Below are positions 1 to 45,489 of a DNA stretch of 45,489 bases, one piece after another. The DNA comes from Gammaproteobacteria bacterium (GTDB lineage: Bacteria > Pseudomonadota > Gammaproteobacteria > Acidiferrobacterales > Sulfurifustaceae). Position 1 is the stretch's first letter. Each line of letters begins with the position of its first letter. Below the pieces are notes generated by a model. The model was not told where the DNA came from. It worked only from the letters and a program-made list of their open reading frames with translations, and searched no databases. The position numbers were made by a program, and so were the translations under genes. Location of the stretch: assembly GCA_016199745.1 (NCBI GenBank), contig JACQFZ010000060.1:1-45489 (forward strand), written 5' to 3'.

Positions 1-67
1 CTTGGCCCGGCAGTAAATCCTTGATTCGTTCCCACTGGTCGTCTCGCAATCCGTATCGTCTGGCCAT
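1..67 (-). CDS. IS5-family transposase, N-terminal fragment
   Basis: The first 22 codons are present, beginning MARRYGLRDDQWERIKDLLP. This is the typical N-terminus of IS5-family DDE transposases, where a basic residue pair is followed by a D-x-QWE-x-I-x-x-LLP motif. The ATG lies just after a GCGGAAG stretch that could serve as a weak ribosome site. The catalytic DDE domain lies beyond the left edge of the window, so activity cannot be judged. Confidence 0.7.
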   Translation of the reverse strand, partial: MARRYGLRDDQWERIKDLLPGQ

Positions 68-136
68 CTTCCGCTGTGCTTGCTCGCAGTTGGAGAGAAC
101 AGAAGTATGACAAAGGGGATTAATTGATGACAGGCC
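1..136 (-). mobile_element. IS5-family insertion sequence, one end only
   Basis: The window opens inside an insertion sequence whose transposase starts at 67 and reads leftwards out of the window. The likely outer end is at about 136, directly before a CTAG at 137-140, the target that IS427-group IS5 elements often duplicate. Support: the methyltransferase on the other side reads normally up to this point and then gains only five foreign residues before a stop. The boundary is an inference; the opposite end and the second CTAG lie outside the window. Confidence 0.55.
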
Positions 137-743
137 CTAGCGCGTCCCATGCGGTCACCAATTTGCGACGCAAATACGGCTGAACGCTCGTTATGCGAAA
201 GCCGGCGCGCGTGAGTTCGAACACCCAGCGGTCGAGCGGCCACAAATTGCGGTGTTCGTAGTGGTGGTTGCGCCACTGGCGATATGCCGGAAGTGGCAGC
301 GCCAACCAGTTGCTGAAGGCCTCGGTCGGTGCGGTAAAGATTAGGCGGCCGCCGGGGCGAAGGAGTCGATGGGCTGCAGTCAGCGTTAGCCCGACGTTTG
401 GCAAGTGTTCCAACACGGAGTTACTCAGGATGGTGCCCACGCTTGCCGCCGGAATGGTGGCGTCTTCGAGTCGCTGCTGTTTCAGTCGATCATACATCGA
501 CAACGCCGTCGCGCACGTGATCGCATGCGCGCTCGGATCGACGCCGATATCAACGCGCGGCAACACGAATGAGGTGACGATGCCGTCACCACAACCAAGG
601 TCGAGTATCGGCCGTTCGTAGGTCTGCAGCCGCCGCGCGGCGATCTCGGCGGCGCGCCACAGCGTCAGCGACGGTCCGAGACGTTCGAGCAGAATGTGGA
701 AATCGCTAGCGGCTAATCGCAGCGTCGGCCGAGGCGGTTCCAT
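120..743 (-). CDS. class I SAM-dependent methyltransferase, C-terminus cut by an IS
   Basis: A UbiE-like Rossmann methyltransferase. It has motif I (LDLGCGDG), a following acidic loop (GVDPS), the motif SNSVLEHLPN, and post-I residues LLRPGGRLIFTAPTE. Family members run well past the point where this one stops. The last genuine residues are about DAL; the final GPVIN and the stop come from DNA I assign to the adjacent insertion sequence, so the C-terminal region is lost. The start is uncertain: the ATG at 743 precedes the conserved region, and an in-frame ATG at 791 would add 16 residues; neither has a good ribosome site. Substrate unknown. The gene may still make a folded core, but it is best treated as damaged. 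Confidence 0.65.
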   Translation of the reverse strand: MEPPRPTLRLAASDFHILLERLGPSLTLWRAAEIAARRLQTYERPILDLGCGDGIVTSFVLPRVDIGVDPSAHAITCATALSMYDRLKQQRLEDATIPAASVGTILSNSVLEHLPNVGLTLTAAHRLLRPGGRLIFTAPTEAFSNWLALPLPAYRQWRNHHYEHRNLWPLDRWVFELTRAGFRITSVQPYLRRKLVTAWDALGPVIN

Positions 744-882
744 AGGTTCATTTAAACGCGTTAAGCGACATGAATACAAAGCGGGTTTCATCGACTCACA
801 CTTCTACCATCGCGACACGCGTCACTGGACGTCGGTCGGTGACACGCGTGGTTAAGCAGCGCAACGTTCAGCGGCTGATTTT

Positions 883-996
883 TTGCCGGACCGATTGAGC
901 TTGGAATCGTTGCGCGCCGCCGCGGCGGGCTGCACTGGTTGTGATCTCTATCGCAACGCGACGCAAACGGTCTTCGGCGAAGGGCGATCCGGCGCA
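883..996 (+). pseudogene. UdgX-type uracil-DNA glycosylase, N-terminal scrap
   Basis: About 37 residues read AAAAGCTGCDLYRNATQTVF followed by GEG. This is the diagnostic start of UdgX / family-4-like uracil-DNA glycosylases, which have AAxxCxxCDLYxxATQTVFGEG and use the cysteines as FeS ligands. The similarity stops at about 990 and the rest of the enzyme is absent, so this is a fragment left by rearrangement. The join point is where a 23-base match to the hydrolase gene at 5107-5129 begins. Confidence 0.6.
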
Positions 997-1011
997 TCAT
1001 TTCGATCAGCT

Positions 1012-1107
1012 CTACCCAAGCAATCGGTTCGATTCGAACGGTACGCCATTGCGCATCACGTAATAGGCCGCGCGCGAGAGTTTGTGAGCAAACGCCTTCG
1101 TTACGCG
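1012..1107 (-). pseudogene. transposase C-terminal remnant (IS110-like, tentative)
   Basis: The minus strand reads AHKLSRAAYYVMRNGVPFES ending in a TAG at 1012-1014. An AHKLxRAxYYxxRDxxPF tail is what I associate with C-termini of IS110-type transposases, but the match is by eye and short. The upstream part of the gene is missing and the frame runs into the IstB remnant. An alternative plus-strand reading (HHFDQLYPSNRFDSNGTPLR, then stop) also looks protein-like, so the assignment is uncertain. Confidence 0.3.
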
Positions 1108-1530
1108 CGCTTACGCTGATAGAACCGATGCGCTGCCTTATGATGGCGATCGATGAGCCGCGGTAACCGAAAGAACCGCACTGAGTAATCCATGCGGCAG
1201 GCCGAATGGGCCAGCGCACACGCCAGAAAACTTTTACCGACACCCGCAGTCCCGGTGATCAGGACAGCGTTCACCGATCCACCCGAGATCGCGCACTTGC
1301 ACGAGCGTAGCCACAGACAGACCCCGCACAGCAGCCAGGTCGAGATCTTCAATGACCGCCCCCTGCGGCAAGCGTGCCCAACGCAATCGTTGCGCGAGCC
1401 GGGCAGTGGCGCGCTCGGTCGCCTCGTGTTGGATCAATAAACCTAAACGTTCTTCAAACGACAGCGCCACACGATCGACATTCGCGTGCTGCTGTTCGAG
1501 AGCGGACGAATACGCTAGAACAACAGACTG
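1101..1530 (-). pseudogene. istB: IstB-like IS21 helper ATPase, frameshifted and truncated
   Basis: Two overlapping frames together give most of the N-terminal half of an IstB AAA+ helper. The first (about 1530-1275) reads ALSFEERLGLLIQHEATERA and then a run ending LDLAAVRGL. The second (about 1290-1101) reads LITGTAGVGKSFLACALAHS and then YSVRFFRLPRL. The Walker A motif GTAGVGKS is intact but the frame changes near 1280. The Walker B part and the C-terminus are missing. IstB normally partners the IS21 transposase IstA, of which nothing is present. A dead remnant. Confidence 0.75.
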
Positions 1531-1987
1531 CCGCTGCGTCGACGATGCCAGCCCTCTGGCGCTGCTTCGTCGCCGACAAGGGCGGCCAGCAACTGCGCGT
1601 TTGTGAACGGATCGTCGATGCCAACGGCAAGTCGTTTACCGACACCTCCGCCTGGTACTGGGCGGAGGTAACCGGCCAGTCGCACGGGCCGTGGCAGTCG
1701 ACTACGAAAGCCGTGGCGTTGTAAGCACGTCGGCGCGTGATCGCGCATATCTCAACACGCTGTTCGAGCGGCGTACGCCGAAGCCGCTATCTGCCGTAAA
1801 AATGGGAAAATCCAGCCGCCGATTTATTTGCTCCCGGCTGGCACGCCCGCGGGGTGGCCGCGAAAAGACAGGGTCTTTGCCTATACTAAGCTAAGAGCTC
1901 GGCCGCCCCGGGAACGGCGCCTGGCCGAATAAATCGTGTGAAAAAGTTCGAACCTTATCCAGCTCAGTTCCGATTACCGAGAGTACT
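1531..1987. other. degenerate spacer before the kinase gene
   Basis: No intact gene recognised. A plus-strand frame around 1545-1724 (LRVCERIVDANGKSFTDTSA, then stop) has protein-like composition but no start or family that I know, and may be another remnant. Just upstream of the kinase there is a TATACT at 1882-1887 that could be a -10 element, but no convincing -35 accompanies it. Confidence 0.4.
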
Positions 1988-3883
1988 GTGACCGAAGCAA
2001 CGATCGACATCCAGATCCCTGGTTACCAGATTCTGCGCGAGCTCGGCCGCGGCGGGATGGCGAGCGTTTATCTGGCGATCCAGGAAAGCATGGAGCGCGA
2101 AGTTGCGCTGAAGATCATGTTGCCGTCGCTGGCGGCGACCGATCCGTCGTTCAGCGAGCGCTTCATCCGCGAGGCGAAGATCATCGCCAAGCTGTCGCAT
2201 CCGAACGTCAACGCCGTGTTCGATGTCGGCGTCGCCGGGCCGTACCACTACTTCTCCATGGAATACATCACCGGCGGCGGTTTGCCGCCGCGCATCCGCA
2301 ACGGCATGTCGCCGAAAGACGCGCTCGCTATCACCCGGCAAATCGCCAGCGCGTTGGCGTTTGCGCATGCCAAGGGTTACGTGCATCGCGATGTGAAATC
2401 CGAGAACGTTTTATTCCGCGAGAACGGCACGGCGGTACTCACTGACTTCGGCATCGCCAAAGTCAACGACGGTGCCAGCCAGATGACGACCACCGGCACG
2501 GTCATGGGCACGCCGCACTTCATGAGCCCGGAACAGGCGATGGGCCGCGCGATCGACGGCCGCTCCGATATCTACAGCCTCGGCATCATGGTGTTCCACA
2601 TGCTGACCGGCCGCGTGCCATACACCGGCGATTCGGCGGTGTCGATCGCGCTGAAGCACGTCACCGATCCGCTGCCGCAGCTGCCGCCGTTGTTGCTCAT
2701 CTACCAGCCGCTGCTGGAAAAATTTCTCGCCAAGGATCCGGCGCATCGGTTCCAAACCGGCGAGCAAGCGATGGAAGCGATCGACGCGTTCGTCACCGGT
2801 CCGCATACGACGGTAGTGACCAAGCCGGCGGCGACGCAACGGACCGTGGTTCTCGGCGCCGGCGCTATCCCTGCACCGACGGTTGTTGCGCCGGCAAAGC
2901 GTCGCTCCGGCGTGCTTTGGGTGGGGGCGGTGCTGGTGCCGTTGTTGGCGGGTGCCGTGTATTTTGCCTGGCGGGCGCCGGCGGTACCGGTGCCGACGGT
3001 GCGCGCGCCCGCGCCGGCACCGGTCGCGACCACCCCGGTCTCGTCCGAGGCCGAGCTGGCGGCGCTGGACGTACAGATTAAGAAGGCGCTGGTAGCGGCC
3101 GACCGCGCTGCCCGCGCCGGGCAATATTTTGCGCCCGCCGACACCGCCGCTGTCTATAAATACCGGCGAGTATTGGAGTTGGTGCCGGACAACACCCACG
3201 CGCGCCGTGCGCTGAATGACATCGCCGGCCAGTTCATCGCCCACGCCGAGCGCGCTATCGAGAAGGGTAAGTTCGATCAAGCCGAAACGCTGCTGAAGCA
3301 GGCGGAAGAAGCGGATCCGAGCCATCCGATGTTGTTCTCGCGCCAGCTCGCGCTCACCGACTTGCGGCAGAAGCAGATGGCCAGTGTCGCCACAGTTCGC
3401 GTTCAACCGAAAGCGGAAGCGGCGCCGAAACCGCTATCGGTCGAGTCGACACCGGCGGCGCCGGTGTTGCCAGTGGCGAAGGAAGCGCCGAAGCCGATGG
3501 TCGCGAGCGTCGAGGACCTGCAGGCCAAAGAACGGCGTGAGCGCGAGTATCGGCTGCAGGGGCTTGTATCCCGGTTTCACGATTTGCTGACACCGAGCTC
3601 GCTCAGTGCCACTCGCGCCGGTCTCGCCCAAGAGTTGCTCGGCGAAGCCATGCGCATGGCGCCGAACGACGAGCGCGTGCGTGTGTTGACCGGGCAACTG
3701 GCCGATGCTTATCTCAAGCTCGCTATCGGCAAAGTCGAGCAGCGCGAGTATCCGGACGCGGAAACGCTCATCGGTCGCGGTCTTGAGCTCAGTCCGGACC
3801 ACCGAGCGCTGAGCAAGTTACAAAAGGAAGTTAGCGAGCAGAAAAAGAAGTCGGCGAAACGGCAGACGTTCGGTTCCTTCTAG
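1988..3883 (+). CDS. transmembrane Ser/Thr protein kinase with C-terminal TPR-like region
   Basis: A bacterial Hanks-type (PknB-like) kinase of 631 residues. The kinase domain spans about 13-270: glycine loop GRGGMASVY (20-28), ATP-binding Lys42 in VALK, catalytic loop HRDVKSEN (Asp135), metal-binding DFG (Asp153), activation segment with GTVMGTPHFMSPEQ. A single hydrophobic span (VLWVGAVLVPLLAGAVYFAW, about 308-328) follows a Thr/Pro-rich linker. The C-terminal 300 residues carry helical TPR-like repeats (LELVPDNTHARRALNDIAGQ, LLKQAEEADPSHPM, LIGRGLELSPDHRALSK) and would be periplasmic. Start is GTG at 1988. It stands alone on this strand and converges with an outer-membrane protein gene 12 bases away. 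Its signal and substrates are unknown. Confidence 0.92.
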   Translation: MTEATIDIQIPGYQILRELGRGGMASVYLAIQESMEREVALKIMLPSLAATDPSFSERFIREAKIIAKLSHPNVNAVFDVGVAGPYHYFSMEYITGGGLPPRIRNGMSPKDALAITRQIASALAFAHAKGYVHRDVKSENVLFRENGTAVLTDFGIAKVNDGASQMTTTGTVMGTPHFMSPEQAMGRAIDGRSDIYSLGIMVFHMLTGRVPYTGDSAVSIALKHVTDPLPQLPPLLLIYQPLLEKFLAKDPAHRFQTGEQAMEAIDAFVTGPHTTVVTKPAATQRTVVLGAGAIPAPTVVAPAKRRSGVLWVGAVLVPLLAGAVYFAWRAPAVPVPTVRAPAPAPVATTPVSSEAELAALDVQIKKALVAADRAARAGQYFAPADTAAVYKYRRVLELVPDNTHARRALNDIAGQFIAHAERAIEKGKFDQAETLLKQAEEADPSHPMLFSRQLALTDLRQKQMASVATVRVQPKAEAAPKPLSVESTPAAPVLPVAKEAPKPMVASVEDLQAKERREREYRLQGLVSRFHDLLTPSSLSATRAGLAQELLGEAMRMAPNDERVRVLTGQLADAYLKLAIGKVEQREYPDAETLIGRGLELSPDHRALSKLQKEVSEQKKKSAKRQTFGSF

Positions 3884-3895
3884 CGATCGAGCCGA

Positions 3896-4636
3896 TCAGA
3901 AGTAATTGGCGATGCCGATAAAGAAGTTCGTGTACTTTTCGATAATCCCGACCGGTTCGGTCATTTCGTACTCGGTAATCTTGAAGCCCACGCGATAACC
4001 GAGCGAGCCGGTCAGCGGCCCAGTCCAGGTCAGGCCGTAACTCAGACCCGTACTGTCACCGTTCGCCCGAAAAAAGGATCCGCTCGGACGCGTAAAAATT
4101 TCCAGATTACCTTCCAGTTGTGCATAGGCGATCGACAGCACGAGGTTGCCGGTATCGCTGAACATTTTAGTGTAGGTCATGCCGCCGAACGGCCCGGTTT
4201 CGGTGTACTCGGTGGTGGCGACGATAAAAACGGAATCGAATGTGGTCTCGGTAAATTTACTGGTGCCGTCGGTGTAGCCGAAAAAGAAATTGAAGGGCGA
4301 TAGTCGATAGCCGACGGTAAACGTCGAATCGACGCGGGCAAATTCGGTTGTGTTCGCGAGCGTGCGGTCGCCGCTTTGCGCGGTGCTGCTGCCGGTGTCG
4401 GCCGTTATCGATTTGTCGTACGACAAGCTGGTGTAAAACGATTTGTAGCCGAGCACCAGCGTCGGGTTGATCGTCACGAACGACGGGCTGTACGAGCTGA
4501 GGTTGCGGTTAATTTCCAAGCTGAAATCTTTGAAGCCGACATCCACTCCGCCAACGACCGTCACGTCGCCGTCGTCGGCCTGAACGACGCCGTTACCGGC
4601 GGCCACGAGTAGGAATGCCAGCAGTAGTCGACGCAT
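3896..4636 (-). CDS. outer-membrane beta-barrel protein, unknown role
   Basis: A 246-residue protein with a cleavable signal peptide (MRRLLLAFLLVAAGNGVVQA, then DDG). It is followed by alternating hydrophobic strands rich in Tyr, Thr, Gly and Phe, for example FFFGYTDGTSKF and LSYGLTWTGPLTGSLGYRVG. It ends in IANYF, a C-terminal Phe after a beta-strand, as Bam-assembled barrels do. The length would suit a barrel of 8 to 12 strands. A strong ribosome site (AAAGGAGG) lies 5 bases before the ATG. I do not recognise a specific family. It is transcribed towards the kinase gene; there is no room for an obvious terminator between them. Confidence 0.75.
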   Translation of the reverse strand: MRRLLLAFLLVAAGNGVVQADDGDVTVVGGVDVGFKDFSLEINRNLSSYSPSFVTINPTLVLGYKSFYTSLSYDKSITADTGSSTAQSGDRTLANTTEFARVDSTFTVGYRLSPFNFFFGYTDGTSKFTETTFDSVFIVATTEYTETGPFGGMTYTKMFSDTGNLVLSIAYAQLEGNLEIFTRPSGSFFRANGDSTGLSYGLTWTGPLTGSLGYRVGFKITEYEMTEPVGIIEKYTNFFIGIANYF

Positions 4637-4793
4637 TTGCCCTCCTTTGCAGAAAAGATGGATGCCGGTAGTCGGTCGTCTGAAGTACGAGCTAAAAAAG
4701 TATAGTACCTACGTCAACTGGGTAAGGAAGCGGTAAAAGTGCGACCACGAGGGCACTTAAGCAACTCGATCCATAACACGAAGGGCCCCCTCG

Positions 4794-4855
4794 CCTTGTG
4801 GGAGAGGGGTTGTGTATCGTAGGATCACCCCTCTACCCGGCGGTCTCCCACAAGG
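4794..4855. repeat. REP-like palindrome 1
   Basis: The 12-base arms CCTTGTGGGAGA (4794-4805) and TCTCCCACAAGG (4844-4855) are perfect inverse copies. A nested pair, GAGGGGT (4804-4810) and ACCCCTC (4827-4833), allows an alternative fold. The GGGAGAGGGG-type core recurs at 9935-9960 and 45307-45330. It lies between the barrel gene's promoter side and the 3' end of the next hydrolase gene, the usual position for REP elements. Confidence 0.7.
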
Positions 4856-4888
4856 GGAGGGGAGTATCTGCTGATACTTTTATTAAAT

Positions 4889-5818
4889 TTATTTTCTTAA
4901 GAATTGCCGCGTAATCCAACCTTCGATTTCGCCGCGTACCTCCACCGGCTTTTCCGTCAACGGCCAATGATAAGCGTCGATCGTTGCGCGCTCGATATGT
5001 GGTAGATCGGCGAGCAAGCGATCGGTGACGGCGGGATCGGTGTAAGTAACGCTGCGCGACAACAACACCAACATCGGCGCGCGGATGTGTGCCGGTTTCG
5101 GTAGCGGGCGCATCATTTCGATCAGCTCTTGTAGATAGTGGCCGATCGGCAGGTATTTGAAGTCGTTGAACGGCGAGGAATAGTGACGCACGAATTCTTC
5201 CGCCTTGCCGGTGGCGAGGAACTCGGTACGTACTTTTTCGTCCCACAGGCGCAGGTCGCGGCGCGGGAAATGACGGCGGTGTAGGCCGAGCGCGTTCAAT
5301 ACGCGGATGATGGCGACGATGACGCACAACAGCGGCCGCAGTCGTCGCAGCCACGGCCAGCTGCCGCGCAACGCTTGCGGAAACGCCGGGTCGATCAGCA
5401 CCAGACCGCGTATGCGATTTGGAAAACGATCGGCAAACTGAAGTGCCAGGTGCGCGCCGAGGCTGTGGCCGATGACGATGGCGCGTTCGCAATTCTCCGC
5501 GTCCAGCAACTCGATTAAATCGTCGCTCCAGATTCTAGCGCTGATTTTTCCATGCATGATCGATTCGCCGTGACCGCGTAAGTCCAAGCGTAAGATGTCC
5601 CACTCTTGCTTGAGCGCGGTGTGCTCGACGAATTCCGACCAGCGCGTCAGGTTGCTGGCCATGCCGTGGAGCAGCACGATCAGCCCGCGCGACGTTCGCC
5701 CCGTCTGCCACAGGCGATAATGCACCGCCGTCCCGTCCGGCATTATGTGGGATTTCGTCAGTTCCATTGGCAGGTCGGCGCGTCTCGGCGAAGCGAGATC
5801 GCTTGGCTCATGGGGCAT
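4889..5818 (-). CDS. alpha/beta hydrolase
   Basis: A 309-residue alpha/beta-hydrolase-fold protein. Visible elements are the oxyanion region LLHGMASNLTRW, the strand LRLDLRGHGES, the nucleophile elbow GHSLGAH (catalytic Ser), and a late His in DAYHWPLTEKP. A candidate acid lies in the segment around LSRSVTYTDPAV. The lid contains a hydrophobic run (RRLRPLLCVIVAIIRVLNAL) that may touch membranes. Substrate unknown; esterase or lactonase activity would be typical. The ATG at 5818 is chosen because a short upstream ORF stops just inside it; ATGs at 5845 and 5767 are alternatives. Part of its coding sequence (5107-5129) is repeated exactly at 991-1013. Confidence 0.8.
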   Translation of the reverse strand: MPHEPSDLASPRRADLPMELTKSHIMPDGTAVHYRLWQTGRTSRGLIVLLHGMASNLTRWSEFVEHTALKQEWDILRLDLRGHGESIMHGKISARIWSDDLIELLDAENCERAIVIGHSLGAHLALQFADRFPNRIRGLVLIDPAFPQALRGSWPWLRRLRPLLCVIVAIIRVLNALGLHRRHFPRRDLRLWDEKVRTEFLATGKAEEFVRHYSSPFNDFKYLPIGHYLQELIEMMRPLPKPAHIRAPMLVLLSRSVTYTDPAVTDRLLADLPHIERATIDAYHWPLTEKPVEVRGEIEGWITRQFLRK

Positions 5819-5912
5819 AGTCGGTATCGCCGCGCGCGGGCGCATCCTTGAGGTAACGATCGAGTTCCTTTTCGGGACCAGCGGGGAGAGCCGATAAACA
5901 GAAGATCTGCAT
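5808..5912 (-). CDS. short ORF overlapping the hydrolase start (34 residues, doubtful)
   Basis: ATG at 5912 to TGA at 5808-5810, overlapping the hydrolase start by 11 bases. The sequence begins MQIFCLSALPAGPEKELDRY and ends DTDYAP. The C-terminal half has normal coding composition and the overlap would allow translational coupling, but there is no clear ribosome site and I know no homologue. It may instead be the tail of a decayed upstream gene, since another protein-like scrap (RQKLASLDDSRYYE, stop) lies a little further upstream on the same strand. Confidence 0.25.
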   Translation of the reverse strand: MQIFCLSALPAGPEKELDRYLKDAPARGDTDYAP

Positions 5913-6049
5913 TGCAGCGGTCGGTGTAAGTCTGTTGCTTATTCATAGTAGCGGCTGTCATCGAGGCTGGCCAGTTTCTGCCGTAAACCCGATCGATTGC
6001 AGGGGAAGGTTAGAGCGACGATGGCGTTTCGATTACACTCGCCGCCCCT

Positions 6050-8557
6050 ATGCAAAATCTTCCGGTCCACGAATGTTTACCGGCGCTGCAAGCAGCGCTG
6101 ACGGCGAATGTTGCCGTTGTGTTGCAGGCACCGCCGGGCGCGGGCAAGACGACGGTGGTACCGCCGGCGTTGCTCGCCGCCGACTGGCTCGGCAATCAGC
6201 GCATTCTCATGCTTGAGCCACGCCGGTTAGCGGCGCGGGCGGCGGCAGCGCGCATGGCCGACGGCTTCGGTGAAGCTATCGGCGGTACGGTCGGTTATCG
6301 CATTCGCTTCGAATCTAAAGTTTCGGCGCGCACGCGCATCGAAGTCGTCACCGAGGGGATGTTGACCCGACGGTTGCAAACCGATCAAGCACTCGACGGC
6401 GTCGGTCTCGTCATCTTCGATGAATTTCACGAGCGGCATTTACAAACCGATCTGGCATTAGCATTAACGCGGGATTGTCAGCGTTTGTTACGGCCCGATC
6501 TCAAGATTCTTATTATGTCGGCGACGCTCGACGGCGCCGGCATTGCCCAGTTTCTAGAAGCGCCGCTGATCAAGAGCGAGGGTCGATTGTTTCCGGTCGA
6601 CGTGCGTTATGTCGCGCGCGAATCGGACGCGCCGCTGGCGGCGCGCGTGGCCGCCAGTGTGCGCCAGGCGCTGACTGAACAGGCCGGCGATGTGCTCGCG
6701 TTTCTTCCCGGTGGTGGTGAGATCCGACGCGCGCAAGCGCTGTTGGCCGATAGCACGAACGACATCGATATCCGGCCGCTCTACGGCGATTTGCCGTGGG
6801 AGCAGCAAGATCGTGCGCTACGTCCCGGCGATCGACGTAAAGTCGTTTTGGCGACGCCGATTGCCGAGACCAGTCTCACCATCGAAGGTGTACGCAGTGT
6901 CGTCGATAGCGGTTACGCGCGCGTACCGCAATTCGATCCGGCGAGCGGCTTGACGCGTCTCGCCACCGTGCGGGTTGCGCGCGCTTCTGCCGATCAACGC
7001 GCCGGCCGTGCCGGTCGTTTAGGTCCCGGCGTGTGTTATCGGTTATGGACCGAAAGCACCCATCGCGGTCTGCTCGCGCAACCGTTGCCTGAAATCAAAA
7101 CCGCGGATTTGGCCGGTTTAGCGCTCGAGCTGGCGTTGTGGGGCGCAAACGATGTCGGTGCTCTTACTTGGCTCGATCCACCACCGCCAGCGGCGCTGGC
7201 GCAGGCGCGCGATTTGCTAACCGAGCTTGGCGCCATCAATGGCGACGGGCGCATTACCTCGCTCGGCCGAGCGATGGCGGCATTGCCGCTGCATCCACGG
7301 CTGGCACATCTGGTGCGCGCCGCTGAGGAATTCGCTGCTGCCGGTATCGCTTGCGACATCGCCGCCTTGTTGAGCGAGCGCGATATCTATTCGAATAACG
7401 CGCGCAAGACGGTCGACCTGAGCGAGCGTCTCGAAGCGTTGGCGGCGTTTCGTGCGCGCGGTCGCGCCGGTGCGCAGGCATATGATGCCGATCCGGGAGC
7501 ATGCGCGCGCATCGAGCAGGCAGCGCGCCAATGGCGCGGTCTGGTGCGCACATCGGCACCGTCGTCGTCGACGACGGTCGACATCGGTGCGCTGTTGGCG
7601 CTGGCTTATCCCGATCGAGTGGCGGCGCAACGTGAGCCGAACGGCACGCGCTATCTGCTGGCCAGCGGTCGTGGTGCGCGTCTGCCGAATTACGAAGCGC
7701 GGTTGCGCTCGCCGTATCTCGTGGTAGCGCATGTCGATGCCGGAGAGAGCGAGGGCGTAATTCATTTAGCGGCGCCGGTCGATGCGAACGCGTTGCGCCA
7801 CGCGCTGAAAGATCGCATCGTTACCGAAGATGTGGTGCGTTGGGATGATGCCAGCGCGTCGGTGTTGGCGCGGCGCGAGGAACGTTTGGGTAAGTTGTTG
7901 TTGCGCACCGAAGCGGCCGCGCGCGTCTCGTCCGACAAATTGATCGACGCCATGCTCGCAGGAATTGCTCGTCTGGGTATTGCCGCGTTGCCGTGGACCG
8001 AGGACGCCCGTGGCTGGCAGGCGCGCGTGTTGTCGTTACGTCATTGGTTGCCTGACCAAGACTGGCCCGATGTTTCGGACGCGGCACTGGCGGCGACGCT
8101 AGCCGAGTGGTTGGCGCCTTACTTGGACGGCGTCACTCGCCGCGACCACTTAACGCGCTTGCAGTTACTCGACATCTTGAAGACGCGCCTCGATTGGGAT
8201 CAGCAAAAGCGGCTCGACGAAGGCGCGCCGACGCACGTGACGGTGCCGAGTGGTTCGCACATTCGCTTGGCGTACACGCCGGGCGAGTCAGCGGTGCTGG
8301 CGGTCAAGCTGCAAGAAATGTTTGGCCTAGCGGATACTCCGCGCGTGGCGTGGGGCAGGGTGCCGGTGACGTTACATCTGTTGTCGCCGGCACGACGACC
8401 GATACAGGTCACGCAAGATCTACGGGGTTTTTGGGAACGGACCTACGCCGAAGTAAAAAAAGAGTTGAAAGGGCGCTATCCAAAGCACCCGTGGCCGGAC
8501 GATCCGTGGAGTGCGCCACCGACGCGCCGCGTCAGCCGACCAAAGCGCGGTCCGTAG
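6050..8557 (+). CDS. hrpB: ATP-dependent helicase HrpB
   Basis: An 835-residue DEAH/RHA-family RNA-type helicase of the bacterial HrpB group. Motif I is APPGAGKTT (Lys33), Ia is EPRRLAARAAAARM, motif II is DEFHERH, the group's form of DEAH, motif III is SATLDG, and motif VI is QRAGRAGRLGPG. The helicase core fills the first 350 residues, followed by HA2/OB-type regions and the C-terminal HrpB domain, ending in a basic tail. Length matches the family. The ATG has no ribosome site; a TACACT at 6034-6039 would place the transcript start within a few bases of the ATG, so a leaderless message is possible. Its last 26 bases overlap the convergent acetyltransferase gene. Confidence 0.95.
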   Translation: MQNLPVHECLPALQAALTANVAVVLQAPPGAGKTTVVPPALLAADWLGNQRILMLEPRRLAARAAAARMADGFGEAIGGTVGYRIRFESKVSARTRIEVVTEGMLTRRLQTDQALDGVGLVIFDEFHERHLQTDLALALTRDCQRLLRPDLKILIMSATLDGAGIAQFLEAPLIKSEGRLFPVDVRYVARESDAPLAARVAASVRQALTEQAGDVLAFLPGGGEIRRAQALLADSTNDIDIRPLYGDLPWEQQDRALRPGDRRKVVLATPIAETSLTIEGVRSVVDSGYARVPQFDPASGLTRLATVRVARASADQRAGRAGRLGPGVCYRLWTESTHRGLLAQPLPEIKTADLAGLALELALWGANDVGALTWLDPPPPAALAQARDLLTELGAINGDGRITSLGRAMAALPLHPRLAHLVRAAEEFAAAGIACDIAALLSERDIYSNNARKTVDLSERLEALAAFRARGRAGAQAYDADPGACARIEQAARQWRGLVRTSAPSSSTTVDIGALLALAYPDRVAAQREPNGTRYLLASGRGARLPNYEARLRSPYLVVAHVDAGESEGVIHLAAPVDANALRHALKDRIVTEDVVRWDDASASVLARREERLGKLLLRTEAAARVSSDKLIDAMLAGIARLGIAALPWTEDARGWQARVLSLRHWLPDQDWPDVSDAALAATLAEWLAPYLDGVTRRDHLTRLQLLDILKTRLDWDQQKRLDEGAPTHVTVPSGSHIRLAYTPGESAVLAVKLQEMFGLADTPRVAWGRVPVTLHLLSPARRPIQVTQDLRGFWERTYAEVKKELKGRYPKHPWPDDPWSAPPTRRVSRPKRGP

Positions 8558-8993
8558 CCGTCGTCACTAAATTCTTCACCATTAGCACGGCGCTCGCCGG
8601 ACAGAGACTAGAGAACTCCGTCGTATCACGGATACCCGCCGGTGCCGCTGCGCGCGCCGATGGTTGATAACCTCTTCGTCGAAAAAATTTTTCGGCGGTC
8701 GTTGTTAGCAGGTACAGCGATTCGATGCCATTGGCCCGCGCATACTGTTCGGCATGCACGACTAGCCGAGAGCCTACGCCGCGACCGCGCTGCACCGCGG
8801 TAACGGCGAGGGAACGTAGTAATGCGGTGTTGCCGTGTAACTCGAAGCCGATCACACCATCGGGTGCCGACTTATCGCCATAGCCAAAGAAATGGGCCAG
8901 GAGCGTGTCGGTGATATCGGCAGTCGGTAAATTTTCTGCGGCCAATAAGTTTTTGACAGCAGCCATCGACGGCCGTGAGTAAATGGTCGTCAT
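8532..8993 (-). CDS. arsN2: GNAT acetyltransferase, ArsN2-like
   Basis: A 153-residue GNAT protein. The acetyl-CoA loop is visible as VQRGRGVGSRL, preceded by the strand ALLRSLAV. It is followed by the YLLTTTAEKFFRRRGY segment and the tail IRDTTEFSSLCPASAVLMVK, which together are characteristic of ArsN2-type acetyltransferases found in arsenic-resistance loci. No other ars genes are present here, so the role in arsenic resistance is inferred from family resemblance only. A good ribosome site (GGGAGGT) precedes the ATG at 8993. It follows the EamA transporter gene by 36 bases and is probably cotranscribed. The 3' end overlaps hrpB tail to tail. Confidence 0.8.
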   Translation of the reverse strand: MTTIYSRPSMAAVKNLLAAENLPTADITDTLLAHFFGYGDKSAPDGVIGFELHGNTALLRSLAVTAVQRGRGVGSRLVVHAEQYARANGIESLYLLTTTAEKFFRRRGYQPSARAAAPAGIRDTTEFSSLCPASAVLMVKNLVTTATDRALVG

Positions 8994-9029
8994 CGTTCGA
9001 TACCTCCCTGCGCTTTAACCGAAAATGAC

Positions 9030-9878
9030 TCACGACGATTCCAATCGTCGCCGCGAGCACGAGCCGATAATTGCGCCGCCGACGATCAGTGCCATCGCCA
9101 CACCGGAGCTCGCGGTAAACGTGCCGCTGCCGCTGGCGATCAAGACCAGGGTGGAAAGCATCGGCGTGAGATAAGCCAGTGAACCGATAATGCGCGGATC
9201 GCCGTTCTTCAAAGCAGCGTCCCACAGGAAAAATGCGGCGCCCATCGGCCCGAGGCCGAGCAACAGCAGAATCGGTACATCGTTGGCGGCGAAGCTATAA
9301 CTGTCTTCAAAGATGACATGCATCAACAACGACAGCAGGCCGGCGCATAGACAGAACAGGCCGATGGCGGCGTTGGGAAATGGCCGCACGCGTTTGGTCA
9401 TGAGCGAATAGCTCGACCAAATAAAAGCGGAGATGCCGGCGAATAGATAGCCGAGCATATATTCCGAACGAAAATTGAATTGGCCGCCGGTAACGATCAG
9501 TGCGGCGCCGCTCAAACCGATAAGTGCGGCGATGATGTGATGCGCTTGTAATCGATAGCTCGGTAAAAACAGCGGCGACAATACGACGATTAGCAGTGGC
9601 CACAGATAGTTGATCAAATTCGCTTCGACCGGCGGCGCGTGACGTAGCGCCATGAACAGGCAGAAGTGGAAGCCGAATAGTCCGTAGATGCCGAGCAGTA
9701 ATATTTTGTACGGCACGCGCCACTGAGAAATTTTATGAACGCTGCAGACGGCGCCGATGACGAGTGCCGCACCCACCAGCAAAAACGGCGGCATCCGTGC
9801 CAGTTGCAGTCCGAGATAGGCGAGTATGCTCCAGAGCAAAACGGCCAGTAGCGATTGGGCGAAGGCTTTGGCGTACAT
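9030..9878 (-). CDS. EamA/DMT-superfamily transporter
   Basis: A 282-residue inner-membrane protein with about ten hydrophobic spans arranged as two EamA repeats. The first includes LLAVLLWSILAYLGLQLA and NLINYLWPLLIVVLSPLFL; the second includes LFAGISAFIWSSYSLMTKR and a closing LVLIASG and ALIVGGAIIGS. The HAPPVEANLINYLWPLLIV stretch resembles YddG-type aromatic amino acid exporters. Substrate not predictable. It begins 52 bases after the yheT stop and leads into the ArsN2-like gene, so yheT, this gene and arsN2 may form one unit. Confidence 0.85.
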   Translation of the reverse strand: MYAKAFAQSLLAVLLWSILAYLGLQLARMPPFLLVGAALVIGAVCSVHKISQWRVPYKILLLGIYGLFGFHFCLFMALRHAPPVEANLINYLWPLLIVVLSPLFLPSYRLQAHHIIAALIGLSGAALIVTGGQFNFRSEYMLGYLFAGISAFIWSSYSLMTKRVRPFPNAAIGLFCLCAGLLSLLMHVIFEDSYSFAANDVPILLLLGLGPMGAAFFLWDAALKNGDPRIIGSLAYLTPMLSTLVLIASGSGTFTASSGVAMALIVGGAIIGSCSRRRLESS

Positions 9879-9930
9879 GGTGCTTGTTAGAGATTTTTGA
9901 GAAAGTGGCGTGGCCTATATTACCCCCGCC

Positions 9931-10905
9931 CTAGCCCTTCCCCGCAAAAGCGGGGGAGGGAATAAAGGAGCGGAGAAATGCCGGCACTCGTTCTTCCAGC
10001 CAATAATGCGGGCGCCAGGGCCAGCGGCCGGCGACAAAGCCGACGTGGCCGCCGCTACGGTGGATGTCGAGTGTCACGCAGTCGGCTAGCTCGTGCTGTT
10101 TCGGGACGACGTCGGGCACCATGAACGGGTCATCGAGCGCGTGGATTAGTAGCGTCGGTACGGCGATATGCTTCAAGTATTGGCGTGCACTTGAGACGCT
10201 GTAGTAATGCGCAGCGTCGCGGAAGCCGTGCAGCGGTGCGGTCACGCGATCGTCGAAATCGCGGATCGAGCGGAAGCGCAGTGGGGTGGTCAAGGTCAAT
10301 GGCAGCACGACTTGTCGGCGTTTTTGTTCCAGCGCATTGCGCAGCGCGAACATAAGATCCCATTGGTAGAGGCGCGAGAAGCCGCTGTCGAGTTTATCGG
10401 CCGCGCGACTGAGCTCGTAGGGTACCGAGATAGCGACGGCGGCAACCACCGGGGCTCGGTCGCCGGTTTCGCCCAGCCACTTGAGTAGCACGTTGCCGCC
10501 GAGCGATACGCCGATGACGGCGATGGCAGTGGACGGCTCGCGCTGGTGGAGTAATTGCACGATCTGGTCGAGATCGCCGGTCTCGCCGGAATGATAGGCG
10601 CGCGGCAATCGATTCGGCTCGCCGCTGCAGCCACGGAAGTGCAGCAGCGCGCCGCGCCAGCCGGCGCGATCGACCGCACCGAGCACCGAGCGTGCGTAGC
10701 GTGAATTCGATGAGCCCTGCAGACCGTGCAACATGAGCACGATCGGTCCACGAGAGTTCGATGTCCAATCGAGGTCGACAAAATCGCCGTCGGCTAATTC
10801 AATGCGCTCGCGACGTAACGCGAGCGGCGGCCGCGGCCTTAGTCGATTGGCCCATAGCGTTTGCAAATGGGCGCCGGGGCACCACCAAGCGGGTTTGAAT
10901 GTCAT
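9931..10905 (-). CDS. yheT: YheT-family alpha/beta hydrolase
   Basis: A 324-residue member of the YheT (UPF0017) hydrolases. It opens with the family signature WWCPGAHLQTLWAN, then has LMLHGLQGSSNS, LHFRGCSGEPNRLPRAYHSG, the nucleophile elbow GVSLGGNVLLKW (Ser), DDPF (Asp) and SGGHVGF (His), so the triad is complete. Physiological substrate is unknown; homologues hydrolyse short esters. The reading frame's last residues (PSPAFAGKG) are encoded by a REP-like palindrome at 9935-9960, so the natural C-terminus was probably altered by the repeat. The ATG at 10905 has no clear ribosome site. Confidence 0.88.
   Translation of the reverse strand: MTFKPAWWCPGAHLQTLWANRLRPRPPLALRRERIELADGDFVDLDWTSNSRGPIVLMLHGLQGSSNSRYARSVLGAVDRAGWRGALLHFRGCSGEPNRLPRAYHSGETGDLDQIVQLLHQREPSTAIAVIGVSLGGNVLLKWLGETGDRAPVVAAVAISVPYELSRAADKLDSGFSRLYQWDLMFALRNALEQKRRQVVLPLTLTTPLRFRSIRDFDDRVTAPLHGFRDAAHYYSVSSARQYLKHIAVPTLLIHALDDPFMVPDVVPKQHELADCVTLDIHRSGGHVGFVAGRWPWRPHYWLEERVPAFLRSFIPSPAFAGKG
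9935..9960. repeat. REP-like palindrome 2
   Basis: Arms CCCTTCCCCGC (9935-9945) and GCGGGGGAGGG (9950-9960) pair with one G-T wobble around an AAAA loop. It is the same GGGGGAGGG type as the elements at 4794-4855 and 45307-45330. It supplies the last codons and nearly the stop of the yheT reading frame. Confidence 0.7.
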
Positions 10906-10965
10906 GGGTAAAACGGGCGGGCAACGGCCCGCGAGCGGGTAAACGGGGAAAGCGCCATATTGGCG

Positions 10966-12168
10966 CTATTGTTTCACAAGGCCGAGCTTTTCTCGAAGTT
11001 GAGACAGGATGGCGGCAAGATCGAGATCGAGTTGTTGATCGCAAGCGTCGAGCAGCGGCATAACTTGGCTGGCGAGATCGGGTAAATAGGGGACCAACTT
11101 TCCGGCCTCGCCGTTTTGCAACATTTGCAGCGCCGCTTCGAGCGTGGGTTCTTCGATGATCGCTTCTTCCGGCGGTGTGACTTCGTCGGCGTAGTTCATG
11201 CCTAGCTGGTTGCCGCCGGCTGCCTTGGCGAGCGTCAAGCGTTGTTCGGCGCGCGCGAGTAAATCGTCGATGGTGTCGACACGATCATCGTTGAGCGTGG
11301 CCAATCCTAAGCTAATGGTCGCCGGTACGATGGTCTCGCCGTTGTTGAAGGGCTGTGCCGCGACCGCCGATCGTAGGCGTTCGCACAACACCGTTGCGGC
11401 TCGGCGATCGGAGTTTGGCGCGAGAATGGCGAACTCGCCGCCGCGAATACGCGCCGGTGTGTCCTCGGTGCGAGTATTGCTGCGGATTATGTTGGCGAGC
11501 CAGACGAATAATTTGTCGCAGGCGTCGTCGCCCAACTGTTTGTAGATCGCGCGGAAGTTGTCGAAATCGACGCGAACGACGGCGAGGTCTTGGCCATGAC
11601 GTTTGGCGAAGGATACGTCTTGCGCCGCTCGTTGCAGAAAGTAGCGTCGGCTGTGGAGCTCGGTTACTGGATCGACCGCCGTCTGATCTTCGAGCGACTT
11701 GGTGGTTTCCGTCAGTTTACGGGTGGTCTCGTCGAGGCGGGCGTGGGCCCGCGTGCGCGCCAGCAGCTGCAGGCTGTCGAGCGGTTTGGTGACGAAATCG
11801 GTTGCGCCGCAGGCATAAGCGCGTTCGCGCGTTTGTTCGTCTTGGGCGCCGGTGATGACGATCACCGGGACGTCGCGTACCCGCTGCGGCTCGGCGGCGC
11901 GGATGCGACAGATGAGCGAGTAGCCGTCGAGCTTCGGCATCTCCATGTCGGTGATGATGACCTGTACGCGCTCGTCCTCGACCAGGCGCTGCCAAGCGGC
12001 TTCGCCGTCTTCGGCCTCGATGAGATTGAATTCACCGGTCAGCGCTTTGGTGATGGCCCGGCGAATAACGCGCGAGTCATCGACCACGAGTACCCAGGGT
12101 TTATCTAGGTTCGGGGCGACTGATTCCGTGGTCGTTGCCGACGGCTGTTCTGCGGCCTGTTCGTGCAT
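10966..12168 (-). CDS. response regulator with degenerate GGDEF domain (RGGEF)
   Basis: A 400-residue protein: receiver domain (about 25-145; VLVVDDSR acidic pair, phospho-Asp in IITDMEMPKLDGYS, Lys in FVTKPLD), short helical linker, GGDEF domain (about 165-325) and a helical tail with paired acidic-hydrophobic segments. The signature that should read GG(D/E)EF is RGGEF in ARIRGGEFAILAP, so the metal-binding third residue is Gly and cyclase activity is unlikely. The inhibitory-site motif RxxD is kept as RTED five residues before it, so the domain could still bind c-di-GMP. The upstream GGAGG is 13 or more bases from the ATG. It lies 60 bases upstream of yheT on the same strand. Confidence 0.88.
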   Translation of the reverse strand: MHEQAAEQPSATTTESVAPNLDKPWVLVVDDSRVIRRAITKALTGEFNLIEAEDGEAAWQRLVEDERVQVIITDMEMPKLDGYSLICRIRAAEPQRVRDVPVIVITGAQDEQTRERAYACGATDFVTKPLDSLQLLARTRAHARLDETTRKLTETTKSLEDQTAVDPVTELHSRRYFLQRAAQDVSFAKRHGQDLAVVRVDFDNFRAIYKQLGDDACDKLFVWLANIIRSNTRTEDTPARIRGGEFAILAPNSDRRAATVLCERLRSAVAAQPFNNGETIVPATISLGLATLNDDRVDTIDDLLARAEQRLTLAKAAGGNQLGMNYADEVTPPEEAIIEEPTLEAALQMLQNGEAGKLVPYLPDLASQVMPLLDACDQQLDLDLAAILSQLREKLGLVKQ

Positions 12169-12412
12169 AAATTAGGGGGACGTTCCTCCGCCTCTCCAAA
12201 GGTAGTCCACGCTTATCGTCAAATCCAAAGTTTGCGAATTTAGGCCGTTCCCGGCCCTTCGCCAAAGGAATTGCACATAATATGCCAAGGTCGAAATACG
12301 GACGGCGTGGCTGAATCAGCCGCTTTCGTCGTTTTTCGGGTGATCGGGGAGGGTTGCCGGCTACCCTGGAAAGGCAAGCCGGCGGACGCGATGCTGGGCG
12401 AACCGGTAAAAA
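12169..12412. other. intergenic region between uppP and the regulator gene
   Basis: No gene seen in these 244 bases. It holds a 13-base palindrome (GGCTGAATCAGCC, 12309-12321) and a stem of GCCGGCT (12356-12362) with AGCCGGC (12377-12383). Neither has a following T-run, so I do not call a terminator. I looked for a c-di-GMP riboswitch here and did not find one. Confidence 0.4.
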
Positions 12413-13237
12413 TTACGTCGCCGACCAATCAACGATGGCCCAATACCAGGTGGCGGTCACCAATAGCCCGAAGCCAATGCGGTACCAGGCGAAGGCAGTG
12501 AAGTCATGCGAACTGATGTAGCGCAATAAGCCCCGTACCGCCCAAAAGGCGCTAATGAAGGCGGCAACGGCACCGACGGCGAATAGGCCGGCGTCATCGA
12601 CGGTGAGGGTATGGCGCTCCTTATAGAGTTGATAGGCCGATGCCAGGAGCAGCGTAGGGATCGCCAGGAAGAAGGAGAACTCGGTCGCGGCGCGGCGCGA
12701 TAGCCCAATCAGCAGGCCGCCGATGATGGTAGCCCCGGAACGCGATGTGCCTGGGATTAAGGCAAACGCCTGGGCGATACCGAGCTTGAGCGCATCTACC
12801 GGCGTTAAATCATCCACCGACTCAACGCGAACCCGGTGCTCGCGCCGTTCCGCCCACAGAATGATCAGGCCACCGACGATGAACGTCGTTGCGACCGTGG
12901 CCCAATTAAATAAATGGGCCTTGATCGCTTTGCCGAACAGCAGGCCTAAGATCGCCAACGGTAAAAACGCGATGGCGACGTTAAGGGCGAAGCGCCGGGC
13001 CTTACGATCGGTCGTTAGTCCGCCGATAACGCTGGTGATCTTGCGCCGGTATTCCCAGCACACGGCCAAGATGGCACCGGATTGAATGACGATCTCGAAC
13101 AGCTTGCCTTTGTCGTCGTTAAAGTTCAGCAGATCGCCGACCAAGATCAAATGACCGGTGCTGGATATCGGCAGGAATTCGGTGAGTCCTTCGACAATTC
13201 CGAGAATGACGGCTTTCAAAAAAAGAATCAGATCCAT
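12413..13237 (-). CDS. uppP: undecaprenyl-diphosphatase UppP/BacA
   Basis: A 274-residue polytopic membrane protein that removes a phosphate from undecaprenyl diphosphate to recycle the lipid carrier for peptidoglycan and surface polysaccharides. Both family signatures are present: [17 protein letters not shown] near the N-terminus and [13 protein letters not shown] in the second half, holding the Glu, Ser and Arg catalytic residues. About eight hydrophobic spans, normal length. The start is the ATG at 13237 with only a weak AAGAAA upstream. It follows the dihydroorotase gene by 49 bases on the same strand. Confidence 0.95.
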
Positions 13238-13286
13238 GGTTTCTTATATCTCGGAAGCGATGTCGGGCGGTTGAGTCCGGCCGACG

Positions 13287-14594
13287 TTAATTGAATTTAA
13301 GTGCCGTGCCGTACACACCATCGCGGATACGGCCATGGTCGAAAACGACGCGGCCGTTGACGATCGTGTAAACCGACCAACCGGTAAGTTCACGCCCGTC
13401 GAACGGCGACCAGTGGACTTTGGTGAACATCTCGTCGTTGCGTACCGGTTTGTAGGTCGTAAGGTCCACGAGCGTGAGGTCGGCGTCCCAGCCTTCGATG
13501 ATTTTTCCCTTATTAGCGATGCCGTACGCTTCCATCGCCCGCCAGCACATCCATTTCTGAACGTCGGCCAATGTGCAACGCCCGGCCTTCATGGCGGTGA
13601 GCATCGTCGGCAACGAGGTTTCGACGCCGGGCATGCCGGACGGCGATTGCGGATAGCCCTGCGCTTTTTCTTCCAGCGTGTGCGGCGCGTGGTCGGTAGC
13701 GATGAAATCGAGCACGCCGTCGCGCAGGCCTTGCCACAAGACGTCGTTGTCGTGCGGCGTGCGAATCGGCGGATTCATTTGTACCAACGTGCCGTGGGTG
13801 GCGTAGTCGGCGGTGTTTAGCACCAAATGATTCGGAATCACTTCCGCCGTTACCCAGGTCGGTTTGTCCCGTCGCAGCAGCTCGACTTCATCGGCAGTCG
13901 ACAGATGCAGAATATGCAACCGCCGCCGGTATTTCTTGGACAACGACAGCGCTTTCTCGGTCGCGAGTCGGGCGCATTCGTTGTCGCGGATCTCCGAGTG
14001 AACGGCGATATCGGTACGATGGCCGAGCTTGGCTTTGCGTTCGTCGATGCGTGCTTCGTTTTCGGCATGGACCGCGATTAGGCGCGTGCCGTTGGCAAAG
14101 ATACGTTCGAGGTCCTCGTCGCGGTTGACCAACAGGCTGCCGGTGCTGGAGCCCATAAAAATCTTGATGCCGCAGGCAGGTTCAGCGCGATTCAGCTCGT
14201 CGAGGTTGTTCGGCGTCGCGCCGATGAAAAAGCCGTAGTTCACGACACAGCGGCCGGCGGCGCGCGCCAACTTGTCGTTTAACGCCGCCTGGTTAGTGGT
14301 CGGCGGGTCGGTGTTCGGCATTTCCAGAAAGCTGGTGACACCGCCTTTGGCAGCGGCACGCGAACCGCTGGCGAGGTCTTCTTTGTATTCCTTGCCCGGC
14401 TCGCGGAAGTGCACTTGCGGATCGATTGCGCCGGGTAACAGCATTAAGCCGTTGGCGTCGATCGATTCGTCGGCACGGGTGCTGATGGAGCGGTCGATTT
14501 TTTCGATGCGGCCGTTATTGCAGTACACATCGCCGTCGATGGTCGTGCCGTCGGGGCGCGCGATGCGGGCGTTTTGGATGAGTAGGGTGGTCAC
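13287..14594 (-). CDS. pyrC: dihydroorotase (Gln variant of the HxH motif)
   Basis: A 435-residue amidohydrolase of the dihydroorotase group, which closes carbamoyl-aspartate to dihydroorotate in pyrimidine synthesis. Motifs: PGAIDPQVHFREPG, MPNTDPP, GIKIFMGSSTGSLLV, AVHAENEARI, LHILHLSTADE, and ATDHAPHTLEEK with the catalytic Asp. The first metal-binding motif is Q-V-H instead of H-V-H, a form I associate with one subgroup of dihydroorotases; whether one or two metals are bound is therefore open. The start is taken as GTG at 14594, giving TTLLIQNARIARPDG as the first strand; no ribosome site is visible. The open frame continues upstream without homology. Confidence 0.85.
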   Translation of the reverse strand: MTTLLIQNARIARPDGTTIDGDVYCNNGRIEKIDRSISTRADESIDANGLMLLPGAIDPQVHFREPGKEYKEDLASGSRAAAKGGVTSFLEMPNTDPPTTNQAALNDKLARAAGRCVVNYGFFIGATPNNLDELNRAEPACGIKIFMGSSTGSLLVNRDEDLERIFANGTRLIAVHAENEARIDERKAKLGHRTDIAVHSEIRDNECARLATEKALSLSKKYRRRLHILHLSTADEVELLRRDKPTWVTAEVIPNHLVLNTADYATHGTLVQMNPPIRTPHDNDVLWQGLRDGVLDFIATDHAPHTLEEKAQGYPQSPSGMPGVETSLPTMLTAMKAGRCTLADVQKWMCWRAMEAYGIANKGKIIEGWDADLTLVDLTTYKPVRNDEMFTKVHWSPFDGRELTGWSVYTIVNGRVVFDHGRIRDGVYGTALKFN

Positions 14595-14733
14595 GGGAGG
14601 AAGGGTGTCTTTGGACCGCCGTGGAAGCGAGTCGATTTCGGGAAGTTTGTCTCTGCCGTCCCTGGCGCGACGGTGTGACTTCGTTGAACCCCGGCCCGCA
14701 CGTCCGTGTGCGGACATTCGCGACTGCCCCGGC

Positions 14734-15168
14734 TCACCCCATTTGTTTTTCGCGAATCTCGTCCAGCGTCTTGCAGTCGATGCAGAGATCGGCAGTTGGC
14801 CGAGCATCGAGCCGTTCCAGGCCGATTTCGACGCCGCAGACTTCGCAAAAACCGTAGTCGCCGGTGTCGATGCGGGTGAGCGCCTCGTCGATTTTCTTGA
14901 TGAGCTTGCGTTCGCGATCGCGGCTACGCAGCTCGAGCGACATGTCGGTCTCTTGGCTCGCACGATCGTTCGGATCCGGCGGGTTGTCCGGTTCGTCGCG
15001 CATCTGGTGCACCGTGCGGGTGAGCTCTTCAAGCAGGTCGGTACGCCACGCCAGCAGTTTGGTGCGGAAATGATCGTGTTGCTTTTTGTTCATGTACTTC
15101 TCGCCCTTCTTAGCCACGTACGGTTTAATCGGCTCGGGGGCTTCCTTACGTTTTTTAATAACGGGCAT
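14734..15168 (-). CDS. dksA: RNA polymerase-binding transcription factor DksA
   Basis: A 144-residue DksA, which binds in the secondary channel of RNA polymerase and acts with ppGpp in the stringent response. The coiled-coil tip motif DPNDRASQETD keeps the Asp-x-x-Asp-x-Ala pattern needed for activity. The zinc finger is CEVC and CIDC around GLERLDARPTADL. The basic N-terminal extension (KKRKEAPEPIKPYV) is normal. A ribosome site CAGGAG lies 8 bases before the ATG at 15168, and a strong sigma70-type promoter lies upstream. Confidence 0.95.
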   Translation of the reverse strand: MPVIKKRKEAPEPIKPYVAKKGEKYMNKKQHDHFRTKLLAWRTDLLEELTRTVHQMRDEPDNPPDPNDRASQETDMSLELRSRDRERKLIKKIDEALTRIDTGDYGFCEVCGVEIGLERLDARPTADLCIDCKTLDEIREKQMG

Positions 15169-15230
15169 TTAATAACTCCTGAATATTAGGGCTTTGTTGA
15201 AGCCCGGGCCCGAAAAAAAATGAGCGCGAA

Positions 15231-15259
15231 TCTATACCAGAAAGGGTCAGGGGTCGCAA
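15231..15259 (-). promoter_or_regulatory. sigma70-type promoter of dksA
   Basis: On the minus strand TTGCGA (15259-15254) and TATAGA (15236-15231) are exactly 17 bases apart. The predicted transcript starts about 55 bases before the dksA ATG. The leader contains a small hairpin (GGGCTT and AAGCCC) directly upstream of the ribosome site. Confidence 0.65.
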
Positions 15260-15338
15260 CCGCAAGCGACCGGATAATCGGCCACTAAGACACATTATTG
15301 TGATCCCCCATGTGACAGTTTTTTGGTTATTCAAAAGA

Positions 15339-15506
15339 CGAACGATGTCGTTAAGCTGCTGCGGCAAGTCGCGAGGCTCAACGGCGCCAAGCTCTTTGTC
15401 CAGGCTGGCGCTGACGAGTGCAGCCGTCAACGGCGTCAGCACCTCGCGCAGGGTCCCAAGAACGAGCGCCACCGCGATTAGCGACTAAAATCCATGTGGT
15501 ATTCAT
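15339..15506 (-). pseudogene. host attachment protein (AtsE-like), deleted and frameshifted
   Basis: Two pieces of the bacterial host-attachment-protein family are joined. From ATG 15506 one frame reads MNTTWILVANRGGAR, the family's N-terminal strand. A second frame continues with LTAALVSASLDKELGAVEPR and DLPQQLNDIVRL, the family's conserved C-terminus (SLDKDLGxVEPRDLP). About 70-100 central residues are missing and the frame shifts between the pieces. The remnant lies directly upstream of the dksA promoter, so it is no longer translated as a functional protein. Confidence 0.7.
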
Positions 15507-15539
15507 CGTAATTTGGCCTCAGAAAAGGGGAAGTACTCT

Positions 15540-15574
15540 GCTTGGACGCAGTACCGGGCGAGGGCGTTCCAAGC
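15540..15574 (+). other. long stem-loop upstream of a small gene
   Basis: GCTTGGACGC (15540-15549) pairs with GCGTTCCAAGC (15564-15574) with one bulged base around a 14-base loop. No T-run follows. It precedes the small gene at 15664 by about 90 bases and could be part of its leader, or a relic. Confidence 0.4.
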
Positions 15575-15663
15575 GAATTAACCCCTATCCGTGGCATGGT
15601 CCTTGCTCCCTTTAGGGGTAGGACCGGCGGACCGCCGCCGATCAGAAGCTAAGGCGGTGTACC

Positions 15664-15885
15664 ATGAACTCAAATGCTTTAAGTGATCTGTCGAAAGAAC
15701 TGATTAACGAGGCGGAGAGCGCCTGCGCCGAGTCCGACCCGGAAATGCGCGAATCAGCAGGGATGGTACTGGTAGGAGATATCTACGCTGTCCTAGCCTC
15801 GCACCCCGAAGAGCACCTCGAAAAAATTCACGACGTTCGACCGCCGGAAACTGATACCGACAGTCTTGAGCCGTTCATTCGATAG
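15664..15885 (+). CDS. small acidic hypothetical protein
   Basis: A 73-residue protein beginning MNSNALSDLSKELINEAESA, strongly acidic, predicted mostly helical, no membrane span or cysteine cluster. A ribosome site AAGGCGG lies 7 bases before the ATG, which supports real translation. Its last 11 bases overlap the convergent rhodanese gene. I do not recognise a family and propose no function. Confidence 0.6.
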   Translation: MNSNALSDLSKELINEAESACAESDPEMRESAGMVLVGDIYAVLASHPEEHLEKIHDVRPPETDTDSLEPFIR

Positions 15886-16690
15886 GCGTATCCGGCAGGC
15901 TGCCCCATTCCGACCATGAGCCGGGGTAAGCTCGGACCCGCGGGTACCCCAACGTTTTAAGGACGAAGTACGTATGTGCTGACCGATGATGCGTCTGGCA
16001 ATACGTCACGATCTCTTTATCAGGCGTTATACCGAGCCCTTCCAACGTACGTTTAATGTCTGCCGCATTCTTCAGGCGCGTTTGGCGCATGGCGTCCATG
16101 GCATCGGTCCATTGGAAATTTACTGCGCCGGGGATGTGCCCGGCACGAGCCGACCGTTTCACCTTTCCGCTGTATTCATCCGGCGAGCGCGCATCCAACA
16201 GTACGACATTGGGATCGCGCAGGTGCGCGAGGATGTATTCCTTGTCGGCAATTGCATTACGGCTGATTTGCACCGGATAGCTGGTTGCCGACACTGGCTT
16301 AACGCCACTCTCCACCGGTCGTTGCTCCGCCAGCCAAGCACGGATACCGCCGTTCAAAATCGACAGGCGCGCGTGGCCAATGACTTCCAGGGTCCATAAG
16401 AATCGCGCCGCGCGGCCATTGCCTTCGTCGTCGTAGGCGACCACCTGTTTGTCCGGTGTCAGCCCAATGCTGCCTAAGGCTTCCGCCAGCTGCTGTGGTT
16501 CCGGCAGCACCGCCGCTGCTGGCGGGCGCGGTGCAATGATGCGTGCGTAATCGAGGTGCACGGCGCCCGGCACATGACTGCGGGCGTGGAGTGCAGGTTG
16601 GCTGAGGTCGATAATGGCGAGCGCGGGATCGCCAAGGCGGGCCGCCAACTCGGCGGGTTCAACCAACAACGGTAGTAACGGTTGCGTCAT
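15875..16690 (-). CDS. thiosulfate sulfurtransferase (two-domain rhodanese)
   Basis: A 271-residue protein with two rhodanese domains. The N-terminal domain (about 8-125) has Asp instead of the catalytic Cys (VVAYDDEGNGRAARFLW) and is structural. The C-terminal domain carries the active-site loop CQTHHR after IVTY, with Cys forming the persulfide and Arg at the loop end. The CQTHHR loop differs from the CGSGVTA loop of mercaptopyruvate sulfurtransferases and fits thiosulfate-type enzymes. The ATG at 16690, with AGGGAG upstream, is preferred; the open frame reaches 16981 but that part lies opposite queD. Confidence 0.9.
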   Translation of the reverse strand: MTQPLLPLLVEPAELAARLGDPALAIIDLSQPALHARSHVPGAVHLDYARIIAPRPPAAAVLPEPQQLAEALGSIGLTPDKQVVAYDDEGNGRAARFLWTLEVIGHARLSILNGGIRAWLAEQRPVESGVKPVSATSYPVQISRNAIADKEYILAHLRDPNVVLLDARSPDEYSGKVKRSARAGHIPGAVNFQWTDAMDAMRQTRLKNAADIKRTLEGLGITPDKEIVTYCQTHHRSAHTYFVLKTLGYPRVRAYPGSWSEWGSLPDTPIE

Positions 16691-16777
16691 TTCAAAGCGT
16701 CTCCCTGAGCAAGTGTCGTATTCTAATCTGTGCCGCGGCGCGGCGATAAGTTCCGTCGATGAGGTAAACTGGCGCCC

Positions 16778-17137
16778 GTGGAAATATACAAAGTCTTCAT
16801 GATCGAAGCGGCGCATCGGCTGCCCAATGTACCCGAAGGCCACAAATGTCGCCGGCTTCATGGCCACTCGTTCGCGATCGAGGTCCGCGTGCGCGGACCG
16901 GTCGGAGCGGATACCGGTTGGGTGCTTGATTTCGCCGACATCGGCCGGGCGTTTGAGCCGCTGTTTCGCCAGCTCGATCATAATTATCTAAACGAAATTC
17001 CTGGCTTGGAAAATCCGACCAGCGAACACCTGGCAAAATGGATCTGGCAGCGCTTGCAGCCGACGTTGCCGTTGTTGTGCGAGGTCGCCGTGCGCGAGAC
17101 GTGTACCGCCGGTTGTGTCTATCGCGGCAAAGGATAA
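16778..17137 (+). CDS. queD: 6-carboxytetrahydropterin synthase QueD
   Basis: A 119-residue member of the 6-pyruvoyl-tetrahydropterin synthase family, which makes 6-carboxytetrahydropterin for queuosine and other deazapurines. Zinc ligands appear in AAHRLP and LHGHSF, and the catalytic Cys lies in [10 protein letters not shown]. Later conserved elements are [15 protein letters not shown] and [13 protein letters not shown]. The start is GTG at 16778. The next gene begins 5 bases after its stop, so the esterase is probably translated from the same message. Confidence 0.93.
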
Positions 17138-17142
17138 CGGCA

Positions 17143-17811
17143 GTGAGTGTTCGAAACGATCCCCCTATTGAATTACAAACCGCCGCTACTGTCTCCGCTT
17201 CCATCATCTGGTTGCACGGACTGGGCGCTGACGGTCACGACTTCCCGGGTATTGTTCCGGAGTTGCGATTGCCACCGACCTTGGGCGTGCGCTTCGTGTT
17301 TCCGCACGCACCGTATCGGCCGGTGACCCTTAATAATGGCTACGTCATGCGTGCGTGGTACGACATGGCGATGGCCGAGCACGGTTATCAACAAAATATT
17401 GACCATCTGACCGAATCGGTCCGGAGCATCCATTCCCTCATCGAACGCGAGCAGGGTAGGGGCGTAGCGCCGAACCGTATCATCGTCGCCGGCTTTTCCC
17501 AGGGCGGGGTCGTCGCGTTGCATAGCGCGCTACGCTTCCGCCCGCGCCTGGCCGGCGGCATTGTTCTTTCGGCCCCTGTGTTCTATATAAATGAGTTGTT
17601 AGACGAGACCGCCCCGGTAACCGAGTTGCCGCTGTTTCTCGGCTATGGGACCGATGACGGGATCGTGCCCTTCGTTTATGGCGAGCAACTGCGGTCGCAA
17701 TTGCAGGCGGCCGGCTGGCCAATCGAGTGGCACGTTTATGACATGGAGCACAGCGTCTGCCTGGACGAAATTCTGGATATCGGCCGATTTATTGCGCGCA
17801 CCCTCGGTTAA
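17143..17811 (+). CDS. carboxylesterase (phospholipase/carboxylesterase family)
   Basis: A 222-residue alpha/beta hydrolase of the small carboxylesterase (PF02230-type) group. It shows IIWLHGLGADGHDF (oxyanion loop), FVFPHAPYRPVT, the nucleophile GFSQGGVVALH (Ser), TDDGIVP (Asp) and MEHSVC (His). Such enzymes hydrolyse short-chain esters and sometimes lysophospholipids or protein thioesters. The GTG at 17143 is chosen because AAGGAT lies 8-9 bases upstream and the conserved fold starts soon after; the frame is open further upstream inside queD. No signal peptide, so cytoplasmic. Confidence 0.92.
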   Translation: MSVRNDPPIELQTAATVSASIIWLHGLGADGHDFPGIVPELRLPPTLGVRFVFPHAPYRPVTLNNGYVMRAWYDMAMAEHGYQQNIDHLTESVRSIHSLIEREQGRGVAPNRIIVAGFSQGGVVALHSALRFRPRLAGGIVLSAPVFYINELLDETAPVTELPLFLGYGTDDGIVPFVYGEQLRSQLQAAGWPIEWHVYDMEHSVCLDEILDIGRFIARTLG

Positions 17812-17819
17812 ATGGCGTA

Positions 17820-17879
17820 AGAGGCGACTAGAGTCTTTAATTAGGACATCCAAAACTCTAACGAGCCGTTGGCGCCTCT
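17820..17879 (+). other. nested stem-loop between the esterase and ankyrin genes
   Basis: AGAGGCG (17820-17826) pairs with CGCCTCT (17873-17879), and inside it AGAGT (17830-17834) pairs with ACTCT (17855-17859). No T-run follows, so it may be a leader structure for the ankyrin gene or an mRNA 3' stabiliser rather than a terminator. Confidence 0.3.
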
Positions 17880-17918
17880 GCCCGAACCGGGCGGCCGGCG
17901 CAGGTACTAAGGGGAACT

Positions 17919-18566
17919 ATGGTACTGCTGCGTGAATCGCCGCTTGATTGGGCGCTGGTCGGTGTAGTTGCTCTGCTGGTCATCGGTGCCAATTTGCCAA
18001 CGCCGCTGATCGAAGTCGTTAACTTCGATCGGCGCTACTTCGTGATTGGGCTGGCCCTGGTCGTCTGTGTCGCCCTCGTTCGTTATCTCAAATTCGCGTT
18101 ACTGCTGCTGGTGTTCCTGCTGGCTGTCGGCGCCAACCTCCCAGAGGAATTGGCGAAGACATTCAATATCGATCCGCAGATCATGTTGCTGGCGCTGTTG
18201 GCGATGGTGGTCGTGTCGCTCAGCAATAAGATCTGGAAGCTGCCGACCGGCAACGACAAGAAAAGCCGTTCGCCCAGCCTCCATGGCGCTGCTGCGCTTT
18301 TTGGCGCCGTCCTGAAGGGCCGCATCGCCATCGTCCAAACGTTGTTGAAACAGGGCGTCAACGTGAACACCCGCACCGTCACCGGCAAGACGCCGCTGAT
18401 GGCCGCCGCTTATAAAGGCTACAGCGATATCGTCCAGCTGCTGCTCGACAACGGCGCCGAGGCCAATGCACGCGATACGCGCGGCGACTCGGCGTTGAAG
18501 ATGGCGGAACGAGGGGGTTACAGCCGAATCGTGCAGACACTGCGGGCGTCAGGAGCCGCAGACTAG
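17919..18566 (+). CDS. membrane protein with cytoplasmic ankyrin repeats
   Basis: A 215-residue protein. The first 105 residues contain about four hydrophobic spans (LDWALVGVVALLVIGANL, YFVIGLALVVCVALVRYL, FALLLLVFLLAVGANL, IMLLALLAMVVVSL). The remainder has three ankyrin-type repeats: LFGAVLKGRIAIVQTLLKQG, TGKTPLMAAAYKGYSDIVQL and RGDSALKMAERGGYSRIVQT. Ankyrin repeats usually bind proteins, so this may tether a partner to the inner membrane; partner unknown. The ribosome site AAGGGGA is well placed before the ATG. The two halves could have been joined by fusion, but I cannot show it. Confidence 0.85.
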   Translation: MVLLRESPLDWALVGVVALLVIGANLPTPLIEVVNFDRRYFVIGLALVVCVALVRYLKFALLLLVFLLAVGANLPEELAKTFNIDPQIMLLALLAMVVVSLSNKIWKLPTGNDKKSRSPSLHGAAALFGAVLKGRIAIVQTLLKQGVNVNTRTVTGKTPLMAAAYKGYSDIVQLLLDNGAEANARDTRGDSALKMAERGGYSRIVQTLRASGAAD

Positions 18567-18583
18567 AAGAAGAGGCGGGTAAA

Positions 18584-18659
18584 TGGCGCTCCCTAGGGGA
18601 TTCGAACCCCTGTTACCGGCGTGAGAGGCCAGCGTCCTAGGCCACTAGACGAAGGGAGC
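18584..18659 (-). tRNA. tRNA-Glu(CTC)
   Basis: A 76-base cloverleaf with encoded CCA. The acceptor GCTCCCT pairs with AGGGAGC, discriminator G. The anticodon stem CTGGC/GCCGG encloses the loop CTCTCAC, giving anticodon CTC, which reads GAG. The T-arm is AGGGG-TTCGAAT-CCCCT. It differs from the commoner UUC isoacceptor by the wobble base. Confidence 0.95.
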
Positions 18660-18703
18660 GTTGTAATGACTGACGAATAATGCCAGTGCCGCGGAAAGCG
18701 GCT

Positions 18704-18731
18704 ATTATACGTGGCGCTTTGACTTACACAA
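18704..18731 (-). promoter_or_regulatory. promoter of tRNA-Glu
   Basis: On the minus strand TTGTGT (18731-18726) and a perfect TATAAT (18709-18704) are 16 bases apart, about 45 bases before the tRNA. The same AT-rich block reads TATTAT on the plus strand and may also be used for pcnB. Confidence 0.5.
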
Positions 18732-18762
18732 CCGTATCACGCTGAGATCCAAGGTAAAAAAG

Positions 18763-20055
18763 ATTAAAGAACCTCTCATCATTCCGCGCGCCGAGCACTC
18801 GATCTCGCGCGCACTCGTCAGCGAAAACGCGCTCAAGGTCCTCAATCGATTGAAGGAAGCCGGCTACGCCAGTCTGCTGGTCGGCGGCTGTGTGCGCGAT
18901 TTGTTGCTGGGCCGCGAACCGAAGGACTTCGACGTCGTTACCGATGCGAGCCCGGAAGACGTCAAAAAGGTCTTCCACAGCGCGCGCCTGATCGGTCGGC
19001 GGTTTCGCTTGGCGCATGTGCGGTTCGGCCGCGAAATCATCGAAGTCGCGACCTTCCGTGCGGCACCGCCGGTCGGCGTTGATCTCGAAGTGCACGATCA
19101 CAACGTCTTCGGCACGCAGGAAGAAGACGCGCGCCGCCGCGATTTCACCGTCAACGCGTTGTACTACAACATTCGCGATTTCACCGTCATGGACTACGTC
19201 GGTGGAGTCGAGGATTTGCAGCGCGGGCTGTTACGCATCATCGGCGATCCCGTGATCCGGTTTCGCGAAGATCCGGTGCGCATGCTGCGCGCCGTACGTT
19301 TTGCCGCCAAGCTCGGTTTCCGGATCGACGACGCGACCGCCGCGCCGATTCATGAGCTCGGCGCGCAGTTGTTGACTGTTCCACCGGCGCGCATGTTCGA
19401 GGAAATCCTGAAATTGTTTCAGGGCGGTTATGCGCTTGCCACCTTCGAATTGCTGCGCAACTACGGACTGTTCCGCTATTTGTTCCCGATGACGGATAAG
19501 GCGCTGGAACGCGAACAGAACAATTTCCCACTGACACTATTACCGCAAGCACTCACTAATACCGACGCGCGTATCGCCGAAGACAAACCGGTAACGCCGG
19601 CGTTCTTGTTCGCCGCATTGTTGTGGGAACCGGTGCGGCAACGTGCTGCTGCGCGTGAAGCACAAGGCATGCGGTCGTCAGAAGCCCTCGAACGCGCTGC
19701 CGAAGAAATTCTGCACGAGCAGTTGAAGCACATCATGATCCCGAAGCGCTTTAGCGTGCCGATGCGCGAGATCTGGTCGATGCAATCGCGGCTCGAGCGC
19801 CGTTCCGGTCAGCAAGCGTTTCGCATGCTCGAGCACAAACGTTTTCGCGCCGCCTATGACTTTTTAGTGTTGCGCGCGCGCAGCGGCGAAGCTGACGCTA
19901 CGCTTGCCGAATGGTGGACGCGGTTTCAGGAAGTTGCCGAGCCCGAGCGTCGTTCGATGGTGGAGGCGGTCGTTTCGCCGGCGACGCCCGGTAAAAAACG
20001 CCGTCGCCGCCGTCGTCGTAGCGGCTCGTCGCCATCGCCCACCGCGCCGCAATGA
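18763..20055 (+). CDS. pcnB: poly(A) polymerase I, apparent AUU start
   Basis: A 430-residue poly(A) polymerase of the class II nucleotidyltransferase superfamily, which adds 3' tails that promote RNA decay. Visible: LLVGGCVRDLLLGREPKDFD (nucleotide-binding loop and catalytic DxD), RRDFTVNALYY, FREDPVRMLRAVRFAAKLGF, and an Arg-rich tail (KKRRRRRRRR). The conserved N-terminus IIPRAEHSISRALVSENALK lies upstream of the first ordinary start (TTG 18850), and the frame back to the stop at 18667 contains no ATG, GTG or TTG. ATT at 18763 has AAGG at 18751-18754, 8 bases before it, and is chosen as start. E. coli pcnB is known to start at AUU. It overlaps folK by ATGA. Confidence 0.93.
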   Translation: MKEPLIIPRAEHSISRALVSENALKVLNRLKEAGYASLLVGGCVRDLLLGREPKDFDVVTDASPEDVKKVFHSARLIGRRFRLAHVRFGREIIEVATFRAAPPVGVDLEVHDHNVFGTQEEDARRRDFTVNALYYNIRDFTVMDYVGGVEDLQRGLLRIIGDPVIRFREDPVRMLRAVRFAAKLGFRIDDATAAPIHELGAQLLTVPPARMFEEILKLFQGGYALATFELLRNYGLFRYLFPMTDKALEREQNNFPLTLLPQALTNTDARIAEDKPVTPAFLFAALLWEPVRQRAAAREAQGMRSSEALERAAEEILHEQLKHIMIPKRFSVPMREIWSMQSRLERRSGQQAFRMLEHKRFRAAYDFLVLRARSGEADATLAEWWTRFQEVAEPERRSMVEAVVSPATPGKKRRRRRRRSGSSPSPTAPQ

Positions 20056-20543
20056 CAAAAGTAGTACGGGCCTATGTTGCCCTCGGCAGCAATCTGGCCG
20101 ATCCGATGGTGCAGGTGCGCGCCGGCATCGACGCCCTCGCGGCATTGCCGGAGACGACGGTCGTGCGCAACTCGTCGTTGTACCGCACGGCACCCGTTGG
20201 CGTCACCGCGCAACCCGACTTCATCAACGCTGTCAGCGCGATCGATACCTCCCTGACGCCTGAACGGTTAATGCAAGCGCTGCTTGCCACCGAACAGGCG
20301 CACGGGCGCGTACGGTCGATGCCCGGCGGTCCGCGTACGCTTGATCTCGATCTGTTGCTTTACGCCGATCTGCAATTACAGTCGACGTTAGTTACTGTGC
20401 CGCATCCAAGACTGCACGAACGCGCGTTCGTCCTGTATCCTCTGGCCGAGATCGCGCCGAACCTGCAGGTGCCCGGTCGCGGCGATATTGCCGAGCTGGT
20501 GCGCCGCTGTGCCGATCAGACGATCGAACGTTTGCCGGCATAA
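20052..20543 (+). CDS. folK: HPPK, 2-amino-4-hydroxy-6-hydroxymethyldihydropteridine pyrophosphokinase
   Basis: A 163-residue enzyme that transfers pyrophosphate from ATP to hydroxymethyldihydropterin in folate synthesis, in the cytoplasm. The start AYVALGSNLADP, the core YRTAPVGVTAQPDFINAV and the metal-binding GPRTLDLDLLLY are all present, with HPRLHERAFVLYPLAEIAP following. Length is normal. Its ATG overlaps the pcnB stop (ATGA), so translation is probably coupled; the pcnB-folK pairing is common in gammaproteobacteria. Confidence 0.96.
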   Translation: MTKVVRAYVALGSNLADPMVQVRAGIDALAALPETTVVRNSSLYRTAPVGVTAQPDFINAVSAIDTSLTPERLMQALLATEQAHGRVRSMPGGPRTLDLDLLLYADLQLQSTLVTVPHPRLHERAFVLYPLAEIAPNLQVPGRGDIAELVRRCADQTIERLPA

Positions 20544-20572
20544 ATTGCCGGCACCACCACGAAGCAATCAGC

Positions 20573-21220
20573 ATGGCGATAGGAAATCCCGGATACATTG
20601 TTGTCGAAGGCCCGGTCGGCGTCGGCAAGACCAGCCTGGCACGGCGTCTGGCCGACGAGTTCGGCGCGCAAGCGTTACTCGAACGCCCGGAAGAAAACCC
20701 GTTCCTCGAGCGCTTTTATCATTCGCGTAAATATTACGCGCTGCCGACTCAGCTATTTTTTCTGTTCCAGCGTGCGCGTCAGATTCAAGAGCTGAAGCAG
20801 GGCGATATGTTCAGCACCGGCTTCGTCGCCGATTTTCTGATCGATAAAGATCGATTGTTCGCGCGCGCCAATCTTGACGACGACGAGCTGCGTTTGTACG
20901 AGCAGGTGTACGAACAGACCAGTTTCGATCTGCCGCAACCGAACCTCGTCATTTATTTGCAGGCGCCGGTGGACGTGCTGCTCGATCGCATTCGTCGCCG
21001 TGGCATCGCCTACGAAGGTCTAATCGATCGCCCGTATTTGCAATCGCTTGTCAGTGCTTATACGCAGTTCTTTCATCATTACGCCGCGTCGCCGCTGCTG
21101 GCGGTCAACGCTGCCGAGATCAACTTCGTCGATCGCGACGAAGATTTCCGGACGCTGCTCGATTACATCTCCAACATCCGCAGCGGCCGCCACTTTTTCA
21201 ACCCGTTGGTGACGCCATGA
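20573..21220 (+). CDS. deoxynucleoside kinase family protein
   Basis: A 215-residue dNK/dGK-type kinase. P-loop EGPVGVGKTSLARRL (about 13-27), ERPEENPFLERFY with the substrate Glu, FLFQRARQIQ, and the LID-like RIRRRGIAYEG. It phosphorylates deoxynucleosides in salvage; the exact base is not predictable from sequence. It sits between folK and panB and overlaps panB by ATGA, so it is part of the folate/pantothenate message. I recall this arrangement as common in gammaproteobacteria. No obvious metabolic link to pantothenate is known to me. Confidence 0.9.
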   Translation: MAIGNPGYIVVEGPVGVGKTSLARRLADEFGAQALLERPEENPFLERFYHSRKYYALPTQLFFLFQRARQIQELKQGDMFSTGFVADFLIDKDRLFARANLDDDELRLYEQVYEQTSFDLPQPNLVIYLQAPVDVLLDRIRRRGIAYEGLIDRPYLQSLVSAYTQFFHHYAASPLLAVNAAEINFVDRDEDFRTLLDYISNIRSGRHFFNPLVTP

Positions 21221-22011
21221 ACACGGTTACGCTCACGACGCTGCGCGACATGAAAGGCAAAGACGAGAAGATCGCTTGCCTGACGGCGTACGACTATAGC
21301 TTTGCGGCGCTGCTCGACCGCGCCGGCATGGATTTGATCATGATCGGCGATTCGCTCGGCATGGTGATGCAGGGACACGATTCGACCATTCCGGTAACCA
21401 TGACCGACATGATGTACCACACGCGCTGTGTCGCTCGTGGCGTCGAGCGAGCGCTGCTAGTGGCCGATATGCCGTTCTTGAGTTACCAGCAGAATCGCGA
21501 ACAGGCATTTATCAATGCCGGTTTGTTGATGCAGGCGGGTGGCCACGTCGTGAAGTTGGAAGGCGGCGAGCCGATGGCGGAGACGGTACGCTTTCTGGTC
21601 GAGCGCGGCGTGCCGGTCTGTGGCCATCTCGGTTTGATGCCGCAATCGGTCCATCAGCTCGGCGGTTACCGCGTGCAGGGCAAGACAGTCGACGCGGCGC
21701 AGCGTTTGCGGCATGACGCTAAAGTACTCGAGCAAGCCGGCGCCAGTTTGGTTGTTTTAGAAGCGGTGCCGGCGGCGTTGGCGAAGCAAGTGACGCAAGA
21801 CTTGACGATTCCGACCATCGGCATCGGCGCGGGTGTCGACACGGACGGGCAAATCCTCGTGCTGCAAGACATGCTCGGTTTGTATCCGCGGCCGAGTCCG
21901 AAGTTCTCCAAGAATTTTATGAGCGGCGTCGATTCTATCGAGGCGGCCATCAAGTCGTATGGCAGCGCCGTAAAATCGCGCCGCTTTCCGGGTGCAGAGC
22001 ATTCGTATTAG
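21217..22011 (+). CDS. panB: ketopantoate hydroxymethyltransferase
   Basis: A 264-residue TIM-barrel enzyme that converts 2-oxoisovalerate and methylene-tetrahydrofolate to ketopantoate, the first step to pantothenate. Signatures: KIACLTAYDYSFAALLDRAG, MIGDSLGMVMQGHDSTIPVT (metal-binding Asp), KLEGG, and GIGAGVDTDGQILVLQDMLG. Length and domain order are normal. It overlaps the kinase gene before it by four bases and abuts panC, whose ATG follows the stop directly. Confidence 0.97.
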   Translation: MNTVTLTTLRDMKGKDEKIACLTAYDYSFAALLDRAGMDLIMIGDSLGMVMQGHDSTIPVTMTDMMYHTRCVARGVERALLVADMPFLSYQQNREQAFINAGLLMQAGGHVVKLEGGEPMAETVRFLVERGVPVCGHLGLMPQSVHQLGGYRVQGKTVDAAQRLRHDAKVLEQAGASLVVLEAVPAALAKQVTQDLTIPTIGIGAGVDTDGQILVLQDMLGLYPRPSPKFSKNFMSGVDSIEAAIKSYGSAVKSRRFPGAEHSY

Positions 22012-22863
22012 ATGAAAACGGTTTCGACCATTGCCGACTTGCAACACGAAGTCGCGGCCGCGCGCCGTAACGGCAAGCGTATTGCGTTTGTGCCGACGAT
22101 GGGCAACTTACATGCCGGACATATCAAACTAATTGACGTTGCCCGGCGCAATGCCGACTTCATCGCTGTCAGCATCTACGTCAACCCGTTGCAGTTCGGA
22201 CCGAAGGAAGACTTCGCTGCCTATCCGCGCACGCCGGCCGAAGATGCAACGCTGCTCAAAAACAGCGGTGCCGATTTGCTGTTTACGCCGACCCAAGCCG
22301 ATATCTATCCGCGTGGTATGGCGGTGCATACGCAGGTGGAAGTGCCGAAGTTCAGCGACATTTTGTGCGGCGCGTTTCGTCCCGGTCACTTTCGCGGCGT
22401 TACGACGGTGGTCGCGCGCTTGTTTCATCTGGTAAAACCCGACGTTGCCGTATTCGGCAAAAAAGATTACCAGCAGTTGTTATTGATCCGCCTGATGGTC
22501 GTTGACTTGGGGCTGGCGATCGACATCATTGGCGTCGATACCATACGCGATGCCGATGGCCTCGCCATGAGCTCGCGCAATACCTATCTACGGCCGGAAG
22601 AACGACGGATCGCACCACGGCTGTTTTCCATTCTGTGCGATACGCGCGATGAGATTGTGCGTGCGAAGGAGATTCCTGCGGACGCCGAGCGCGTCGCCGC
22701 CGAACGGTTGCAGCGCATCGGTTTTCGACCGGAATACGTCCGGATCGTCCGCCAGCAGGATCTGGCGGATCCGGCGGAGGGCGATCGAAAACTAGCGATT
22801 TTGGCGGCTGCTTGGCTTGGTCGGACTCGACTAATAGATAATATTGAAGCGGAAATTCCCTAG
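22012..22863 (+). CDS. panC: pantothenate synthetase
   Basis: A 283-residue ATP-dependent ligase joining pantoate and beta-alanine. Motifs: FVPTMGNLHAGHIKLIDVAR (the HxGH-type nucleotide site), SIYVNPLQFGPKEDFAAYPR, FGKKDYQQLLLIRLMV, and DGLAMSSRNTYL (KMSKS-equivalent region). Full length. It starts immediately after the panB stop with no spacer, implying coupled translation. No terminator separates it from panD, which begins 50 bases later. Confidence 0.97.
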   Translation: MKTVSTIADLQHEVAAARRNGKRIAFVPTMGNLHAGHIKLIDVARRNADFIAVSIYVNPLQFGPKEDFAAYPRTPAEDATLLKNSGADLLFTPTQADIYPRGMAVHTQVEVPKFSDILCGAFRPGHFRGVTTVVARLFHLVKPDVAVFGKKDYQQLLLIRLMVVDLGLAIDIIGVDTIRDADGLAMSSRNTYLRPEERRIAPRLFSILCDTRDEIVRAKEIPADAERVAAERLQRIGFRPEYVRIVRQQDLADPAEGDRKLAILAAAWLGRTRLIDNIEAEIP

Positions 22864-22913
22864 GCCGTTCGGCCGATTTGAATCGCCCCGCAAAATCCGG
22901 ATAATGCGCGCCC

Positions 22914-23294
22914 ATGCGCCGCATCATGCTGAAATCCAAGATCCACCGTGCCCGCGTGACCCACGCCGAGCTCGACTACGAAGGCTCCGTTGCTGTCGAC
23001 GAGCGTTTGCTCGAGGCTGCCGGGGTCCGCGAATACGAACGTGTCGAGATTTACAACGTGCGTAACGGCGAGCGTTTCGCCACTTATGCCATTCGCGCCG
23101 AAGCCGGTTCCGGCATTATCTCGATCAACGGCGCTGCCGCGCACAAGGCGCAGCCGGGCGACATCGTTATTATCTGCACCTACGCCGAGTATGAAGAGAA
23201 GGAGCTCGTGGCTTTCAAGCCCCATCTGGTTTACGTCGACGAAAAAAACCGTATCACCCACACCCGTAACGCCATCCCGGTGCAGGCCGCTTAA
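22914..23294 (+). CDS. panD: aspartate 1-decarboxylase proenzyme
   Basis: A 126-residue pyruvoyl enzyme that makes beta-alanine from aspartate for PanC. The self-cleavage site Gly24-Ser25 lies in [11 protein letters not shown], and [14 protein letters not shown] and [19 protein letters not shown] are typical. The ATG at 22914 gives the cleavage Ser at position 25, as in E. coli. With panB and panC this completes the local pantothenate set except for ketopantoate reductase, which is not in the window. It converges with the methyltransferase gene 11 bases away. Confidence 0.96.
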
Positions 23295-23305
23295 TCGGCG
23301 TTTTG

Positions 23306-24220
23306 TTAGCGCGGCGCTTCGGGCGGCCGCGCCACTACCAGCAGTAGTTCGCCGAACTGATTGAGCAGCGGTATCCGCTGTGCCGCGCGCGATAGCGCGA
23401 CTACCGGCAAGCGCAAACGGTTGGCGAGCGGAATACCGATCTGTATCGGTTGACACCAAATCGTCTGAAAGTAGCGTTTCGTTTCTTTCAAGATCTCGCG
23501 CCGCCGGAACAAGTAACGGTAAATGCCGCCTTCGCGATAATGCCCGGACTGCGGTTCGCGCCGTAGCCGGTTGCCGAGTCCGTAGTAGTGCGTGCTGAAG
23601 ACGAACTTGCCATTCGGTTTGAGCGCCTTGGCGGCGACTTCCATCATAGCGGCGCGATGCTGCGCGGTCGGCAGGTTCGATACTAACGTCGACATGACAA
23701 TGTCGAAGCTGTGCGGTTGCACAGCGAACTGCGTGCAGTCGGCGTGAACCAGGCCGACGTTCCAATCCGATTGCAGGCGCGTCGCCAATTGCTGCAGCGA
23801 CGCGAACGAGAAATCCACGGCGATCACCTGTGCCTGCTGTTCAGCCAGGCGCACGGTGTACCGACCGGTACCGGCGCCGAGCTCGAGCATCGTCGAGCCT
23901 TTCAGCGGTTTCAGCGCCGCCAGCGTCGGTACGATTTCCATTTGTTGCCAGGCGGACAATTCACCGTCGGCGTTATAGCGGGGTGCTCCTTGCTCGCGTA
24001 GCGTGCGCTCGTTATTACTTTCGCCGTCGAGTGACGTCGGATCGAGAAATCGGACAATGCCTTCCTCAATCGGATAACTGCGTCGGCAAGTGCCGCATCG
24101 TAGCGCCGCCTGGCGTACATAGGCCGAGGGTGTCGACGATTGATCTCGTACATCGAGCGTTCCGCTGTCATGCGGGCAGCGCAGGATGGAGAGTAAATTT
24201 GCTGGAAAGCCGCGGTACAT
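23306..24220 (-). CDS. SAM methyltransferase with N-terminal Trm112-like zinc domain
   Basis: A 304-residue protein. Residues about 5-60 resemble Trm112/YcaR zinc-binding modules: LLSILRCPHDSGTLD, then LRCGTCRRSYPIEEGIVRFL, with Cys pairs in the expected places. Residues about 85-225 form a class I methyltransferase (TMLELGAGTGRYTVRLAEQ, VIAVDFSFASLQQL, FDIVMSTLVSNLP, LKPNGKFVFST). The C-terminus is a helical cap with a hydrophobic end. Substrate unknown; the fusion of Trm112-like and methyltransferase modules in one chain is seen in other bacteria. AGGGA precedes the ATG by 9 bases. Confidence 0.85.
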   Translation of the reverse strand: MYRGFPANLLSILRCPHDSGTLDVRDQSSTPSAYVRQAALRCGTCRRSYPIEEGIVRFLDPTSLDGESNNERTLREQGAPRYNADGELSAWQQMEIVPTLAALKPLKGSTMLELGAGTGRYTVRLAEQQAQVIAVDFSFASLQQLATRLQSDWNVGLVHADCTQFAVQPHSFDIVMSTLVSNLPTAQHRAAMMEVAAKALKPNGKFVFSTHYYGLGNRLRREPQSGHYREGGIYRYLFRRREILKETKRYFQTIWCQPIQIGIPLANRLRLPVVALSRAAQRIPLLNQFGELLLVVARPPEAPR

Positions 24221-24422
24221 ATGCCTGGTCCCTGAGAGCTTATTTATAAGTTAATGGCGATGCCGGTGCCTTTTTTCGTTTTCGATGGAGCTATTTCACC
24301 AGCGTGCTGGGCGGTGCGAGCTTAGCAAGGATCGGTACACGTGCGGGTATTTTTTAGTTTTTATACCGACCCGAGTTCTCGTTTAACGGCGGTAATATCG
24401 AGTAGCGGTCACTTACGAAACA

Positions 24423-24451
24423 TTGGCGCGTCGCGATCGGTCAACTATAGT
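24423..24451 (+). promoter_or_regulatory. sigma70-type promoter of the GGDEF regulator gene
   Basis: TTGGCG (24423-24428) and TATAGT (24446-24451) are exactly 17 bases apart on the plus strand. Transcription would begin about 20-25 bases before the start codon. The rest of 24221-24478 is AT-richer than its neighbours, with no gene seen. Confidence 0.65.
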
Positions 24452-24478
24452 TGTCGGTAACGGAGTTTCGACCCCTGC

Positions 24479-25429
24479 TTGCTGATGCTTACCGAAGAGC
24501 TCAACCCCACAGGTTTGCCGCAACTGCTTTTAGCCGAGGATTCGGAGACGTCGGCAGCGCTCATCCTGCGTTATCTCAGCGATCAATACCAAGTCCTGCA
24601 TGCCCGCGATGGGCAACATGCCTGGGAGCTGTTGGCCGTCCAGCCGGGCGTTGAGCTGATTCTGACGGACATTCAAATGCCGCGCATGAGCGGTCAGGAG
24701 TTGCTGACCAAGATTCGCGCCAGCGATATGACAGTTATTAGCAATTTGCCGGTGATCGTAATGACGTCGGCGGACGACAACGCCGATCGGCATCTGGCGT
24801 TCGAGAACGGTGCCAACGATTTCGTTAACAAGCCGGTCGATCCCGTAGAGCTCAAGGCGCGCCTCAACGTACATCGCAAGTTAGCGCGCACCATCCGTGA
24901 GCTGGAAGAAAGCCGCAAGTTGCTGCAGGAGCAAGCAACCACCGATGTGCTAACGCAGATGAAAAATCGTCGCGCCTTTGGCGAGATCAGCCTGCATCAT
25001 TTTATGTTGGCGCTACGGCATAACGCCGATATGTCGCTGCTAACGCTGGATATCGATCACTTCAAAAAAATTAACGATACCTACGGCCATCCGGGTGGCG
25101 ACGAGGCTTTGGTACAAGTCTCTAAGATCATCAAATCGATGGTTCGCGCTTCCGACGTGCCGGCGCGCATGGGCGGCGAAGAATTCACGGTGTTACTGCC
25201 GAATACTAACCGTGTCGGCGCGGGTGTGTTGGCCGAGCGGATTCGTGTGGCAATTGAAAGTCACAAGTTTGCCATTACTGGTGTGTCGGTTTCGATAACC
25301 GTCAGTGTTGGTGTTTCGTCGTTCGGAAACGACGGCAACGACAGCCTCGATCAACTGCTAGAGATTGCCGACCGGCGACTTTATATTGCCAAGGAAAATG
25401 GTCGCAATCGGGTAATACTCCGCGGGTAA
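24479..25429 (+). CDS. response regulator with active-type GGDEF domain (diguanylate cyclase)
   Basis: A PleD-like protein of 316 residues: receiver domain (LLLAEDSETS, phospho-Asp in ILTDIQMPRMSGQEL, Lys in FVNKPVD), a helical linker (TIRELEESRKLLQEQATTD) and a GGDEF domain. The signature is GGEEF in ARMGGEEFTVLLP, preceded five residues earlier by the inhibitory-site motif RASD, so it should make c-di-GMP and be feedback-inhibited. DIDHFKKINDTYGHPGGDEAL is intact. The start may be TTG at 24479 or ATG at 24485; GGAG at 24462-24465 fits the first slightly better. No cognate kinase gene is adjacent. Confidence 0.93.
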   Translation: MLMLTEELNPTGLPQLLLAEDSETSAALILRYLSDQYQVLHARDGQHAWELLAVQPGVELILTDIQMPRMSGQELLTKIRASDMTVISNLPVIVMTSADDNADRHLAFENGANDFVNKPVDPVELKARLNVHRKLARTIRELEESRKLLQEQATTDVLTQMKNRRAFGEISLHHFMLALRHNADMSLLTLDIDHFKKINDTYGHPGGDEALVQVSKIIKSMVRASDVPARMGGEEFTVLLPNTNRVGAGVLAERIRVAIESHKFAITGVSVSITVSVGVSSFGNDGNDSLDQLLEIADRRLYIAKENGRNRVILRG

Positions 25430-25593
25430 TTCCCCTATTCCACGCTCGCTGAGCGTCGGTGAGCCTTTGTTGGCCAATTCCCTTCATCAAAACAGGCTTG
25501 TGATCCACTGATAGTTGTGGCGTTTTTTCTCGGCAGTGGTTGTGCTCTCATAGCGAGCCAGTCGACGGAGGGCGCCTTTGTATCTGCGCCCCG

Positions 25594-25623
25594 TTGTTTT
25601 GACATTGAAAATTAATGTATAAG
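25594..25623 (+). promoter_or_regulatory. possible promoter of asnB
   Basis: TTGTTT (25594-25599) and TATAAG (25618-25623) are 18 bases apart, giving a leader of about 100 bases before the asnB ATG. Confidence 0.4.
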
Positions 25624-25697
25624 CATGCGTAACAACCACAACTGTCGGCCAATACCCACCCTTCGTTCAAACAGTGCCCGAATAACGACCGTGCGCG

Positions 25698-25723
25698 GCG
25701 CTCCGCCGTTACGCGGACGGCGC
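25698..25723 (+). promoter_or_regulatory. stem-loop directly before the asnB start codon
   Basis: GCGC-TCCGC (25698-25706 with its flank) pairs with GCGGA (25713-25717) and GCGC (25720-25723) across a CGTTAC loop, with a small bulge. It ends 6 bases before the ATG at 25730, where a ribosome site should be, so it could limit translation unless opened. Confidence 0.4.
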
Positions 25724-25729
25724 TAGGTC

Positions 25730-27595
25730 ATGTGCGGTATTTGCGCCATCGCCGGCGGTCATAGCGAACGCACATCGGCGGTAATCGAGGCGATGACGCG
25801 GTCGCTGCGCCACCGTGGTCCCGATACGCAGACCTACCGACAGCTCCCCGGCGTCGATCTTGGCCATACGCGCTTGAGCATCATCGACCTCGCCGGCGGC
25901 GAGCAGCCGATGGCGGACGAAAGCGGCCGGTTCTGGATCGTATTCAACGGTGAAATTTACAACTACGTCGAACTGCGTGCGGAGCTCGCGCGGGAAGGTG
26001 CGCGCTTTCACACGCGCTCCGATACGGAAGTCATTTTGGCGGCGTTCGCGCACTGGGGCGCGGCGGGCCTGCAGCGATTGCGCGGCATGTACGCCTTTGT
26101 GATTTGGGATACGCAGGCGCGGCGTTTGTTTGCCGCGCGTGATCTGTTCGGCGAGAAGCCGCTTTATTATGCGACTGCCGCGGACGGTGCGCTCGTGCTG
26201 GGTTCCGAGATAAAGGCGATCGTCCGCTCCGGCCTGGTACAGCCGCGGCTCGATCGCACGACGATCGATGCTTATTTGTGTCTCGGCTATGTGCCGCCGG
26301 ACCGTACCGTTTATGAAAATGTACATACGCTTACGCCGGGCCATTATTTGGAGTGGGACGCCGATCGCGGCGTTCGTCTGACGCGTTACTGGAAGCCGGT
26401 GGCGGCAAAGCAGTCGTGGACGGTCGAAGACGCCGGCGAGCAGCTGCGCGCGTTGTTGCAGCAAGCCGTCCGCCGACAGATGGTGGCCGACGTACCGGTC
26501 GGTGCCTTCCTAAGCGGAGGGCACGACTCGAGCACCATCGTCGCGCTCATGCAGAGCGAATCGACGCGCCCGGTGCAGACCTTCTCGGTCGGATTCGGCG
26601 AATACATCGACGAGCGGCCGTACGCGCGCGCCGTCGCCGAGCGCTATGGAACCGACCATCATGAGATCGATCTCGGTGCGCCGCCGGTAGCAGAATTACT
26701 TGCACGCATGGTCGAAGTGTACGACGAGCCGTTCATGGACCCGTCGCATATTCCGACGTATTTGATCTGCGAATACGCGCGCCGGCATGTGAAGGTCGCG
26801 CTCTCCGGCGATGGCGCCGATGAGCTGTTCGGCGGCTACGCCTGGTATCCGCTGTTGGCGCAATCGGTCAAAGCCTCGGGTGCGTGGCCGGTTTGGTTAC
26901 TGAGCCGCAGCTTGAGCCGTTTGTTGCGCGATCGTGTCACCACGCTTACACGCTACTCGCAGGCGCAAGCATTAGCACGGCGCTGGAGCGATCCATGGGA
27001 CCGCTACGTGCACCATCGTTTTGGTGTCACCCGCGCCGAGCGTAAGGCATTGTGGGGCACCGATGCGGCGACGTATTTTCCACCGTCGTACCACGCCCCC
27101 GATAGCGACACGCATGGCATGGATCGCGTGTTGCATTTCGATCTATCATGTTTTTTACCGGGCGATATTCTGGTCAAGGTCGATCGTGCGGCAATGGCGC
27201 ACGGGCTCGAAACGCGGGCGCCGTTTCTCGATCGCGATGTCGTCGAGTTCGCACTGTCGTTGCCGGCGGAGCTGAAAGTGAAGTCGGCGCACACGAAAGT
27301 GTTGTTCAAGACGGCATTGCAGCGCTACTGGCCGCCGGCGTTGCACAATCGCAAGAAGCAAGGCTTCGCCGCGCCGTACCGCGAATGGCTCGGTCGACCG
27401 GATATGCAAGCGCTGCAGGCCCGCATATTTGCCCCGGGATCGGCGTTACGGCAATTGTTGCCGCATATCCCCACATCGATCGTGTCGCAGCGTAATTATC
27501 TTGCCTGGAATTTATTAACGCTCGGTCTTTGGTTGGAGCGACACGCGAGCGCCGTCGCGATAGACCCACCGCGCGGCATCGGTGTGGCAGCCTAA
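25730..27595 (+). CDS. asnB: asparagine synthetase (glutamine-hydrolysing)
   Basis: A 621-residue class II glutamine amidotransferase. The N-terminal Cys2 (MCGICAIAGG) is the nucleophile; LRHRGPDTQT, LGHTRLSIIDLAGGEQPM and FNGEIYNY follow. The synthetase domain has the PP-loop FLSGGHDSS (about 258-266, with His where Leu is common) and ALSGDGADELFGGYAWYP. The EDPLF-type region DEPFMDPSHIPTYLICEYAR is intact. AsnB paralogues of this length often sit in exopolysaccharide clusters, and the next gene is a glycosyltransferase, so the true amide acceptor may be a sugar rather than aspartate. That last point is inference. Confidence 0.9.
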   Translation: MCGICAIAGGHSERTSAVIEAMTRSLRHRGPDTQTYRQLPGVDLGHTRLSIIDLAGGEQPMADESGRFWIVFNGEIYNYVELRAELAREGARFHTRSDTEVILAAFAHWGAAGLQRLRGMYAFVIWDTQARRLFAARDLFGEKPLYYATAADGALVLGSEIKAIVRSGLVQPRLDRTTIDAYLCLGYVPPDRTVYENVHTLTPGHYLEWDADRGVRLTRYWKPVAAKQSWTVEDAGEQLRALLQQAVRRQMVADVPVGAFLSGGHDSSTIVALMQSESTRPVQTFSVGFGEYIDERPYARAVAERYGTDHHEIDLGAPPVAELLARMVEVYDEPFMDPSHIPTYLICEYARRHVKVALSGDGADELFGGYAWYPLLAQSVKASGAWPVWLLSRSLSRLLRDRVTTLTRYSQAQALARRWSDPWDRYVHHRFGVTRAERKALWGTDAATYFPPSYHAPDSDTHGMDRVLHFDLSCFLPGDILVKVDRAAMAHGLETRAPFLDRDVVEFALSLPAELKVKSAHTKVLFKTALQRYWPPALHNRKKQGFAAPYREWLGRPDMQALQARIFAPGSALRQLLPHIPTSIVSQRNYLAWNLLTLGLWLERHASAVAIDPPRGIGVAA

Positions 27596-27660
27596 GGGCA
27601 ATGAGAAATGCGCAGTTTTTAACAGAAATACATCGCCGAACCCGCTAACAGCAAGCAACG

Positions 27661-29001
27661 ATGATGGGAGACGCAAACAAAATGGTTAACGTACCCGCAC
27701 GGCGTCTGCGGATCGCTTATCTTGTCGGTACCTTTCCGGCTCCTTCGGAAACCTTCATCGTCAATCAAATCGTCGGTGTCGCCGCACGCGGGCACGATGT
27801 CGATATCTACACCACCTGCATGCCGACAGACGATCCGATACCGGTCGCGGTTGCGCGTTCAGGATTGTTGCAGCGTCGGCAACGTCTGTGCGCGTCACCG
27901 AATCGGCTGGTCGGCTTACTGGAGACCGTCGGATTGGCGCTTGTGGTTGGCATGCGTGCGCCGCGTTATCTATTGCGGGTCTTGCGCCTTGTCATGAAAA
28001 CAGGGCGTGCTGGATCGTTGCGGCTGCTCTACGCTGCGTTGCGGTTGCATCGGTTGGGATCGAAGCGATATGACGTGATTCACGCGCAGTTCGGCGTTTA
28101 TGGATCGTTCGCGTCGCGCTTGATCGAGGTCGGTGCCATTAGCGGGGCACTAGTCACCTCGTTCCGCGGTTATGACGTTGGCAAGCGCGCATGGCAAGAG
28201 CATGCGGGATACCGCGAATTGTTTAATGCCGGCGCGCTTTTTTTTCCGGTGAGTGCGGCACTGGCGACGAGGTTAGTGAAGGCCGGCTGCGATCCGGCCA
28301 AGGTGCAGGTGCATCACTCCGGCATTCGTGTGCGTGACTTGCCTTACGCCGAGCGACGTTCGACCGCTAACGTCGTGCATGCGGTCACGGTCGCGCGGCT
28401 GGTCGAGAAGAAGGGGTTACTCTATGCCATCGAGGCGGTGGCGTTGGTGCGCGCCTCTGGGCGCGCGATCTCATATACCATTATTGGCGACGGCCCGCTG
28501 CGCGACGAGCTGACGCAATTGACGCAACGCTACGGAATAAAGGCGCATGTCCAATTGCGCGGATGGTTGCCGCACGAGCAGGCGTTGCAATGCCTGCAAA
28601 CGGCGCATGTTCTGTTGGCGCCGAGTGTTACCGCGATCGACGGCGACGAGGAAGGTATTCCTAACGCCGTGAAAGAGGCAATGGCTTTTGGCGTACCGGT
28701 GATTAGCACGGTCCATGGTGGTATCCCGGAGTTGGTCGAAGACGGGGTCTCGGGTTTTCTGGTGCCCGAGCGCGATGTGATCCAGTTGAGCGAACGGTTG
28801 ATTACCTTGATCGACCATCCCCAGCTGGGTGTGGTGATGGGCCGCGCTGCGCGCGCTCGAGTCGAGCGCGAATACGATAGCGAGCGGCTCAACGAAGAGT
28901 TGATCGCGCTGTACAGTGCTGTCGCCGCGAATAGTAGTGCGCTCGTGCCGGTATCTGCACCAACGACGGTGGTGACGGCAGACATCGCTGGGGCGACATG
29001 A
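27661..29001 (+). CDS. family 4 glycosyltransferase
   Basis: A 446-residue GT-B glycosyltransferase of the GT4/WcaL-like type. N-terminal domain: RIAYLVGTFPAPSETFIVNQ, DVIHAQFGVYGSFAS, VTSFRGYDVG. C-terminal nucleotide-sugar domain: TVARLVEKKGLLYAIEAVAL, YTIIGDGPLRDEL, GWLPHEQALQ, and the E-x7-E signature in KEAMAFGVPVISTVHGGIPE. The sugar and acceptor are unknown; colanic-acid-type polysaccharide synthesis is plausible. An in-frame ATG at 27682, with GGGAG upstream, is an alternative start. The gene is followed by a strong terminator. Confidence 0.9.
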   Translation: MMGDANKMVNVPARRLRIAYLVGTFPAPSETFIVNQIVGVAARGHDVDIYTTCMPTDDPIPVAVARSGLLQRRQRLCASPNRLVGLLETVGLALVVGMRAPRYLLRVLRLVMKTGRAGSLRLLYAALRLHRLGSKRYDVIHAQFGVYGSFASRLIEVGAISGALVTSFRGYDVGKRAWQEHAGYRELFNAGALFFPVSAALATRLVKAGCDPAKVQVHHSGIRVRDLPYAERRSTANVVHAVTVARLVEKKGLLYAIEAVALVRASGRAISYTIIGDGPLRDELTQLTQRYGIKAHVQLRGWLPHEQALQCLQTAHVLLAPSVTAIDGDEEGIPNAVKEAMAFGVPVISTVHGGIPELVEDGVSGFLVPERDVIQLSERLITLIDHPQLGVVMGRAARARVEREYDSERLNEELIALYSAVAANSSALVPVSAPTTVVTADIAGAT

Positions 29002-29056
29002 GTTGATATGATTGAATGACGCTTCGCGATTGCGGCGAAGCCCGAGACGCACAAAA

Positions 29057-29088
29057 GCAAAAGGGCTGCATTACCGCAGCCCTTTTGC
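29057..29088 (+). terminator. strong, probably bidirectional terminator
   Basis: A perfect 13-base stem, GCAAAAGGGCTGC (29057-29069) with GCAGCCCTTTTGC (29076-29088), has the loop ATTACC. On the plus strand it lies 56 bases after the glycosyltransferase stop with TTTTGCTAT at the end. On the minus strand it ends CTTTTGCTTTTGTG and lies 40 bases after the stop of the remnant frame at 29128. Confidence 0.8.
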
Positions 29089-29127
29089 TATCTACTTGCT
29101 GCGCTTGTGGTCGTGTTGCCCCTAATC

Positions 29128-29394
29128 TCAATCTTCAGAAAAACCCAGAACGTCCAAAGTCGCGTGCGACAAATTTGCCGCACGTCGGAATGTTTCGCTA
29201 AACGTCGTGCCGTTTATCAGGTCCAGTGAATACTCGAAGCTTTTCGGTGGCTGCAGCTCAAGCTTGTAGGACGCGAGGTCGATTATGGGCTTCTGCGGTG
29301 TCTCCGGTTGCCTTCCGACGGGAGTCGAGAAAGATTGATCCAGATCAAGTCGCCATCCAACTAATGAGTGTAAATCTAAGTGAGACTGAGCATA
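29128..29394 (-). pseudogene. open-frame remnant, unknown protein
   Basis: An 88-codon open minus-strand frame without ATG, GTG or TTG near its beginning. It reads, among others, PIIDLASYKLELQPPKSFEY, SLDLINGTTFSETFRRAANL and ends LDVLGFSED. The composition looks coding, and the strong terminator follows the stop. I recognise no family. I read it as the 3' end of a decayed gene whose start is gone; it could also be chance. An FNR-like site lies inside it. Confidence 0.3.
29335..29348 (+). promoter_or_regulatory. FNR/Anr-type box (TTGATCCAGATCAA)
   Basis: A perfect TTGAT-N4-ATCAA palindrome, the consensus for FNR/Anr-type oxygen or nitric-oxide regulators. Its centre is 41.5 bases before 29383, and a weak -10 (TAAATC, 29371-29376) sits where a class II activated promoter requires it. 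It lies about 200 bases upstream of the diguanylate cyclase start, the only downstream gene. The link is inference. Confidence 0.45.
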
Positions 29395-29547
29395 CTATTA
29401 CAACGGATATAACACGTCCTGGAGTTCGCTGGCTAAATAGATGACCGCGACAATAGGTCGGTTGCTGAAGGGTAAGGCGAGTAGTCTGACAGATTCATAA
29501 GAAGAACAAAGGCGGCACAAAGGAGCGCAGCGAAAAGGAGATTGACA

Positions 29548-32118
29548 TTGAACCGTATGTCTTTAGCCCCAACGGCTTCTATCAGCGCCATTTTTGGTGT
29601 CGTCGTTGCTGTACTCGGAGCCAGCACCCTGCTGGGCTGGTCGTTCGGTATTCCTGAACTCGTGCGTATTCGTCCGCAATGGACGGTTATGGTGCTCAGT
29701 ACCGCGCTATGCCTGATCGTTGGCGGCAGTGCATTGATAGCCAGCGCGAAAGCGCCTTTGGCTCGGCGTCCGTTGATCCGCACGCTCTGTGGTTGTCTGC
29801 TAGCGCTGACGGCTGTTGCGGTTCTCGTCGAACTAACATCCGGTCTGTCGCTCGGTATCGATTTTCCCGAGCTACATCGGCGCTTTGATACCGGCTATCC
29901 ACATCCTGGACGAATGGCATCGAACACCGCTGTTGCGTTGCTTTGCTTCGCGCTGGCACTCATTGCGATCGATCGCCTGCATGGAAGGCACAAAACCATC
30001 GTCCTGCGAGTACTGACCAGCGTTGTGATTGTCATCGGCGGATTTTCATTGGCCGGTTATGCGCTTCGCTTGGATTTTCTTTACAGCTGGGCGGGTGCTG
30101 GCCGAATGGCGGCGCATACGGCAGTGGCGATAATCGCATTAGGTGCAGGACTGTGGAATCTTCGATACCCGGGGCAGCGATACCTTTTCGAGAACGATGA
30201 GGTAAAGCAAATTCAGTTAATAGCTTCCATCATATTGAGCGTCGTCGTAGTAATTGCCGGTCTTGTCTGTTTTGCGTTCTTACAGCATCGCTTCGAACAA
30301 TCTATTGCCGAGCAACTGTCGCGGACGTTGCGCGATCGGCGAGAATTTTTCGACAGTATGATTCAGCTGCGCACGGAAAGAGCCGTGCTCGCGAGTACGA
30401 ACGTTAGTATTTCCGAGCATCTGGCAGCGCTGACAGAGAACCGGGGCAATGCTGCCGCCAGAACCGCGTTGGATGCGATTGGCAACCAACTGCTCGGAAA
30501 CGGATTCTCGGTAGTGGTGTTCGAGAGCAACGAACACGTGACAGTACGCGACGGTTCGTTTCGCGGTCCACCCACACTCGAGGTGGCAGTGCGCAGCGCC
30601 TATTCCTACCCGGTCAAACTCGCATGGCGCGACGGCTATTACTTAATCGTTGAAGTATCCGTACGCGATCGGGCAAACCGAACGGTCGGACGTGTACTGA
30701 CTGAACAACAGTTGCCGCGTTTGACGGCATTGGTGAAAGACATCGACAGTTGGGGTAAGACCGGCGACATGGCGGTATGTGCGAGTGAAGGTAACGGCGC
30801 CGCCTGCTTCCCGCAGCGTTCACGGCGTGAGGTCTTTCGGATGCCGTTGTCGATAAATGGGCAACCGCTTCCCATTTTTTACGCGCTGAACAACCAGGTG
30901 AGCGTACGGCAGGCAATCGATTTTCGCGGCACACGCGTATTAGTGGCGCATGCACCGATAGGAAATACCGGATTGGGCATGCTCATCAAAATGGATATGA
31001 CCGAGCTATTCGCACCGATTCGTGAGCAGTTTCAGTTAGCGCTGCCGTTTTTGGGCCTACTCGTTATGATCGGCGCTTGGTTCGTGCGGTCGCGCCTTCG
31101 TCCACTTGCCGAAGCGTTAGTCAGTGCGCGCCGGCAGGCGCAAGCGAACGAAGCGCGTTTTGTGGCGGCGACCGAAAGCAATCTAGATGCGTTTTTCATC
31201 CTAGAAACTGTACGCAGTGCCGCTGGATCGGTGGTTGATTTTCGCCTGGCTTATCTAAACGGGCAGAGCGAAAGACTTTTGACCCGCGAGCGCGGGCAAC
31301 TGTTAGGAAGAGGAATTAAGAGATTGGTCGGCGCGGAATTGCTGTCGCGTAATTTTGCTGAATATGTCCGGGTGATGAGTGCCGGTGCTCCGTTAGTGAA
31401 CGAATTTTTCGTGACGATCGTCAACAAAGGCACTGTTTGGTATGCCCATCAAGTGGTGCACTTCGGTGATAATCTTGCGGTCACGATGCGCGATATTACC
31501 GACCGCCGACTTGCACAAGAACGTCTGCAACGGCTCGCCCAGTTCGATCCGTTAACAGAGCTACCCAATCGCGCGCTATTTTTCGATCGACTCAATAGCG
31601 CCATTAAATTAGCGGCACGCAACCGTACCGACGTCGCTCTCATGTATATCGACATCGATCGGTTCAAAAGTGTCAATGATAACTACGGCCACGCCGCCGG
31701 CGACATCCTTCTTCGCGAATTCGCCAAGCGCCTTCAGGTTTGCCTGCGTGCATCAGACACGGTTGGACGTCTGGCAGGCGACGAATTCGCTATCCTTCTC
31801 GGCACGGTGTACCAACGAAGCGATGCCGAAGTGATTGCACTGAAAATAACGTATGCCTTGCGTGATCCCATTGACATCGGCTCGACGTCGATCGTAATCA
31901 GCGCAAGCATTGGCATTGCCTATATGGAAGCGATGTTTGCGGTAACGGCGGAACGGTTATTGGGGTTGGCCGATAGCGCGCTCTACAGCGTCAAACGTCA
32001 AGGCCGCGGTAGCTACCGCTTAGTTGATAGCAGTCCTGGCCGGAGAATTTCCGGCGATCCTACCACCGACCGCTCTGATGAGCCCGCCGATATGTCGTCC
32101 AAAAATTTTTTTTCGTAA
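29548..32118 (+). CDS. membrane diguanylate cyclase with extracytoplasmic sensor and PAS domain
   Basis: An 856-residue protein. Residues about 10-230 hold some seven hydrophobic spans (MASE-like; e.g. TVMVLSTALCLIVGGSAL, VIVIGGFSLAGYAL). After a span ending VIAGLVCFAFL comes a large extracytoplasmic region (about 240-485, Cache-like, with ERAVLASTNVSISEHLAAL), then another span (LPFLGLLVMIGAWFV), a PAS-like domain and a GGDEF domain. The signature is AGDEF in RLAGDEFAILLG, still compatible with activity, with an inhibitory-site RASD upstream. TTG at 29548 is chosen because AAGGAG ends 7 bases before it; TTG 29542 and ATG 29557 are poorer. Possibly controlled by the FNR-like box. Confidence 0.9.
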   Translation: MNRMSLAPTASISAIFGVVVAVLGASTLLGWSFGIPELVRIRPQWTVMVLSTALCLIVGGSALIASAKAPLARRPLIRTLCGCLLALTAVAVLVELTSGLSLGIDFPELHRRFDTGYPHPGRMASNTAVALLCFALALIAIDRLHGRHKTIVLRVLTSVVIVIGGFSLAGYALRLDFLYSWAGAGRMAAHTAVAIIALGAGLWNLRYPGQRYLFENDEVKQIQLIASIILSVVVVIAGLVCFAFLQHRFEQSIAEQLSRTLRDRREFFDSMIQLRTERAVLASTNVSISEHLAALTENRGNAAARTALDAIGNQLLGNGFSVVVFESNEHVTVRDGSFRGPPTLEVAVRSAYSYPVKLAWRDGYYLIVEVSVRDRANRTVGRVLTEQQLPRLTALVKDIDSWGKTGDMAVCASEGNGAACFPQRSRREVFRMPLSINGQPLPIFYALNNQVSVRQAIDFRGTRVLVAHAPIGNTGLGMLIKMDMTELFAPIREQFQLALPFLGLLVMIGAWFVRSRLRPLAEALVSARRQAQANEARFVAATESNLDAFFILETVRSAAGSVVDFRLAYLNGQSERLLTRERGQLLGRGIKRLVGAELLSRNFAEYVRVMSAGAPLVNEFFVTIVNKGTVWYAHQVVHFGDNLAVTMRDITDRRLAQERLQRLAQFDPLTELPNRALFFDRLNSAIKLAARNRTDVALMYIDIDRFKSVNDNYGHAAGDILLREFAKRLQVCLRASDTVGRLAGDEFAILLGTVYQRSDAEVIALKITYALRDPIDIGSTSIVISASIGIAYMEAMFAVTAERLLGLADSALYSVKRQGRGSYRLVDSSPGRRISGDPTTDRSDEPADMSSKNFFS

Positions 32119-32244
32119 ACCGGAACACCATCAAGGATTTTTGCGTCATGTACTGCGAATGTGAGCCGCTTACATGAGGCGAGCATGTGGGGTGGTAAAT
32201 AGATGACGCCAAGCGGTTCTATAGCGGACACTTGTCACGAAGGC

Positions 32245-32267
32245 GGGCAGGCTACTTTGGCCTGCCC
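32245..32267 (+). terminator. terminator-like hairpin after the diguanylate cyclase
   Basis: GGGCAGGC (32245-32252) and GCCTGCCC (32260-32267) form a perfect 8-base stem with loop TACTTTG, followed by the T-rich TGTTGTT. It lies 126 bases after the stop. The rest of 32119-32363 shows no gene. Confidence 0.5.
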
Positions 32268-32363
32268 TGTTGTTACCCCTGCACCGCAACTGCTTACTGC
32301 AACGACGCCGGCGCGTCAGTTGAGAGTGTCGCGATCACGGCCTGATCATGCGCTAGCCAGAAC

Positions 32364-33137
32364 TCAAGGTGCCACGTACACCAAGTAATGCAGCTTGTTC
32401 TCCCAGACCGCGTCGCTCCCGAGACTCTGCGACATCGTTCCGCACAAGGGGAACCATGCAAAGCTGTCTTTCGCCACCGGACTTCCATCCGGGAACAGCG
32501 CGGTGTTGTTCATCTGCACGTTAATGTCGAACGGATCGAATTCCGCAGGGATCGGCGCGCGATTGATGTTGGTGATGTTGGTACAGACCTGCTGCCGGTT
32601 GAAGTCTTGGACATGTGTCACTGTGTCGCCCTTATGCGTTTCTTTCCAGTGCACTTCAAAAAGATTACAGCCGATTTCGCGCGCTTGGTAATCGACTTGT
32701 TCGCCGAAGGCCGGCCCGTGGAAATACATGGCGGGGTAGGGATCGGTCTTCACGTACGGTAGCTCCGGATTGTTTTGGCGCGGATAGGAAAAGGTCAACT
32801 GACCTTTGGTGATCCGCCCGAAAAAACCATCCGCCGCGACCGGTTCGAAACTGTCGTACTTGAGCCGAAACCTGAACGGCGACGACTCGCCGCCCGTTAG
32901 CGCGGTAAAGTCGACGATGTTGATTTTGCCCCCTCCCATCCAGGCTTTGAAACTCTTGCACGATTGCGCGTGACCTTGATCACGGCGTGAGTGCTCAGCG
33001 GTCGAGGTTTCTGTCGTCTGTGCCAGTGCTTGAGTGGGTACCAGGGCGATGGTGGACGCGATGGCAATGGCGGTGCTGAAGGCAACGCCGAGGCGTTGCC
33101 AGGTTACGTTCATCGTGGACCTCGTTGTGATTTGCAT
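32364..33137 (-). CDS. exported protein, MoaF-like beta-barrel fold suspected
   Basis: A 257-residue protein with an N-terminal signal region (GVAFSTAIAIASTIALVPTQ, then ALAQ cleavage). The mature part alternates short beta-strands: FRFRLKYDSFEPVAADGFFG, KGQLTFSYP, and GCNLFEVHWKETHKGDTVTH followed by VQDFNRQQVCTNITNI. The WxExxxGDTVTHxxDF pattern reminds me of MoaF/calycin-type proteins, but I am not sure. Four Cys in the mature protein could form periplasmic disulfides. A strong ribosome site (AAAGGAG) precedes the ATG at 33137. It lies downstream of the copper operon on the same strand, behind a possible terminator. Function unknown. Confidence 0.65.
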   Translation of the reverse strand: MQITTRSTMNVTWQRLGVAFSTAIAIASTIALVPTQALAQTTETSTAEHSRRDQGHAQSCKSFKAWMGGGKINIVDFTALTGGESSPFRFRLKYDSFEPVAADGFFGRITKGQLTFSYPRQNNPELPYVKTDPYPAMYFHGPAFGEQVDYQAREIGCNLFEVHWKETHKGDTVTHVQDFNRQQVCTNITNINRAPIPAEFDPFDINVQMNNTALFPDGSPVAKDSFAWFPLCGTMSQSLGSDAVWENKLHYLVYVAP

Positions 33138-33255
33138 GGTCTTCTCCTTTCCTTTTAGTTTCGGGTCGAGTCGATCCGGGAGCTGCTATTCGCCGAATCG
33201 ACGCGTGAACGTACCCGTCGCGCTATTTGCGATAAATAGGGCTTTACGAAAATGT

Positions 33256-33276
33256 TTGTCCCGGTGTCAGGGACAA
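33256..33276 (-). terminator. possible terminator of the cus operon
   Basis: TTGTCCC and GGGACAA (33256-33262 and 33270-33276) form a perfect 7-base stem. On the minus strand it is followed by ACATTTTCG. It lies about 50 bases after the stop of the 38-residue ORF. Confidence 0.4.
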
Positions 33277-33327
33277 TGAGATTCGTAAGGAAGGATGAAG
33301 CTCGGAGTGGAATCGAAGCGAGTTATA

Positions 33328-33444
33328 CTAACTGATCCCAGTCGGACGAGACGCGATCTGGCGGGCGAGATACCACACCGTCGCGGCTAACAACGCGACG
33401 ATGACGGCGAGTGTGATGTTGAGCGGGTGGAGTTTGGTTTTCAT
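33328..33444 (-). CDS. 38-residue single-span membrane protein behind cusA
   Basis: The reading frame MKTKLHPLNITLAVIVALLA continues ATVWYLARQIASRPTGIS. It has a short basic N-terminus, one hydrophobic helix (about 9-26) and a basic tail. The ATG lies 3 bases after the cusA stop, and GAGGAGG, inside the end of cusA, sits 8 bases upstream, so translation coupled to cusA is likely. Tiny single-span proteins such as AcrZ are known to bind RND pumps, and KdpF-like subunits bind other pumps. An accessory role for the CusA homologue is a reasonable inference, not shown. It is too short for most gene finders. Confidence 0.6.
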   Translation of the reverse strand: MKTKLHPLNITLAVIVALLAATVWYLARQIASRPTGIS

Positions 33445-33447
33445 AAG

Positions 33448-36400
33448 TTATGCCTCCTCGGTCGATTCCTCGGTTGCCCTTATCGGCTCACGCATCGCGG
33501 TGCTCTTTGCCGCGACCGATCCCCGACGCCGTTGCCGCAGTAACTTGTACGCCGCTGGAATTACCAACATCGACAACAGCGGCGCGGTTACCATGCCGCC
33601 GACCATCGGCGCGGCAATGCGACTCATGACCTCCGAACCGGTGCCGCTGCCCCACAAGATCGGCAACAGGCCCGCGAGGATCACCGCGACCGTCATCGCC
33701 TTCGGGCGCACGCGCAGCACCGCGCCTTCGCGAATGGCGTCGTCGAGCACATCGGCGGTGAGGTCGAGACCGCGTTCCTGTCGATCGGCCGCCGCCTGTT
33801 TCAGATAAAGCAGCATGACCACGCCGAACTCCGCGGCGACGCCGGCGAGCGCGATGAAGCCGACGCCGGTTGCGATCGAGAGATTGAAATTTTGTAGATA
33901 CAAAAACCAAATGCCGCCGGTGAGTGCAAACGGCAGCGTCGCCATCAACAGGAACGCCTCATCGAAATGCCGGAACGTGAGATACAGCAGCACGAAGATA
34001 ATGACGAGCGTCGCCGGCACCACCAGCTTCAGGCGCGCGTTGGCGCGCTCCAGAAACTCGAACTGGCCGGAGTAGGCGAGGCTCATGCCCGGATCGAGCT
34101 TGACGTCGCGCGTCACGGCGGCGCGCAGATCGGCGGCAACCGACGCCAGATCGCGTCCGCGCACGTCGACGTATACCCAACCTGATGGACGCGCATTCTC
34201 GCTCTTCAGCATCGGTGGACCTTCCGAGACGTCGATCGCCGCGACCGTGCCGAGCGTGATCTGCTGTCCCATCTCGGTGAGGATCGGCAGCGCCTTCAGG
34301 CTGTCGAGCGAATCGCGCAGCTCGCGCGGGTAGCGAGTGTTGATCGGGAAACGCGCGAGACCCTCGACGGTCTCGCCGATGGTTTCGCCGCCGACGGCCG
34401 ACGCGACCACCGATTGTACGTCGGCGATGTTGAGCCCGTAACGCGCGGCCGCTTGACGATCGATCTTGACGTCGATGTAGCGCCCGCCGGTTAACCGTTC
34501 GGCGAGCGCCGAGCTGACGCCGGGTACATTTTTCGCGACACGTTCCACTTGCTGCGTCACTCGATCGATCGCCGCGAGATCGGTGCCCGCGACTTTGACG
34601 CCGATCGGACTCTTGATGCCGGTCGCCAGCATATCGATGCGATTGCGAATCGGCGGGATCCAGATGTTGGTGAGCCCCGGTACCTTGACCACGCGATCAA
34701 GCTCATCGACCAACTTCTCCGGCGTCATGCCGGCGCGCCATTGATCGCGCGGCTTGAACTGGATCGTGGTCTCGAACATCTCGAGCGGCGCCGGATCGGT
34801 CGCGGTCTCGGCGCGGCCGGCCTTGCCGAAGACGCTCGCGACTTCGGGCACGGTCTTGATCGCGCGATCGGTGAGCTGTAACAGCTCGGATGCTTTCTGC
34901 GCCGACAGGCCCGGCAGAGCAGAAGGCATATACAGCAGGTCGCCTTCATCGAGCGGCGGCATGAACTCGCCGCCCAAGCGCGCGAGCGGCCAGACGACGG
35001 TGGCGAACAGCACGGCGGCGATCGCGAGTGTGAGCTTCGGCCGGCGCAACACAGCTTCCAGCACCGGGCGATACGCGGCGATCAACCAACGATTCAACGG
35101 ATTTTTCGTTTCATCCGGAATCTTCCCACGTATCCAGTAGCCCATGAGCACCGGAATCAATGTGATCGATAACACCGCCGCACCGGCCATCGCATACGTC
35201 TTGGTGAACGCGAGCGGGCCGAACAAACGGCCCTCTTGCGCTTCCAGCGTGAACACCGGAATGAACGACAACGTGATGATGAGCAGACTGAAGAACAGCG
35301 CCGGACCGACTTCGACGGCGGCGTCGGTCAGCACGTGCCAGCGCGTCTCGCCTTTGAGCTCTTGCCCAGGATGGGCGTGCGCCCAGGCCTCGAGCTTTTT
35401 GTGCGCATTCTCGATCATTACCACGGCGGCATCGACCATGGCGCCGATGGCGATGGCGATACCGCCGAGCGACATGATGTTGGCGTTGATGCCCTGATAG
35501 CGCATGACCATGAACGCGATCAGCACGCCGAGCGGCAGCGAGATGATCGCCACCAGCGCCGAGCGCAAATGCCAGAGAAACAACGCACACACGACGGCGA
35601 CGACGATGAACTCTTCGATCAGCTTGTGTTTCAAGTTATCGACGGCGCGATCGATGAGTTGCGAGCGGTCGTAGGTGGGGACGATCTCGACGCCTTGCGG
35701 CAGACTCTTTTGCAGATCGGCGAGCTTGACCTTTACCGCGGCGATGGTCGAACGCGCGTTTTTGCCGGAGCGCAGAATCACCACGCCGCCCGCCACCTCG
35801 CCCTCGCCGTTGAGCTCGGTAATGCCGCGGCGCATCTCCGGTCCCACCTGAATCGTCGCTACGTCACCGAGCTTCACCGGCACGCCGCCAGCGGCGACGC
35901 CGAGCGGAATCGCGCGAAAATCATCGAGCGAGGTCAGGTAGCCCGTGGCCCGCACCATGTATTCCGCCTCCGCGAACTCCAGCACCGAGCCGCCGGTTTC
36001 CTGGTTGGCCATGCGGATCGCCTGAATTACCTTAGAGTGCGGGATGCGATACGCCACCAACTTTGCCGGATCGAGCAACACCTGGTATTGCTTCACCATT
36101 CCGCCGACCGACGCGACTTCCGCCACGTTCGCTAGACCCTTCAGCTCAAAACGCAGAAACCAATCCTGTAGCGCGCGTAGTTGCGCGAGATCGTGCTGAC
36201 CGGTGCGATCGATCAGCGCGTACTCGAAGATCCAACCGACGCCGGTCGCGTCCGGACCGAGCGACGCCTTCGCACTCGCCGGCAAACGTCCCTGGACTTG
36301 ATTCAAATATTCGAGCACGCGCGAGCGCGCCCAATAGAGATCGGTGCCGTCTTCGAACAGCACGTACACGAATGAATCGCCGAAGAACGAAAAGCCGCGC

Positions 36401-36645
36401 ACGGTCTTCGCGCCCGGCACCGACAGCATGGTGTTGGCGAGCGGGTAGGTGATTTGGTTCTCGACGATCTGCGGCGCTTGCCCCGGATAGCTCGTGCGGA
36501 TGATGACCTGCACGTCCGACAGGTCGGGCAGGGCATCGAGCGGCGTCGTGCTCACCGCCCAAAGGCCGGCGGCCGCGACGAACAGCGTTGCGAGCAACAC
36601 CAAAAAGCGATTGGCGACCGACCACTGAATGAGCCGTTCGATCAT
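33448..36645 (-). CDS. cusA: heavy-metal RND efflux pump, CusA-type (Cu/Ag)
   Basis: A 1065-residue HME-RND proton antiporter of the inner membrane that exports Cu(I)/Ag(I) through a trimer. The N-terminus [20 protein letters not shown] and the first periplasmic region [20 protein letters not shown] are typical. The [20 protein letters not shown] segment carries the RND proton-relay Asp. Cus-type methionine sites are seen in [11 protein letters not shown] and [14 protein letters not shown], matching known CusA metal ligands, which favours Cu/Ag over Zn/Co (Czc). Twelve spans in two halves. It overlaps the cusB stop by ATGA. Confidence 0.95.
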
Positions 36646-38135
36646 GACGCGTCTCCGACTCGCTCCAAGCGCTCGACCACGAAGACATCGCCGTTTTGGC
36701 GGAACGCGAACTTCACGCGGTCACCGGCCTTAAGCTCCTTGGCGATCGTCGGATCGCGCAGCTTGAAGGGCATGGTCATCGCGCCCCAATTCATGGTTGG
36801 CACCGGGCCGTGCGCCAGCGTGATCTCGTCCGCGCTGAACGACACCACCTTGCCTTCGGCTTCGTGCAACGGCGCGTCGGCCGCTGGCGCGGCATCCGGC
36901 TGCATGCGCCCGAGCACCCCTTTGAGGCTTGCCTCCGAGTCGATCAGGAATTGGCCCGAGACCACGATCTTCTGTCCAGCGGTGAGGCCCTTCAGCACCA
37001 CGGTCTTGCCGCCGGCATCCGCGCCGGCTTCTATCTCCACCGACTGAAATCGATGGTTGTCATCGGCCACGATCGCAAGCGTGCGCTTGCCCGTGCGAAT
37101 GACGGCTTCGCTCGGGATCAAGAGCACGTCCGCCGCGGCGTTTGTCACGATCCGCATCTGCGCAAACAGACCCGGCCGCAAGCGGTCTTGCGGATTCGGA
37201 ATTTCCGCGCGCACGCGCAACGTGCGCGTGTCGGTGTTGGCTTGCGGCAAGATCGCTGCGACCTTGCCCTTGAACACTTCACCCGATAGCGCCGGCAGTC
37301 GCGCCTCCACGGCGGCGCCGGGCGCAAGCCCGCCGGCTTGCGCTTCCGGTACCGCGGCTTCGAGCCACACCGTCGACAACCCGTTCACACGCGCGAGCGT
37401 CATGCCGGTCGATACGGTCATGCCGGCGCGCACGTCGAGGGTTTGGATCACGCCGGCGATCGGCGTGGTGATCGTGATTACCGGACTCGGTTTGTGCGTG
37501 CGCTCGACGCGCTCGATCAAGTCGCTCGGCATGCCGAGCAGCTTCAAGCGCTCGCGCGTAGCGGCCACCAGCGTCTTCTCGCCGGCCGCGCGCAGTGCCA
37601 GGTATTCGCTTTGTGCCGACGCCCATTCCGGAACAAGCACGTCGGCGAGCGCCGCGCCGGTGGCGACCACGTCGCCCGGAGCACGCGCATAAACACGTTC
37701 GACGAAGCCGGCCGTGCGTGCCTGGATGATGGCGACGTCGCGTTCGTTGAAGCCGACGCTCGCTACCGCTTCGATCGTCGGATCGAGGCGACCGCTTTCG
37801 ACGGTGGCATAACGCACGCCGAGGTTCTGCGCCAATACCGGATCAATCTTGATGCCAGCACCGCCGCCGTCATCGTCGGCGTACTTCGGCACCAGCGCCA
37901 TATCCATGAACGGCGATTTGCCGGGCTTATCGAAATGTTGTTGCGGATACATCGGATCGTACCAATAGAGCGTGTTGCGTTCGCCCGCCGGCGCTTTGCC
38001 GGTTTCGGCGGCAGCGGCCACCGGTGCCGCCGCGTCGCCGGGTTGCAGGTTGGATTTTCCGATCCAGTATCCGCCGCTAGCGACGGCGGCGAGCGCCGTC
38101 GCGAGCAATACGCCTCGAAACGTTTTCTGGCTCAT
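36642..38135 (-). CDS. cusB: RND periplasmic adaptor CusB with fused CusF-like domain
   Basis: A 497-residue membrane-fusion protein linking CusA to the outer-membrane channel. Order: N-terminal anchor ([18 protein letters not shown]), a heavy-metal-binding segment ([20 protein letters not shown], then [10 protein letters not shown]), the adaptor core (barrel-sandwich [19 protein letters not shown], hairpin, beta-barrel [13 protein letters not shown]), and from about residue 425 a CusF-like OB domain. That last part holds [18 protein letters not shown], with the Trp and two Met that bind Cu(I)/Ag(I) in CusF. In E. coli CusF is a separate protein; here capture and transfer may occur in one chain. 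Both ends overlap neighbours by ATGA. Confidence 0.94.
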
Positions 38136-39400
38136 TGGCGGTTTTCTCCGTAGAAGTAGATGAGCTTGGCCGACGCCGTGGCGAGCTCGGCCTCAAGCGC
38201 GATGGCTTTGAGCTGGGTCTCGACCGATTCCCGGCGGGCCGTCAGCGTCTGCGTCAAATTGGTTTTGCCGGCGCGATAGCTAGCGAGCATCAGCTCGACC
38301 TTCTCGTGCGCCAGCGGCAACAGCGTCTCGCGCGTGCGCGCGAGTTTTTGCGACAGTGCGGTGTAGTCGGCGAGCAAGCCGTCGAGCTCTTCGATGTGTT
38401 TGCGCTGCATCGCCTCGCGTTCGGACGCGATCCGCTGTTCTTCTTGAAGTTTCGCGGCGATGCGTGGGTCTTGGCGGCTGCCGCTAAACAGCGGCAGATC
38501 GAAACTGAATTGCAGCGACACCATGTTGCTGAACTCCGGGCCGCGCTGTTGATAGGCGAGCTCGACACCCCAGTCCGGTCGCCGCGATGCCTCGGCCTCG
38601 CGCGTGTCGGCCGCCGCCTGCTCCGCCATCGGTTGGTAAACCGCCAGCTCCGGGTGGTTATGCAGGTGCGCGCGCAGATTCGCCGCGTCGACGCTCAGCG
38701 CCGGCGGCGCACCGACGAGTGCATCGTTGGCGCGCTCGCCGATAAAGCGCACGAGCGCGGCCTTGGCGCGCGCGACGTCACGGGTGAGATCGTCGCGTCG
38801 GTCGGCCAACAGCGCTACTTCCTGCCGCGCCATCGTGCTGTCGGCCGGCATGCCTTGACCACTGGAGATTTGCGCGCGCGCGGTCGAGGTTAATAAATTG
38901 TTTTCGCGCTCGAGCTCATCGAACAGCGCCAACTGACGCTCGAGGTAGTAACGCGTGATCCATGCAAGTGCGACGTCACGGCGCACCATGACGCGCTCGA
39001 CCGCGAGTTCCGCGCGCGTGCGATCGGCTGTGGCCGTGGCCACGTCGGCGCGCGCCTGGCGTTTTGCCGAGTTCGGCACGTCCTGCATGAAGCCGATGCG
39101 GCGCATCGTCATGAAATCGTTATCGAGGCTGCCGCGATCGGGACCGTCGACCGGAACGTTATCGAGGCCGAGAACGAGTCGTGGGTCTGGCAGGCTATCG
39201 GCCGCGCGGCGCGCGCTCTCGGCGCCGACGATGGCGTGCCTGCGCCCGGCGAGCTCCGGTGCATTCGCTTCGGCGGCAGTGAGCGCCTCGCTGAACGACA
39301 GCCCGGCAAATGCGGGGGTTATATTTAAGCTGAATCCCAGCAGGGCGGACGACAGCATCACCCGCAGGGGTGCGCTTTGAAACGAAAAAAATTTGGGCAC
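38132..39400 (-). CDS. cusC: TolC-family outer-membrane channel, CusC-like
   Basis: A 422-residue outer-membrane factor. It has a signal peptide (VMLSSALLGFSLNITPAFA, then GLSFSEAL), then two OEP repeats with long helical, Ala-rich stretches (ARRAADSLPDPRLVLGLDN, EQAAADTREAEASRRPDWGV) and the beta motif SLQFSFDLPLFSG. It would form the trimeric exit duct of the efflux complex. It lacks the lipobox seen in E. coli CusC. The start is GTG at 39400 with GGAG 9 bases upstream. It precedes and overlaps cusB, so the order is C-B-A. Confidence 0.92.
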   Translation of the reverse strand: MPKFFSFQSAPLRVMLSSALLGFSLNITPAFAGLSFSEALTAAEANAPELAGRRHAIVGAESARRAADSLPDPRLVLGLDNVPVDGPDRGSLDNDFMTMRRIGFMQDVPNSAKRQARADVATATADRTRAELAVERVMVRRDVALAWITRYYLERQLALFDELERENNLLTSTARAQISSGQGMPADSTMARQEVALLADRRDDLTRDVARAKAALVRFIGERANDALVGAPPALSVDAANLRAHLHNHPELAVYQPMAEQAAADTREAEASRRPDWGVELAYQQRGPEFSNMVSLQFSFDLPLFSGSRQDPRIAAKLQEEQRIASEREAMQRKHIEELDGLLADYTALSQKLARTRETLLPLAHEKVELMLASYRAGKTNLTQTLTARRESVETQLKAIALEAELATASAKLIYFYGENRQ

Positions 39401-39472
39401 GAAATCGCTCTCCGAATTAGATCAACGCAAAACTACCAGGAACGCCCGGGAAGGGCGCGGCGTGCGTACGAT

Positions 39473-39862
39473 CTAAATCCGAAGAACCTGCAGGAACAAG
39501 GGCGGTGAGCCGTCGGGTTCGAGGCGGGTGAGACGATATGAATCTAAATGCGCGTTCGCTTCATTCGAGACGTCGATCAGCGATGGCAGTAGGTAAATCG
39601 CCACCATCGCGAAGCTGGCGAGCGGCGGCAACGGCGATTGTTGATCGTTGAGTTGCGCTCGCGTGTCGTGATGCGCTTTGCAGAGATTCGGTTGACCTTT
39701 ATCCGGCAGATTGCCGCAATCGGCCATCATCCCCGCGTCGGGAGAGACCGTGGTCGGCGTTATGTTAGGACAAGCATACGACGCCATCGCGAGCTGTGTG
39801 AACAGCAACGCGAGGAAGGTACCCCAGAGGGAGAACCGGTGAACGGCGCGACGCAACTTCAT
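39473..39862 (-). CDS. small exported/membrane protein of the copper operon
   Basis: A 129-residue protein with an N-terminal hydrophobic segment (FSLWGTFLALLFTQLAMASY) and a second one near 83-95 (LASFAMVAIYLLPSL). Between them are three Cys and a His pair (ACPNI, MADCGNL, NLCKAHHD), which look like metal ligands or disulfide positions. I associate small proteins of this kind with the start of copper efflux operons, but no function is established to my knowledge. It is the first gene of the minus-strand cus unit, 72 bases before cusC. Confidence 0.7.
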   Translation of the reverse strand: MKLRRAVHRFSLWGTFLALLFTQLAMASYACPNITPTTVSPDAGMMADCGNLPDKGQPNLCKAHHDTRAQLNDQQSPLPPLASFAMVAIYLLPSLIDVSNEANAHLDSYRLTRLEPDGSPPLFLQVLRI

Positions 39863-39938
39863 ATATGGATTCTAGCAATCCTTTCGATCAAACAGCCACC
39901 CGCCCGGTAAAAAATCCGTGAGGGTGACCCTAATATAT
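39863..39938. promoter_or_regulatory. divergent control region of the copper genes
   Basis: The 76 bases between the divergent cus operon and the Cys-rich gene must hold both promoters. ATATATGGATT is present twice, at 39861-39871 and 39935-39945, each copy overlapping a start codon. AGGGTGACCCT (39921-39931) is an 11-base palindrome. I see no CueR- or CusR-type box. Confidence 0.4.
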
Positions 39939-40187
39939 ATGGATTGCGCGCAGATTTGCCGGCTGGCAAGCGGGTATATGGCGCGTGACAGCGAGTTGGC
40001 GAGGGTCATTTGTGAGGTGTGCGCGCAAGTTTGCGAAATGTGCGGCGAGGAGTGCCCCAAGTACTCGATGGAGCATTGCCAACAGTGCGCCGCCGCCTGC
40101 CGCCGTTGCGCCGAGGAATGCCGGCGCATGGTAGCGGCGACGCCTAAGCCCCGCGCTGGCCAGAGCGCACAGATACCAGCCCACTGA
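39939..40187 (+). CDS. Cys-rich four-helix copper-binding protein, N-terminally shortened
   Basis: An 82-residue protein with twelve Cys in CxxxC and CxxC spacing: MDCAQICRL, VICEVCAQVCEMCGEECPKY, SMEHCQQCAAACRRCAEECR. It matches the C-terminal three helices of the four-helix-bundle copper-binding (Csp-like, DUF326) proteins, which store Cu(I) on thiolates. The usual first helix with its own Cys motifs, about 40 residues, is absent. The frame upstream is open to a GTG at 39918 but encodes nothing similar. Either the gene is 5'-truncated or it makes a short form. A perfect hairpin follows the stop. Confidence 0.75.
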   Translation: MDCAQICRLASGYMARDSELARVICEVCAQVCEMCGEECPKYSMEHCQQCAAACRRCAEECRRMVAATPKPRAGQSAQIPAH

Positions 40188-40200
40188 ACGTCTTGATTAG

Positions 40201-40230
40201 CGCGGCCGGCGATTCCGCATGCCGGCCGCG
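40201..40230 (+). terminator. hairpin after the Cys-rich gene
   Basis: CGCGGCCGGC (40201-40210) and GCCGGCCGCG (40221-40230) form a perfect 10-base GC stem with loop GATTCCGCAT, 13 bases after the stop. No T-run follows, so termination efficiency is uncertain. Confidence 0.4.
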
Positions 40231-40298
40231 AGTGGTGGCGTTTGGAGATTACTACACGAGCCTGAACGCCTACTGTACTGAAAAGCGAATCGGCTGCC

Positions 40299-40766
40299 TC
40301 AAGTCGATCTTACCATCGCGCGCAGGGCGAGCAGTGCGCCGACCACGAACACCAGCGTGGCGACATAGATGGGACCCAAGTGCGCTACCCAATTGAATGC
40401 GAAGGTCCCGGTGTAATGATAGGGCAGGGCTATCGTCAGACCCACGACCGGCGACGCCACAGCAGCAATCCACGCCCACCATGTCCCACGGCGGACACCG
40501 AACCAAGACAGCGCGGCGACGGCAATGCCGGTGGCAGCGATGAATCCCGCCGTCGCCACATGCAGGTGTCCGATGTAATGCACGATCGCCGGATTAAGGG
40601 CGTTCAGTTGGTCCCGGGTGACGCCGTTGAGCGTGTCCACGCCCAGCTCGAAACCGCTGCTGGTAAAGTTACGGAACAAAAACGCGAGTGCGTAGCCGAT
40701 GAACGCAAGACTTGCGATCAGCATCAGCAACGCGCCTTGGTTTAAACCAGAGGGTTGTCGGTTCAT
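40299..40766 (-). CDS. four-span membrane protein, unknown
   Basis: A 155-residue protein with four hydrophobic spans (ALLMLIASLAFIGYALAFLF, ATAGFIAATGIAVAALSWFG, WWAWIAAVASPVVGLTIAL, LGPIYVATLVFVVGALLAL). Conserved-looking polar residues occur in NPAIVHYIGHLHVA and LPYHYTGTF, with several His near membrane interfaces that could bind metal or haem. A clear ribosome site AAAGGAG is 6 bases before the ATG. I do not recognise the family. It lies between the copper genes and the interrupted gene. Confidence 0.65.
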   Translation of the reverse strand: MNRQPSGLNQGALLMLIASLAFIGYALAFLFRNFTSSGFELGVDTLNGVTRDQLNALNPAIVHYIGHLHVATAGFIAATGIAVAALSWFGVRRGTWWAWIAAVASPVVGLTIALPYHYTGTFAFNWVAHLGPIYVATLVFVVGALLALRAMVRST

Positions 40767-41031
40767 GCGATTCTCCTTTCAGAATCGTCCGGTTGTTTGA
40801 TTTGTTCGGAAGAGCGATGTGGCGATGGAGGATGGTAACAACCTGCCGCTACCGACGAAAGCTAATTAAACCGGAGAATTACCTGCGGAGCCGCAACGTA
40901 CTCTGATGCGGCGTCAGCATATTCGGTCGGCCGACGTGCTTTCGCGTCGAACCTGACCCTGTGGACGCTCTATAAAATACGTCGCCGCGACGCGCTAATT
41001 TGCGACCAGCCGCTTTTTGATACTTTAATAA
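40767..41031. other. intergenic region, nothing assigned
   Basis: 265 bases, becoming AT-rich towards 41030. No gene, RNA or convincing promoter seen. The lower GC at the right end marks the beginning of the interrupted gene and the toxin-antitoxin locus. Confidence 0.4.
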
Positions 41032-42030
41032 TATTGCAAATATCTCGTTAACGTCCTGCGCCATCGGCGCGATTGGCTGTATGAAGACAAGCATGTAGAG
41101 ATGCTGGCACGGGCGCTACATAGCGGCCTCTTCGATGATGTCCCGCTGCTGTGCCAGGAAATACTCGTTTCGTTGCGCCTCTTTAACGAACAGCTGATTG
41201 CCATTCGCGAGAGTCCGTCGATACGGACTATGGCAGAGTAGTATGAGCAACGGCGTTCGCATTTCACCACCATGCTCGATCGAGCGCTGCAAGCTGCCCT
41301 CACGGCTCTGCAGCTATTGAATACCCAGGACGTGCGGGACGCTTTCGCGCGCTTCTCGGAGCAGAATCCAAGCGCCGGTCTTTCTCATGCATCGCTGCGT
41401 CGCGGGCTTAATTTGGTGTATCAAGCGACGGAGAGTCTTCACCGCAATTGGGCACGGTTCCTCCACGATCTGCAGCGCAGCAAACGACAACCGCTGGGCG
41501 TCGCACGTTTCGACGAGGTTCGGTCAGCGTTCCTTGAGCGACCACCCAGCGCGGAAGCCATGACGGCGCTGTTGGCGGGATGCGGCGGTTGGTTGCCCCA
41601 GAGCCAGTTACTAAGCGTTTCGAGCTTCATCGGAACGCTGCCAGCGATCGACGCGCCTGCGGCGCCGGCCCCTGTTGTGTTCGATGACGATCCAGCACTG
41701 GCATCTGGTCACGACGCCTTTAGCTCATGGTTGAAGCGGCATGCGCATGTCGTCATCGCTGAGCTACGTAAGGACCCGGTCAAGTTGAGCGCATCGCTGG
41801 CAACGGGAGCAGTCGCGGATCTGCCGCTTGAAAACGGCAGTGATCTCGGAGGTCTCGTCGGCGTCTATGTGGTGCCGGAACCGCTGAAGGGCGTCCAACT
41901 GGTCGAACGGCGCGCGTTGTATACCTTATCGCCCGGACGTCTCTTACTTTACCGCTCGCCTCGCGCTATTCCCAATTCTCTAGAACCAGCGGCGCATCGA
42001 TCTGGGCATAATGCTGATGGTTGTTGGTGA
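41032..42030 (+). pseudogene. unrecognised gene interrupted by an in-frame amber codon
   Basis: A continuous plus-strand frame runs from 41032 to TAG at 41239-41241 and then on in the same frame to 42030. The first part has no ATG near its start and reads YEDKHVEMLARALHSGLFDD and VPLLCQEILVSLRLFNEQLI. After the amber come QRRSHFTTMLDRALQAALTA and LRRGLNLVYQATESLHRNWA. The composition is coding and helix-rich on both sides, so the stop looks like a recent nonsense change. An ATG at 41272 would give a shortened 252-residue product. The 3' end runs into vapC on the other strand, so the C-terminus is probably also lost. No family recognised. Confidence 0.5.
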
Positions 42031-42373
42031 CGAGCACGGCATTGGCCGCCAGTGCGTGCGCCGCGATCATCATATCGAGTTCGCCAATCGGGCGACCCTT
42101 CGTGACCAGTTGATGGCGGATATCGGCGTAGTAGTCCGCCGCTTCCGCATTCCACGGGAGCACCCGAACGATGTCCAAAAAAGTACGTACCGCGATTTGC
42201 AATCGATGATCAGCGGCCAGACGCTTCAAACCGTACATCAATTCGGCACGCGTCATCACCGATACCGACACCATCGACGGCATAATCGAGGTGAGTTTGG
42301 CCTCGATCGCTGGCGAGCGTCCTTTGATGAGGTAGCTCGAGATGTCGGTGTCCAACATGTAGAGCGTGCTCAT
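41966..42373 (-). CDS. vapC: VapC-type PIN-domain toxin
   Basis: A 135-residue PIN-domain ribonuclease. The acidic metal-binding residues are in MLDTDISSYLI, VMTRAELMYGL and IGELDMMIAAHAL, and the last motif is VTNNHQHYAQI. VapC toxins cleave tRNA or rRNA and are held inactive by VapB. The ATG at 42373 overlaps the vapB stop as TGATG, the usual coupling in these operons; a TTG one codon upstream is possible. Complete, so probably active. Confidence 0.93.
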   Translation of the reverse strand: MSTLYMLDTDISSYLIKGRSPAIEAKLTSIMPSMVSVSVMTRAELMYGLKRLAADHRLQIAVRTFLDIVRVLPWNAEAADYYADIRHQLVTKGRPIGELDMMIAAHALAANAVLVTNNHQHYAQIDAPLVLENWE

Positions 42374-42642
42374 CAATCTGCTTCGCTAAACAAGTTGCGT
42401 TCCGCCGGGACAACATTCATCGGGCGCTCGGCCATGAAGTCATCCGGCACATCGATCGAATGAACCAGCGCGAAGAAGTCCGCCCAGGTTTTTGTGCCCG
42501 GGTGCGCCGACAGCACGACGTCACCGGTCACCTCGTCACGAGTGGCGTATACCTCGTCACCGTCGAAGCGAAATTCCGCCGGAAGACGAACCGCCTGGCT
42601 CGCCCCATTTTTAAATAATTTGGCAATGCGCGTTTTGGACAT
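42373..42642 (-). CDS. vapB: VapB antitoxin (AbrB/SpoVT type)
   Basis: An 89-residue protein. The N-terminal swapped-hairpin DNA-binding domain reads TRIAKLFKNGASQAVRLPAE followed by FRFDGDEVYATRD. The acidic C-terminal tail (SIDVPDDFMAERPMN) should wrap VapC. GGAGG lies 6 bases before the ATG. The operator-like palindrome lies 22 bases upstream of the gene, as expected for autorepression by VapB or VapBC. Confidence 0.93.
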   Translation of the reverse strand: MSKTRIAKLFKNGASQAVRLPAEFRFDGDEVYATRDEVTGDVVLSAHPGTKTWADFFALVHSIDVPDDFMAERPMNVVPAERNLFSEAD

Positions 42643-42663
42643 GATGGCCCTCCAAGAATTACT

Positions 42664-42687
42664 TAATATATACTATAGTATATATTA
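42664..42687. promoter_or_regulatory. perfect 24-base palindrome, vapBC operator
   Basis: All 24 bases are self-complementary around a central TATA, with arms TAATATATACTA and TAGTATATATTA. It overlaps the -10 region expected for vapBC (TATACT or TATAGT on the minus strand; no clear -35). AbrB-type antitoxins bind such AT-rich palindromes, so this is the likely autoregulation site. Confidence 0.7.
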
Positions 42688-42712
42688 TAAAAATTGCATA
42701 TTTAGGCCGCTA

Positions 42713-43765
42713 TTACGCCAGTTTCTTCGCCAAATTCTGCGCCGGTAAATGCGTATAGTCCTTCAGCTGCTGTAGCGTCTTATGCCCGGTAATGGCCGCC
42801 ACTTCCGTCACATCGAGCCCCCGTTCAAAGAGCCTTGAGGTTCCTTCATGCCGCAGGTCATGGAAATGCAGGTCAGTCAGGAATTTGGTATCTGGTTTGA
42901 TGCCGTGTTTATCGCAGTTTCGCTCGTAGTCCGAACGTGCCGCTAGCACCGCGGCGTGAAACGTCTGCGATACGTTGGTTGGATCGCGCGCGCCGAAGAC
43001 ACTCCCGTCCAGTTGTCGCGGGAGCGATTTCAGTATCGCCACGGCGCTCGTCGAGAGTGGCACGGTGCGGGGTTCGCCGTTCTTAGTGTCCGGTAAGTGC
43101 GCCGTGCGCTGCTGTATGTCGATGTGCTCCCAGCGAAGCATTAGTAGCTCCGAGCGGCGCATCGCGGTCTCCAACGCGAGCTTGACGATTTCCTCCAAGT
43201 ATTTCGCGCGCGAAGCGCGAAGCCGCAGGAGTAGGTAATCCTCCTCGCCGGGTCGCAGCCGCCGCTTGCGCTTGTCTAGCTTGACCGACGGTCTGCGGAT
43301 TTCGGCGACGGGATTCGTGAGCGGCATGCTCCATTCCGTGCGGGCGATGGTGAAGAGATGGGAGAGTAGCACCAGCTCCAGGCGTACGGTATTGCGACGG
43401 CATCGCTCTTTGAGGCGCTTGTTACGGTAGCTCGCGACATCGGCGCCACGCACACGCGCCAGCGACAGCTTGCTGATGGGATACCGTTTGATGACTTCGG
43501 CCTTGCTCGTCTCGTTGGCGCAGCCTTTGCCTTTCTTGGTGGGACTGACTTCTTGAACGTATTTATCGAGCGCCTTCCTCACGGTAGTGCGCTCCGCCTC
43601 CGTGCGGTCACGCCACTCGCCGCGATCGATCTCGGTCTCGGTGCGCCGCGCCCACGCGGTTGCGTCTGCGTGCGTGTTGAAGCTCCGGCAAATGGTTGGA
43701 TAGCCACGCACACGCACACGAACGCGCACGTGGTAGTACTGCCCCCGCTTCTTGATTGTCGCCAC
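42713..43765 (-). CDS. tyrosine recombinase (phage/island integrase)
   Basis: A 350-residue integrase with an N-terminal arm-type domain (VRVRVRVRGYPTICRSFNTH), a core-binding SAM-like region and a catalytic domain. Catalytic residues: Arg in TAMRRSELLMLRW, Lys in TKNGEPRTVPL, His/Arg in HFHDLRHEGTSRL, His in TGHKTLQQ and Tyr in KDYTHL, so all are present. The GTG at 43765 is preferred because GAGGCGG precedes it and ATIKKRGQYYHVRVR is a typical N-terminus; an ATG at 43804 is possible. It lies about 100 bases from the 3' end of tRNA-Leu, on the same strand, as island integrases usually do. Confidence 0.94.
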   Translation of the reverse strand: MATIKKRGQYYHVRVRVRVRGYPTICRSFNTHADATAWARRTETEIDRGEWRDRTEAERTTVRKALDKYVQEVSPTKKGKGCANETSKAEVIKRYPISKLSLARVRGADVASYRNKRLKERCRRNTVRLELVLLSHLFTIARTEWSMPLTNPVAEIRRPSVKLDKRKRRLRPGEEDYLLLRLRASRAKYLEEIVKLALETAMRRSELLMLRWEHIDIQQRTAHLPDTKNGEPRTVPLSTSAVAILKSLPRQLDGSVFGARDPTNVSQTFHAAVLAARSDYERNCDKHGIKPDTKFLTDLHFHDLRHEGTSRLFERGLDVTEVAAITGHKTLQQLKDYTHLPAQNLAKKLA

Positions 43766-43837
43766 GACCCCCGCCTCGTTGGAGCAAAAATGGAGCAATT
43801 CCATTTTCTCAGCGAGGAGGGGTAGGCGTTAACCTCG

Positions 43838-43856
43838 AACAGGTTGACAACCTGTT
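43838..43856. repeat. 19-base inverted repeat between integrase and tRNA-Leu
   Basis: AACAGGTTG, one central A, then CAACCTGTT: a perfect inverted repeat. It lies between the integrase start and the tRNA 3' end, where arm-type recombinase sites, a regulator operator or the tRNA terminator could be. No T-run follows on the minus strand, which speaks against a terminator. Confidence 0.5.
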
Positions 43857-43864
43857 GTTTCTGT

Positions 43865-43951
43865 TGGTACCGAAGGTCGGAATCGAACCGACACGGTGTC
43901 ACCACCACCAGATTTTGAGTCTGGCGCGTCTACCAGTTCCGCCACTTCGGC
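43865..43951 (-). tRNA. tRNA-Leu(CAA)
   Basis: An 87-base class II tRNA with long variable arm and encoded CCA. The acceptor GCCGAAG pairs with CTTCGGT (one wobble), discriminator A. The anticodon stem CCAGA/TCTGG encloses CTCAAAA, giving anticodon CAA for UUG codons. The T-loop is GTTCGATTC. The integrase next to its 3' end marks it as an attachment-site tRNA. Confidence 0.95.
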
Positions 43952-43961
43952 GCGGGTTGCA

Positions 43962-43990
43962 AGTATAACGATGGTGCCGGCATCATTCAA
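43962..43990 (-). promoter_or_regulatory. promoter of tRNA-Leu
   Basis: On the minus strand TTGAAT (43990-43985) and TATACT (43967-43962) are exactly 17 bases apart. Transcription would start only a few bases before the tRNA. It shows that the tRNA keeps its own promoter after the proposed integration. Confidence 0.75.
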
Positions 43991-44013
43991 AAATAATTAC
44001 GTGTGAGGTGGAC

Positions 44014-45000
44014 GTGCGCGTATTGGCCGGCGACATCGGTGGGACCAAAGTGTTGCTGCAGCTTGCAGAGATCGAGCGCAGCGGTTATCGGCCGATCGCT
44101 GAGCAACGCTTCGAAAGTGCGGCGTACGACGGTTTATTGCCGATTGTCCGTGAATTCCTGCAGTCGCCGGCAGCGGCGACAGCGCCTGCCGCCGCCTGTT
44201 TTGGCATCGCTGGACCGATTCTTTCGACCCCGAACGGCCAAGTCGCACGCGTGACCAATTTGCCGTGGAGCGTCGAGGCGGCGCAGCTGGCGCAGGCGTT
44301 GACAATCCCGCAGGTACGACTAATCAACGATTTCCAGGCGGTCGGGTACGGTATCGAGGCGTTGACGCCCGATGACTTAATGGTGTTGCATCCCGGCGAG
44401 CGCCGGCCGCAGGCGCCGTGCGCCGTCATCGGCGCCGGTACCGGCCTTGGCCAGGGTTTGTTGGTGTGGCACGGCGACCATTACGAATCATTGCCGACGG
44501 AAGGCGGGCACGTCGATTTCGCGCCGACTGACGAAGTGCAGGTCGAGTTGCTGTGTTTTCTGCGCGAGCGCTATGGCCGCGTGTCGTATGAACGGGTGCT
44601 GTCCGGACCGGGGCTCGCCAACCTGTATGCTTTTTTCCGCGCACGAAATCGAGCGACGGGCAATGATTTATTGCGCGCCGACGATCCGCCGGCGGCGATC
44701 GCCACCGCGGCGTTGCATAGCAACGACGCCACCGCCGCGGCAGCGCTGCAGTTGTTCGTTAAAATTTATGGTGCGCAGGCGGGTAACGTCGCGCTCAGTT
44801 GTCTTGCTGCCGGCGGCGTTTATTTGGCCGGCGGCATCGGCCCGAAAATTCTGCCGGCGTTCGCCGACGGCAGCTTCAATCGCTCGTTTACCGACAAAGG
44901 TCGAATGAGCGCGCTGTTGGTGAGCCTACCGGTTTATCTAATAATGAATCAGCGCGTTGGCCTAATCGGCGCTGCCTTAGCCGCAAGTCGCCTGAGCTAG
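44014..45000 (+). CDS. glk: glucokinase
   Basis: A 328-residue bacterial glucokinase (Glk family), ATP-dependent, forming glucose 6-phosphate in the cytoplasm. Phosphate-binding LAGDIGGTKVLLQL, substrate NDFQAVGYGIE with the catalytic Asp, GAGTGLGQGLL and EGGHVDFAP are present, followed by YLAGGIGPKIL in the adenosine region. The GTG at 44014 is preferred because GAGG ends 5 bases before it; the GTG at 44008 is part of that ribosome site. It is divergent from tRNA-Leu. No sugar-metabolism partner is in the window. Confidence 0.94.
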   Translation: MRVLAGDIGGTKVLLQLAEIERSGYRPIAEQRFESAAYDGLLPIVREFLQSPAAATAPAAACFGIAGPILSTPNGQVARVTNLPWSVEAAQLAQALTIPQVRLINDFQAVGYGIEALTPDDLMVLHPGERRPQAPCAVIGAGTGLGQGLLVWHGDHYESLPTEGGHVDFAPTDEVQVELLCFLRERYGRVSYERVLSGPGLANLYAFFRARNRATGNDLLRADDPPAAIATAALHSNDATAAAALQLFVKIYGAQAGNVALSCLAAGGVYLAGGIGPKILPAFADGSFNRSFTDKGRMSALLVSLPVYLIMNQRVGLIGAALAASRLS

Positions 45001-45138
45001 GCCCGTGTAATCACCGCATTGCTCTCCGGAAAAATCGGGTGCCAGAATAGCTGACGGCCGCAAAATGGCGTCAAGCAGTAATCCACAGGAGATGGAAATG
45101 TCGTTACGAAGTCAGCAGTTGCCGAAGGTACGGAGGAG

Positions 45139-45254
45139 GCGCTGAGGTTTCCTTTTCATAGAGGGATCAGTTGTAACGACAACAGTAACTGCAACGGCAA
45201 CCACAACCACCCCCACCCTAAACATTCCCGCCCAGTGCGCGCAAACCTCAGCGC
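45139..45254. repeat. 12-base inverted repeat around a 92-base loop
   Basis: GCGCTGAGGTTT (45139-45150) and AAACCTCAGCGC (45243-45254) are perfect inverse copies. The loop is strongly strand-biased (AACGACAACAGTAACTGCAA and many CCAC steps), which would suit an unpaired RNA loop. It may be a folded transcript or the ends of a small element. Confidence 0.5.
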
Positions 45255-45270
45255 GCCCGTTCGGCGGCGC

Positions 45271-45289
45271 GAGTGTCCACTGGACACTC
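45271..45289. repeat. 19-base inverted repeat
   Basis: GAGTGTCCA, a central C, then TGGACACTC, perfect. It lies just outside the larger repeat. It resembles a dimeric regulator site, but no gene to control is visible in the window. Confidence 0.5.
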
Positions 45290-45306
45290 ACGAAAACTCC
45301 GCCTTA

Positions 45307-45330
45307 CCCCCCCGCTACGCAGGGGAGGGG
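45307..45330. repeat. REP-like palindrome 3
   Basis: CCCCCCCGC (45307-45315) and GCAGGGGAGGGG (45319-45330) form an imperfect stem of the same GGGGAGGGG type as the repeats at 4794-4855 and 9935-9960. An A-rich tract follows. Confidence 0.55.
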
Positions 45331-45489
45331 ATAAAAAAGAAAACCTAACAATGTATCTATGGACTCCACCCGATTTGCAAGAAGAAGATTAACCGCTTAC
45401 CCCGAGGTTGAAATTGCACGTATCTATTCGGCCTGTTTGTTGAGCGGTTCTCTCGCTCGGGCCAGGATGCAAAGCGCGCACCGGGATCC

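Follow-up and report, generated by a model that had tools for sequence, protein, structure and literature searches.

Probable translation of pcnB from an AUU start codon in a gammaproteobacterium and its relatives

We present a comparative analysis of pcnB, the gene of poly(A) polymerase I (PAP I), in a window of 45,489 nucleotides, the whole stretch of DNA analysed, from a gammaproteobacterial assembly of 4.26 Mb in 72 contigs. With a probability that we put at about 0.9, pcnB is translated from the AUU codon at position 18763 by way of the Shine-Dalgarno sequence AAGGT, and the weakness of this codon would keep PAP I low. The absence of other starts, the conservation of ATT among relatives and the conserved coding directly after ATT are observed in the sequences, while the use of AUU, its inefficiency and the discrimination of initiation factor IF3 against it are carried over from Escherichia coli by analogy. 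The features on which the analysis turns are as follows.

18584 to 18659, minus strand: tRNA-Glu(CTC) found with ARAGORN, the divergent neighbour of pcnB.
18667 to 18669, plus strand: in-frame stop codon TGA, which closes the pcnB frame on its 5' side.
18703 to 18709, both strands: TATTATA, read as TATTAT on the plus strand and TATAAT on the minus strand, a candidate common -10 element for pcnB (plus) and tRNA-Glu (minus).
18726 to 18731, minus strand: TTGTGT, a -35-like element of the tRNA-Glu promoter, 16 bases from TATAAT.
18751 to 18755, plus strand: putative Shine-Dalgarno sequence AAGGT, 7 bases ahead of ATT, 13 of 20 family genomes having AGGT in the equivalent position.
18763 to 18765, plus strand: putative start codon ATT (AUU); 18 of 20 family genomes share ATT in this alignment column, and none has ATG, GTG or TTG there.
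18763 to 20055, plus strand: pcnB (poly(A) polymerase I), 430 codons from ATT 18763 followed by the stop codon TGA at 20053 to 20055.
18850 to 18852, plus strand: TTG, the first canonical in-frame codon, which comes after the conserved N-terminus and is judged to be an internal leucine and not a start.

A preceding sequence-only reading had reported that the pcnB frame contains no ATG, GTG or TTG (hereafter canonical codons) from TGA 18667 to TTG 18850, and the frame is indeed clear: TTG 18850 is the sole codon of these kinds over 18670 to 18852 and is preceded by 60 codons without any. It was likewise borne out that a conserved PcnB N-terminus (IIPRAEHSISR...SENALK) is encoded 5' of TTG 18850, as the product matches both the start of the TIGR01942 profile and the E. 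coli PAP I crystal chain. The TIGR01942 match reaches 523.5 bits against a curated cut-off of 305.65, with residue 6 falling on profile position 1, and in the match to the crystal chain 3aqm (E 2.1e-126) query residue 5 corresponds to chain residue 3. A start at TTG 18850 would cost 29 residues and 31 bits of the profile score. Pfam matches comprise PF01743 (PolyA_pol, the head), PF12627 (PolyA_pol_RNAbd, RNA-binding) and PF12626 (PolyA_pol_arg_C, the arginine-rich C-terminus), and the cut-off of 702 of NF008634 (the PRK11623 equivalog) was missed at 469.9 bits. Judged by TIGR01942 and its domains, the product is a member of the pcnB subfamily that lies outside the narrower NF008634 model, and its polyadenylating activity is predicted. 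Downstream lie folK, a deoxynucleoside-kinase-like gene (dck), panB and panC, the names being read from the translations. Taken alone, the missing canonical codons are weak evidence, since a run of 60 codons without one would be expected by chance with a probability of about 0.06 (at a rate of 255 in 5494 in-frame codons of such regions), and the case is therefore carried by the comparison with relatives.

Another member of the genus of the source genome (G001, locus L004) shares its pcnB start with an Acidiferrobacteraceae bacterium (L105). The homologous column could be read in 52 genomes of a 57-genome order sample that includes the source genome; G027, G041, G048, G050 and G056 were left out. 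It can be seen that in the family of the source genome (f1) ATT occupies the column in 18 of 20 genomes, ATC standing at the column in G008 and one codon later in G010, and that a canonical codon stands there in 0 of 20. Upstream of the column, 12 of these 20 genomes have no in-frame canonical codon at all and 8 have some, a few of these lying no more than 12 codons away. A stop codon 0 to 2 codons ahead of ATT leaves no alternative start in seven loci (L005, L006, L012, L014, L020, L035 and L261).

Outside this family, ATT is present in 5 of the 6 genomes of f6, each time preceded by AGGTGA, and one f6 genome has an in-frame canonical codon near the start; f7 has ATT in two genomes, ATC in one and GTG in one. 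In-frame TTG, GTG or ATG codons near the start, all candidate starts, are present in f2 (n=5), f3 (n=1), f4 (n=14) and f5 (n=2), and in one f4 genome, G053, the ATT of the column is preceded by a TTG at a distance of four codons. ATT thus stands at the column in 26 of the 52 order genomes, G053 among them. Strong retention of AUU within the order is limited to f1 and f6, and the canonical codons of its other families indicate that a weak start is favoured and not required. The proposal that the weak start is retained in a gammaproteobacterial lineage other than that of E. coli accordingly holds for the family, and non-canonical starts recur in the class, but it is not fixed in the order. As a separate observation, the PcnB N-terminus of f4 is divergent and without the IPR..H motif, with an in-frame TTG near the start (L024-L027, L030, L031, L271-L276 and L279).

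The AAGG at 18751 to 18754 lies 8 bases ahead of ATT 18763, exactly as had been described. The alignment then suggested as a check upholds ATT, while the commonest core ahead of it in the family is AGGT (13 of 20; AGGTGA in 8 of 20) and not AAGG as such, the other genomes having AAGG, AGGA, GGAG or weaker matches. Tests of the Shine-Dalgarno match made without alignment columns were weak. Among 161 representative loci, ATT was the best-matched in-frame codon in 6 of 81 loci and likewise in 6 when the frame was shifted; matches of at least 5 preceded 19 of 184 in-frame ATT codons against 189 of 5310 other in-frame codons (p 6e-5) and 9 of 181 out-of-frame ATT codons (p 0.075). Column-based tests were therefore adopted, and the AUU case as argued from these alignments is built on column conservation and missing alternatives, not on the Shine-Dalgarno sequence alone.

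For the class-wide survey, 202 genomes were searched, of which 188 matched and 140 usable loci were obtained, the source locus included. Left out were the CCA-enzyme paralogue L002, duplicates identical over 180 bases (280 reduced to 254), two class loci with a frame running off the stretch and matches starting beyond query residue 13, and the dropping of four loci with fewer than 300 bases upstream gave 249 distinct pcnB loci. Before the conserved N-terminus, 23 of the 140 class loci have no canonical codon, 77 have one with a Shine-Dalgarno match below 4, and 40 have one with a match of at least 4. The 22 class loci without a canonical codon, the source locus aside, are spread over 20 families; an in-frame ATT has a Shine-Dalgarno match of at least 3, where a match of 3 is weak evidence, in 18 of them and of at least 4 in 12, and the remaining four (L154, L159, L219 and L232) have ATC or CTG at best. 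L232 (G190) and L154 (G242) are cases in which neither a canonical codon nor a convincing ATT precedes the conserved N-terminus.

A canonical codon ahead of the conserved N-terminus is lacking in 24 of 108 named or related loci. When scripts of one kind were applied to pcnB and to control genes, it was missing in 47 of 249 pcnB loci, as against 0 of 118 for folK, 0 of 63 for dck and 0 of 112 for panB, these control genes being drawn only from longer loci. On a quick, unrooted tree of 121 full-length proteins, 50 rows of which are unlabelled, at least 11 changes lie between the 25 loci without a canonical codon and the 18 with a well-placed one (43 labelled rows), and the number becomes 12 once 28 ATT-likely loci are added.

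The N-terminus itself exists in two forms. In the short form, that of the source locus, an isoleucine column lies immediately 5' of xxPxIIPR, whereas in the long form, that of Methylococcales-like loci and E. coli, a stretch such as ILNFFKKI begins at columns -14 to -26; the annotated ATT start of E. coli is at column -24, that is, 25 codons upstream of the source-locus ATT column. At the short-form isoleucine column, ATT, ATC and ATA occur 31:6:4 times in 41 distinct loci against 141:393:28 in the rest of the same genes, and at the long-form column 38:7:0 times in 45 loci against 383:326:119, with Fisher p values of 1e-10 and 3e-7 that are overstated because the patterns were picked after viewing the alignment and the rows are related. 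In the background, ATC is dominant in the short-form set (393 of 562) and ATT makes up less than half in the long-form set (383 of 828). No canonical codon lies upstream of ATT in 18 of 31 short-form and 22 of 38 long-form cases, and a Shine-Dalgarno match of at least 4 lies ahead of it in 22 of 31 and 21 of 38. Read from these alignments, the N-terminus varies in length while the weak start codon persists. The long-form protein starts with an amphipathic-looking stretch (ILNFFKKI..., IFTRVANF..., for example in L079, L084, L104 and L112) that the short form of the source locus does not have, and this stretch is possibly a membrane anchor.

Several other accounts of the pcnB 5' end were weighed against these comparisons. 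Being the first in-frame canonical codon, TTG 18850 is the start given by a mechanical list of open reading frames, and the conserved stretch upstream of it would then be untranslated; this is very improbable, as such a start would remove the IPR..H.ISR motif, with which both TIGR01942 and the E. coli crystal chain start, and relatives without TTG there conserve the protein stretch that precedes this codon. TTG is absent from that column in most relatives aligned, and no relative pointing to a start at TTG 18850, which the sequence-only reading had named as a possible refutation, was seen. The other refutation it had named, a sequencing error concealing an ATG, could in a single assembly be produced by one base, as could a frameshift joining ATG 18681 of another frame. 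The chance of either is negligible, for an error in one assembly cannot account for ATT in 18 family genomes (source included), several of which have a stop directly upstream. Three further weak codons, CTG 18670, ATC 18739 and CTG 18745, are in frame, and GGAG lies at an extreme spacing from the first of them; a start at any of these is nonetheless very improbable, given that CTG 18670 lies just beyond the edge of the tRNA gene, that ATC 18739 and CTG 18745 are preceded by no Shine-Dalgarno match of at least 4, and that in several relatives a stop codon separates these places from ATT.

A different objection grants AUU as the start and takes it for a relic without a role, persisting by chance with no selection for low PAP I. 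The repeated state changes on the tree and the canonical codons in other families of the order speak for this account. However, ATG is one base away from ATT and yet no family genome has it at the column, ATT is preferred to ATC although the rest of these genes has a different codon usage, and the canonical codon is never missing in the three control genes; chance persistence is unlikely, if less so than the accounts that place the start elsewhere.

Under the preferred reading, initiation at AUU 18763, the ribosome would bind at AAGGT, 7 bases upstream, and the initiator tRNA would start on AUU at a low rate, such that PAP I would be scarce. IF3 would discriminate against the AUU codon if the behaviour known from E. 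coli applies, and IF3-dependent control of pcnB is plausible in view of the ATC at the start of infC in this order.

Transcription of pcnB could perhaps proceed from the back of the tRNA-Glu(CTC) promoter, through its symmetric -10 box. A divergent tRNA-Glu(CTC) lies beside pcnB in 127 of 249 loci, each with at least 300 bases upstream, and on the plus strand in one; no other kind of tRNA occurs within 450 bases of pcnB among the 249 loci, and in the class sample the divergent arrangement is present at 67 of 140 loci. The intergenic stretch contains TATTATA exactly in 103 of the 127 divergent loci and TGNTATTATA in 81. On the tRNA strand, TATAAT has an upstream TTG, kept in 115 aligned loci, with 16-base spacing between the hexamers; in the pcnB direction there is an extended -10 but no conserved -35 in 80 aligned loci. 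At the source locus the plus-strand promoter-like match is ATGCCA-17-TATTAT, and the box is preceded by GGC and hence by no full TGN.

Within the source genome, exact TATAAT occurs in 2 of 28 tRNA promoters, that of tRNA-Glu(CTC) included, and only the latter has the following A. For a control on Glu tRNAs in genomes where pcnB has no tRNA-Glu neighbour, 45 genomes were searched for tRNA-Glu(CTC) and 30 best-match loci (L340-L369) were fetched; TATAATA was found in 1 of 17 Glu tRNAs with their own upstream region, and as the anticodon is TTC in 32 of the 34 Glu tRNAs of these loci and CTC in 2, few of them allow a like-for-like comparison. Most of these 45 genomes may have no CTC gene. Missing canonical codons showed no association with the divergent tRNA-Glu (22 of 127 loci with it against 24 of 119 without, p 0.62); they are thus independent of the tRNA neighbour, and AUU is not explained by the tRNA promoter. 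From the sequence of the box, pcnB and tRNA-Glu(CTC) perhaps share one bidirectional promoter with a symmetric -10.

A second weak start is present in the same genome. Its infC gene has ATC (1477 to 1479 of locus L280, contig 42) preceded by GGAGG in an open frame without a canonical codon. A search of 60 relatives found infC in 51; of 30 loci retrieved, 28 were parsed and 27 had a start readable by eye. At the homologous column of these order members ATC stands in 26 of 27 and ATT in 1 of 27, and the open frame is without a canonical codon in 21 of the 27 readable loci (22 of 28 counting the cut-off L301). Where both genes were read, 20 genomes combine AUU in pcnB with AUC in infC.

The AUU start of E. 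coli pcnB is already known. For AUU in pcnB outside E. coli, no description was found in the literature searched, including the available portions of PMC1780047, PMC13009471, PMC12779154, PMC9764084 and PMC4245954, and equally those of PMC8208693, PMC11742677, PMC9410913, PMC5601948 and PMC4227106; within the same scope of sources, no paper was found that joins pcnB, tRNA-Glu and the divergent arrangement. The portions of the literature so covered apparently contain no description of how widely AUU is spread in pcnB, of its retention while the N-terminus is remodelled, of the different weak codons of pcnB (AUU) and infC (AUC), or of the symmetric box that pcnB shares with tRNA-Glu(CTC).

A wider picture is put forward tentatively, as one that we consider possible and by no means expected, namely that the tRNA-Glu(CTC) promoter, read backwards through the symmetric extended -10 TGNTATTATA, drives pcnB in a broad range of gammaproteobacteria, and that an AUU "throttle" is kept in many lineages across different N-terminus lengths, with or without the neighbour. 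If this were true, RNA tailing would follow the same growth signal as a tRNA, and the contrast of AUU in pcnB with AUC in infC of the same genomes would make start-codon identity a tuned, gene-specific trait. A case that the literature covered describes for E. coli alone becomes a recurrent trait traceable on a tree, and the natural replacements by AUC, AUA, GUG, UUG and AUG offer contrasts through which the reason for a scarcity of PAP I can be approached. For annotation, gene callers restricted to ATG, GTG and TTG would shorten PcnB in such genomes, by 29 residues at the source locus. Where the neighbour is present, the symmetric box shared with tRNA-Glu(CTC) provides an easily testable view of pcnB transcription.

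Among known systems, symmetric bidirectional promoters with a shared pseudo-symmetric -10 between divergent genes are described in the available part of PMC12825309; the candidate box at 18703 to 18709 resembles them in having a -10 readable on both strands between divergent genes, and differs in that one side would be a tRNA gene. According to the portions consulted of PMC5472188, infC autoregulates via IF3 and non-AUG start codons of this kind are repressed by IF3. The source-locus pcnB is like infC in its conserved weak start codon and unlike it in that PcnB is not an initiation factor, so that any effect of IF3 on pcnB would be one-way. In Staphylococcus aureus, cvfC1 (AUU) and ccpN (AUA) are reported, in the accessible part of PMC13009471, to initiate, in reporters, at about 10% of AUG in poor medium, with ccpN reaching up to 30% in rich medium; they share with the source-locus pcnB a conserved non-canonical start with a Shine-Dalgarno sequence and, unlike it, are other genes of another phylum with experimentally mapped starts. 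The closest counterpart is E. coli pcnB, whose AUU start is stated in the parts available of PMC9764084, PMC4245954 and PMC9410913 and attributed to Binns and Masters 2002, as cited in PMC1780047, PMC9764084 and PMC9410913; in the RefSeq genome of E. coli strain A3, pcnB is annotated from an ATT preceded by GAGGTG. The two agree in gene, AUU start and a Shine-Dalgarno sequence containing AGGT. The E. coli AUU lies further upstream by the 25 codons given above, reflecting an N-terminal extension that is missing in the source-locus PcnB, and E. coli pcnB lies downstream of gluQ and dksA, whereas the source-locus pcnB stands beside a divergent tRNA-Glu.
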